Source: a virus
Virus record (IMG/VR): IMGVR_UViG_3300010354_000163
Span: 1-44,423 of that record
Length of the DNA stretch: 44,423 nucleotides
Reading direction: 5' to 3' (one strand)
Under the pieces are notes generated by a model that worked only from the letters and a program-made list of their open reading frames with translations, searched no databases and was not told the DNA's origin. The position numbers and the translations under genes are program-made. This document shows, in pieces, positions 1-44,423 of the stretch. The stretch's first letter is position 1. Every line of letters begins with the position of its first letter.

Positions 1-458
1 ACGGATTTCATGTATTTCCAGCTTGCAATGCTCCAATTGCAAGCGCTAGTGGAATATCCCAGTGTGGACTTCTGGTCATTGCCAGGGAAACCACAAGTGC
101 GTCTGCAACTGTTCTAGCCAGCAATTCAGCTGTAGCAGGCGCCGATAACCAAGTCGCTCTTCCCAGCAATAGCGCATACAGTTTCTCCGGTGAGGTGATC
201 GCGGGTGTCACTGGCGGCGGCGACACTGCCCGCTGGACAATCAATGGTGCCATCAAGCGTGGCGCAGCCGCTGCGTCAACCGCCTTGGTGGGCACACCCA
301 CTGTCACCATGACCCACAACAATGCTGGTGCCGCCGCGTGGACTGTTGCCGTCACAGCCGACACCACCAATGGCGCTTTGGCTGTGACCGTCACTGGAGC
401 AGCGGCCACAACAATCCGCTGGGTTTGCCGCATCAACACCACTGAAATGACCTACTGA
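1..458 (+). CDS. Phage tail fibre/tail protein, C-terminal part (5' end outside window)
   Basis: The frame is open from base 3 to the stop at 456-458, so the gene enters from the left edge; the internal ATG at 195 is not its start. About 151 residues are visible. The end is a Thr/Val/Ala-rich beta-strand domain with the pattern GGGDTARW...KRGAAA..T.LVGTPTVT..NNAG.AAW.V.VTADT.NGAL.VTVTG.A.TTIRWV. From memory this resembles C-terminal domains of phage tail fibre and tail-tip proteins. It is a virion component, probably distal tail. The stop overlaps the next ATG (TGATG), so translation is probably coupled. The general structural role is likely; the exact fibre type is inferred. Confidence 0.6.
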   Translation, partial: GFHVFPACNAPIASASGISQCGLLVIARETTSASATVLASNSAVAGADNQVALPSNSAYSFSGEVIAGVTGGGDTARWTINGAIKRGAAAASTALVGTPTVTMTHNNAGAAAWTVAVTADTTNGALAVTVTGAAATTIRWVCRINTTEMTY

Positions 459-733
459 TGGCCCTGATCATTGACCTTGCCGAAACCAACATCGGCATCC
501 CTATCCCCGCGTCCTACGCACGCATCACGCTGCTTCGTGCGGACAAAGAGGGGCTGCTATTGCAGGTGACTCACTACGCATCCGCCGCTGCTCGCGCCGC
601 TGAGGCCAGCCCGGTCTATGACCGAACGTTTATGGCGCCGACCAGTGAATTGCAGCCTGGTCCGACTCCCCTCGCGATCGGGTACGAGTGGCTGAAGGCG
701 CAGCCGCAATACGTCGCCGCGCAAGACGCATGA
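458..733 (+). CDS. Small phage protein of unknown function, tail region
   Basis: A 91-residue protein starting MALIIDLAETNIGIPIPASYARI. It has no membrane segment or cysteine motif and reads as a small mixed alpha/beta fold. Its ATG overlaps the stop of the tail-fibre gene by one base, and its stop overlaps the next ATG (ATGA at 730-733), so it is locked into the tail operon. I do not recognise the family. Position suggests a tail accessory or assembly protein, which is inference only. Confidence 0.6.
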   Translation: MALIIDLAETNIGIPIPASYARITLLRADKEGLLLQVTHYASAAARAAEASPVYDRTFMAPTSELQPGPTPLAIGYEWLKAQPQYVAAQDA

Positions 734-860
734 GCAGCCGCCGAGAGTAAATCCTCGCGCACGTCGCAGCCGCCCTGGTCGGAACAGTTGATGTCGGCAG
801 CAGGATCTATCGCAGTCGTGTCGAGGCCTTCACTCGAGACGAGGCGCCGGCCGACTGCCG
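730..860 (+). pseudogene. Broken small tail protein (tail-terminator/minor-tail-like) with in-frame stop
   Basis: The ATG at 730 overlaps the previous stop (ATGA). The frame reads MSSRRE, then TAA at 748-750, then continues ILAHVAAALVGTVDVGSR and IYRSRVEAFTRDEAPA before losing homology near 855. The text on both sides of the TAA fits one N-terminus (RRE-Q-ILAHV would need CAA, one C-to-T change). The reading frame then runs into unrelated sequence and stops at 880-882. This looks like the first third of a small tail protein of the kind that defines tail diameter or completion, inactivated by a nonsense change and a 3' deletion. Confidence 0.5.
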
Positions 861-1062
861 GCGATCGACGGCTCTCAGCTGACGAACATGGCCTCGCTGG
901 TTGGTCCGCAGGGCCCAGCCGGCCCCGCCGGCCCTGCAGGCGCTACCGGGCCACAAGGTGCTGCAGGCAGCAGCGCCTATCAGGTCGCTGTCGCGGGTGG
1001 ATTCGTCGGAACGGAGGCCCAGTGGCTGGCATCGCTGGTGGGGCCCCAAGGGCCCGCCCGCG
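849..1062 (+). pseudogene. Collagen-like tail fibre fragment
   Basis: In the second frame the sequence reads GRLPAIDGSQLTNMASLVGP and then Gly-X-Y triplets (GPQGPAGPAGPAGATGPQGA), a linker AYQVAVAGGFVGTEAQWLAS, and a second LVGPQGPA. Phage fibres commonly alternate such collagen-like rods with this linker. The piece has no plausible own start except the internal ATG at 888, and its left edge abuts the broken gene before it. Near 1053-1062 homology moves to another frame. It is probably an internal fragment of a once longer adhesin fibre joined here by deletion. Confidence 0.5.
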
Positions 1063-1347
1063 CCAACTCCCGACTGGGCCACCTTCCGCGGGGCCCTGTT
1101 GATCTCCGAATCTGTCGCCGCTGTAATGTCCGCCGCGCGTGCCGCCGGCTGTGAACCAGGCGTCACCGCCCTGCCGGTGGCACTGGAGCGCGCCCAGTCC
1201 GGCGACGTGAGCGAGTTCGCCGCCTGCTGGGCCCTGGTGGCCGCTGCCGGCAATGCCAGCGCCGAGATGCTCGCTGAACTGGCCAGCCTGGCCACCAGCT
1301 GCAACCTGCCGGCGGAGTTCATCGCGGCGTTGCAGCCGGCAACCTGA
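1063..1347 (+). pseudogene. C-terminal fragment of small phage protein, frame-shifted onto collagen-like fibre
   Basis: Reads PTPDWATFRGALLISESV, then an alanine-rich helical region with two phrases, FAACWALVAAAGNASAEM and CNLPAEFIAALQ, ending PAT. I recall small cyanobacterial prophage proteins beginning M-x-DWATFR with this shape, but here there is no ATG, GTG or TTG before the DW motif, so the piece could only be made by a +1 shift from the collagen-like frame. It may be a fusion broken by a frameshift, a phase-variable fibre end, or an assembly error in the GC-rich stretch at 1038-1062. Confidence 0.4.
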
Positions 1348-1379
1348 CCCAGTAACGCGCAGCAAATGGGCCCATCTCG

Positions 1380-1769
1380 ATGACTGAGCCGGACGCCACC
1401 ACGCTGGGGATCATCGACCGGCTCGGGAAGCTGGAGGGGTTGCTGGTCGGACTGCAGAACTCCATCGGGCAGAGTCAGTCCCAGTGGGCAGGCTCCCAGG
1501 CCCGCGTGGAGCGGCTGGAGGAGCGACTGGTGGCGCTGGAGTCGCGGCAGGTCACGCGCGATGACCTGCGGGCCCTCAGTGAGAAGGTGGACGCCCTGGT
1601 GGCCAGCGAAGCCAAGCAGTCAGCCGGGGTCAGCCTGGCCGGCTGGGGCGTGACCAACCTGGCGCCGTGGCTCGCCGTGGTCGTCGCCGTGCTGGCGTTG
1701 ATCGGCGTGGGTGCCAACCGTGAAGCCATGGAACAGCAGGAGCGGCAGCAGATGGAGGCTCGCCCATGA
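1380..1769 (+). CDS. Coiled-coil, single-span membrane protein of the lysis cassette
   Basis: A 129-residue protein. Residues about 10-80 form a heptad-like coiled coil (LGKLEGLLVGLQ, ARVERLEERLVALES, LRALSEKVDALV), followed by one strongly hydrophobic span near 97-115 (LAPWLAVVVAVLALIGVGA) and a charged Glu/Gln tail. This layout recalls haemolysin XhlA-like accessory holins. It overlaps the next membrane gene by ATGA and precedes the endolysin, supporting a lysis role. It is an inner-membrane protein by prediction. Function is inferred from architecture and neighbours. Confidence 0.6.
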   Translation: MTEPDATTLGIIDRLGKLEGLLVGLQNSIGQSQSQWAGSQARVERLEERLVALESRQVTRDDLRALSEKVDALVASEAKQSAGVSLAGWGVTNLAPWLAVVVAVLALIGVGANREAMEQQERQQMEARP

Positions 1770-1969
1770 CACGCATCATCGTCTCGGCCCTGGTGGGCTG
1801 CGTCATCCTCTCCGCCGTCGGCGGGTTCGGCGCGCCGCTGTTGTGCCGTGGCAGCAGTGACGACCGCTGCGGCGAGAACTGGCGTACGGCGGCGGCTGGG
1901 GCACTGGCGGCCGGCGGCACGCTCGGGACCCTGCTGGCCAAGCTGGTCAGCGACGACCGTCAGCCCTGA
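1766..1969 (+). CDS. Small two-span membrane protein, candidate holin
   Basis: A 67-residue protein with two hydrophobic segments (about residues 4-26, IIVSALVGCVILSAVGGFGA, and about 41-60, AAAGALAAGGTLGTLLAKL) and a short charged tail (VSDDRQP). Size, two spans and location before an endolysin without a secretion signal make it the best holin candidate. It is coupled to the preceding coiled-coil membrane gene by ATGA. Its last bases overlap the converging minus-strand gene by about 10 bp. Confidence 0.6.
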   Translation: MTRIIVSALVGCVILSAVGGFGAPLLCRGSSDDRCGENWRTAAAGALAAGGTLGTLLAKLVSDDRQP

Positions 1970-2265
1970 ACCTCCTGGGCCTGCCTGAGCCGGTAGCCCT
2001 CGGCGATGTCCATCTGGTAGCCCTCCAGCTCGCGGGTGCTGGTGCCGCGCGCGCCGACAATCACGATTGACGTTCCCTCTTCGACGTAGCAGTAGCCCTC
2101 GTGTGCCGGCTCCGCTTCGACACCAACGACGCCGTGCAAGATCGCATTGGCAGCGAACATCGTCCCGGCCGGCAGCAGCTCAAACTCTCGCCCCCAGACG
2201 TGCCCACCGTCGTCCGGCAGCCGGTAGAGGTTCTGATCGCCCCATGCGAGGGTCGGCGCAGTCAT
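1960..2265 (-). CDS. Conserved-looking hypothetical protein inside lysis cassette
   Basis: A 101-residue protein beginning MTAPTLAWGDQNLYRLPDDG on the strand opposite to the lysis genes. It is acidic, with no membrane span or cysteine motif; WGREFELLPAGTMF and EGTSIVIVGARGTSTREL suggest a beta-rich fold. It converges with the holin gene and lies head-to-head with the endolysin. A lone minus-strand gene in a plus-strand late operon looks like a moron, an independently acquired gene, but I see no dedicated promoter. Function unknown. Confidence 0.5.
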   Translation of the reverse strand: MTAPTLAWGDQNLYRLPDDGGHVWGREFELLPAGTMFAANAILHGVVGVEAEPAHEGYCYVEEGTSIVIVGARGTSTRELEGYQMDIAEGYRLRQAQEVQG

Positions 2266-2321
2266 CGGCCCGCAGTGGCTGCCAGAGGTTGCCGGGAAAG
2301 CTGGGGCAACCGCTCAATCGC

Positions 2322-3386
2322 ATGGCGCCGATCAGGTTGGTCAACGTCGCCAGGGCCTATCAGGGCCTGAGCCATCAAACCGCAGCGCTGGAGTGGCTGC
2401 AGGAGCGGATCCCGGATGAGGTGTTGGCCGAGTTCGCCGAGCTGTTTCGCGCTGATCCACCAGCCAAGCCGCAGGCCAGCCCGTCGCCCGGCACCGATTG
2501 GCTGACGCCATGCCGGCGCATTGTCCAGGAGTTCGAGGGGTGCCGGCTGGAGGCCTACCCCGACCCCGGCACCGGCGGCGACCCGTGGACGATCGGGTGG
2601 GGACACACTGGGCCAGACGTGCGGCCGGGGCTGACCTGGACTCAGGAGCAGGCAGACACGGAGCTTGATGCAGAGCTGATTGATCTGCGCTCTGACGTGG
2701 TGGCCCTGCTGCCGATGGCGACCCGCTGGACCGCCAACCAGCAGGCGGCACTGGTCTCGTTCGCCTACAACGTCGGCATCGGCGCCTTGAGGGAGTCCAC
2801 CCTGCGCCGACGGCTCATGGCCGGGGACGATCCGGCCACCGCCGTCGCCGAGGAGCTCCCGCGCTGGAACAAGGGCGGCAGCGGCGTGATGGCAGGCCTG
2901 GTCCGGCGCCGCGCGGCAGAGGTGGCGCTCTTCACTGGTGGCCAGACCGGCCCGGTCACACCTGGTCGGGTGCGGCCGGGGGACTCGTTCTCAACCCGCC
3001 TGACAGCTCACTTCACACTCGGCGAGTTCGCGCTCTACCAGGAGGAGCGGCGATTCCAAGTGCAGCATCAAGTGGACACCGCTGCGGAGCTGGCGGCCTT
3101 CCTGGAGCGCCTGCGGACTCGGTTCGGCGGTAAGCCTGTGGTCATTACCTCCGGCTACAGGCCAGCGGCCGTGAATCGCGCCGTCGGTGGAGCCAGTCAG
3201 TCCGAGCATCTCTACGACGTGCCGGACGTGGGCGCCGTGGATGTGTTCGTCGAAGGTGCGGACATTCAGGCGGTGCAGGCCTGGTGTGACGCTGAGTGGT
3301 CCTACTCGCTGGGCTATGGGGCACCGAAGGGGTTCGTTCACATCGGCATCCGGGCCGGCCGGCCTCGCGTCCGGTGGGATTACTGA
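2322..3386 (+). CDS. Modular endolysin: GH24 (T4-type) lysozyme plus M15 peptidase
   Basis: A 354-residue enzyme that degrades host peptidoglycan at lysis. An N-terminal helical region (about 1-60, LVNVARAYQGL...ALEWLQE) is followed by a T4-lysozyme-like domain with the catalytic stretch EFEGCRLEAYPD and GWGHT, and SFAYNVGIGALRES. The C-terminal domain carries the M15 D-Ala-D-Ala carboxypeptidase-like zinc pattern, SGYRP..NRAVGGASQSEH...AVDVFVE and FVHIGI. The frame stays open upstream to 2067, but that stretch overlaps the opposite gene; ATG 2322 gives the family-like start MAPIRLVNVARAYQGL. No signal peptide, so it needs the holin. One protein attacks both glycan and peptide bonds. Confidence 0.85.
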   Translation: MAPIRLVNVARAYQGLSHQTAALEWLQERIPDEVLAEFAELFRADPPAKPQASPSPGTDWLTPCRRIVQEFEGCRLEAYPDPGTGGDPWTIGWGHTGPDVRPGLTWTQEQADTELDAELIDLRSDVVALLPMATRWTANQQAALVSFAYNVGIGALRESTLRRRLMAGDDPATAVAEELPRWNKGGSGVMAGLVRRRAAEVALFTGGQTGPVTPGRVRPGDSFSTRLTAHFTLGEFALYQEERRFQVQHQVDTAAELAAFLERLRTRFGGKPVVITSGYRPAAVNRAVGGASQSEHLYDVPDVGAVDVFVEGADIQAVQAWCDAEWSYSLGYGAPKGFVHIGIRAGRPRVRWDY

Positions 3387-3682
3387 GCCATCAGATCGAC
3401 GGGTCAGAGCTGGTTCCGAAACGCGAGGGCAAGGCCAGGCTCAGGCGCGGCATCTTCGACGCCTGGGGCCACGGCTGCGCCTACTGCGGCGCCCCTGCTG
3501 ACACCCTCGATCACGTCCGCCCACTGGCCCGCGGTGGGCTCACGGTGCGGGAGAACTTGATCCCCGCCTGCTCCCCCTGCAACCTGCGCAAGGGACACGC
3601 CGACGCGCTCGACTGGTTCCGCGGCCACCACGGCTGGACAGCAGAGCGGGAGGCGCGCCTGCTCGACTGGATCGCCGCCTAG
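3374..3682 (+). CDS. HNH endonuclease
   Basis: A 102-residue protein starting at GTG 3374 and overlapping the endolysin end by 13 bp. It shows a zinc-bound HNH site: CAYCG, then LDHVRPLARGG, then ENLIPACSPCN, so two CxxC pairs frame the DH and N residues. HNH proteins nick or cut DNA, and phage versions often act in packaging with terminase or as mobile endonucleases. Here it sits far from the terminase genes. The ORF stays open further upstream, but that part lies inside the endolysin gene. Its end overlaps the converging gene at 3679. Confidence 0.8.
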   Translation: MGLLSHQIDGSELVPKREGKARLRRGIFDAWGHGCAYCGAPADTLDHVRPLARGGLTVRENLIPACSPCNLRKGHADALDWFRGHHGWTAEREARLLDWIAA

Positions 3683-3897
3683 ACGCCAGGCTCGTCCACC
3701 TCCGACGGGCCCCGGCATGGCAGGGTCGGCCCGCAGGTGGGCGGCTCCAGTCCTCGCGCGCGGCACATCGCCTCAAACTCCGAGGTTGCCCGCATGCCCG
3801 ATGGATCCTCAACGCACATCCCGAGCCCGCAGACCCTCCAAACCGCCTGCCCGTCTCGGATCACCAGCTCCCTGGTGGGCAGGTCGCGGTCATCCAT
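3679..3897 (-). CDS. Small cysteine-containing hypothetical protein
   Basis: A 72-residue protein beginning MDDRDLPTRELVIRDGQAVW. Four cysteines (VCGLGMC, AMCRARG, PTCGPTLPC) hint at a metal site or disulfides. It converges on the HNH gene with a 4-bp overlap and is transcribed away from the integrase region. The longer upstream extension of the frame is Arg/Ser/His rich and looks non-coding, so the internal ATG at 3895-3897 was chosen. Family unknown. Confidence 0.5.
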   Translation of the reverse strand: MDDRDLPTRELVIRDGQAVWRVCGLGMCVEDPSGMRATSEFEAMCRARGLEPPTCGPTLPCRGPSEVDEPGV

Positions 3898-3981
3898 GGC
3901 GGTGCGGCGGGTGCCCGTAGGTTGCCGGCAGGAATGCACCTCGATGGACGGGTGCCGAGATCGCTTGCGGTGACTGGGGTG

Positions 3982-4014
3982 GAGATACGACATCCGGGAA
4001 GTTCCCGAGGATCT
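3982..4014. repeat. Nested inverted repeat upstream of integrase, candidate attP core
   Basis: The 13-bp palindrome CGGGAAGTTCCCG (3995-4007) lies inside an outer inverted pair GAGAT (3982-3986) and ATCTC (4010-4014). It is in the 295-bp gene-free stretch 3898-4192 before the integrase. Tyrosine recombinases bind inverted core-type sites, so this is a reasonable crossover candidate. Sequence is seen; the role is inferred. Confidence 0.35.
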
Positions 4015-4096
4015 CTACCTCGCTGTCCTGGCCAGGCGCAACGCCGAGAGTCAAGGCCTGGCGGGCGATCTCGGCGGCTGCGGCACCAATGCGGCA

Positions 4097-4126
4097 GGGA
4101 CAGGAAGGGACAGGAAGGGACAGGAA
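4097..4126 (+). repeat. Three tandem copies of GGGACAGGAA
   Basis: Three perfect, contiguous 10-bp repeats at 4097-4106, 4107-4116 and 4117-4126, about 66 bp before the integrase start. A 10-bp period places each copy on the same DNA face. Arm-type integrase sites, excisionase sites or a repressor array are possible. Nothing else recognisable is present in 3898-4192 apart from the palindrome at 3995-4007. Confidence 0.6.
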
Positions 4127-4192
4127 ATGCAAGGGTGATGGACCGGCCGTCCATCCCGTTCACCAGAGCCGCCCGTCCGTTTCGTATTCCCC

Positions 4193-5185
4193 ATGGCCTC
4201 TGTCAACGTCCACAAGGGCCGGCTGTACCTGCTGGCGAAGGTGCCCAGGCGCGATGGGCAGCCGGGCCTCCAGCAGACCCGGATTGCCCTACGGCTGGAC
4301 GACACGCCAGTCAACCGCCGGGCGGCAGCGAAGCAGCTGCAGACCCTGGAGCGGCAGCTGCAGCGGGGGGAGTTTGAGTGGGGCTACTGGACCGACGAGC
4401 CGGAAGGGGTGACCTGGCGCGAGGCGATCGCCAGGCTCTACCGGGCGAAGGTCGTCTTAGGTCGCACCGGTGAGAGCACCTGGCAGGTCAACTATCTGGG
4501 CCGCCTGCGGCAGATCCCGGCCGGCAGCCTCTGCACTTCCGAAAGCATGGCGGAGGCGCTGCGGCGCTACGACCGGGGCAGCTGCTCCTACAAGGAGCTG
4601 TTCTACCTCCTGCGGCACATCGCCCGCCTGGTGGCGGTTCCGTTCCCGGAGGTGCCGGTGCCGACCTACCGCGAAGCGCAGCCGGTGGCGGTGCCGACCG
4701 ATGCGGAGATCGTCACCTGGGTCGAGGCGGCGCCGGAGCCGTCCGCCTGGTACTGGGGGATGATGGCCTGCTACGGCCTGCGGCCCCATGAGATCGAGGG
4801 GGCCGAGCTGGTGGACCGCGACTACTGCCAGGTTCAGGACGCCACCAAGACAGGATTTCGCACCGTGGTCCCGTTGCCGCGGGACTGGGTGGAGCGGTTC
4901 CGGCTCCGGGAGCGACGGCTACGGCCGGGCACCGGACAGCGGCCGGATGCCGTCAGCAAGTGGCTCTCAAAGGAGTTGCGCAAGCTCTCGCTGCCGTGGC
5001 GGCCGTACGCGCTGCGGCACGCCTATGCGGCGAGGTTGTGGCGGGAGGGCGGCAGCCGGCTGGACCTCTACACCGCAGCGCGGCTCATGGGGCACACGGC
5101 AGCACAGCACGCGAAAACCTACCGCGCGCACATTCAGCCGCACCTGGTGGCAGAGGCGGCGGAGAGGGCGTTAGGGGGTAATTAG
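4193..5185 (+). CDS. int: Tyrosine recombinase (phage integrase)
   Basis: A 330-residue site-specific recombinase that would integrate the phage into, and excise it from, the host chromosome. The N-terminal part (about 1-65) is a basic arm-binding-like region, the middle (about 70-150) a core-binding helical domain, and the C-terminal part carries the catalytic set: R197 in CYGLRPHE, K219 in DATKTGFR, R275 and H276 in PYALRHAY, H301 in MGHT, and nucleophile Y310 in KTYRAH. The first His of the usual HxxR box is Tyr272, seen in some integrases. Start ATG 4193 follows the repeat region. Its 3' end converges with an excisionase-like gene with a 15-bp overlap. Confidence 0.9.
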   Translation: MASVNVHKGRLYLLAKVPRRDGQPGLQQTRIALRLDDTPVNRRAAAKQLQTLERQLQRGEFEWGYWTDEPEGVTWREAIARLYRAKVVLGRTGESTWQVNYLGRLRQIPAGSLCTSESMAEALRRYDRGSCSYKELFYLLRHIARLVAVPFPEVPVPTYREAQPVAVPTDAEIVTWVEAAPEPSAWYWGMMACYGLRPHEIEGAELVDRDYCQVQDATKTGFRTVVPLPRDWVERFRLRERRLRPGTGQRPDAVSKWLSKELRKLSLPWRPYALRHAYAARLWREGGSRLDLYTAARLMGHTAAQHAKTYRAHIQPHLVAEAAERALGGN

Positions 5186-5389
5186 CAGCGCCCCCGGCGC
5201 CACCGCCGCCAGGTTCACCCGCACCGTCCGCCGGGATGCGCCGACCGGGGCCAGGTCGATCAGCTCCCGGCCCCAGCGCCAGCGGCTCTTTCGGCTTGCG
5301 TCCGCCTCGTGGATGAGGCGCTTGATGTGCCGATCCGAGACGCCCAGGGCCTCGGCAGCCTCGGCAACCGTGAGCAGGTGGCGGGTCAT
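5171..5389 (-). CDS. Excisionase-like small HTH DNA-binding protein
   Basis: A 72-residue protein with an N-terminal MerR/HTH_17-type helix-turn-helix, LTVAEAAEALGVSDRHIKRL, followed by a basic wing (SRKSRWRWGRELIDL) and a hydrophobic tail. Such proteins act as recombination directionality factors or small repressors. It converges on the integrase with a 15-bp overlap and is the last gene of the long minus-strand unit, overlapping the dCTP deaminase gene by 4 bp. Its position beside the integrase supports a Xis-like role; this remains inference. Confidence 0.65.
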   Translation of the reverse strand: MTRHLLTVAEAAEALGVSDRHIKRLIHEADASRKSRWRWGRELIDLAPVGASRRTVRVNLAAVAPGALLITP

Positions 5390-5898
5390 CCGCGACTCCC
5401 CTGCACCGTGGCGTCCCCGTTGTAGCGGCCGGTCTCCCGGTAGGAGCGGCGGGGCGGCTCGCACGGATGGAACACGATCTGGCCGATGCGCATCCCGGGC
5501 CAGAGCGGCAGCCAGTGGAGCTGCCGGTTGTTGCGCAGCTCCAGGGTCAGTACAGACCCGCACCAGCCGGGGTCCAGCCACACGGCGAGGGCCTGATCGG
5601 CGCCTTCGCGGGCACGGCTCGACTTCAACCGGAACTCACCCGCAACGGTGTCGGGCATGTTGAAGGTCTCCTGAGTCGGCGCCAGCAGGAACTGACCCGG
5701 GCGCCACATGTACGGCTCCGCTTCGGTGTGATGCTGCAGCGGATACGGAACCAGAGCAGGCGATTCCGCGGATTCGATCAGCAGGGTGTCGCCCAGGCGC
5801 ACATCAAGGCTGGCGGGATTCAGCAGCGCCGGATCGTACGGGCTCACCATGCCCTCCAGGCAGAGGGCTTCGATCTGGTGGTCAACAAGGACAGACAT
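5386..5898 (-). CDS. dcd: dCTP deaminase family protein
   Basis: A 170-residue protein of the dCTP deaminase/dUTPase superfamily. dCTP deaminase converts dCTP to dUTP and ammonia, feeding dUMP to thymidylate synthesis. The family signature is visible as RLKSSRAREG, then AVWLDPGWCGSVLTLELRN, with NPASLDVRLGD near the N-terminus and a C-terminal stretch PGMRIGQIVF. Length is near the usual 170-190. It sits in the same gene string as thyX. Bifunctional dCTP deaminase/dUTPase activity cannot be excluded from sequence alone. Start ATG 5896-5898 overlaps the previous stop (TGATG). Confidence 0.8.
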   Translation of the reverse strand: MSVLVDHQIEALCLEGMVSPYDPALLNPASLDVRLGDTLLIESAESPALVPYPLQHHTEAEPYMWRPGQFLLAPTQETFNMPDTVAGEFRLKSSRAREGADQALAVWLDPGWCGSVLTLELRNNRQLHWLPLWPGMRIGQIVFHPCEPPRRSYRETGRYNGDATVQGSRG

Positions 5899-6095
5899 CA
5901 GCCGAGAGGGGCGAAGGGTGAAGGGGAGAGGCCGCCGAGAAGGTCGATGGCCTCCAGCTCGCGGAAGTAGCGGCGGCGGGCTTCCGCGGCCTCGGCAAGG
6001 AAGCCATCGGTCGCGAGGCTGGCGGCCTCAGCACCGGCGATGTGCGCGCGGCGGCCGATGTTCTGACGCAGGGCCAGGGTGAGTTCAGGAGTCAT
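5898..6095 (-). CDS. Small helical hypothetical protein
   Basis: A 65-residue, mostly alpha-helical protein starting MTPELTLALRQNIGRRAHIA and ending LGGLSPSPFAPLG. It is linked to dcd by a TGATG overlap and overlaps the end of the preceding gene by 4 bp (ATGA). No recognisable motif. The ORF remains open upstream, but the start at 6093-6095 fits the tight gene packing. Confidence 0.55.
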   Translation of the reverse strand: MTPELTLALRQNIGRRAHIAGAEAASLATDGFLAEAAEARRRYFRELEAIDLLGGLSPSPFAPLG

Positions 6096-6685
6096 GCAAA
6101 TGTCCAGTGGTAGCCGGCTGATCGCCAGCCAGAACGGATGGCCTGTCGGATGGAGCAACGCGAGACGTTTACCTGTTCAGCAGCGGCGCGGATGGACGCA
6201 TAGCGCCTGCCGGTCTCAACGGCTCGAACCGGCTTAGGGTCCATCGCGCGGCGCGGGAATCGCGCAGCAATGCCATCAGCAAGCGGACGGTCCTCCAGCA
6301 GGAGGAATAGCCTATCGGCGTCAATGCCTGCAAACAATGACGGCTGCTGCTTGGCGAGTTTGCGCAGGTCGGATCGGCGAAAGAATCGGCGCCTATTGGG
6401 TCCGCGATGGCACGGGATACCTTTGCAATCTGTCCAGTATCGAGCAGTGAATAGCGTTACGCCAAGCATGGCGCAAACGTATCCCGTCGACACCCAGTCA
6501 CCGCATGACTTGTCGGTGACACGAAGCGATGAAGCCTTCTTCTGCAGTGCTTTACGAGTGCGGACCGGGTGGCCGTAAGCACTGGCCCAGAGGTTGTAGG
6601 CACTGGGGTAGCGATCGACTGGCTGATTCTCAATCATGTGCATCAGCATTTCAGTCTCTTCGTCGCTCCATCGAATCCCGCTCAT
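6092..6685 (-). CDS. Multi-HTH DNA-binding protein with NUMOD1-like C-terminus
   Basis: A 197-residue protein beginning MSGIRWSDEETEMLMHMIEN, a Myb/SANT-like opening. A second DNA-binding-looking part (about 65-110, WVSTGYVCAMLGVTLFTARY...RRFFRRSDLRKLAK) resembles a MerR-type HTH. The C-terminus (about 153-197, VETGRRYASIRAAAEQVNVS then CSIRQAIRSGWRSAGYHW) matches the NUMOD1/IENR1 repeat that tethers homing endonucleases to DNA. No HNH or GIY-YIG core is visible, so it may be a nuclease-less relative acting as a regulator. Its DNA is more AT-rich than its neighbours, suggesting transfer. Confidence 0.6.
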   Translation of the reverse strand: MSGIRWSDEETEMLMHMIENQPVDRYPSAYNLWASAYGHPVRTRKALQKKASSLRVTDKSCGDWVSTGYVCAMLGVTLFTARYWTDCKGIPCHRGPNRRRFFRRSDLRKLAKQQPSLFAGIDADRLFLLLEDRPLADGIAARFPRRAMDPKPVRAVETGRRYASIRAAAEQVNVSRCSIRQAIRSGWRSAGYHWTFA

Positions 6686-6939
6686 GGCACCATCCACGCA
6701 TGCCGGTTGATGCCCGGATGCACCAACTCGCCGGAGCGATGCAGATCCGACAGCGCAGAGCTGAGCGCCACGCGCCAGGCTTGCCGCTGGTAGGGGCCCA
6801 GCTTGCACAGGTCGGCGCGGGTGAGAGTGACCTGCTCCGCTGCCCATGTGAACAGCGCTCGGGACTTGATGACGGTGCCGGAGGGTTGGGCTTTGATCCA
6901 GTCGCGCAGGATCTGGCGCCAGGCGGTGCGGTCGGTCAT
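6682..6939 (-). CDS. Small hypothetical protein, probable wHTH-like fold
   Basis: An 85-residue protein starting MTDRTAWRQILRDWIKAQPS. The pattern of helices followed by SALSDLHRSGELVHPGINRHAW resembles a winged-helix C-terminal half (recognition helix and wing). It overlaps both neighbours by 4 bp. DNA binding is a guess from secondary-structure appearance; no family recognised. Confidence 0.5.
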   Translation of the reverse strand: MTDRTAWRQILRDWIKAQPSGTVIKSRALFTWAAEQVTLTRADLCKLGPYQRQAWRVALSSALSDLHRSGELVHPGINRHAWMVP

Positions 6940-7106
6940 TGCCGCGGCTCCTTCGGCTGATGGTCGCCGATCTGCTCCAGCAGGAACCGCGCCCAGCCGA
7001 TGTGGGTCAGCAGCGCATGGGTGCCGGGTGGCGTGGGGTAGGACTGCTGCCACCAGGTGCGGAACAGGACTTCAAGCTCGTTGTCGGTCATGGTGCGATA
7101 GGTCAT
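6936..7106 (-). CDS. Small hypothetical protein (56 aa)
   Basis: A short gene starting MTYRTMTDNELEVLFRTWWQ and ending QIGDHQPKEPRQ. Its ATG overlaps the ThyX stop (ATGA at 7103-7106) and its stop overlaps the next start (6936-6939), so both boundaries match the local coupling pattern. The residues FRTWWQQSYPTPPGTHALLTH suggest a small helical protein typical of phage early regions. Function unknown. Confidence 0.6.
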   Translation of the reverse strand: MTYRTMTDNELEVLFRTWWQQSYPTPPGTHALLTHIGWARFLLEQIGDHQPKEPRQ

Positions 7107-7828
7107 GGTGAAAGCCGGGCCTTGCCCCAGCGGTGTGCGCGATACCAGCCGGCGACTTCAGGCGCCCACGACTCCAGATGGGGCCACATCAGCTCACAGA
7201 GCTGGCGGATCTCCTCCTGGGCATCGAGCTTGGCCCGCAGGTCCAGGAAATGGAGCAGGGCCCGCAGGGTGAAGCTGACGACGAAGTGCTGCCGCACGTC
7301 AAAGGCGAGCAGGCCGCGGGCGTGTTCTTCTGAGAAGCCGTCAACGTCTACGCGGTAGCGGTAGCGTTCGGCCACTGTTTCCAGGAACTTCAAGTCGCTG
7401 TCGCGGCCTGATTGCGTGTAGTCGTAGCGCTTGCCCTGTCGGTCGCTGTAGGCGCCAACCGGCCGGAGGTAGAACACGTCCTCTAGCGGCAGTTCACCGC
7501 GAGCGGCGGCGCACACACGGGAGCCGGTGTAACGGAGGGACTGAACATCGAAACTGCACCCAATACGATGCGTCCTCGCCTGTTGCATCACCGAATGCGG
7601 GAAGAATCCAACCGCAAAGGTGATCTGAACATGCTCCAGAGGCCCGTAATGGCCGCGCTCTCCGGCCAGTAGGCGCTTAACGATGATCTCCCCGGCGCGA
7701 TGCTCTGATGGGGGATCTTCGTCAAAAGCGAACCGCTCGCTGTAATCCTGATGCATCGCCCACCAGCAGGTTCGCTGTGGGTATGGCGTGGCGTTGATGC
7801 ACTCAACGCGGAACAGCGGATCCGTCAT
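7103..7828 (-). CDS. thyX: Flavin-dependent thymidylate synthase
   Basis: A 241-residue enzyme that methylates dUMP to dTMP using methylenetetrahydrofolate, NADPH and FAD. The ThyX signature is visible as RTHRIGCSFDVQSLRYTG, the cyanobacterial-style form of the RHR-x7-S motif, preceded by HYGPLEHVQITF and followed by the C-terminal region RGLLAFDVRQHFVVSF..RALLHFLDLR. It forms a functional pair with dcd: dCTP to dUTP, then dUMP to dTMP, though no dUTPase is recognised. It overlaps both neighbours by 4 bp. Confidence 0.9.
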   Translation of the reverse strand: MTDPLFRVECINATPYPQRTCWWAMHQDYSERFAFDEDPPSEHRAGEIIVKRLLAGERGHYGPLEHVQITFAVGFFPHSVMQQARTHRIGCSFDVQSLRYTGSRVCAAARGELPLEDVFYLRPVGAYSDRQGKRYDYTQSGRDSDLKFLETVAERYRYRVDVDGFSEEHARGLLAFDVRQHFVVSFTLRALLHFLDLRAKLDAQEEIRQLCELMWPHLESWAPEVAGWYRAHRWGKARLSP

Positions 7829-8064
7829 TGCCCATCCATGAGGCGGGCCATGATTGCGGCCGGGTGGCGCGCATGGCAGAACTCAACCGCCTGGGTGCCG
7901 CTGGTGGCCCGCACACAGCTGTGCATCGGGGCCTGGCCTCGGATGCGCACTTCGACCCAGTAGAAGCCCGCGCTGGGGTCTTCGGTGTAAGTGATGCCTT
8001 CACCGCCGTGGGCTGGTTCATCGTGGCTCTCTCGCCACACTTGCGTCGGGACTGCTTGTGTCAT
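7825..8064 (-). CDS. Hypothetical protein upstream of thyX
   Basis: A 79-residue protein starting MTQAVPTQVWRESHDEPAHG. A middle strand-rich portion (GFYWVEVRIRGQAPMHSC) is followed by EFCHARHPAAIMARLMDGQ. It is coupled to thyX by ATGA. Its 5' end overlaps the preceding small gene by 47 bp, so one of the two starts may be wrong. Family not recognised. Confidence 0.5.
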   Translation of the reverse strand: MTQAVPTQVWRESHDEPAHGGEGITYTEDPSAGFYWVEVRIRGQAPMHSCVRATSGTQAVEFCHARHPAAIMARLMDGQ

Positions 8065-8203
8065 GGGGTGGGGGTTTTGTGGACCATTCGATGCACCAGT
8101 TGCTGGGCTGAACGACAGGCCAGGGGTGACAACCGCTAAGCACGCAGATCAACGCGTCGTCATCCCTGACCGCCCACCTGCAACTGGCGCAGGTTGTGAT
8201 CAC
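8018..8203 (-). CDS. Small Cys-rich (zinc-ribbon-like) protein
   Basis: A 61-residue protein starting at GTG 8201-8203, which overlaps the previous stop in the GTGA style common here. CASCRWAV, CVLSGCHPWPVV and NWCIEW give CxxC and further cysteines, suggesting a small metal-binding fold seen in many phage proteins. The 3' end overlaps the next gene by 47 bp. Function unknown. Confidence 0.5.
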   Translation of the reverse strand: MITTCASCRWAVRDDDALICVLSGCHPWPVVQPSNWCIEWSTKPPPHDTSSPDASVAREPR

Positions 8204-8304
8204 CGCTGCTGATTCAGCAGCTGCCGCTCGTGGTGTGCCATTCGCTCTTCCTGGTGGATCGCCACCACGGCCATCGCCAGGGTGACGACGACGAACACGC
8301 TCAT
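8200..8304 (-). CDS. Tiny single-span membrane protein (34 aa)
   Basis: Starts MSVFVVVTLAMAVVAIHQEE and ends ERQLLNQQR: one hydrophobic span plus a charged helical tail. Its stop overlaps the downstream GTG start (GTGA), a configuration that supports the reading frame. The frame is open upstream to 8538 but that region overlaps two better-supported small genes. It is probably an inner-membrane peptide. Confidence 0.45.
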   Translation of the reverse strand: MSVFVVVTLAMAVVAIHQEERMAHHERQLLNQQR

Positions 8305-8324
8305 CACAAGATTTCCGAGCGGGC

Positions 8325-8504
8325 CTACTCGGCAACCGGCATCGGGCGAGGTAGCAGCTTGAGCGCGTCCCGCCGGGGCCTTGGAATTGATCGCCAGGCG
8401 GCGGCGATCAGGATCAGACCAAGGAGAGGGCTGGCGAGCATGAGAGGAGAGTTGCGGCTGGGTAGCGGCGCCGGAAACACCTGGTGATGCTTTCGACGGT
8501 CCAT
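8325..8504 (-). CDS. Small membrane protein (59 aa)
   Basis: Starts MDRRKHHQVFPAPLPSRNSP with a ribosome-binding-like GGAG about 8 bases upstream, unusual in this region where most starts lack one. A hydrophobic span LMLASPLLGLILIAAAW is followed by a basic tail. The 5' part overlaps the preceding gene by 91 bp in another frame; an internal ATG at 8439-8441 would give a 38-residue version with less overlap. Confidence 0.4.
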   Translation of the reverse strand: MDRRKHHQVFPAPLPSRNSPLMLASPLLGLILIAAAWRSIPRPRRDALKLLPRPMPVAE

Positions 8505-8581
8505 GAGCCGTCTCCGTCTGTGATCCATTCGAGTTCATGGTGCAGCCCGATAGTGTCTGAATAGGTGATAAGAAAGATCAT
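8414..8581 (-). CDS. Small hypothetical protein with strong ribosome-binding site
   Basis: A 55-residue protein starting MIFLITYSDTIGLHHELEWI. AAGGAG lies about nine bases before the ATG on the minus strand, one of the clearest Shine-Dalgarno sites in the window. The start also overlaps the previous stop by one base. Middle residues WITDGDGSWTVESITRCFRR suggest a compact alpha/beta fold. Function unknown. Confidence 0.55.
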   Translation of the reverse strand: MIFLITYSDTIGLHHELEWITDGDGSWTVESITRCFRRRYPAATLLSCSPALSLV

Positions 8582-8937
8582 CAGACGAGCTCCTTTCCTG
8601 TCATCGACGGGAGGCTCCAGCCGCGGGTGCTGGCGGCGTTGCGGGCGTTGCGGATGGCGCCGGAGATGGCGTCGCATTGCTGGATGAGCTCATCGGCCAG
8701 CGACGCGCTGATGGGTGCGCCTTCGTCGTGCGCGTTGTCGTTGATCGCCTGTGCGGTCGCCGTGGCGCTGTCGAGCAGGGCCATCAGCAAGGGGATCAGC
8801 GGACGCTGGCGCTCGGTCAGTTCGCGGGCGGCAGCGGGCCGCAGGAACCGTGACGTGGAGTCGGTTGGCATCGCCGCGCGGGCCGCCTCCAGGACGGCGT
8901 GAGAGTCGGCGGCTTGACATTCGAGGGTGGTGGGCAT
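8581..8937 (-). CDS. Helical hypothetical protein
   Basis: A 118-residue, alanine-rich helical protein starting MPTTLECQAADSHAVLEAAR. It contains ELTERQRPLIPLLMALLDSA and ADELIQQCDAISGAIRNARN, both amphipathic. It is linked to the next gene by a one-base overlap. About 67 bp separates it from the upstream Gp157-like gene; that spacer contains GGTAACGGAACCGGAGC, a repeat noted elsewhere. Family unknown. Confidence 0.55.
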   Translation of the reverse strand: MPTTLECQAADSHAVLEAARAAMPTDSTSRFLRPAAARELTERQRPLIPLLMALLDSATATAQAINDNAHDEGAPISASLADELIQQCDAISGAIRNARNAASTRGWSLPSMTGKELV

Positions 8938-9004
8938 GGGTCGGTGGCGTGGTGGTCGGGTTGATGATGGCGCCCCGGTAACGGAACCGGAGCGCTGGGT
9001 TGCA

Positions 9005-9553
9005 CTACTTGATGGTCCAGCTGCGGCGCTCCACCAGGGAAGCGCCGGGGACATCGGTCCCAGCCGTGATAGCAGCCTTGATGGCGGCCTTGTCGGGGCT
9101 GTAGGTGGTCTTGACCCGATACAGGCCCTCGGGCAGGTCCGCCGGCAGCACGTCGGGGTCGATCTCCACGCTGACGGTGCGGCGGCTGGCGAGTTTGTGC
9201 TCGGGCAGCGGCCAGGTCGTGCGATCGGGGTCGATCTTCTCCAGTGCTGCCGTCAGGCGGTCCTGAAGCACTTCGGCCCGGTGCTCAGCGTCAGCGGCCA
9301 GCTCCGCCAGGCGGCGGGAGTGTTCGCGTTGCGTGGCGGACTGAGCCCGCAGGTGGTCGATCGCCCAACACCAGGCGTCGGCCTTGGCTTCCAGGGCCTT
9401 GCGATTGTCGGCCTCGCTGGTAATCAAGGCCTCCAGGTCGGCGGTGGCTTGGGCCACCTCCTGCGGGTCGTCGGAGAACAGGAGCCCAGCGGCGTGGTCG
9501 ATGCGCGACTGGAGCAACAGCGCATCACTGGTGAGCGCGAATAGGGAGGTCAT
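9005..9553 (-). CDS. Siphovirus Gp157-like protein
   Basis: A 182-residue protein starting MTSLFALTSDALLLQSRIDH. The layout is a long helical first half (ALITSEADNRKALEAKADAW, HLRAQSATQREHSRRLAELA, LQDRLTAALEKI) and a strand-rich second half (ASRRTVSVEIDPDVLPADLP, KTTYSPDKAAIKAAITAG, GASLVERRSW). This matches the Gp157 family (PF05565), found in siphophage replication regions near recombination genes and once linked to phage resistance in Streptococcus thermophilus. Its start overlaps the acidic protein before it (ATGA). The exact biochemical role is not known. Confidence 0.75.
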   Translation of the reverse strand: MTSLFALTSDALLLQSRIDHAAGLLFSDDPQEVAQATADLEALITSEADNRKALEAKADAWCWAIDHLRAQSATQREHSRRLAELAADAEHRAEVLQDRLTAALEKIDPDRTTWPLPEHKLASRRTVSVEIDPDVLPADLPEGLYRVKTTYSPDKAAIKAAITAGTDVPGASLVERRSWTIK

Positions 9554-9678
9554 CGGCGGGAAAGCATCGAGGGGTTGCGCTGGGCGGCAGTGAGGCTGGG
9601 ATGGTCGTCCCACGTCTCCGGTGGGTCTTCTTCGTCCCAGTCGTCGCCTTCGTCCCAGTCGTCTTCGTCTTCAGGCAT
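9550..9678 (-). CDS. Tiny highly acidic protein with DDWDE repeats (42 aa)
   Basis: Starts MPEDEDDWDEGDDWDEEDPP and ends NPSMLSRR. The first 25 residues are almost all Asp, Glu and Trp, with a repeated DDWDE unit. Its stop overlaps the Gp157-like start (ATGA at 9550-9553), which supports it as a real gene although very short. Strongly acidic small phage proteins can mimic DNA or bind basic partners; that is inference. It is the first gene after a hairpin and a 139-bp gap, so may start a transcription unit. Confidence 0.55.
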   Translation of the reverse strand: MPEDEDDWDEGDDWDEEDPPETWDDHPSLTAAQRNPSMLSRR

Positions 9679-9784
9679 GGCGGTGGTGCGGTGGCGGGCA
9701 TCGCTGCCCTTACGTAACAGTAGCGCAATGCTGCCGCGCGCGAGGCGGCTTGTGGGCGCCGGCAGGCTGCGGCGGTGGGAACGG

Positions 9785-9816
9785 GGCCCCGGTGACGCAG
9801 CATCCGGGGCCTTTTT
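9785..9816 (+). terminator. Intrinsic terminator-like hairpin, plus orientation
   Basis: Perfect 8-bp stem GGCCCCGG (9785-9792) and CCGGGGCC (9804-9811), 11-base loop, then TTTTT at 9812-9816. The T run follows on the plus strand although all neighbouring genes run minus. It would stop plus-strand (antisense) transcription. Confidence 0.6.
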
Positions 9817-9817
9817 C

Positions 9818-10138
9818 TCAGGCCAGGTGCCTCAGGTCCAGCACGGTGCCGGACTGCCCGAAGGTCATGACGGTACGGCGGCTTTCGATTGCCCACGGTC
9901 CAGCGGTCCAGTCAGCATCGGGAACAATGTGATCAGGCAGCTCCTCCCAGTACCGATGAACCTCGCCGCTGTCAGGAGATGAAGCAACCCAGAATGCGAG
10001 CGCTATGCCTCCATTGGCGCGAAAATCAATGGTCTGTTTGTCTCCATCCAGGCGACCCAGTCTGATGCGCTCAGGATGCTTAAACCATGCATCCGGCAGG
10101 TTGACGGGCATGAGGCCCTTGAAGAGTGTGACTTGCAT
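9818..10138 (-). CDS. Hypothetical protein, stand-alone
   Basis: A 106-residue protein starting MQVTLFKGLMPVNLPDAWFK. It is strand-rich with tryptophans (LAFWVAS, VHRYWEEL, ADWTAGPWAIESRR) and looks globular. Unlike its neighbours it does not overlap another gene: the gap before it holds a 9-bp-stem hairpin and the gap after it a terminator-like hairpin facing the other way. It may therefore have its own expression control. Family unknown. Confidence 0.55.
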   Translation of the reverse strand: MQVTLFKGLMPVNLPDAWFKHPERIRLGRLDGDKQTIDFRANGGIALAFWVASSPDSGEVHRYWEELPDHIVPDADWTAGPWAIESRRTVMTFGQSGTVLDLRHLA

Positions 10139-10163
10139 GGATCTGATTCGCGGTGTGGTGGTT

Positions 10164-10192
10164 CCGCCCAGATTGGCAACGGCTCTGGGCGG
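10164..10192. repeat. Perfect 9-bp inverted repeat in leader of 9818-10138 gene
   Basis: CCGCCCAGA (10164-10172) and TCTGGGCGG (10184-10192) with an 11-base spacer, 26 bp upstream of the minus-strand start at 10138. There is no T run on either side, so it is more likely an operator or leader hairpin than a terminator. Confidence 0.5.
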
Positions 10193-10219
10193 GCCGTGCG
10201 CAACTAGCGCGAGCGACGA

Positions 10220-10627
10220 TCAGGCGACCGCGGGGTAGAGGCGAGCGATCAGGCGCTCCAGCGCTTCGCGGGCGGCCTGCATGGTGGCCGTGATCGGGGC
10301 AACAGCTGGGAGCGGCTGCTGCGACACCAGAACCGCAGCACGGCCGCTGAGACGCTCAACGGCGTGGCGGGTCCAGCAGCCGGCGCGGTAGGTCACCTCA
10401 GCGGCGACCACCAGACAGGCGATGGCGTGGACCAGGGCGGCGCGGATCTGCTGGCGGTGCTGCCAGGCGGTCTCGCAGGCGATGGCGGCCACCATGGCGA
10501 GGAGCTGCGCGACGGCCCAGCAGAGCTGAACGCCGGCTGTGGTGCGGGCGCCAACAGCGCGCCAGTCGATGGCGCGGGCTGCGGCGATGGAGCGGGCAAT
10601 GATGGCCCGGAGAGCGGTGGTGTTCAT
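10220..10627 (-). CDS. Alanine-rich putative membrane protein
   Basis: A 135-residue protein starting MNTTALRAIIARSIAAARAI. Two hydrophobic stretches, about residues 35-52 (LCWAVAQLLAMVAAIAC) and about 65-82 (LVHAIACLVVAAEV), may be membrane spans; the ends are basic and helical. It is bounded by non-coding gaps on both sides, so it may be expressed on its own. A TACACT hexamer on the minus strand about 65 bp upstream is a weak promoter candidate. Function unknown. Confidence 0.5.
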   Translation of the reverse strand: MNTTALRAIIARSIAAARAIDWRAVGARTTAGVQLCWAVAQLLAMVAAIACETAWQHRQQIRAALVHAIACLVVAAEVTYRAGCWTRHAVERLSGRAAVLVSQQPLPAVAPITATMQAAREALERLIARLYPAVA

Positions 10628-10753
10628 GGGTTGTGAATGGTGTGGTGGATCAGCCGGGGCCATCTCAGGGCCGCACCGGTTGATGTGGAGAGTGTAGCGT
10701 GGCCGAGTCGGCGGGGTGGTTCCCGCTGGTGGCATCGGTCCTAGACCGGTGTG

Positions 10754-10794
10754 GTGGTGAGGAGGCTGGTTGGTGCCGGCCTCCTCTTCACCAC
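10754..10794. repeat. Imperfect long inverted repeat in intergenic gap
   Basis: GTGGTGAGGAGG (10754-10765) can pair with CCTCCTCTTCACCAC (10780-10794) apart from a 3-base bulge. It lies in the 208-bp gap 10628-10835 between two minus-strand genes; no T run follows on either strand. I see no gene in that gap. Confidence 0.4.
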
Positions 10795-10835
10795 AGGTCA
10801 GTACCGCGCGGCCAGAGCCCTGGCCAGCATCGCCG

Positions 10836-11051
10836 TTACATCACGTCACGTTTGCGCCACGCCTGCATCCGCAACCGCTGCCACTCCCTACCCTCTGGCG
10901 TCTTCAGCCAGCAGCGAGAGCACAGGGGCGCATGTTCGCCCTTGGCGGCCTTGCCGCAGTCAGGGCAAATCGGGTCTGGCGGCAGCGCCGGCAGCTCCCC
11001 GCGCTCGCGGGCACGCTGCCGGCGCTTGCGCTCAGCGGGGGTGTCAGGCAT
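10836..11051 (-). CDS. Small basic zinc-finger protein
   Basis: A 71-residue protein starting MPDTPAERKRRQRARERGEL. A basic N-terminal helix is followed by a four-cysteine knuckle (ICPDCGKAAKG, LCSRCWLKT) and another basic helix (REWQRLRMQAWRKRD). The composition suggests nucleic-acid binding. It overlaps the preceding gene by 8 bp. The upstream extension MPTGPPWWSW lies inside that gene and was not used. Confidence 0.6.
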   Translation of the reverse strand: MPDTPAERKRRQRARERGELPALPPDPICPDCGKAAKGEHAPLCSRCWLKTPEGREWQRLRMQAWRKRDVM

Positions 11052-11373
11052 CGGCCAGCTCCACCAGGGCGGGCCAGTTGGCATCGGTGGCGTCGTAGGC
11101 GGCCTCTAGGGCGGGGCGCAGCTCGTCGCGGGTGACGCGGATCACTCCGCCGTCGATGCTCCATTCGTGGAAGTGGCCGCCTAGGTGCGTGCTGCCGAGC
11201 ACGTCATTGACGGTGGGCACCGGCGGCGGCTCAGGGCCGAACGCTTCGACCTGCAGAGCGACGCGATCGGCGTGGCTCATGGCGTCGAACTCCTCCCGGC
11301 TGGTGGCGCCGGTTGTATCGACGTACTCCTGCCAGAGATCGAAGCTGCGGGCGATCTGGGTATAGGTGGGCAT
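11044..11373 (-). CDS. Hypothetical protein
   Basis: A 109-residue acidic protein starting MPTYTQIARSFDLWQEYVDT. It has an N-terminal helical half (ATSREEFDAMSHADRVALQV) and a strand-rich middle (HFHEWSIDGGVIRVTRDEL). It is followed by the zinc-finger gene with an 8-bp overlap. Family not recognised. Confidence 0.55.
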   Translation of the reverse strand: MPTYTQIARSFDLWQEYVDTTGATSREEFDAMSHADRVALQVEAFGPEPPPVPTVNDVLGSTHLGGHFHEWSIDGGVIRVTRDELRPALEAAYDATDANWPALVELADA

Positions 11374-11426
11374 GGCGTGGATGCGGTGGGATGGTGGCCG
11401 GGATGGGCTCCCGGCGGGCCGCGCCA

Positions 11427-11639
11427 TCAGGCGTCCCGCTCCAGCTCATCCAGCTGGGCCGCGATGGAGACCTGCTCTGCCTCGATGGCGTCGAGCGCCG
11501 CGCTGTTCTCGGCGGAGAGCGCCTGCAGCGCCGCCAGTCGGCCGCTGAACGACTGAGCCGGGATCGGCCGCGCCAGCAGCGCATCGAGACGGGCGCTCGT
11601 CTCGCGCCAAGTCGCCTCCATGGCGTCCAGTTCCGCCAT
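11427..11639 (-). CDS. Coiled-coil small protein
   Basis: A 70-residue helical protein starting MAELDAMEATWRETSARLDA and ending IAAQLDELERDA, predicted coiled coil through most of its length. Upstream in the same frame, IDTATPTTDIDAL is preceded by ATA where an ATG would be expected, so the original start may have been slightly longer. Function unknown. Confidence 0.5.
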   Translation of the reverse strand: MAELDAMEATWRETSARLDALLARPIPAQSFSGRLAALQALSAENSAALDAIEAEQVSIAAQLDELERDA

Positions 11640-11740
11640 CAGGGCGTCGATGTCGGTGGTGGGGGTGGCGGTGTCTATGGCGTGGGTGCGAGGGGACGGG
11701 TCAGGGGGCGCCGTGGGGCGCCCCGTGGAGCGACTGGGGA

Positions 11741-11944
11741 TCACTCCCCGCCGATGGCATCGGCGATGGCGCCCAGTACCGCATGCGAGGCGCAGAGCTG
11801 GCGGCGGATGCCGATGGGCAGCTGCATCCACGTGGCGGTGTTCTGCAGCGCCTCGATGGCGTGGAACGCATCGAGCGCGTTGTCGTGCGCCTCGTCGCGA
11901 TCGTTGTTGACGATGGCAGCGATCTCGGACTGGGTGACGGGCAT
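11741..11944 (-). CDS. Small helical hypothetical protein
   Basis: A 67-residue protein starting MPVTQSEIAAIVNNDRDEAH and ending LGAIADAIGGE. It appears all-helical with no cysteine or membrane motif. It stands between short non-coding gaps. Family unknown. Confidence 0.5.
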   Translation of the reverse strand: MPVTQSEIAAIVNNDRDEAHDNALDAFHAIEALQNTATWMQLPIGIRRQLCASHAVLGAIADAIGGE

Positions 11945-12031
11945 GGGGCGGTGGTGCGGTGGCTTGCCCACTGTAGCGCACGCGTGACAGATGGGGAGAC
12001 CGCCGGGGTGAGCCGGCGGTCATAAACGAGG

Positions 12032-12247
12032 TCAGGATTGATAGATCACGCGATGACCGCGCTCGCCACTGCGGCGGGCTTGATCGGTGACGCACTGCTG
12101 GCCGAACCGGATCAACTGGTAGCGGCCACCGTCCGAGGCCATCACGACGTGGCTCTTGGTGGGATGCTTCGGCGTGCGCTTCGGCTTGTTGACGCCCTCC
12201 AGCCCCAGGCGGGCCATCGTGGCGCGGACACGTTCGGGGACTGGCAT
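12032..12247 (-). CDS. Small basic phage protein (KSHVV...RFGQQ type)
   Basis: A 71-residue basic protein starting MPVPERVRATMARLGLEGVN. KPKRTPKHPTKSHVV followed by YQLIRFGQQ resembles a phage protein type that I recall being longer (about 90-100 residues with a Lys/Arg-rich end). Here the sequence diverges after RFGQQ and ends RVIYQS, so it may be truncated. It is probably DNA- or protein-binding because of its charge; that is inference. Confidence 0.5.
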   Translation of the reverse strand: MPVPERVRATMARLGLEGVNKPKRTPKHPTKSHVVMASDGGRYQLIRFGQQCVTDQARRSGERGHRVIYQS

Positions 12248-12301
12248 GTATCAGGTTGCCGGGAGGGTGCCACCAGTCGCAGCCGATGGCACCCGATCGC
12301 C

Positions 12302-13054
12302 TCAGCAGGGCACGAACCGCCACGGGCCGTGCGGCCTCAGCCCGGAATCCGTCCTGCCGTTGGTCCCTCGCACCATGCGCAGGGCCCCGATGGTCTCGGC
12401 CTCAAGGGCTGACAACCAGAGCTGCATCGCCTCCCGCTCGGTGCGAGCTGTGACGGTGATGCCGGGGGTGGTTGGTTGGTGGTGGGGAGGGGTGGCGCCG
12501 CGGGTGATGGTCTCCAGGAACCACCCATCCATCCAGACGGCGAACGCCGGGGAGATCCAGCGGGCGAGATCGACGGCGAGGCGGGGGTGAACCCAGGTGC
12601 CCTGCAGGTGCGCGGCGCCTCCCTGGCGCACTTCGACGACCTCGGGAAGCGTGGCCGGATTTCCGGCAACGACTGCGCCGCAAGGCATCTCAGTCACAAC
12701 ACTGGCCCGCAAGGCGGCGATGTACTCGCGCGTGCGGTCGTTCGCCGCGTAGTGATTCCACCGCTTCCCGCCTGCCTGGCACATCGCCGTGGCGTTCACC
12801 CATCCGTCGGTGCTGCGGCGTTGGATCGGCGTGCCCTGCCATGCGCGCACCTCCAGGCCACCAGCAACAGGCCCCAGCGCGGCGACCTGCACCGCTTGGC
12901 GCTGCTGACGAGCTGGCGGCAACGGCCGGCGGCTGCGCATCCGCTGGGAGGCGGCTTCCTGCCGGCACTCGGGAGAGCAGTAGATGGTGTACGGGTGGCC
13001 CGTGATGAACTCGGCGCCACAGGTGGCGCAGGTGCCTTGATAGGAGCGACGCAT
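12302..13054 (-). CDS. KilA-N domain protein with N-terminal zinc finger
   Basis: A 250-residue protein. Residues about 1-35 carry CATCG...YCSPECRQ, a four-ligand zinc knuckle. Residues about 80-190 form a KilA-N DNA-binding domain: GWVNATAMCQAGGKRWNHY, then GTWVHPRLAVDLARWISPAF and VWMDGWFLE, the hallmark pattern. The C-terminal part (TARTEREAMQLWLSALEAE) is helical. KilA-N proteins of phages and large DNA viruses bind DNA and often regulate. Start ATG 13052-13054 overlaps the preceding stop; the longer upstream frame is inside that gene. Confidence 0.8.
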   Translation of the reverse strand: MRRSYQGTCATCGAEFITGHPYTIYCSPECRQEAASQRMRSRRPLPPARQQRQAVQVAALGPVAGGLEVRAWQGTPIQRRSTDGWVNATAMCQAGGKRWNHYAANDRTREYIAALRASVVTEMPCGAVVAGNPATLPEVVEVRQGGAAHLQGTWVHPRLAVDLARWISPAFAVWMDGWFLETITRGATPPHHQPTTPGITVTARTEREAMQLWLSALEAETIGALRMVRGTNGRTDSGLRPHGPWRFVPC

Positions 13055-13242
13055 CAGACCACCTCGAAATTGAAGGTGAGCGCGCGGAACTCCGGCCGCT
13101 GCTGACACAGGTCCGTGATGGCGGCCTGAGCTTCAGCTTCGGTGTCGAAGTCGTTGGGATAGCCGATCTCCCAGAGCGCCCGATCGATTGCGGACGCGAA
13201 CGGATCACCGCCGGGGGAGGCGGCTGCTGCCGTGGTTTTCAT
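13054..13242 (-). CDS. Small hypothetical protein, first gene of a transcription unit
   Basis: A 62-residue protein starting MKTTAAAASPGGDPFASAID and ending FRALTFNFEVV. It overlaps the KilA-N start by one base. It is the first gene after the four-hairpin region at 13305-13408 and an extended -10-like element, so it probably leads a promoter-proximal unit. Residues ALWEIGYPNDFDTEAEAQAA suggest a helical fold. Family unknown. Confidence 0.55.
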   Translation of the reverse strand: MKTTAAAASPGGDPFASAIDRALWEIGYPNDFDTEAEAQAAITDLCQQRPEFRALTFNFEVV

Positions 13243-13288
13243 GTGTAGCTCTACTAGGGGACGCTCGACACCTCTGCCGAGCAACCAC

Positions 13289-13298
13289 GTCATAACAC
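13289..13298 (-). promoter_or_regulatory. Extended -10-like promoter element
   Basis: On the minus strand TGTTATGAC gives TG-n-TATGAC, an extended -10 form, with no clear -35. It lies about 47 bp upstream of the start at 13242 and just after the hairpin cluster. It could restart transcription for the KilA-N unit. Confidence 0.35.
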
Positions 13299-13304
13299 AC
13301 GAAA

Positions 13305-13408
13305 GGGCGGCCCGCCAATGGCAAGCCGCCCAACGTGAAACCGGGCCTTCGGTACGGTTTCAGAGCGGGCCCCTAGAAGCCCGCTCACCGCGTCCGTCCT
13401 TACGGATG
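13305..13408. other. Cluster of four strong hairpins (possible ncRNA, terminator set or structured site)
   Basis: Four consecutive stem-loops: GGGCGGC/GCCGCCC (13305-13331), TGAAACCG/CGGTTTCA (13336-13362), GAGCGGGC/GCCCGCTC (13363-13386) and CGTCCGT/ACGGATG with one G-T pair (13391-13408). The second and third touch end to end. They fill the intergenic gap 13243-13430. On the minus strand the outer hairpin is followed by CCCTTTCG, only a weak terminator tail. No tRNA features are seen. Confidence 0.55.
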
Positions 13409-13430
13409 GGACCGACCCGGCAGGGCCAGG

Positions 13431-13724
13431 CTAGAGCCGCCTGCACCCTCGGAACTTCTCCCGGCACACCCTCGCGATCACGTCATCCCCACGCTCTGGC
13501 TCTGGGCCGGGGCCGCGGTGGGCGATCACCTCGAACACGGCCGGATCCGCCATCAAGCGGCGGGCATGGAGCACGGCCAGGCGGGCGACGTCCTGACCGT
13601 GGACCGCTGGCAGCGCCTCGCGGGTGACGCTGAGCGGCTCGTCCTCCCGGTCTCTGGCGTAGGCGGAGAACCAGACCGCCACGGTGCGAGGCGCTGGCCT
13701 CGGTGACGCGAAACCTCTGCTCAC
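13431..13724 (-). CDS. Hypothetical protein
   Basis: A 97-residue protein read from GTG 13722-13724, which overlaps the previous stop as GTGA. It begins MSRGFASPRPAPRTVAVWFS. The middle EDEPLSVTREALPAVHGQDV and VLHARRLMADPAVFEVIA looks alpha/beta. It is the last gene before the hairpin cluster. Family unknown. Confidence 0.5.
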   Translation of the reverse strand: MSRGFASPRPAPRTVAVWFSAYARDREDEPLSVTREALPAVHGQDVARLAVLHARRLMADPAVFEVIAHRGPGPEPERGDDVIARVCREKFRGCRRL

Positions 13725-14266
13725 GGCTCGTACAGCGAACAGTCCGCCGCGAACCCCGGCCCCTCCAGCTGCGCATCGGGGAAGCCCATCCCGCAGTGTC
13801 CGTTGATCCACTGCTTGCAGTCGAAACACGTCGGCCCCACGGGCTGAGGCTCTGCCCTGGTGGCCACCACGGCCAGAGCGGGTGCGGGCTGGGTCTTGCG
13901 TGCCGCGCGCTGAGTGCCGCAGGGCTTGAACGGTGGGCCCTCGTACCGGTAACAGCCCTCATTCACCCGTGATCGCCTGGGGAGCTCCGGCCAGAGCTCG
14001 CCGTAGGCCTGCCCGCAACGGATCAGCCGCACCAGGGCAGCGCATCGCCTCACCTGGCGGGCAATGGCCTGATCGCTGCCGGTGGCGAGGAGGATTTCGC
14101 GCACCTGGTCCGGGGTCGGGCTCGTGGGGCGTGGCGGGTCGCCCTCGTAGGAGGTCCAGCGATGGCCCCGCAGCCGGCAGCGATGGCGGCGCCGGATACT
14201 GCCATTGCCGAGCTGGCGGGTCTCCAGCACCTCCGTGGTGGAGGTGGAGCAGACGGGACAGCGCAT
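13721..14266 (-). CDS. Zinc-ribbon protein (NrdR-like N-terminus) with C-terminal Cys cluster
   Basis: A 181-residue protein starting MRCPVCSTSTTEVLETRQLG and RRRHRCRLRGHRW, close to the zinc ribbon of the NrdR repressor (CPxC...R.R.C), but the second CxxC is reduced to a single Cys. Residues about 50-90 hold a helical, HTH-like stretch (TPDQVREILLATGSDQAIAR). The C-terminal 40 residues carry CFDCKQWINGHCGMGFPD and ADCSLYE, a second metal-binding module common in phage proteins. There is no NrdR ATP cone. Likely a DNA-binding regulator; inference. Confidence 0.6.
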   Translation of the reverse strand: MRCPVCSTSTTEVLETRQLGNGSIRRRHRCRLRGHRWTSYEGDPPRPTSPTPDQVREILLATGSDQAIARQVRRCAALVRLIRCGQAYGELWPELPRRSRVNEGCYRYEGPPFKPCGTQRAARKTQPAPALAVVATRAEPQPVGPTCFDCKQWINGHCGMGFPDAQLEGPGFAADCSLYEP

Positions 14267-14505
14267 CAGCCGGGGCCCTCCAGTTCCGCGGCGAGGTTGC
14301 GCAGCTCCCGACGGGTGCGCTCGCCTGGGTCCCACCAGTCGATCGGCTGACTCTCCCTGGCCGGCGCCTGCCGGTGGTCAGCCAACGCCCGCAGCGCAGC
14401 CGCTAGGCACAGCTCCGGCCAGTTGCCATCGAACGGGCCGCACAGCTCGTAGCGGTCGTTGAAGGCGACTACGGCTGCGCGGGTGGCGGGGGAGCGGTCA
14501 GGCAT
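14266..14505 (-). CDS. Hypothetical helical protein
   Basis: A 79-residue protein starting MPDRSPATRAAVVAFNDRYE. The phrase CGPFDGNWPELCLAAALRALAD recalls small cyanobacterial prophage proteins. It touches both neighbours (one base with the zinc-ribbon gene, 8 bp with the gene before). Function unknown. Confidence 0.55.
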   Translation of the reverse strand: MPDRSPATRAAVVAFNDRYELCGPFDGNWPELCLAAALRALADHRQAPARESQPIDWWDPGERTRRELRNLAAELEGPG

Positions 14506-14758
14506 CACCCCTCTCCGCACGGTCGGCCTCGGTGGTGAGCAGGGCGCGGAGGCGTTGGCGTTCGTGACGCTTGATCGACTGGGCGCTGTAGGTGTCACCA
14601 CAAGGGCGCATCCCTGTCGGCTCAGCCTCCTCTGGCACCAGCCAGTCACGCAGGGCTTTAATCGCTCTGGCTTCTGGGATGGTGAGGTCACTGGTCCAGG
14701 ACGCATCTGCGGCTTTCAGTGCTCGCCACAGCGGCGGGCGGTTGGGGTTGTCAGTCAT
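14498..14758 (-). CDS. Hypothetical protein, paralogue of 15086-15325
   Basis: An 86-residue protein starting MTDNPNRPPLWRALKAADAS and ending LLTTEADRAERGDA. The first block NRPPLW and last block TEADRAERG recur in the gene at 15086-15325, while the middle differs, indicating an old duplication. ARAIKALRDWLVPEE is helical. It overlaps the next start by 8 bp. Function unknown. Confidence 0.55.
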   Translation of the reverse strand: MTDNPNRPPLWRALKAADASWTSDLTIPEARAIKALRDWLVPEEAEPTGMRPCGDTYSAQSIKRHERQRLRALLTTEADRAERGDA

Positions 14759-15089
14759 TGTCTTTCTCCAGCGGCTGGTATTGCGGAAGCCACTCGCCTC
14801 GCTCATCGGTGAAACCTGCCTCGCGCAGGAACTGGCGAGCAGCGGCGGCATCGCCGGCCATGGCGCGGTCGAGCAGAGTGGGGGCGGTGAGGGCGTCGGC
14901 AAGTTGCTCCAGCCGCCAGAACGGCACGGCGTCCCACGATTCCGGGTCGCCCTCGGTGTCCGCGATGTGGCGCAGTACAGCGGCCAGACCGTGGCGGATG
15001 CTGTAGCCACCGTTCCAATTTGCGCCCTCGTGGAACTCGTCTAGGAGGCGCTGGGCGCGGGCGGGTAGATGATTGATGGTGGTGGTCAT
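14751..15089 (-). CDS. Hypothetical protein between two paralogues
   Basis: A 112-residue protein starting MTTTINHLPARAQRLLDEFH and ending QYQPLEKDND. It is largely helical, with VPFWRLEQLADALTAPTL and AAARQFLREAGFTDERG. It shares 4- and 8-bp overlaps with the paralogous genes on either side. Function unknown. Confidence 0.55.
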   Translation of the reverse strand: MTTTINHLPARAQRLLDEFHEGANWNGGYSIRHGLAAVLRHIADTEGDPESWDAVPFWRLEQLADALTAPTLLDRAMAGDAAAARQFLREAGFTDERGEWLPQYQPLEKDND

Positions 15090-15325
15090 GGCTGCACCTC
15101 CCCCCGCTCGGCGCGGTCGGCTTCGGCGGTGAGCCACTCGATGACATCGCGCACGTCTGACAGGACGCGCCCGTAGTCCTCGACCTGGCACTTCTCGATC
15201 CACTCCGCAACGGCGCGGATCTCGGCGGCGGTCGCAAGCCCCACCGATCTATAGAAAGCGCCATCGGATTCGTACCGCGCCTGCGCCATCACCTCCCACA
15301 GCGGCGGGCGGTTGGTGGTGGTCAT
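15086..15325 (-). CDS. Hypothetical protein, paralogue of 14498-14758
   Basis: A 79-residue protein starting MTTTNRPPLWEVMAQARYES and ending WLTAEADRAERGEVQP. It shares NRPPLW at the front and TxEADRAERG at the back with 14498-14758. It is coupled to both neighbours by 4-bp overlaps. Function unknown. Confidence 0.55.
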   Translation of the reverse strand: MTTTNRPPLWEVMAQARYESDGAFYRSVGLATAAEIRAVAEWIEKCQVEDYGRVLSDVRDVIEWLTAEADRAERGEVQP

Positions 15326-16410
15326 GGCTCCACCTCCCCCGCAGGCAGCGGCAGGGCGGCGGCGGGGAGCCAGTGGGACGCATAGAAGGCATCCACCATG
15401 ACACCGGGGCTGCTATCGACAGGCACCCAGATCATTGTTGATCCCCCTGGTTGGCTGCCTTCAATTGAGTGCAGGCGCCATTGCGGATACCCATCCTCGA
15501 CAGTCAGCAGCCAACACCTCCCCTCCCCATCGCAATCCCCCGCCCCCGGCAGGCGATCTGAAACCGGCACGGGCGTGGGGTGGCGCTGCTCCAGCAGGTC
15601 GGCGGCACGGGTGAGCTTCAACTGCCAACGACGGTAAGAGTTGAGCAGGCTATAGGCACTGGATTCTCTTTTCAGCGCAGCCACCAACTCCGCCACCTCC
15701 CCCTCCGCCGATGGCGCGGGCTGGTGGCCGGCGGTGCCAAGCCGATAGGTTTTGTTGAACAGCTCACGGCCAATCGGATACTCTTCGCCCTGAACACCGC
15801 GCATGATCAGATCATCAGGGCGAACGGGGGTGATCCCCTCCCTGGTGCTCACATGAGTTTCACCGGACCGCTGCTCGCGCACATGCACTGTGATCGGCAG
15901 CTTGACGCATGGCTGCCATTCGGGGCCGATGGCCTCCCCCGCAGCCATCGGCGCGGGCGCATCTTCATCGACCTGCTCGCCAATGACCTGCGCTGCCCAG
16001 GTCAACATCCCGGCGTCGGTTGGTTGGCCCGCATCTGCAGCCTGGCAGGCCTGTTCGGTCAGCCAGGCGATCAGCGGGCCAACCGCCTCGATGGATGGGC
16101 CAGGGGTGACATCAGCCGGTGGCGCGGGCTGGTGGCCCCAGCGGGCCAAGAGGGTGCGGGCTGCATCCTCAAATCCACCTTGATCTATGAACTCACAGCC
16201 ACGACAAAAGTCGTGGTAGATCAAGGCGAGCTCCTCATCAGTTGGCTCCGCAGGGGCCGCCACCGGCTCAGCGGCCAGGGCGGCGCGGGCGTGGGCAAGG
16301 GCGTTGGCTTCTTGATTGCTGAATGGCGTGAAGTCGGCTAGGGCAGACACAAGCTCCGCGCACAGCGCTCTCCAATCGGTCATAGCGGTCTCCGGTGTGG
16401 TGGTGGTCAT
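15322..16410 (-). CDS. Large early protein with C-terminal DUF551-like domain
   Basis: A 362-residue protein starting [20 protein letters not shown]. The N-terminal helical part is followed by two blocks that contain GHQPAP and a DDLIMRG segment. The last 100 residues show the DUF551 outline: PVSDRLPGAGDCDGEGRCWL, a central W, then ASHWLPAAALPLP. DUF551 domains are frequent in phages; their role is unknown. Related short proteins lie at 34072 and 35327. The start overlaps the RTX gene stop (TGATG). The modular build suggests fusion of shorter phage units. Confidence 0.6.
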   Translation of the reverse strand: MTTTTPETAMTDWRALCAELVSALADFTPFSNQEANALAHARAALAAEPVAAPAEPTDEELALIYHDFCRGCEFIDQGGFEDAARTLLARWGHQPAPPADVTPGPSIEAVGPLIAWLTEQACQAADAGQPTDAGMLTWAAQVIGEQVDEDAPAPMAAGEAIGPEWQPCVKLPITVHVREQRSGETHVSTREGITPVRPDDLIMRGVQGEEYPIGRELFNKTYRLGTAGHQPAPSAEGEVAELVAALKRESSAYSLLNSYRRWQLKLTRAADLLEQRHPTPVPVSDRLPGAGDCDGEGRCWLLTVEDGYPQWRLHSIEGSQPGGSTMIWVPVDSSPGVMVDAFYASHWLPAAALPLPAGEVEP

Positions 16411-16931
16411 CAGACGAACGTGACCCAGGTTTGACCAAGCGACTTCAGATCACAGCCATTGACTATGGCCAGTTGATCACCGTCGTGCCAGATTGTCGTG
16501 TTTCCGTTGAAATACGACAGACGATAATTCTTTTGACTCAGGGAGAGCCGAATAAGGTCTCCGCCGGCGCGATTGAAGTCGGCGATGATGTCGCATCCAG
16601 GGTCGCCGGTTGGGCCGACAACAAAGATGTCTGTTCCCGCGCCGCCGACCATGCTGTCGCTGCCGTTGCCGCCGATCAGAGTGTCGTTGCCGTCGCCACC
16701 CAGCAAGGTGTCATTACCCAAGCCGCCATCGAGATAGTCATTGCCGCCGTAGCCGGTCAGCCGGTCATGGCCGCTGCCGCCGCGAATCGTCTCGTTGCCG
16801 GTGCTGCCCTGAACGTAATCATCGCCATCGCCAGCGTCGATGACGTCATCGCCTCCGAGACCGTAGATGGCGTCATTGAAGCGTGTACCAATGATGGCAT
16901 CGGTGGCCAGAGTGCCGTAAATGAGAGCCAT
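16410..16931 (-). CDS. RTX (haemolysin-type) calcium-binding beta-roll protein
   Basis: A 173-residue protein whose residues about 8-105 are nine-residue glycine-aspartate repeats ([38 protein letters not shown]), the calcium-binding beta-roll seen in secreted toxins, proteases and cyanobacterial surface proteins. The C-terminus ([19 protein letters not shown]) is the usual capping stretch. No enzyme domain or signal peptide is present. It is placed in an early-type operon between dnaN-linked genes and the DUF551-like gene, which is unusual. The DNA is more AT-rich than its neighbours, pointing to transfer from a host genome. Confidence 0.8.
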
Positions 16932-16951
16932 TGGTTGATGAGTGAAATGAG

Positions 16952-17134
16952 TTAAATCTTGCCGTCTCCGGCGTGATGCAGTGGCACCGGACGAACACGA
17001 ATCACATCCATCTCTGGGTGCAGCTTTCGCCACAGCCAGCCAGCGGCGTATTCGCTTCGTGCCGTGATCCGGTAGTCGCAGGTGCGGCAGGTGTCTAGGC
17101 GGACCGTGACCCACCAGTCGTGCAGGTCAGCCAC
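16952..17134 (-). CDS. Small hypothetical protein downstream of dnaN
   Basis: A 60-residue protein starting [24 protein letters not shown] and a tryptophan-rich core ([20 protein letters not shown]) suggest a compact strand-helix-strand fold. It overlaps the sliding-clamp stop by 8 bp. Function unknown. Confidence 0.55.
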
Positions 17135-18242
17135 GGACCTGCACCGGCATCACCAGGTACTGGAAGCCCGCCTCGTCCTCGACCGGCTCCAACACCACCG
17201 GCGTGGTGGCGGCATTGGCCTGCAGGACAACCTGACCGGTGCTGATCGCCTTGAGGCCCTCCAGCAGATAGCGGGCGTTGAAGGCGATCGTTTCCGCCTC
17301 GCCCGTGATCACCGCCGCCAGCGACTCGGAACCACGGCCTAGGTCCTGCGCATCGGCGCGGACGGTCACGCGGTCCTCATCGGGGTTGATCGCCAGCTTC
17401 ACAACGTTGTTGTGTGGATCAGCCAGCACCGCGACCCTCTCCAGGGCGGCGATAAGCGCCCGGCGATCGATCACAATGCTGCGCCTGAAGCCGGCGGGGA
17501 TCAGCTGGCGATAGGCGGGATAATTGCCCTCCAGGATCCTGGTGGTGAGCACCCGGTCGCCGCTCGTGATGACGGCCTGACCCTTGTCGGTGAACAGCTG
17601 CAAGGCGTCGCCGTTGCCGCCCAGCAGGCGCTCCAGCTCGCGCAGGGAACGGGCTGGGATCGTCAAGCTCAGGTCGCCGCCTGCGCCCGGGATGGTGAGC
17701 ACCGCCAACCGGTGCCCGTCGGTCGCAGCACACTCCAGCCCGTCGGCGGTCAGGCGGAGATGGACGCCCGTGAGCAGCTGCTTGGCCTCGTCGTTGCTGC
17801 TGGCGAACAGGGTCGAGCGCAGTCCGGCCAGCAGGGCGCCAGCGTCCAGGGTGATCGGCGCGCTGGACTGCTGCAGCGGTAGGTCGGGGTAGTCGCTGGC
17901 CGGTAGGCCCCGCAGCTCGTAGGAGCCGGACAGGCTGGTGATCGTCGCGGCGTGATCGTCGTCGGCCGCCAGGGTGAGCGGCACGCCGTCGGGCAGGCGA
18001 GTCACGATGTCCGCCAGCAAGCGCGCCGGCAGGGTCACGGCGCCACTGGCCTGCACCGCGGCGGGGATGCTGGTCTGGATGCCCAGTGACAGGTCGAAGC
18101 CCGTCAGGCTCAGGCGGCCGGTGGCGGCATCAGCCGTGAGCAGCACGTTGGCCAGTACCGGGTGAGTCGGACGTGATGCCACCGCCCGGCTCACCAGCTG
18201 GAGGCTGGCATTGAGTTCAGATTGAGCGCAGACAAGCTTCAT
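17127..18242 (-). CDS. dnaN: DNA polymerase III beta subunit (sliding clamp)
   Basis: A complete 371-residue DnaN, close to bacterial length. Three clamp domains are visible: N-terminal LQLVSRAVASRPTHPVLANV with LTGFDLSLGIQT, central FASSNDEAKQLLTGVHLRL with CAATDGHRLAV, and C-terminal GNYPAYRQLIP, LAINPDEDRVTV, FNARYLLEGLKAI, ending [12 protein letters not shown], matching the canonical ending YxxMPMRL. It would tether a polymerase to DNA. No polymerase gene is recognised in the window, so it may serve the host polymerase. A 51-bp stretch of its 5' end is repeated exactly at 20422-20472. Confidence 0.9.
   Translation of the reverse strand: MKLVCAQSELNASLQLVSRAVASRPTHPVLANVLLTADAATGRLSLTGFDLSLGIQTSIPAAVQASGAVTLPARLLADIVTRLPDGVPLTLAADDDHAATITSLSGSYELRGLPASDYPDLPLQQSSAPITLDAGALLAGLRSTLFASSNDEAKQLLTGVHLRLTADGLECAATDGHRLAVLTIPGAGGDLSLTIPARSLRELERLLGGNGDALQLFTDKGQAVITSGDRVLTTRILEGNYPAYRQLIPAGFRRSIVIDRRALIAALERVAVLADPHNNVVKLAINPDEDRVTVRADAQDLGRGSESLAAVITGEAETIAFNARYLLEGLKAISTGQVVLQANAATTPVVLEPVEDEAGFQYLVMPVQVRG
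18105..18155. repeat. 51-bp direct repeat, copy 1 (inside dnaN)
   Basis: Identical over 51 bases to 20422-20472, starting CAGGCTCAGGCGGCCGGTGG and ending ACGTTGGCCAG. Both copies encode the same part of the clamp N-terminus (about residues 30-46). Confidence 0.85.
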
Positions 18243-18655
18243 GGGGTGGGGGTAGTGGTGTTGTGGTCATCCTTCCGAAATGGCTGGCCATCAGGCCCGC
18301 GAAATCGGTCATCACTGCCCCAGCCGTTGCGCTGATATTCCATTAGGAACACCAAACAGCAACCGGCATGGGCCGGGTGGCTTAGCCCTGTCTCTTGGTC
18401 GTGGTCTTCACCACTCCACCAGGCGAACAGGTGGCGCAACAAGGCGGCGTAGTACCGGCCCCATCGAGCGCCGCGACACCAGTTGTTGGCGTCGTACTTC
18501 GCTGCCCCGTAGGTGAGCACCTCGGCGATCTGCTTCAGCGCGGCGCTCGGCAACAGCTCTAGGCGGGGCTTGCTGGCGGATTCGGCAGACTTGCGAGCCT
18601 CGCCGGTGGGCTCATCAAAGCCGCCGTGTTGGTGGTCGCGGTTGGGAATGGTCAT
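18239..18655 (-). CDS. dATP/dGTP diphosphohydrolase-like protein
   Basis: A 138-residue protein with the phage dATP/dGTP diphosphohydrolase N-terminal-type domain (I recall PF18909, MazG-like): KPRLELLPSAALKQIAEVLT, YGAAKYDANNW, RYYAALLRHLFAWWSGEDHD, then HAGCCLVFLMEY. Conserved Asp/Glu/His residues in GEDHD and the alpha-helical bundle fit a metal-dependent nucleotide pyrophosphatase. Members hydrolyse deoxynucleoside triphosphates and, in some phages such as S-2L, support modified genomes. No purZ-like gene is seen. It precedes dnaN with a 4-bp overlap. Confidence 0.7.
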   Translation of the reverse strand: MTIPNRDHQHGGFDEPTGEARKSAESASKPRLELLPSAALKQIAEVLTYGAAKYDANNWCRGARWGRYYAALLRHLFAWWSGEDHDQETGLSHPAHAGCCLVFLMEYQRNGWGSDDRFRGPDGQPFRKDDHNTTTPTP

Positions 18656-20034
18656 GCGGCGACCTCCAGGGTCAGGCCGAGCTGTGCGCCGTCCATTCGA
18701 TGTTCGGCCATGGCGAAGTAGGCAGGATCTCGTTCAATGCCGATGGCTTGGAAGCCCTCGCTTACCGCGGCCTTGATGGTGGTGCCGCTGCCCATGAACG
18801 GATCCAGCACCGTGCCGCCTGGTGGTGTGACCAGACGGCACAGGTAGGCCATCAGGTCGAGCGGCTTGATCGTGGGATGGGTGACGCCTTGGCGCTCGGC
18901 TTTGGTGGCCTTGGCGGTGTAGAAGAAGCGGGCGGCGCTGCCGGGGTCGGGGGCGTACTCACCAGTGCGCTCCTTCGGCGCCTTGCCGTAGATGCCGTTT
19001 TCGGCGGTGATGTTGGCCCGGTTCAGTGCCCCGCTGTTCGTCACCGGAAACAACCCCACAACCTCGTCGCTGCCGTCGTGGATCAGGTTGGCGGGCCAGC
19101 GGCCGGCGGGGTGCTCTTCGGTGCGGTCTGCAATGCGATTAACGCCGGCATTACGGTCCATGTGCAGCGGCGACGATGTTTTACGGCCTCCACTGGTTAG
19201 CCCACTAGGTGCCTCCACCCGACACCCATCCACATTGATCGCCCCGGTGCCGTGCTCCAGCACGTTCGCGGCCACGGTGCCGGGGAAGGGCTTGCGGGCC
19301 ATGGTGATCGGCTCCAGGGCGGGCTTTAGAGCCGTGCCCCAGCCGGCCCACTGCTGCGCCTCGGGGGTGGCGGGGGCGGTGATATCCACAACCCCGTCGC
19401 CTCTGGCCGATTCGGCGTACCAGCTGACAGGATCACCTGTTCGCTTCCGCCCAACCACCTCCCGCTCGGCTTTTGCAATCAGGTCGGCGTAATGCTGCAG
19501 CTCCGGCCAGTCGGCGGCCACCATTGCCATCACTTCGGCGGTTGGCATCTGCTGCCCAGCAGGTCTGCCCTCGTACCAAGACCAGAGCGTGACGCCGCCG
19601 CAGTAGGTGCGGTCTGCTTGTGTTGCGGTGATGCCGCGAGCCTTTCGTGCTGCCTTGAGAGCCGCGCCAATCTCAGCGGTTAGGTGCGCGTTGCCGCCCC
19701 GCTTGTCAATCGCTTTGCTCACATCCAGCGACTTCGGGAATCCCGACCCGTACACCCAGGCGATCATGTCCCGGATCTCAAAGCCCGCGTCCTCGATCCG
19801 CACGGCCATCCGGTGTTGCGTCCTGGTGCCAGCGAACGCCAGCAGGTGCCCCCCGGGCTTCAGGACGCGCAGGCACTCGGCCCAGACCTCCGCGCTCGGC
19901 ACGTCGTAATCCCACCGCTTGCCCATGAAGGCCAGGCCGTAAGGCGGATCGGTCACCACGGCATCCACGCTGCAATCGGGCATGGTGCGCAGCACGTCCA
20001 GGCAGTCGCCGTGGTGCAGGGTGTGGGTCGTCAT
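18652..20034 (-). CDS. DNA methyltransferase (N6-A/N4-C, type with DPPY first) carrying an inserted HTH
   Basis: A 460-residue SAM-dependent MTase that probably methylates adenine or cytosine in DNA. Motif IV DPPYGLAFMGKRW (about residue 27) comes before HPTIKPLDLMAYL, DPFMGSGTT and AIGIERD, the order of the beta group. Central stretches AITAPATPEAQQW-like, GTVAANVLEHGTGAINVDGC and GRWPANLIHDGSDEVV recur in phage MTases. Where related proteins usually read AIDKAAGAER, about 70 residues are inserted, including IGAALKAARKARGITATQAD with an XRE-like helix-turn-helix and LQHYADLIAKAEREVVG. Start ATG 20032-20034 overlaps the preceding stop. Confidence 0.85.
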   Translation of the reverse strand: MTTHTLHHGDCLDVLRTMPDCSVDAVVTDPPYGLAFMGKRWDYDVPSAEVWAECLRVLKPGGHLLAFAGTRTQHRMAVRIEDAGFEIRDMIAWVYGSGFPKSLDVSKAIDKRGGNAHLTAEIGAALKAARKARGITATQADRTYCGGVTLWSWYEGRPAGQQMPTAEVMAMVAADWPELQHYADLIAKAEREVVGRKRTGDPVSWYAESARGDGVVDITAPATPEAQQWAGWGTALKPALEPITMARKPFPGTVAANVLEHGTGAINVDGCRVEAPSGLTSGGRKTSSPLHMDRNAGVNRIADRTEEHPAGRWPANLIHDGSDEVVGLFPVTNSGALNRANITAENGIYGKAPKERTGEYAPDPGSAARFFYTAKATKAERQGVTHPTIKPLDLMAYLCRLVTPPGGTVLDPFMGSGTTIKAAVSEGFQAIGIERDPAYFAMAEHRMDGAQLGLTLEVAA

Positions 20035-20384
20035 GCCACCACCTCCAGCCCATGCACCTGATACGCACCCCAGCCGGAACTCAGGTCCACCAGGCCAGCA
20101 GCGGCCACGGCTGACAGGCGGCGGCTCACCTGTGGCTGGCTGCAGCGCCACTGATCGCGCAGCTCTTGGGTGGGCACGACGCCTGGCGTGGGGGGCAGGG
20201 TGACTAGGGTCAGGTAGTCGAGCAAGGCTTGATCGCTGTGCTGCTGGCGCAGCTCCAGTAGCGGGCGGATGCGGATGATCATGCGATTGGTGGGCGCCAG
20301 CGCAAACGGCGGATTGCTCAGGAATTGCCCGCTGCCGGCGGCGGGCTCGTAGGTGGTGGGTGGGTACCAGGTGTCAGCGCCCAT
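20031..20384 (-). CDS. Winged-helix protein with a collapsed methyltransferase remnant at its N-terminus
   Basis: A 117-residue protein. Residues about 35-117 form a winged helix (LRDQWRCSQPQVSRRLSAVA then GLVDLSSGWGAYQV), paralogous to 27742-28062. Residues 8-30 read WYPPTTYEPAAGSGQF directly followed by LSNPPFALAP: an MTase SAM motif (EPxAGSG) joined to a catalytic NPPF motif with almost nothing between them. The ATG at 20382-20384 overlaps the stop of an SSB tail remnant (TGATG), so the long start is the ancestral one; ATG 20280-20282 could give only the winged helix. Confidence 0.65.
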   Translation of the reverse strand: MGADTWYPPTTYEPAAGSGQFLSNPPFALAPTNRMIIRIRPLLELRQQHSDQALLDYLTLVTLPPTPGVVPTQELRDQWRCSQPQVSRRLSAVAAAGLVDLSSGWGAYQVHGLEVVA

Positions 20385-20559
20385 CAGAACGGCACTTCAT
20401 CGGAATCCCAAGCGCTGGCGGCAGGCTCAGGCGGCCGGTGGCGGCATCAGCCGTGAGCAGCACGTTGGCCAGGACCGGATGAGTGGGGCGACCGCTGACC
20501 GCTCGGCTGACGAGCTGCAGGGCCGACGAGAGGTCGGCCTGGGAGGTGGTGAGTTGCAT
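20374..20559 (-). pseudogene. dnaN: Truncated dnaN joined to the end of a second ssb
   Basis: From ATG 20557-20559 the frame reads LQLVSRAV then RPTHPVLANVLLTADAATGR up to LSL, matching the first 46 residues of the full dnaN (17127-18242). It then continues out of register (PPALGIPMKCRSDGR). In the next frame the same bases encode PAASAWDSDEVPF-stop, an SSB-type acidic tip like the SDEEVPF end of the intact ssb. The joint is near 20421. Both ends keep TGATG overlaps with their neighbours. The 61-residue product lacks most of clamp domain I and is probably inert. Confidence 0.8.
20422..20472. repeat. 51-bp direct repeat, copy 2 (inside truncated dnaN)
   Basis: Exact copy of 18105-18155 in the same orientation, about 2.3 kb away. 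The two copies bracket the diphosphohydrolase, MTase and winged-helix genes, so homologous recombination between them could delete that block. Confidence 0.85.
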
Positions 20560-21032
20560 CAGAAGGGCACCTCTTCGTCGCTGAAGCCATCGGAGCCAGC
20601 GGTGGCCGGGTTGCTCTGCCAGGTAGGCGCTGCGGTTGCGGAACCGGAGCTGGCAGGGGCAGCAGTTGCCGCAGGCTGCCCGGCTTGACGCAGCACGCGC
20701 CACGTCTCGGATTTGATCACCAGCGCCACCTTCGGCTCGCCGTCGCGGGCGGTGTAGCGCTCGGTCTTGATGCGACCGATCACCTCCACCAAGTCGCCGC
20801 GGTGGGCGCCGTTGGCGAAGGCCTCGCCGTCTTCGTTCCACAGCTCAATCTTGAACCAGTTGGTCTTGTCCTTTTCGTCCTTCTTTGCGTCCGGGTGGCT
20901 GATCGCCATGCGGGCATTGCAGACCAGGCTCCCGGACTGGAAGCTGCGGATCTCAGGATCAGCGCCAAGCCGCCCGACAAACCGGTGGGACTCGGCGCGG
21001 GCCACGGTGGCCAGGATTTCGGTTGCGTTCAT
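20559..21032 (-). CDS. ssb: Single-stranded DNA-binding protein
   Basis: A 157-residue SSB. The OB-fold lies in residues about 15-118: HRFVGRLGADPEIRSFQSGS, NWFKIELWNEDGE, HRGDLVEVIGRIKTERY and WRVLR. A Gly/Ala/Ser/Thr-rich linker follows, ending in the acidic tip SDEEVPF that recruits partner proteins. It protects ssDNA during replication and recombination. It follows the RecT-like gene with a 4-bp overlap, and its stop overlaps the truncated dnaN start. A second ssb tail is preserved at about 20382-20421. Confidence 0.9.
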   Translation of the reverse strand: MNATEILATVARAESHRFVGRLGADPEIRSFQSGSLVCNARMAISHPDAKKDEKDKTNWFKIELWNEDGEAFANGAHRGDLVEVIGRIKTERYTARDGEPKVALVIKSETWRVLRQAGQPAATAAPASSGSATAAPTWQSNPATAGSDGFSDEEVPF

Positions 21033-21955
21033 TGCGGGGTGTCGGTGGGGTCGGTGTCGCTCCAGGTGGCCGGAGCCTCGTCGTCAACGGCGACGGTGAG
21101 CGCCTCGCCAGCGGCGTTGCAGCGTTCGGCGGTCTGCGGGCTGACGCCGGACTTCGCCAGGCGGGCGAGGATGTTCAGCGGCAGGGCCTCCAGGGTGGTG
21201 GCCTCGCCGTTGCTCAGCTCCTGGCATAGGGCCAGGATTCCGTCCGGGGTCATCCCCCGGGCCTCGCAGGCGCGGCGGGCACCGGCGGCCAGCTCCTCAG
21301 GGGTGCTCAGCGTGCGCTGCGGGGTGCGGTGGGGCGGCAGCTCTTCGGCAATGGTGGCGACGACCACGCCGTTCTCATCGATCTGCCCTTGGGCGCCCAG
21401 CTCCTCCGGGGTGTAGGCGCCCATGCCGCCGAGAGCGTCGGGGCAATGGGTGCGCATCCCGGCGGTGAGGCAGCGGGCGAACAGCATCGCTTCGGGGTAC
21501 TGCGCCCACGGGCCGGAGCTTTTGACCAGGCCGGCGCGCTTGGCCATCTCCATCGTGAAGGTTTCGATGCCGAGCTCTTCGCGGCCGGCGAGGAACCGGA
21601 TGCGGCAAATGGTGTCGGTCTTCTCTAGGACGCGGTAGTCGTAGAGCGGGTGACGCTTGATGGCTTGGGCCAGGAGGTTCGCGCCGAAACCCGGCTTGCC
21701 GTTGATGACCGTGACGCCAGAGTGGCTGGCGAACGGCCCGAAGCCGGCCTCAGCACCGGCGAGAATTTTGATCGCGCATTCGGCCATGTGCTGCTCGGCG
21801 TTGCCCGAGCGGCCGAACAGACCGGAGGCGCTGAACAACTTGGCGAGGCGCTGCAGGTCTTCGATGCCGGAGAGCTGCAGGCTGAAGCTGGCGCCAGGCT
21901 GCGGGGCAAGGCTGCTGCCGTTGGCGAGAGCGAGTGCGCCGGTTGGCGGGCTCAT
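21029..21955 (-). CDS. RecT-like single-strand annealing protein
   Basis: A 308-residue protein. After a variable start, LQRLAKLFSASGLFGRSG and AIKILAGAEAGFGPFASHS lead to GVTVINGKPGFGANLLAQAI and the diagnostic YPEAMLFARCLTAGMRTHCP near DALGGMGAYTPEE, a pattern of phage RecT-family annealing proteins. It would anneal complementary strands in recombination with the adjacent SSB. The frame is open to ATGs at 21980-21985, but those overlap a TATGAT -10-like hexamer, so the ATG at 21953-21955 is preferred. No separate RecE-like exonuclease lies beside it. Confidence 0.7.
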   Translation of the reverse strand: MSPPTGALALANGSSLAPQPGASFSLQLSGIEDLQRLAKLFSASGLFGRSGNAEQHMAECAIKILAGAEAGFGPFASHSGVTVINGKPGFGANLLAQAIKRHPLYDYRVLEKTDTICRIRFLAGREELGIETFTMEMAKRAGLVKSSGPWAQYPEAMLFARCLTAGMRTHCPDALGGMGAYTPEELGAQGQIDENGVVVATIAEELPPHRTPQRTLSTPEELAAGARRACEARGMTPDGILALCQELSNGEATTLEALPLNILARLAKSGVSPQTAERCNAAGEALTVAVDDEAPATWSDTDPTDTPQ

Positions 21956-21980
21956 GGTGGTGGGGTGCGGTGGCTCTGGC

Positions 21981-21986
21981 ATCATA
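21981..21986 (-). promoter_or_regulatory. Candidate -10 hexamer TATGAT
   Basis: On the minus strand CTGCGGTATGATGCC holds TATGAT (5 of 6 match to TATAAT), about 25 bp before ATG 21955. No convincing -35 at 17 bp. Placed to start the recT-ssb-dnaN unit. Confidence 0.35.
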
Positions 21987-22038
21987 CCGCAGCGCTAACG
22001 GAACCGCAGCATTACGCTAGTTGCGGATCTGCCGCATT

Positions 22039-22052
22039 GGTACGGCCGTACC
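22039..22052. promoter_or_regulatory. Perfect 14-bp palindrome, operator candidate
   Basis: GGTACGGCCGTACC in the divergent region 21956-22085. It is followed by CACTATC, so that CCGTACCACTATC (22046-22058) resembles CCGTAGCACTATC (28751-28763) in the other divergent region. A regulator or shared promoter box is likely. Confidence 0.5.
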
Positions 22053-22085
22053 ACTATCCTGCCCGCCAGCCACCACGCCACGCCG

Positions 22086-22304
22086 ATGATCCGCGTCCAC
22101 TGCTCCACCGTCGCTGAGACTGATGCCGCCTGGGGGTGGCTCACCCAAATGGAAAATCCCGCCGAGCTCTACCTTGACGGGGTGGGGCTAATCGCAATAG
22201 TGGAGCGGGATCCGGTCAGTCGTCGGCTTGCTCTCCGCCGGTCTGCCGCCGATCCCGCGTCAGCTCCGCATAAAGCTCCGCAGGCCCATACTGCAGCGAC
22301 GTGA
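22086..22304 (+). CDS. Small hypothetical protein divergent from recT
   Basis: A 72-residue plus-strand protein starting MIRVHCSTVAETDAAWGWLT with NPAELYLDGVGLIAIVERDP, a plausible compact alpha/beta core; the last 20 residues are low-complexity and overlap the converging gene by 89 bp. It is one of the few plus-strand genes in the early region and starts behind an operator-like palindrome. A cro-like or antirepressor role is possible by position only. Confidence 0.45.
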   Translation: MIRVHCSTVAETDAAWGWLTQMENPAELYLDGVGLIAIVERDPVSRRLALRRSAADPASAPHKAPQAHTAAT

Positions 22305-23073
22305 GGCCCCGCAAGGACCGGACCACCTCGGCCAACACGTAGAGCTCCTGCTCCGCTTGCTCCTTCGTGTAGCTGGTAGCCCCGATCAGGACCGACGCCA
22401 GGCGGTCGATTCGCTCCTGATCGGTGACGGGGTAAACCCGCAAGATGTGCCGGACCTGGTCCCGGCTCGACTCGGTGGCCACCAGGCTGAGCAGCAGGGC
22501 GCGGATCTCCGCGGTGATCTGCGGGCCCTCGTTCGGCGACAGGATCGGCGACGAAACACAGGGCATCTCCAGGTGGCCGGTGGCCAGGTCGAACCAGTCG
22601 GCCGGGCTCAGGGGTTCCGTGGGGAACTCGGGATGGGGCAGCCAGATCGCGCTGGACAGCCACTCGGGATCCACCTTGTCCTTCGGTGGCGGCCCCAGCT
22701 TCGAGACTGCTGCCGCCTCGCCCCGGCACTGCCACAGCCAGATGGCCTCGTTCGCGGCGCCGAGAGCGTCCAGGTAGCGCATGGGCAGCGCCCGGATAAA
22801 CATGTTCCGCCGGATCTGCGACAGCTTGGCGTCGTGCAACCACCCGCGCTCGTCGAGGCCCCAGTCGGCGATGCGGCTCAGCTGCCTGGTGGAGAGGCCA
22901 CTGCGCGATAGCCAGTAGTTCACCACGTGCCCCAGGTGCGCGCGGCCGCGGTTGTGCCGATCGGTCGCCGGCAGGATCGGCCGGTTCATGCCCGGACCGG
23001 GCTCCGGTGGCGGCTCGGGGGCGTTGCTCATCGGGTGCGGCCAGTCGGGGTGGAAAGCGAGGTGGATTTCCAT
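22216..23073 (-). CDS. Possible phage repressor/regulator (HTH-containing hypothetical)
   Basis: A 285-residue protein. Residues about 45-95 (GHVVNYWLSRSGLSTRQLSR, IADWGLDERGWLHDAKLSQI) resemble an XRE-type helix-turn-helix; the rest (SPADWFDLATGHLEMPCV, ITAEIRALLLSLVATESS, DQERIDRLASVLIG) is helical with no known motif. A perfect inverted repeat GTAGCG-TTG-CGCTAC lies 16-30 bp upstream of its start, compatible with self-control. With integrase and excisionase present, this is a candidate lysogeny regulator, but it is not a classic CI. Confidence 0.5.
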   Translation of the reverse strand: MEIHLAFHPDWPHPMSNAPEPPPEPGPGMNRPILPATDRHNRGRAHLGHVVNYWLSRSGLSTRQLSRIADWGLDERGWLHDAKLSQIRRNMFIRALPMRYLDALGAANEAIWLWQCRGEAAAVSKLGPPPKDKVDPEWLSSAIWLPHPEFPTEPLSPADWFDLATGHLEMPCVSSPILSPNEGPQITAEIRALLLSLVATESSRDQVRHILRVYPVTDQERIDRLASVLIGATSYTKEQAEQELYVLAEVVRSLRGLTSLQYGPAELYAELTRDRRQTGGEQADD

Positions 23074-23088
23074 CCCGGCAGCGTAGGC

Positions 23089-23103
23089 GTAGCGTTGCGC
23101 TAC
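23089..23103. promoter_or_regulatory. Inverted repeat GTAGCG-TTG-CGCTAC upstream of HTH gene
   Basis: A perfect 6-bp arm inverted repeat with 3-base spacer, overlapping the stop of the VRR-NUC gene and 16 bp before the HTH gene start at 23073. The arms resemble the GCTAC half-sites at 28736-28757. Likely a protein-binding site. Confidence 0.45.
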
Positions 23104-23444
23104 AGCAGGCCGGTGATCCGTTCTGCGTCTTCGATGCTGCGGGCGATTCCCGCACGGCCGCCGGCTTGACGGACGTGCTCCAGGAACGCAGCCTGCTCCG
23201 GTGTTGGCCGGCCGGTGGGGGTCTTGACCTCGACGGCGGTGAACACGGCGACGCGCTGGCCCACCATGTCCGGCGTCACCTCCACCGTGGTGTAGCCGAT
23301 CAGGTCGGCGGAGCCTTTGCAGAGTCCGAAGCGCACCATGCGGCCATTGGCGTCAGGCAGGCAGCCGGTGTTGTTGCGCCAGAGGCGAGCGGCGCCACGG
23401 CCGAGGGCTAGGAGGATGCGTTGCTGGAGGGCTTGCTCGCTCAT
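23100..23444 (-). CDS. VRR-NUC domain nuclease
   Basis: A 114-residue protein consisting of a VRR-NUC fold, a stand-alone phage form of the PD-(D/E)XK nuclease. The active-site residues lie in RFGLCKGSADLIG (Asp) and FTAVEVKTP (Glu and Lys), followed by QAAFLEHVRQAGGRAGIA. Such nucleases cut branched or flapped DNA. It follows the DEAD-box helicase with a 4-bp overlap, the classic helicase/VRR-NUC phage pair. Confidence 0.85.
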   Translation of the reverse strand: MSEQALQQRILLALGRGAARLWRNNTGCLPDANGRMVRFGLCKGSADLIGYTTVEVTPDMVGQRVAVFTAVEVKTPTGRPTPEQAAFLEHVRQAGGRAGIARSIEDAERITGLL

Positions 23445-24820
23445 GCGGGCACTTGCCCCCGGGCCTCTCGCGCCGCCATGACGTGCCGGGCCCAGCCATG
23501 CGGGTTGCGCAGACCACGGGCCTTGCCGAGAGCCACCAGGTCGGAGAGCGTCTGAGCGGTGCCCTGCTCGCGGCGCCGCTCGCGCTGCTCGGCTTGGCGT
23601 TGGAGCTCCCGCAGCTCGCCCTCGACGTGCTGCAGCTCCCGCCGCTCGGGCGCGAACCGGTGCTGGCATTCGGGGCAGACCTGGGCCTGGCTGCTGATGG
23701 CGGAGAAGCAGGCGGGGCAGACCTTGACGCTGGGGGCCGACTCGCGCTGACGCTTGCTCAGCCCCTCCAGCGTCCATTCCCGCTCGTCGAGGTGGTGGCC
23801 GTTGCGCAGGCAGTTGCCGACGTGATCGAGCACCACGGCCACCTTGCCGGGCTGCGGCCGCAGGCACCGGCCGATCATCTGCAGGTGGAGGCTCACGCTC
23901 TGAGTGGGGCGCAGCAGGATGCAGCCGGCGACACTGGGCACGTCCACGCCTTCGCCGATCAGGGCGCAGCTGGTGAGCACCTTCAGGCGCCCGGCGCCCA
24001 GGTCTGCCAGCAGTCCCTCCCTGGTGGGGCCGTCCATGCTGCCGTCGATGCTTGCGGCGGTGATGCCGTGCCGGTTGAACAGCTCCGCCACCGCTTCGGC
24101 GTGCGCGACCGAGCAGCAGAACGCGATCGCCGTCTGGCCCTCCAGGTGCTGCCGGTAGTGCGACACCGCGTCACCCATCGCCTGGCCACTGCGCAGCGCA
24201 TCCTCCGCATCGCGCATGTCGTAGTCGCCCATCCGCTTGCGCAGGCCCTGCACCTGGAAGCCCGGCGGCGCCAGCACCCGGGCAGGGGCCAGGTAGCCGC
24301 GATCGGTCAGCCAGACGGGCGTGGGGCCCAGCACCATCGCCGAGTACCACTCGCCCAGGCCTCGGCCATCGGTGCGGCAGGGGGTGGCCGTCACTCCGAG
24401 CACCTTCGCGCTCGCGCAGTGGTTCAGCACCGTGGCCCAGGTGCCGGCGTTGCTGTGGTGGCACTCATCGACCACCAGCAGGCGGAACCAGTCGGGCGGG
24501 ACGTGACGCAGGCGCCGGGCCAGGGTCTGCACCGAGGCGACCTGCACCGGCTGGCTCAGGTCCATGCTCCGGCCGGCGGCGATCAGCCCGTGGCGGATGC
24601 CCATGGCCGTGAGGCTGGCGCTGGCCTGGCGGAGGAGCTCGGCGCGGTGGACCAGCACGCACACCCTGCCCTTGGTGGCGGCCTGCTGGGTGATGTGGGA
24701 GAAAATCACGGTCTTGCCGCCGCCGGTCGGCAGGACGAACAGGACCGCGCGGTGGCCGGTTCCGTAAGCGTGGCGGATGGCGGCGACGGCATCCTGCTGG
24801 TAGGGGCGGAGTTCAATCAC
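23441..24820 (-). CDS. SF2 DEAD/DEAH-box DNA helicase with C-terminal zinc finger
   Basis: A 459-residue helicase from GTG 24818-24820, whose GTGA overlaps the previous stop. Walker A LPTGGGKTVIF, motif II VVDECHHSN, motif III GVTATPCRTD, motif VI QMIGRCLRP, with GEGVDVPS between. The C-terminal part has CPACFSAISSQAQVCPEC, a zinc knuckle, and a Glu/Arg coiled coil (ELRELQRQAEQRERRREQG). It is a RecQ/RadD-like ATP-dependent unwinding enzyme, paired with the VRR-NUC nuclease. The longer upstream frame lies within the preceding gene. Confidence 0.9.
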   Translation of the reverse strand: MIELRPYQQDAVAAIRHAYGTGHRAVLFVLPTGGGKTVIFSHITQQAATKGRVCVLVHRAELLRQASASLTAMGIRHGLIAAGRSMDLSQPVQVASVQTLARRLRHVPPDWFRLLVVDECHHSNAGTWATVLNHCASAKVLGVTATPCRTDGRGLGEWYSAMVLGPTPVWLTDRGYLAPARVLAPPGFQVQGLRKRMGDYDMRDAEDALRSGQAMGDAVSHYRQHLEGQTAIAFCCSVAHAEAVAELFNRHGITAASIDGSMDGPTREGLLADLGAGRLKVLTSCALIGEGVDVPSVAGCILLRPTQSVSLHLQMIGRCLRPQPGKVAVVLDHVGNCLRNGHHLDEREWTLEGLSKRQRESAPSVKVCPACFSAISSQAQVCPECQHRFAPERRELQHVEGELRELQRQAEQRERRREQGTAQTLSDLVALGKARGLRNPHGWARHVMAAREARGQVPA

Positions 24821-25167
24821 AGCCCACCCCACCGCGCCGGCACCGGCCGCAGGCCGCAGTAGCAGGCCCAGAACTCCGTCGGGCCCCACTGGGTCGTCTC
24901 GCCGTCCCAGTCGCCGAGCGGCACGGGTGCGTGCTGGTTGAGTTCGGCCAGGGCCATGAAGGTGACGCTCTGCAGCTCCCCGGCTGTGCCGCGCTCCAGC
25001 TGCTGCCAGAGGCCGTAGGGCACGGGCCGGAAGCCGCGAAGCTCAGCCAGTTGCGCCGGGCCATGGATACGCCAGTCGTTGGCCGCACGCCAGCAGACCA
25101 GCATCCAGCCGAACGCGGCGCGGTGCTTGGCCTGGTCGGCTAGGAGGGTTTCGTAGGTGATGCTCAC
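24817..25167 (-). CDS. Hypothetical protein between exonuclease and helicase
   Basis: A 116-residue protein starting MSITYETLLADQAKHRAAFG. It is tryptophan-rich (GWMLVCWRAANDWRIHG, DWDGETTQWGPTEFWACYCG). It overlaps both replication genes by 4 bp, so it is probably part of the same repair/replication group. Family unknown. Confidence 0.6.
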   Translation of the reverse strand: MSITYETLLADQAKHRAAFGWMLVCWRAANDWRIHGPAQLAELRGFRPVPYGLWQQLERGTAGELQSVTFMALAELNQHAPVPLGDWDGETTQWGPTEFWACYCGLRPVPARWGGL

Positions 25168-25844
25168 AGCTCCACCTCCCGCACTGGGAACATCAGCCCC
25201 TCAATCTCCGACTGGCTGCAGCGCCGGCTCCATTCCCTGGTGGCCGGATCCCACCGGAAGCCCGCCGCCTTCGCCTGCTCGCGCTGGTCGTAGCTGACCT
25301 TGGCGACCACCAGCCGCCGCGGTTCGAGGCCTTGGGCCAGGCGCTCCTCGAGCAGGGGATCCCGCGCCAGTACCTGCGCCAGGTAGGTGCAATCCACAAG
25401 CGCCCGATGCGCCGCCCAGACCGGCACGCCATAGGCCAGGGCCAGGTCAGTTAGCGACGGGTTCAGCCGCAGGCCCGGCCAGCGGATGCCCTCGCAGGTG
25501 CAGATCCAGGGCTTGTGCCGCAGGCGCGGCAGGATCAGCCGCGGCTCCAGCCACTGGCGGTCGAATTCGGCGTTGTGGGCCACGAAGGCGTCCGCGTCGT
25601 CAGCCATGTCGGTGAACAGCCGCCAAGCCTGATCGGGGTCCACCAGGCGGGAGATCTCTGGGCTGATGCCGTTGATGTGCTGGGCCGGGTTGGCGTCGAT
25701 CGGCAACAGGAAGGACACTTGCTGGATCACGGCGCGATGCGGCACCGAGAGCAGCACTGCGCCGACTTCGCACAGGGAGTCGGTGGTGGGGGAGAGGCCG
25801 GTGGTTTCGGTGTCGAGGATGAGGATGGTGGTTGGTGTGTTCAT
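25164..25844 (-). CDS. DnaQ-like 3'-5' exonuclease with C-terminal extra domain
   Basis: A 226-residue protein. The DEDDh exonuclease triad is visible: ExoI LDTETTGLSP, ExoII AHNAEFDRQWL and ExoIII AHRALVDCTYLAQVL. The tail (about 180-226, KVSYDQREQAKAAGFRWDPA then REWSRR) matches the short DNA-metabolism domain that often follows such exonucleases in cyanobacterial phages. It proofreads or trims 3' ends. It lies between the Dda-like helicase and the SF2 helicase. Confidence 0.85.
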   Translation of the reverse strand: MNTPTTILILDTETTGLSPTTDSLCEVGAVLLSVPHRAVIQQVSFLLPIDANPAQHINGISPEISRLVDPDQAWRLFTDMADDADAFVAHNAEFDRQWLEPRLILPRLRHKPWICTCEGIRWPGLRLNPSLTDLALAYGVPVWAAHRALVDCTYLAQVLARDPLLEERLAQGLEPRRLVVAKVSYDQREQAKAAGFRWDPATREWSRRCSQSEIEGLMFPVREVEL

Positions 25845-27388
25845 CGGTCCGCCACCACATGCAGGCTCTCGGCGGCCCTGGTGATGCCGACGTAGGCCAG
25901 TTGGTTCTGCTGAGCGGTTGGCGCCGATCCCCAGCCGTCAACACTCCAGTGCAGCCAGACGTTCTTGAAGGTGCTTCCCTGGCTCTTGTGGATCGTCAAC
26001 GCGGACGCAGGCTGCAGGCGGCCAACGCAGTCCTTGCGCTTGAAATACAGATCCCACAGCTCACGTCGTTCGTTGCCATTGGCGGCTTTGGCCTTGTCGG
26101 CGATGGCCTTCAGCGACTCCTTCCAGCGGCGCTCGCTGTCCTTGGCGATCACGCGGAACATCACAGGTGGCACCACATCGCCGGGCAGTGAAACCGTCAG
26201 GCTCCACACGTCCCACAGCTCGTCGGCGTCTTCATCGCCCGGAAAACTGCAGCAGCCTTGCTCGGCCGCGTCGATCAGCACGTCCATCGTGCTGTTCAGC
26301 AGTGGACCGCTGCCATCCGGGCCCGGAATCGCGTCCACAGTCACACAGGTCATGCCCTGGATGAACTGCGGCGCTCCGGCCCCATAGCGCCTGGCATGGA
26401 TGCGCTCGTTCAGCTCCTCAACAGCCTTGTTGGTCCATGCCAGCGCCCGGCAGAAATCTGGGTCGGTCCGCGCTTCTCTCGATGCAGCCAGCTCCAGCAG
26501 CTCATTCAGCCACTGCTCGCGGCTGCGGTGAGCCACCACGCGAGAGCCGCCGCCTTGCGCAGCTGCAAACGGTGCGCGACCCACTGCCATCTGCCTGGTG
26601 GCCGTGGCGAGGTTCAGGATCGCGCCGTCGTGACGCAGCACCTCAGTCAGTCGATACAGCGACTGCGCTTCGGTGAACGCCCGGCAGACTTGATCCTCGC
26701 CAACCGGCAGCAGCTGGCGATCGTCACCAACGAACACCACTGGCCGGCCATTCAGCTCACGCAGCAGCAGGTCGTAAAGCTCACTGCTGAGCATTGATGT
26801 TTCGTCAACGATGACAACATCAACCGGGGCGATTGGAACGCGCTTGCAGAGCTCTTCGTCCCACTTGTCCTTTTCGCTGAGCATGTTCTTGCCGCCAGGA
26901 TCCGGCGCAAACGTCTCCTTGCCGCTGTTCTTGTCGCGCACCTGCTTCAGGCCGAGCATCCGGTGAACCGTCACCGCTTCGAAGCCATCGGCGCCGCAGG
27001 CCAACAGCGCCCGCTCGACCTGCGCCCGGGCCTTGTGCGTTGGCGTGGCGACCACCACGCGCTTGCCGCGGTCAATCAGCGCCGAGACCAGCGCAGCGGT
27101 GGTGACGGTCTTGCCGGTGCCGGCGTAGCCGCAGAGCACCGCCCTGGTGTTGGCCTGGCTGATGTCCTGCAGGATGCCGTCGATCGCTTTCTGCTGATCG
27201 GGTGTCAGCTGCAGAGTTGCGGGGCGCTCGGCAGGCTCGGCCTCTTCGGCCAGTATCGCCTGGTGCGTCAGCGCGTTGTAGGCAGCGGCGGGCAATTCGC
27301 ACAGATCCTCCAGCCAGTCGCGGATCGTCAGGATCTCGTCGGCGCCAACCAGGCGCCATAGGGGATTCGCGTCAGGTGTGATCGTCAT
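25841..27388 (-). CDS. SF1 helicase, Dda/RecD2-like
   Basis: A 515-residue helicase starting at ATG 27386-27388. Walker A CGYAGTGKTVTT, motif II VVIVDETSML, motif III GDDRQLLPVGE, motif V TIHKSQGSTFKNVWL and motif VI LAYVGITRAAE are all present, in the order of RecD2/Dda 5'-3' helicases. Residues about 1-60 are an N-terminal extension. It would unwind DNA at forks and displace proteins. Coupled by a 4-bp overlap to the exonuclease gene. Confidence 0.9.
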   Translation of the reverse strand: MTITPDANPLWRLVGADEILTIRDWLEDLCELPAAAYNALTHQAILAEEAEPAERPATLQLTPDQQKAIDGILQDISQANTRAVLCGYAGTGKTVTTAALVSALIDRGKRVVVATPTHKARAQVERALLACGADGFEAVTVHRMLGLKQVRDKNSGKETFAPDPGGKNMLSEKDKWDEELCKRVPIAPVDVVIVDETSMLSSELYDLLLRELNGRPVVFVGDDRQLLPVGEDQVCRAFTEAQSLYRLTEVLRHDGAILNLATATRQMAVGRAPFAAAQGGGSRVVAHRSREQWLNELLELAASREARTDPDFCRALAWTNKAVEELNERIHARRYGAGAPQFIQGMTCVTVDAIPGPDGSGPLLNSTMDVLIDAAEQGCCSFPGDEDADELWDVWSLTVSLPGDVVPPVMFRVIAKDSERRWKESLKAIADKAKAANGNERRELWDLYFKRKDCVGRLQPASALTIHKSQGSTFKNVWLHWSVDGWGSAPTAQQNQLAYVGITRAAESLHVVADR

Positions 27389-27572
27389 CGGCGTGGTGGG
27401 TTGAGTGGTTGCGCTCTGGTTGCGGAACCGGAGCATCTGCGGGCGTGGAGTGATGCGACCAGCACTGCTGCCACGCCTCCCCCTGCAGCCCGCACGGGTC
27501 GTGGTGGATGTCCCAGGCCCACCAGGCGATTGGCAGCAGGGCCAGGGCCAGGCCGGTCAGGCGGAACGTCAC
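27372..27572 (-). CDS. Small membrane protein (66 aa)
   Basis: Read from GTG 27570-27572, whose GTGA overlaps the previous stop. It starts MTFRLTGLALALLPIAWWAW, one hydrophobic span, then a His/Pro/Asp-rich soluble tail (HHDPCGLQGEAWQQCW, NHSTHHADDDHT) that might bind metal. It overlaps the helicase start by 17 bp. It contains the repeat GGTTGCGGAACCGGAGC (27418-27434). Function unknown. Confidence 0.5.
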   Translation of the reverse strand: MTFRLTGLALALLPIAWWAWDIHHDPCGLQGEAWQQCWSHHSTPADAPVPQPERNHSTHHADDDHT

Positions 27573-27745
27573 AGCCGGGCCTCCAGGTTGACGGTGTAGG
27601 TGCAGCTCTCGCGGCCGCGGGGCATCTGGCACTCGACGTCCAGTCGATCAACCCGCAGGCCGGTGGCGTCGGTGAAGTCCTGCAGGGCCTGGGCGATGAC
27701 GGATTCGGCGGCCTGCTTGGCGGAGCGGGCGGTTTTGAGGTTCAT
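27569..27745 (-). CDS. Small hypothetical protein (58 aa)
   Basis: Starts MNLKTARSAKQAAESVIAQA and ends CTYTVNLEARL. The helix-rich first half and strand-like second half suggest a small alpha/beta protein. Both ends overlap their neighbours (ATGA at 27742-27745 and GTGA at 27569-27572), which strongly supports it as a true gene. Function unknown. Confidence 0.6.
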   Translation of the reverse strand: MNLKTARSAKQAAESVIAQALQDFTDATGLRVDRLDVECQMPRGRESCTYTVNLEARL

Positions 27746-28062
27746 CCCACCACCTCCCGCAGCTGCTGCCGCACTGTCTCCCAGCGCTCGCGGCTGGTGG
27801 TCTGCGCTGGCTTCTCGGGTCTCGGCTGGATCAGCGTGTAGCGGCCCCAGCCGGAGCGGATTCGATACAGACCCAGGCCATCAATCGCCGTCATCCGGCG
27901 GCTGACTTGCGACTGGCTGCAGCCCCATAGGGCCTTGAGCAGCGCCACGGATGCGACGCCCGGGGCGATGCCCAGCTGCTCAAGGTGCAGTAGGTCCAGG
28001 ATCGCCCGGTCGGCCTTGACGGTGCCGTTGCGGTGGGTGTGGATGTTGAGGGTGGGTCTCAT
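27742..28062 (-). CDS. Winged-helix DNA-binding protein, paralogue of 20031-20384
   Basis: A 106-residue protein. Residues about 18-82 match the winged helix of 20031-20384: LLKALWGCSQSQVSRRMTAI then GLYRIRSGWGRYTL (shared pattern W-CSQ-QVSRR ... SGWG-Y). The C-terminal 25 residues (TTSRERWETVRQQLREVV) are extra. It follows the short MTase gene with a 4-bp overlap, the same order as the fusion at 20031. Probably a transcriptional regulator or accessory of the MTase. Confidence 0.7.
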   Translation of the reverse strand: MRPTLNIHTHRNGTVKADRAILDLLHLEQLGIAPGVASVALLKALWGCSQSQVSRRMTAIDGLGLYRIRSGWGRYTLIQPRPEKPAQTTSRERWETVRQQLREVVG

Positions 28063-28490
28063 GGCTGATCCTCGCGGCTGGGGAGGGGCAGCAGCTCGGT
28101 CCAGTGGTTTGGGGCGTGCGGTGACGTGTTAAACCGCCAGGCGCGGCCGTCTTCGTCGATGGCGTCGAGGATGTGCCGCTCGTCCGCCGAGAACGGCGGG
28201 TTCATCACGATCAGGTCGATGTGCGACACGTCGGCCGGGTGGACCTGCAGGAAGTCGGCGTAGGCGTGGGCCGGCCTGGCGTCTGCAATGCCAACCAGGA
28301 TGTGCTGCAGCTCGCGTTCGGCCTCACACCACAGCACCTCTGCAGCGTCCCGAGCCAGGCACTCGCGCACCAGGTCACCCTTGCCGGCGGAGGGCTCCAG
28401 GACGGTGCGACCGCGCAGGTCGAGCGGGTCGAGCATCTCGGCGGCAACTTCCGGTGGGGTGGGGTAGAAGTCGGGGCCGAAGAGGGTCAC
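28059..28490 (-). CDS. Short N6-adenine methyltransferase-like protein, probably C-terminally truncated
   Basis: A 143-residue protein from GTG 28488-28490 (GTGA overlap). SAM-binding motif I is VLEPSAGKGDLV and catalytic motif IV is LIVMNPPFSADERHI. In related MTases the sequence continues well beyond NPPF with another helix-strand unit; here it ends after 40 unrelated-looking residues (WRFNTSPHAPNHWTELL). It may be a minimal or inactive MTase. It heads the pair with the winged-helix gene. Confidence 0.65.
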   Translation of the reverse strand: MTLFGPDFYPTPPEVAAEMLDPLDLRGRTVLEPSAGKGDLVRECLARDAAEVLWCEAERELQHILVGIADARPAHAYADFLQVHPADVSHIDLIVMNPPFSADERHILDAIDEDGRAWRFNTSPHAPNHWTELLPLPSREDQP

Positions 28491-28705
28491 AGCTCCTCCC
28501 CTCCCACCTGTCGCTGCGGGATCCCCGGCGTGGGTAGCCACACGCCGCCGAGTAGCTCCCAGACGGTGCCGTCGTTGCACAGGGCGAACAGGCGCTCGGC
28601 GCCGCCGCAGAGATGGGTGATGGCGCGGGGTGGGCGGAGTCGCTCCGGCAGGTCGGCGATCGCAGGGCCTGGGCCGACCGCCCCGCCCCTCCATGGATAC
28701 CTCAT
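28487..28705 (-). CDS. Small hypothetical protein with beta-propeller-like repeat
   Basis: A 72-residue protein starting MRYPWRGGAVGPGPAIADLP. The core RLFALCNDGTVWELLGGVW then PTPGIPQ resembles a single blade of RCC1/propeller-like repeats found as short phage proteins. It is the first gene of the minus-strand unit, divergent from the RHH regulator. Function unknown. Confidence 0.55.
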   Translation of the reverse strand: MRYPWRGGAVGPGPAIADLPERLRPPRAITHLCGGAERLFALCNDGTVWELLGGVWLPTPGIPQRQVGGEEL

Positions 28706-28735
28706 CGTGTCTCCTGGTGTGGTGGCTGCCGTATC

Positions 28736-28757
28736 GCTACGGCTACACTACCGTAGC
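28736..28757. promoter_or_regulatory. Inverted repeat operator candidate in divergent region
   Basis: Perfect 7-bp arms GCTACGG (28736-28742) and CCGTAGC (28751-28757) around an 8-bp spacer, lying between the divergent genes at 28705 (minus) and 28782 (plus). It ends in CCGTAGCACTATC, shared with the palindrome region at 22046-22058. The adjacent RHH protein is the obvious candidate ligand. Confidence 0.55.
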
Positions 28758-28781
28758 ACTATCGCACCCGACCCGCCACCC

Positions 28782-28964
28782 ATGCCCTACCGCCCGCCTG
28801 CCCCCGGTCGCCGCAGAGTCCTGATCGAGATGCCCGCCGAGATGGTGGCCTACGTGGACGCCAGGGCCCGCGAACGGACATCAACGGCGGCCCGCGTGAC
28901 TCGCGCTTCCTACCTGCGGGACCTGATCGAACGAGACATGGCCGCCACCGCCGGCAGGGCTTGA
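28782..28964 (+). CDS. Ribbon-helix-helix (CopG/Arc-type) regulator
   Basis: A 60-residue protein starting MPYRPPAPGRRRVLIEMPAE. VLIEMPAEMVAYVDARARER and ARVTRASYLRDLIERDM form the strand-helix-helix fold of dimeric RHH repressors. It is divergently transcribed from the 28705 gene across an inverted repeat that it may bind. It is followed by the primase gene after only 3 bp, so it would also set primase expression. Confidence 0.75.
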   Translation: MPYRPPAPGRRRVLIEMPAEMVAYVDARARERTSTAARVTRASYLRDLIERDMAATAGRA

Positions 28965-28967
28965 CCC

Positions 28968-31643
28968 ATGGCGGACATTCTGGCCGCAGCCTCTGGCCGA
29001 TGGCCGGAGCTGCTGATGGAGCTTGGCGGCCTCACGGCTGACCAGCTGACCGATGACCACCAGCCATGCCCGGCGTGCGGAGGCACCGACCGCTACCGCT
29101 GGGACCGCGACGAGGCTGAAGGCGGCTGGTTCTGTAACCAGTGCGGGGGCAAGGACCACGCCGGTGGCGCCGGCTCCGGCCTTGACCTCCTGATGCGCGT
29201 GCGGGGCTGGGACCTGAAGCAGTCGCTAGCCGCCGTCGAGCGTCACCTCGGCATCGCCCCCGATGCTCCCGCCCGCAGCCGCAAGCCCGGCCGGCCCCAC
29301 CGGGCACCGGACAAGCCGCCACCGGATGCTGCGCCGCCGCGACTGGGTAACGCCACCGCGCAATGGTGCTATCGCGACGCCAATGGCGAGCAGCTGTTCT
29401 GGATCCAGCGCTTCGACCCGGCACCCGGCCGCAAATTGTTCATCCACCGGGTCTGGCTTGATGGTCAGTGGCACTACCCACGTTCCCGCGGCGTCGATGC
29501 CGATCCCTTCACCTGTGAATGGCCCTCACCCCGGCCGCTCTACCGCCTGCCGGACCTGAGCGAGCGGCCCGAGGCGCCGGTGCTGGTGGTCGAGGGCGAG
29601 AAGGCCGCTGATGCCGCCGCCGCGCTGTTCCCCGATCACGTCGTCGTGTCGTGGTCTAACGGCTCCAAGGCCATCCGCCACGTCGACTGGCAGCCGCTGG
29701 CCGGCCGCACCTGCCGCCTCTGGCCGGACAACGACCCCCAGGGCCGCGAGGCGATGACCGCGCTGGCGGCTCGGCTGGTGGTGATGGGCTGCGCTGTCGC
29801 CATCGCCGACTACCCGGCCGACTCGGTGCCGGAGGGCTGGGACCTGGCGGACGCCAACTGGACGCCGGAGGTGGCTGCCGGGGCGCTGGAGCGGGTGCTG
29901 CGGGAGGTGAAGGCGCCAGCGGTCAAGGCGGAGCCTGCGCCGGCTGAGCCGGCCGCCACCGATGACAATCCGCGCACGCCGCTGCCGACGCGCGTGCAGG
30001 CCGGGGCGCCGTTCACATGCCTGGGCTTCGACGGGCCTTCCTACTACTACATGCCGCATCGCACTGGGCAGGTCATCTGCATCTCTGGCGCATCGCACAA
30101 GGCAGCCACGCTGCTGATGCTCACGGATCTGCCGTACTGGGAAAGCCTCTATCCAGGCGCTCGCGAGTCGGTCAACTGGACATCAGCGATCAGCTCGCTG
30201 CTGGCGACACAGGCCGATGTTGGCGTCTACGACCCGGATCGCGTGCGCGGCCGTGGTGCCTGGATTGACGGGGAGAGCGTGGTGTTTCACCTCGGCGATC
30301 GGCTGATCATCGACGGCACGCCGCATCCCGTTCTCAGCGCTCCATCAACCGGCTACTTCTACGAACAGGCACGCCACCTTGACGGCCCCGGCCCGGAGCC
30401 GCTCAGCGACGACGATGCCATGAAGCTCTGTCTGATCGCCGAGCGCTTCCGGTGGGAGGTGCCGGCATCGGCCAACTTCCTGCTCGGCTGGACCGTCCTG
30501 GCGCCCGTCTGCGGCGCTCTGAACTGGCGACCGCATATCTGGGTCACGGGCGGCGCCGGCACAGGCAAGACGACCATCCTCAAGTCGTTCATGCGACCCC
30601 TGATGGGCGGCGTGCTGCAGACGGCCACCGGCGGCACCACGGAGCCAGGACTGCGCGGGATCCTGAAGTCCGACGCTATCCCGGTGGTCTTTGATGAGTT
30701 CGAGCAGAACGAAGCCAAGGACAAGCTCATCGTTCAGAACATCCTCGCGCTTGCTCGGATCGCTTCATCAGAAGGCGGCAAGATCTACAAGGGCACCACG
30801 ACCGGCGGATCCAACAGCTACGAGATCCGCTCCATGTTCTGCGTCTCGTCGATCAACGTCTCACTGATCCAGAAGGCCGACATCGACCGCTTCTGCGTTC
30901 TTGGCCTGCGCAAGGACGAGATGGACAAGAGCGAATGGCTTGACTTCGAGCAGGAGATTCTGTCCGTTGCCACCGTTCAGAACGGCCGCGCTCTGATCGC
31001 CCGCACGCTCGGCTACTTGCCAACCATCACCCAGAACGCCCGCGTGCTCGCGCAGTCTCTGGGCCGCCGCTTCGGCCAGCGCTTCGGCGATCAGCACGGC
31101 ACCCTGCTGGCCGGGGCCTGGAGCCTCAGGCGTGGCGGAGGCGGCCTGCTGACGCTGGAGCAAGCCGATCAGTGGATCACCGAGATGGACTGGGACCACC
31201 AGCAGCCGGACCCCAGCGAATCGGATGAGATCAAGTGCCGGGACGTGATCCTGCAGCAGATCGTGCGGCAGGGCACCGCCATCGACGCCAGCTTCGGCGA
31301 GATGGTCCGCTGCGTCGCCATGCAGCGATCCCTCAGGCAGACCGTCTGGGCCGATCTGGTGCCCGTCCTTGGCCGCTACGGGCTGCGGGTCTTCCGCGAG
31401 GGCCAGCGGCTCCCAGGCGAAGACGCACCGGTCGCGGAGGACCACTACCTGGCGGTGGCAAACAGCAACGCGCAGCTTGACCAGGCCCTGCGCAGCACCC
31501 CCTGGAGCGGTGGCGCCCACCGAGCGGCCTTACGCCGCATCACCGGCGCTCTGGTTCCGAATGTGGCGGTTCACTTCGCTGGCGTCGGCACGAAGCGCTG
31601 TGTCCTGGTGCCGCTGACCGACGCAGACCTGACGGAAACGTAA
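28968..31643 (+). CDS. Primase-helicase (zinc finger, Toprim-like, DUF927/AAA ATPase)
   Basis: An 891-residue replication protein. Residues about 34-70 form a primase zinc ribbon (CPACGGTDRYRW, WFCNQCGG). Residues about 200-290 are Toprim-like (VLVVEGEKAADAAAALFPDH, LWPDNDPQGREAM). From about 345 on follows a DUF927-type helicase domain (CISGASHKAATLLMLTDLPY) with Walker A VTGGAGTGKTTIL and Walker B PVVFDEFEQNE, then a helical C-terminus. It should make RNA primers and unwind DNA. It is the longest gene in the window, on the plus strand, and is followed by a terminator and a candidate origin. Confidence 0.85.
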   Translation: MADILAAASGRWPELLMELGGLTADQLTDDHQPCPACGGTDRYRWDRDEAEGGWFCNQCGGKDHAGGAGSGLDLLMRVRGWDLKQSLAAVERHLGIAPDAPARSRKPGRPHRAPDKPPPDAAPPRLGNATAQWCYRDANGEQLFWIQRFDPAPGRKLFIHRVWLDGQWHYPRSRGVDADPFTCEWPSPRPLYRLPDLSERPEAPVLVVEGEKAADAAAALFPDHVVVSWSNGSKAIRHVDWQPLAGRTCRLWPDNDPQGREAMTALAARLVVMGCAVAIADYPADSVPEGWDLADANWTPEVAAGALERVLREVKAPAVKAEPAPAEPAATDDNPRTPLPTRVQAGAPFTCLGFDGPSYYYMPHRTGQVICISGASHKAATLLMLTDLPYWESLYPGARESVNWTSAISSLLATQADVGVYDPDRVRGRGAWIDGESVVFHLGDRLIIDGTPHPVLSAPSTGYFYEQARHLDGPGPEPLSDDDAMKLCLIAERFRWEVPASANFLLGWTVLAPVCGALNWRPHIWVTGGAGTGKTTILKSFMRPLMGGVLQTATGGTTEPGLRGILKSDAIPVVFDEFEQNEAKDKLIVQNILALARIASSEGGKIYKGTTTGGSNSYEIRSMFCVSSINVSLIQKADIDRFCVLGLRKDEMDKSEWLDFEQEILSVATVQNGRALIARTLGYLPTITQNARVLAQSLGRRFGQRFGDQHGTLLAGAWSLRRGGGGLLTLEQADQWITEMDWDHQQPDPSESDEIKCRDVILQQIVRQGTAIDASFGEMVRCVAMQRSLRQTVWADLVPVLGRYGLRVFREGQRLPGEDAPVAEDHYLAVANSNAQLDQALRSTPWSGGAHRAALRRITGALVPNVAVHFAGVGTKRCVLVPLTDADLTET

Positions 31644-31672
31644 GATCTGACGCCCGCCTAACGGGGCCTGTT

Positions 31673-31713
31673 AGCCCGAGATCCCTTGCGCTGCAACGGG
31701 TCTCGGGCTTTCT
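31673..31713 (+). terminator. Strong intrinsic terminator after primase gene
   Basis: AGCCCGAGATCCC (31673-31685) pairs with GGGTCTCGGGCT (31698-31709): nine perfect pairs, one bulged T, three more pairs, then TTTCT. It lies about 30 bp past the primase stop. Confidence 0.7.
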
Positions 31714-31725
31714 AACGTTCTAACG
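31711..31725 (+). repeat. Two TCTAACG repeats
   Basis: TCTAACG at 31711-31717 and 31719-31725, spaced 8 bp. Part of a set of at least five copies in 31644-31976. Confidence 0.6.
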
Positions 31726-31785
31726 CCATTTCGCTCCGGGACACACACTCTCTCAGGGAGCCCCTCCCTGGCGAATGCAAGTCGC

Positions 31786-31852
31786 CTTACGTTTTGACGG
31801 AGCCCTTACTACTAACTATCTTATCTCTGTTAGAAGTGTAATAACGTAAGAA
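31786..31852. other. AT-rich segment, candidate origin unwinding element
   Basis: An unusually AT-rich stretch (TTACTACTAACTATCTTATC within it) bounded by the inverted pair CTTACGTT and AACGTAAG, in a window that is otherwise very GC-rich. Adjacent to the primase-helicase gene and to TCTAACG repeats. Suggestive of a replication origin, though a late promoter also lies here. Confidence 0.5.
31794..31822 (+). promoter_or_regulatory. Sigma70-type promoter TTGACG-17-TATCTT
   Basis: -35 TTGACG (31794-31799), 17-bp spacer, -10 TATCTT (31817-31822), the best promoter match I see in the window. It points to the terminase genes and could be the main late or structural promoter. Confidence 0.6.
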
Positions 31853-31876
31853 GGCAGTCGTGCCAAGGGGTTTCGG

Positions 31877-31903
31877 TCTAACGGCGTCTAACGGGTCTAA
31901 CGG
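31877..31903 (+). repeat. Three tandem GTCTAACGG repeats
   Basis: TCTAACG at 31877, 31887 and 31896, embedded in GTCTAACGG and spaced 10 and 9 bp. An iteron-like array. With the two at 31711-31725 it makes five copies within about 190 bp; a reversed GTTAGA occurs at about 31829. Confidence 0.65.
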
Positions 31904-31976
31904 TCGGCCAAGGGGGCGGTTAGGGCAGTCCTGGCGGTCCACAGCCCTGCGCTTCCACAACCGCAGGGGCTAAGCT

Positions 31977-32474
31977 GTGGGGACTGCATCCCTGATTCGC
32001 GTGGCTGGTGGCCGGCCGAGCAAGCTGACCGAAGAGCTCCTCGCCGAAGTGGAGAAGCTCTGCAACCGTGGCTTGCCGGACTGCATGGTTCGCGCTGCAG
32101 CAGACATCCCGGAAACCACCTGGCGCCGATGGCTTGCCACTGGTGAAACGGCCGAATCTGATTCTCTGCACTTCAGGTTTCGGCGCATTACTCAATCAAC
32201 CGTCGCCAAAATCAACAGCCGCTACCTCGGCTATCTGCACGAACAGGCCGAGAACGGCAACGTCAACGCGATCACCTGGTATCTCACCCATCACCCCAAG
32301 CTGCGCGAGGTGTGGTCCGATGCCGCCGCTGAACGCCGCGCTGTCGCTGCTGCCATGGCACCCGTGGCCAAGGCACTGCAGACCCTGCCGCCTGAGCAGC
32401 GCGAGAGCCTGATCCTCGCGATCGAGGCCGAAGGTGGAAGCCTGCCGGAGGCGGACAGTGAGCCTGACAGCTGA
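31977..32474 (+). CDS. Terminase small subunit-like protein
   Basis: A 165-residue protein from GTG 31977. It starts MGTASLIRVAGGRPSKLTEE, the GRPSKLT motif common at the front of phage small terminase proteins, with an HTH-like AAADIPETTWRRWLATGE. The C-terminus is acidic. It recognises phage DNA for packaging. It overlaps the large terminase start. Position directly before the large subunit supports the call; sequence resemblance is moderate. Confidence 0.65.
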   Translation: MGTASLIRVAGGRPSKLTEELLAEVEKLCNRGLPDCMVRAAADIPETTWRRWLATGETAESDSLHFRFRRITQSTVAKINSRYLGYLHEQAENGNVNAITWYLTHHPKLREVWSDAAAERRAVAAAMAPVAKALQTLPPEQRESLILAIEAEGGSLPEADSEPDS

Positions 32475-34050
32475 GCTGCTGCGCCGGACGAAGGCCAGGG
32501 CCCAGCAGGAGCTGCAGGCCCAGCGCAGCACTGCTGCCCCCCAAGCCCCCTACACCCGCTCCTTCGGCGACCACATCGCCGCGGTCTATCCCAAGTTCCC
32601 CTTCACCCGGCACAACACCCGCCTGGTGGAGATCGGCCAGCGGGTCGGCACTGGCGAGATCCCCAGGCTGCTGCTGATGCTGCCGCCGCGGCACTTCAAG
32701 TCCACGATCTTCAGCCGGTTCCTGCCCAGCTGGTTCATTCGCCGCTACCCCGACCGCACCTGGGGGCAGGGCGCCCACAGTCAGCCGCTCGCCGAAGAGT
32801 TCGGCCAGGCCGCCCGTGATTACTTCACCGCCTCCGGTGGCGAACTGGACCCCAGTAGCGCCGGCAAGGGCCGCTGGAAGGTCGCCGGCCACCTCGGCGG
32901 GTTCTGGGGTGCTGGCGTCGGCAAGGGCACCGGCCTGCCGGCCCACTTCATCAACGTCGACGACCCGATCAAGAACCGCCAGGAGGCAGAGTCAGCCGCC
33001 TACCGCCGGCAGCTCTACGACTGGTGGAGCACCGTCCTCAACACCCGCGAAGAGCCCGGCTGCATCAAGCTCATCACCCACACCCGCTGGGCTGATGCCG
33101 ACCTGATCGGCTGGCTGATCGGCCAGGTTGAGGATCTGGAGCGCGACGGCAATGCCGATGCGGTCGAGCCCTGGCATGTGATCCAGATGCCGATGATCGC
33201 GGAGCCGGTGCAGATCGCCGTCCCGGCCACGCTGACGCTGGAGGCCGACAACCGCGATCCCGGCGAGGTGCTGGACCCGGACCGGTTCGATGCCGAGTGG
33301 GCACGCCGGAAGCGCCTGAACACACCCGATCGGGACTGGGCGGCGCTCTACCAGCAGCGGCCCCAGCCCTCGGGCGGGACGATCTTCACGCCGGAGATGT
33401 TCCGGTTCTACGGCACCGAGGATCGGCCGGGCCTGGAGGGTGACGCGATCCTGCCCAAGCGGTTCACGCGGGTCATCGCCTCGATCGACTGCACCTTCAA
33501 GGACACCGCCGGCACCGACATGGTGGCATTCACCAACTGGGGCCAGGACAACGCTGGCGTGTGGCTGCTGGACCTGCAGAACCAGCGCATGGACTTCTCC
33601 GCCACGATGGACGCCATCACGGGCCTGTGGCCGTCCTGGGGCTTTGGGGAACTGCTGGTGGAGGACAAAGCCAACGGCCCCGCGGTGATCTCCGTCCTGA
33701 AGCGTGCAGCGGCCGGCTTCGCGGTCCACGCGATCCGGCCCGATGGCGGCAAGACCGCCCGGGCGAATGCGACCACACCGCAGTTCAACCAGGGCCGTGT
33801 CTGGTTCCCGCGCTGGCACCCGCTGACGGCGCTGCTGGCCAGCCAGCTGACGAAGTTCCCCGGCGACACGTTCGACGACCTGGTGGACTCCACCACTCAG
33901 CTCATCAACTTCGTCCAAGGCACCGGCCCCATGCGCGTCTCCACCGTCCACTACGGCCACGGGTCCGCAGCTCCGCCGCCTGCTGACCCGTTCGCTGATG
34001 CGGACATGCCCAAGCGCCGCCGGTTGACCGGGGTGCCGGGGTTTCGCTGA
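32458..34050 (+). CDS. terL: Terminase large subunit
   Basis: A 530-residue packaging motor. The ATPase part shows a Walker-A-like LMLPPRHFKSTIFS (the usual PPRHGKST with Phe for Gly) and VDDPIKNRQEAES; the nuclease part has ASIDCTFKDTAGTDMVAFT, LLVEDKANGPAVI and DDLVDSTTQ, acidic residues typical of the RNase H-like fold. It pumps DNA into the procapsid and cuts concatemers. A start at GTG 32458 overlaps the small subunit by 17 bp; ATG 32434 is an alternative that adds eight residues. Confidence 0.9.
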   Translation: MSLTAELLRRTKARAQQELQAQRSTAAPQAPYTRSFGDHIAAVYPKFPFTRHNTRLVEIGQRVGTGEIPRLLLMLPPRHFKSTIFSRFLPSWFIRRYPDRTWGQGAHSQPLAEEFGQAARDYFTASGGELDPSSAGKGRWKVAGHLGGFWGAGVGKGTGLPAHFINVDDPIKNRQEAESAAYRRQLYDWWSTVLNTREEPGCIKLITHTRWADADLIGWLIGQVEDLERDGNADAVEPWHVIQMPMIAEPVQIAVPATLTLEADNRDPGEVLDPDRFDAEWARRKRLNTPDRDWAALYQQRPQPSGGTIFTPEMFRFYGTEDRPGLEGDAILPKRFTRVIASIDCTFKDTAGTDMVAFTNWGQDNAGVWLLDLQNQRMDFSATMDAITGLWPSWGFGELLVEDKANGPAVISVLKRAAAGFAVHAIRPDGGKTARANATTPQFNQGRVWFPRWHPLTALLASQLTKFPGDTFDDLVDSTTQLINFVQGTGPMRVSTVHYGHGSAAPPPADPFADADMPKRRRLTGVPGFR

Positions 34051-34071
34051 CTCGCCTATCCCACCACTGCC

Positions 34072-34359
34072 ATGCTCGCCATCCTCCGCCGCCTCTGGCC
34101 CCGCCGCCGGGCCACCGATCGCATCACCATGGGGGTGCATGTGGTCGCCGTGCCGAAGCCGATCCCGTTGGCGGAGAGGGAGCCGGTGCCGCGTGATGCC
34201 GACGCAGATGGTCTGATCTGGTTTGGCAAGTGGGTAGAGGAATGGCGTCTGTGGGACTGGAGGCTGGGATATGCGGCCTGCTCCATGGAAACCCACTGGC
34301 TCCCCGCCAGCGTCGAGGTGCTGCCGACCCGGTGCTGGGTGCCGGAGGTGCAGCAGTGA
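34072..34359 (+). CDS. DUF551-like small protein
   Basis: A 95-residue protein starting MLAILRRLWPRRRATDRITM, then PIPLAEREPVPRDADADGLI, a central W-rich segment (WRLWDWRLGYA) and METHWLPASVEVLP at the end. This matches the DUF551 pattern seen at 35327-35713 and 15322-16410. Its stop overlaps the sigma-factor GTG (GTGA). Function unknown. Confidence 0.6.
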   Translation: MLAILRRLWPRRRATDRITMGVHVVAVPKPIPLAEREPVPRDADADGLIWFGKWVEEWRLWDWRLGYAACSMETHWLPASVEVLPTRCWVPEVQQ

Positions 34360-35264
34360 CCCCCACCCGTCGCCGCCGCCCCCGCCCAGCTTCTGAGCCA
34401 GACCCCTCCGCCCGGCCCTTTCCACCGCCAACCGAGCACTCCGAAGCGCTGGTGGAGGCCAACCTCGGCCTTGCCCGGCAGGCGGCCTGGAAGTGGTCCC
34501 GCAAGACGGGCCAGCCTTACGACGACCTCGAAGCGGTGGCGTTCGTCGGCCTGATCCGCGGCTGCCGCCGCTATGACCCCGAGCGCATCAACCCCGGCAC
34601 TGGCCGGCCCTATGCGCTCAGCACAGTGGCGTGTCCGTTCATCACCGGCGAGCTGCTGCATCACTTCCGTGATCGCGGCCATGCAGTGAAGTTCCCGAGC
34701 AGGTGGCGTGAGAACTGGGGCAAGGTGCAGAGGCTTCTCAATGACCCCGCCGTCCCCGCTGAGCAGGTCGCCGAGCTGGCTGGCATGACGCAGGGCGAGC
34801 TGGACGAGATGGTGGCCGCCATGGTCGGCACCGTGGACCTGGACACCACCTTCTCCGGTGTCGGCACGCCACCGCCGGAGATCAGCGAGCCGGACCGCCT
34901 GGCACCACTGCAACGGCTGGTTGAGCGGGCGTGGGAGAACCTCCACGAGGCGGATCGGGGCCTGCTCACAGCCTGGTGGAAACGCCCGCACCGGCAGGCG
35001 CTGCCACAGGGGCCCCTGCAGCAGTTCCACGCCAGGCTCAAGGCCCTGCTAGGTGGCCGCACCCTGCGCGAGGTGCTGCAGCTGGCCCTGGCGGCCGACG
35101 TGCCGGAGATGACCCGGGCAGAGGCCAGGGCGCAGCGCCTGCGGCGTGAGCGCGACTACCTGGAGGCTCATGGCCTGGTGGAGCCAGGCGAGGAGCTGAG
35201 GCCGCAGCGTCGCAGCCGGAAGGCGTTGGAGGTGGCGGCGGCTCAGTTGGGGTTGTTGGCGTAG
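34356..35264 (+). CDS. Phage-encoded sigma-70 family factor
   Basis: A 302-residue protein from GTG 34356. Region 2 is evident: LVEANLGLARQAAWKWSRKT, YDDLEAVAFVGLIRGCRRYD, then RPYALSTVACPFITGELLHH and FRDRGHAVKFPSRW, the helix that melts -10 DNA. A region-3-like stretch (VQRLLNDPAVPAEQVAELAG) follows. The C-terminal region-4 part is not obvious but helical (TLREVLQLALAADVPEMTRA). It would redirect host RNA polymerase to late phage genes. It lies between terminase and portal in the same operon. Confidence 0.75.
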   Translation: MTPTRRRRPRPASEPDPSARPFPPPTEHSEALVEANLGLARQAAWKWSRKTGQPYDDLEAVAFVGLIRGCRRYDPERINPGTGRPYALSTVACPFITGELLHHFRDRGHAVKFPSRWRENWGKVQRLLNDPAVPAEQVAELAGMTQGELDEMVAAMVGTVDLDTTFSGVGTPPPEISEPDRLAPLQRLVERAWENLHEADRGLLTAWWKRPHRQALPQGPLQQFHARLKALLGGRTLREVLQLALAADVPEMTRAEARAQRLRRERDYLEAHGLVEPGEELRPQRRSRKALEVAAAQLGLLA

Positions 35265-35326
35265 CATTGAGGTGGGCTGGCGTGTGTCACCACCCAGCCC
35301 GTGACCACCATGAATGAGGCACGGTG

Positions 35327-35713
35327 ATGAGTGAAGAGTACCCATGCGACTGGGCTGAACGGTTGTGGCCTGATTGGCTTGCCAGGTTCAAGCCGATTGG
35401 CGTGCTTCCGCGCGTTGACTTTGTTCCGGCAGACGCTGATCCGACTGATCGGTTTCTTGCGTTGTTGCATGCGATGCCAACGCCAAGCGAGTTTCAGTCA
35501 ACGTTTATGCCGGATCCAATCCCCCTGAGCGAGCGCAAGCCGGGGCCGGATGATTTCAAGAACGGTCAAGCCTGGTACGGTCAGGAGCAGCCGTTTGGCG
35601 ATCAAGACACGTGGGACTGGTGCTATACAACACCTGGGTACGGAGAAGGGTCACCCTTTACCCACTGGCTCCCCGCCAGTACCAAGTATCTGCCGGCGAG
35701 GGTGGAGGGATGA
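35327..35713 (+). CDS. DUF551-like protein, paralogue of 34072-34359
   Basis: A 128-residue protein starting MSEEYPCDWAERLWPDWLAR. The C-terminal two thirds repeat the DUF551 outline: PIPLSERKPGPDDFKNGQAW, a W-rich middle and FTHWLPASTKYLP. The N-terminal 60 residues are extra. A GAGG sits about 11 bases before the ATG. DNA here is less GC-rich than the surroundings. Function unknown. Confidence 0.6.
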   Translation: MSEEYPCDWAERLWPDWLARFKPIGVLPRVDFVPADADPTDRFLALLHAMPTPSEFQSTFMPDPIPLSERKPGPDDFKNGQAWYGQEQPFGDQDTWDWCYTTPGYGEGSPFTHWLPASTKYLPARVEG

Positions 35714-35925
35714 GCAGAGGCCACGAGGTACCATCTGGCGATTCGGATTTCACGATGGAGTGGAACCAGCGCCCGCATGGGTTGATCACTGATGTTCGAG
35801 TGACAAAAGGTCGCGCCCTCTATCGACTGTCGTGGTGGCGGCGGCTGATCACACCATGGCGCGTGTGGCGCTTTCGCAATCCGACGGTGCAGTTTCCTGA
35901 TTCAGAGGCGAGGGTGAAGCCATGA
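35710..35925 (+). CDS. Small basic hypothetical protein
   Basis: A 71-residue protein starting MSRGHEVPSGDSDFTMEWNQ with a basic middle (LYRLSWWRRLITPWRVWRFR). It overlaps both neighbours by 4 bp. Lower GC than the surrounding late genes. Function unknown. Confidence 0.55.
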   Translation: MSRGHEVPSGDSDFTMEWNQRPHGLITDVRVTKGRALYRLSWWRRLITPWRVWRFRNPTVQFPDSEARVKP

Positions 35926-36140
35926 CCGTCGCCGAACTGATCGCCAAGCTGCAGGAGATGCCGCCGGATGCGCTAGTGGTGCGTGAGAGCCATTACGGCG
36001 GGCTTGATGGCATTGATGAAGCCGAAGCCATCAAGATCGCAGTCTATGAGAGTTCAGTGGGAGACTCTCACGGCGATTATTGCGAGTGGCAACGGTGGAT
36101 GGAGGGACCGCCCGATGGAGAGGCTGTCGTCATCCGCTAG
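35922..36140 (+). CDS. Small conserved phage protein (MTVAELIAKLQEMPPDA type)
   Basis: A 72-residue protein starting MTVAELIAKLQEMPPDALVV, a well-known start of short phage proteins of unknown function, followed by an acidic core (GLDGIDEAEAIKIAVYESS). It overlaps the previous gene (ATGA) and is followed by a hairpin and a 202-bp gap before the portal. Confidence 0.65.
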   Translation: MTVAELIAKLQEMPPDALVVRESHYGGLDGIDEAEAIKIAVYESSVGDSHGDYCEWQRWMEGPPDGEAVVIR

Positions 36141-36155
36141 CGTCATCACGACAGA

Positions 36156-36201
36156 GCCCAGGCCCCTGGCCCGTCCTTGAGGCGGGATCACGCCTGGGCC
36201 T
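36156..36201 (+). terminator. Terminator-like hairpin before portal gene
   Basis: GCCCAGGC (36156-36163) pairs with GCCTGGGC (36192-36199), followed by CTTCT, a weak T-rich tail. The loop contains further self-complementary bases. Downstream, TACGAT (36209-36214) is a possible -10 for the portal operon. Nothing else is seen in 36202-36342. Confidence 0.5.
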
Positions 36202-36342
36202 TCTGGTCTACGATCTCAGCAGCATCTAGGGGCAACCACGCGGCGGCCCCGACGAAGCCCCGCCATTGCCCGGTCACCCTTGCGGCGGCCGGGCCTTGTG
36301 CTGTCCGGGCCGGAAAGCTGAGCCAATACCTGGCCGGCGGGC

Positions 36343-44319: not shown

Positions 44320-44423
44320 ATGCCAGAGCTCCCCTTCCTTGCGGCGCCGACGCGTCGCACCCAGCTGGTCACGGCGACGATCGGAGAGGACACCTACAGC
44401 CTGGAGTTCCCGGTCTACAGCTC
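44320..44423 (+). CDS. Start of next structural gene (cut by window end)
   Basis: ATG 44320 opens a frame MPELPFLAAPTRRTQLVTAT, IGEDTYSLEFPVYS, cut at the right edge. About 34 codons are seen. Its place after a gp10-like gene suggests a tail-region protein, but too little is visible for a call. Confidence 0.5.
   Translation, partial: MPELPFLAAPTRRTQLVTATIGEDTYSLEFPVYS

Follow-up and report, generated by a model that had tools for sequence, protein, structure and literature searches.

Our analyses indicate that the window, by which we mean the whole 44,423-base stretch analysed here (IMG/VR virus record IMGVR_UViG_3300010354_000163, positions 1 to 44,423), carries a dnaN stub that very probably represents the first part of the phage's original dnaN, severed when a segment from a related phage was inserted. 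As far as can be told from the DNA, this is a real, well-resolved mosaic joint of a known kind. The event is ordinary phage mosaicism, unusually legible, almost base by base, and one step of that process can be followed: the bases can be assigned to their parents, and the points at which the exchange passed from one parent to the other can be located.

The genes of the locus lie on the minus strand in the order recT, ssb, a fused ORF of 61 codons, a leader joined to a winged-helix (wHTH) protein, a methyltransferase (MTase), a dATP/dGTP diphosphohydrolase-like gene and dnaN. The recT gene (21029-21985) encodes a RecT-like single-strand annealing protein (phrog_561, E 2.5e-40), and the intact ssb (20559-21032; Pfam SSB, E 2.3e-17) ends in the tip SDEEVPF. 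Beyond the fused ORF are the leader-wHTH gene (20031-20384), the DNA methyltransferase of N6/N4 type (18652-20034; Pfam N6_N4_Mtase, E 4.7e-30), the diphosphohydrolase-like gene (18239-18655; Pfam dGTP_diPhyd_N, E 2.1e-32; 82% to G017) and an intact dnaN of 371 aa (17127-18242) with all three Pfam DNA_pol3_beta domains. The short gene g17 (16952-17134) follows dnaN, and its homologues also lie 3' of dnaN, 0.2 to 1.3 kb downstream, in the relatives L004-L007. Near dnaN, the minus strand at 16410-16931 encodes a short RTX-like glycine/aspartate repeat protein; a similar-looking RTX-like repeat protein lies at 61357-61785 of G001, elsewhere in the contig that carries L004.

The fused ORF and its joint

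The fused ORF opens with an ATG at 20559 and stops at 20376-20374. Its first 46 codons (20422-20559) are those of a dnaN, in frame from 20559 as the earlier note had proposed: 35 of the 46 residues (76%) are identical to the full DnaN of the window, identity to the DnaN N-terminus of L004 is 89% at the amino acid level, and the 46 residues alone match Pfam DNA_pol3_beta (E 1.2e-6). The whole 61-residue product matches phrog_947, DNA polymerase processivity factor (E 8.1e-6). The dnaN-identical bases end at 20422 and the register changes at 20421. The next frame, 20419-20384, spells ASAWDSDEVPF and a stop, the last 11 codons and stop of a second ssb (ssb''), whose tail occupies 20384-20421. The earlier note had read a switch at about 20421 into a second SSB tip, DSDEVPF, and this reading was borne out, since 22 of the last 24 nt of ssb'' are the same as in L058, at the end of its ssb. 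The agreement with the window's own ssb end is 16/24 (the comparison listed only ends with 14 or more matches), so that ssb'' is an ssb tail and no copy of the phage's own ssb. The couplings described at both edges are likewise present: the intact ssb stop overlaps the stub ATG as TGATG at 20561-20557, and the ssb'' stop overlaps the ATG of the wHTH gene as TGATG at 20386-20382, with the fused ORF overlapping the wHTH start by 11 nt.

In tblastn searches with the stub and the first 60 residues of DnaN, a dnaN piece restricted to the N-terminus was found only in the window (L001) among 197 loci, a set with overlapping loci, near-duplicates and many loci in which the ssb-dnaN region is not covered. 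The exact 26-base joint sequence was found in no other viral contig (viral_contigs search), and the region gave no blastn match to named phages. With SSB as a single-protein query, 13 stretches fit the pattern and none was confirmed.

Parentage of the dnaN parts

Identity between the stub and the window's dnaN is uneven, a detail that the earlier note lacks: it is 61% (54/89) over nt 1-89 and then 100% across the exactly 51 bp that end at the joint. Two gene copies diverging uniformly would not show such an abrupt rise. The identical stretch is a direct repeat, R, that matches at 51 of 51 positions between its left copy (20422-20472) and its right copy (18105-18155). The stub consists of X1 (20473-20559) followed by R, and the intact dnaN has the structure X2-R-Y, X2 being its first 87 nt (18156-18242). 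The identity of R is no proof of a recent event, since gene conversion could keep the copies identical.

A DnaN protein search returned 21 relatives. Among them, L004 lies on a 66-kb contig that keeps synteny with the window to either side of the locus (helicase 93%, recT 87%, or 84% in a separate comparison, dnaN 83%). Against L004, the window's dnaN matches at 56/87 positions (64%) over its first 87 nt and at 805/972 (83%) over the rest (Fisher 8e-5), a sharp change of affinity at the breakpoint. The resulting difference between 5' end and rest, -18.5 points, is the most extreme of 152 pairs (mean +4.2, sd 5.5), which were drawn from 16 of the 21 relatives together with the window gene and a stub-body construct. 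The window with L005 ranks second. When the stub's 5' end was swapped in, the match to L004 rose to 69/87 (79%) and the difference shrank to -3.5. Third-position GC (GC3) also sets X2 (18/29) apart from the dnaN body (289/326, p 5e-4), and its value is the lowest for the first 87 nt among the window gene and 14 relatives; the comparison of X2 with the first 87 nt of the stub (24/29) is not significant (p 0.14). X2 is short, and its best matches among those compared, L006 (65/87) and L007 (64/87), identify no donor.

Because of the contrast in similarity to L004 and the GC3 values, we read the stub as the original start of the gene, the dnaN body as the original body and the foreign part as extending to about codon 29. 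The stub and the intact dnaN body thus most likely come from an L004-like parent, with X2 foreign. The earlier note had assigned the whole intact dnaN to a second parent, which is most likely wrong, as the foreign-looking part is confined to roughly the first 87 nt and the body is L004-like. For the same reason, the proposed joining of two related genomes holds as a recombination joint, which is strongly supported, and gives way as an end-to-end fusion to the insertion of a 2,266-bp segment (18156-20421) within one parent's DNA. The window would then read X1-R-[ssb'' tail, wHTH, MTase, dGTPase-like gene, X2]-R-Y, the bracketed segment being the donor's and including the leader with the wHTH gene. 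Its right border lies at dnaN homology, in register, with the 51-bp repeat, while its left border joins R to the ssb'' tail. When X1-R-Y is put back together, it gives an open 371-codon dnaN that is identical to L004 at 311 of 372 aligned positions, compared with 308 for the present gene.

The arrangement most likely arose as follows. The recipient would have had recT-ssb-dnaN in direct succession, with its dnaN as X1-R-Y. This parental order, read by the earlier note from the window alone, exists unbroken in L004, where ssb and dnaN overlap by TGATG. The donor would have carried ssb''-[leader]wHTH-MTase-diphosphohydrolase-dnaN, a full order that we infer. With both genomes in one cell, two switches between recipient and donor suffice. 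At the left switch, recipient dnaN would pass after nt 138 into the donor ssb'' tail, with no homology visible; at the right switch, donor dnaN would pass after about nt 87 into recipient dnaN, in register at homology. The recipient breakpoints lie 51 bp apart and R is therefore present twice. Beside the locus the phage encodes, judging by sequence, an annealing recombinase, the recT product described above, and it may have annealed donor and recipient DNA at the right joint. RecT-type annealing proteins are reported to recombine short, diverged homologies in phage, and the minimum homology given for Red-beta is 30 bp (PMC3945230). The left joint would be illegitimate, and it may have persisted because it did no damage to ssb and preserved translation coupling. 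Exchange between the two R copies beside recT is predicted to remove the cargo and to leave a whole ssb-dnaN operon with a 371-codon dnaN, and cargo gain and loss thus become testable in one locus.

Other origins of the stub were weighed against this insertion. It is improbable that an assembler joined two co-occurring phage strains at dnaN and ssb, so that the stub exists in no real genome. The contig is a metagenomic one from IMG/VR, an exact 51-bp repeat stands at both joints, assemblers err at repeats, and the 26-base joint recurs in no other viral contig. R, however, accounts only for the join of dnaN to dnaN, whereas the left joint ties R to an ssb tail. In all 20 relatives in which the start is covered, dnaN reads on as dnaN, so that a shared k-mer for the dnaN-ssb join is not in sight. 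The joint contains zero N, and the stub's neighbours have open frames. A repeat of 51 bp is also shorter than common read lengths. We give still less credence to a tandem duplication in which the first of two dnaN genes decayed to a stub and other genes were inserted between them. Two dnaN starts do lie close together on one strand, and the 51-bp identity could be the remnant of duplication or conversion, but the step from 61% over 89 nt to 100% over 51 bp has a sharp edge, it is X2 that is atypical while the stub is L004-like, and a second dnaN start occurs in none of the 21 relatives from the DnaN search, within the stretches covered.

Slightly less probable again is a working role for the 61-codon fused ORF, whether as a gene or as a translational leader required between ssb and the wHTH gene. 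Its frame is open, and with TGATG overlaps at its start and shortly ahead of its stop, translation could continue from ssb into wHTH. The earlier note had named conservation of the fused ORF among relatives as evidence against a scar; within this sample the ORF occurs in no relative compared (197 loci, many not covering the region). Moreover, ssb sequence read in a foreign frame makes up most of its last 15 codons, and at 6.6 it has the lowest coding score among minus-strand genes from 16.9 to 24.9 kb (others 13.5-158), on a scale that grows with length. The stub is probably not a used gene, judged from these features and its short length, and ribosomes may still be handed on through it from ssb to the wHTH gene. 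Least credible of all is the insertion of a transposon-like or homing element that duplicated 51 bp of target site. A 2,266-bp segment between 51-bp direct repeats inside a gene has that outline, yet on the right it ends in a dnaN start that is in exact register with R and on the left in an ssb tail, and profile searches gave no transposase, integrase or homing endonuclease match among its three genes. A target-site duplication of 51 bp would also be far longer than usual. Tandem duplication, a functional stub and target-site duplication were rejected, and the insertion of a related phage's segment into the phage's own dnaN is the reading that we carry forward.

The ssb-dnaN interval and a portable leader peptide

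Within the stretches covered, ssb lies upstream of dnaN in 14 of the 21 dnaN relatives, some of these contigs being near-duplicates. The two genes are adjacent in two (overlapping in L004, 8 nt apart in L005) and about 0.46 to 4.9 kb apart in the other 12, which marks out the interval behind ssb as a cargo slot for the group. The second parental order proposed in the earlier note, ssb-wHTH-MTase-diphosphohydrolase-dnaN, was recovered in part: L026 has recT-ssb-short ORF-leader ORF-wHTH-MTase, with no dnaN nearby and no match to dnaN or the diphosphohydrolase in its stretch. In L181, ssb and a leader ORF are separated by a sigma-factor-like gene and one further ORF, and wHTH follows the leader ORF; in L121, L124 and L126, alike enough to be probably near-duplicates, ssb is followed by a partial MTase and then the diphosphohydrolase. 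No single donor with ssb''-wHTH-MTase-diphosphohydrolase-dnaN in order was found among the relatives compared.

Upstream of dnaN in L020 (5886-6010, plus strand), a methyltransferase-like N-terminus (TWYPPTALIDQLLPTTYHPSAGTGGSLL) runs directly into the dnaN start in another frame; it is possibly another stub at the same slot. In several of 14 dnaN genes (L004-L020), runs like CCACCACC, with no GGAGG-type site, stand just 5' of the ATG.

The locus also led to a leader peptide, which is the more unusual thing. The wHTH gene has a 34-residue N-terminal extension (20283-20384, minus strand; residues 1-34, TWYPPTTYEPAAGSGQFLSNPPFA), and its homologues in L178 and L181 begin at the window's Met35, in a comparison that excluded L025 and L195. 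The wHTH part (residues 35-117) matches the FadR-family PDB chain 8pqm (E 1.1e-4) and has no match in Pfam or PHROGs profile searches. In a structure model of the leader-wHTH protein (mean pLDDT 67.5), values above 70 begin only near residue 50, and the leader scores mostly below 50. A second wHTH protein, encoded at 27742-28062 of the window (minus strand), is related to this one (38% in alignment).

The leader comprises about 24 residues, WYPPTTYEPAAGTGxLLxNPPFA, and stands in frame with nine unrelated short proteins in eleven contigs. Using a pattern search, its core WYPPTTYEPAAGSGQFLSNPPFA was found in ten further viral contigs, with loci among L108-L117, L026 and L058. A variant occurs in L027, again before DUF3310-like sequence, and G010 has a divergent one. 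Counting the window, there are eleven strict cases, and in these the leader is in frame to a Met 1-7 residues after NPPFA. The bodies behind it form nine groups, one of them a family (DLIETACHN) shared by three contigs; no other body pair matched at E 0.01 when the G010 variant was included in the comparison, and one leader-borne body is DUF3310. The flanks of the leader are unrelated, with mean identities of 0.32 upstream and 0.29 downstream over 55 pairs. Differences within the leader are mostly synonymous (pN/pS 0.23 for 11 cores, 0.20 for 9 full leaders); those among the 9 full leaders fall 62, 46 and 300 times on the three codon positions, in pair counts that are not independent. Pfam gave no match for ten leader ORFs and the window's, and PHROGs none for the window's, which was the only one searched there. 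The leader pattern had no occurrence in genome_contigs (bacteria, archaea), and tblastn at E 1 gave no match to named phages, a search for which the 26-aa query is weak.

Leader ORFs follow ssb and a short ORF in L026 (= G007), L058 (= G008), G014 and G015. A wHTH-like gene comes directly after the leader ORF in G001, G007 and G013, and one gene later in G008 and G017, so in about half of the cases overall. The motifs of the leader stand in the order of an adenine methyltransferase N-terminus, motif I and motif IV, which is also that of full methyltransferases in the same group (DFYPTPPEVA...EPSAGSG...NPPFS); this likeness may reflect descent with internal deletions, or chance. A tentative reading, which we hold to be possible though not the likelier one, is that the leader, translated and conserved as a peptide, is an N-terminal tag on a cassette slot that often lies behind ssb and varies in content, perhaps an anti-defence slot by analogy with acr-aca operons, and that the scar records one cassette exchange. 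The function of the tag and the anti-defence role of the slot are speculation.

We also tested whether the group generally conserves the beginnings of its genes and exchanges what follows, and such a rule is unsupported. The raw counts were 74 ORF pairs sharing the N-terminus only and 30 sharing the C-terminus only; leader pairs account for 43 of the 74, and without them the counts are 31 and 30.

By eye, a second gene start common to different bodies was seen: the start of the diphosphohydrolase-like gene, IPNRDHQHGG (window 18655-18620, minus strand), opens a different ORF in L026 (about 7947-7985, plus strand). Elsewhere in the window, the ORFs at 40008-40778 and 40808-41647 (minus strand) have a common N-terminus (MARTYxRDSKGRFASGG, 47% over 127 aa) and then differ.

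Host and comparison with known systems

By RecT, the best match among named phages is Synechococcus phage S-LBS1 (MG271909), with 57% over 87% of RecT, and the host is therefore likely a cyanobacterium, as judged from this similarity. S-LBS1 comes from Lake Bourget (PMC6157547). Like the window, it has the order recT-ssb, with a VRR-NUC gene and a helicase upstream; unlike the window, its record has no DnaN match (E 1e-8), none annotated in 17.6 kb, and no stub. An alignment of RecT searched against genome_contigs (bacteria, archaea) gave 49 stretches that fit the pattern, of which one was confirmed, at 36%, in an Acidimicrobiia MAG; this single match names no prophage or host.

Our searches of the literature for gene remnants or fragments, and for leader sequences joined to unrelated proteins, returned nothing relevant. 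Illegitimate-recombination joints and gene remnants in phages were reportedly described by Hendrix et al. in 1999. The window resembles joints of that type in having a truncated gene piece at a module border and intact neighbouring genes at the joint. It differs in that the truncated gene survives whole, as a mosaic, 2.3 kb away, together with a 51-bp exact repeat.

A further comparison is offered by phage genome mosaicism through recombinase-driven, relaxed homologous recombination (De Paepe et al. 2014, PMC3945230). In the window, only the right border lies at clear homology and the left one joins dnaN to an ssb tail, and a role of this RecT at the joint is putative, points on which the two cases differ. 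Both show exchange of a segment between related phages, a border with sequence identity and an adjoining gene for a RecT-like annealing protein.
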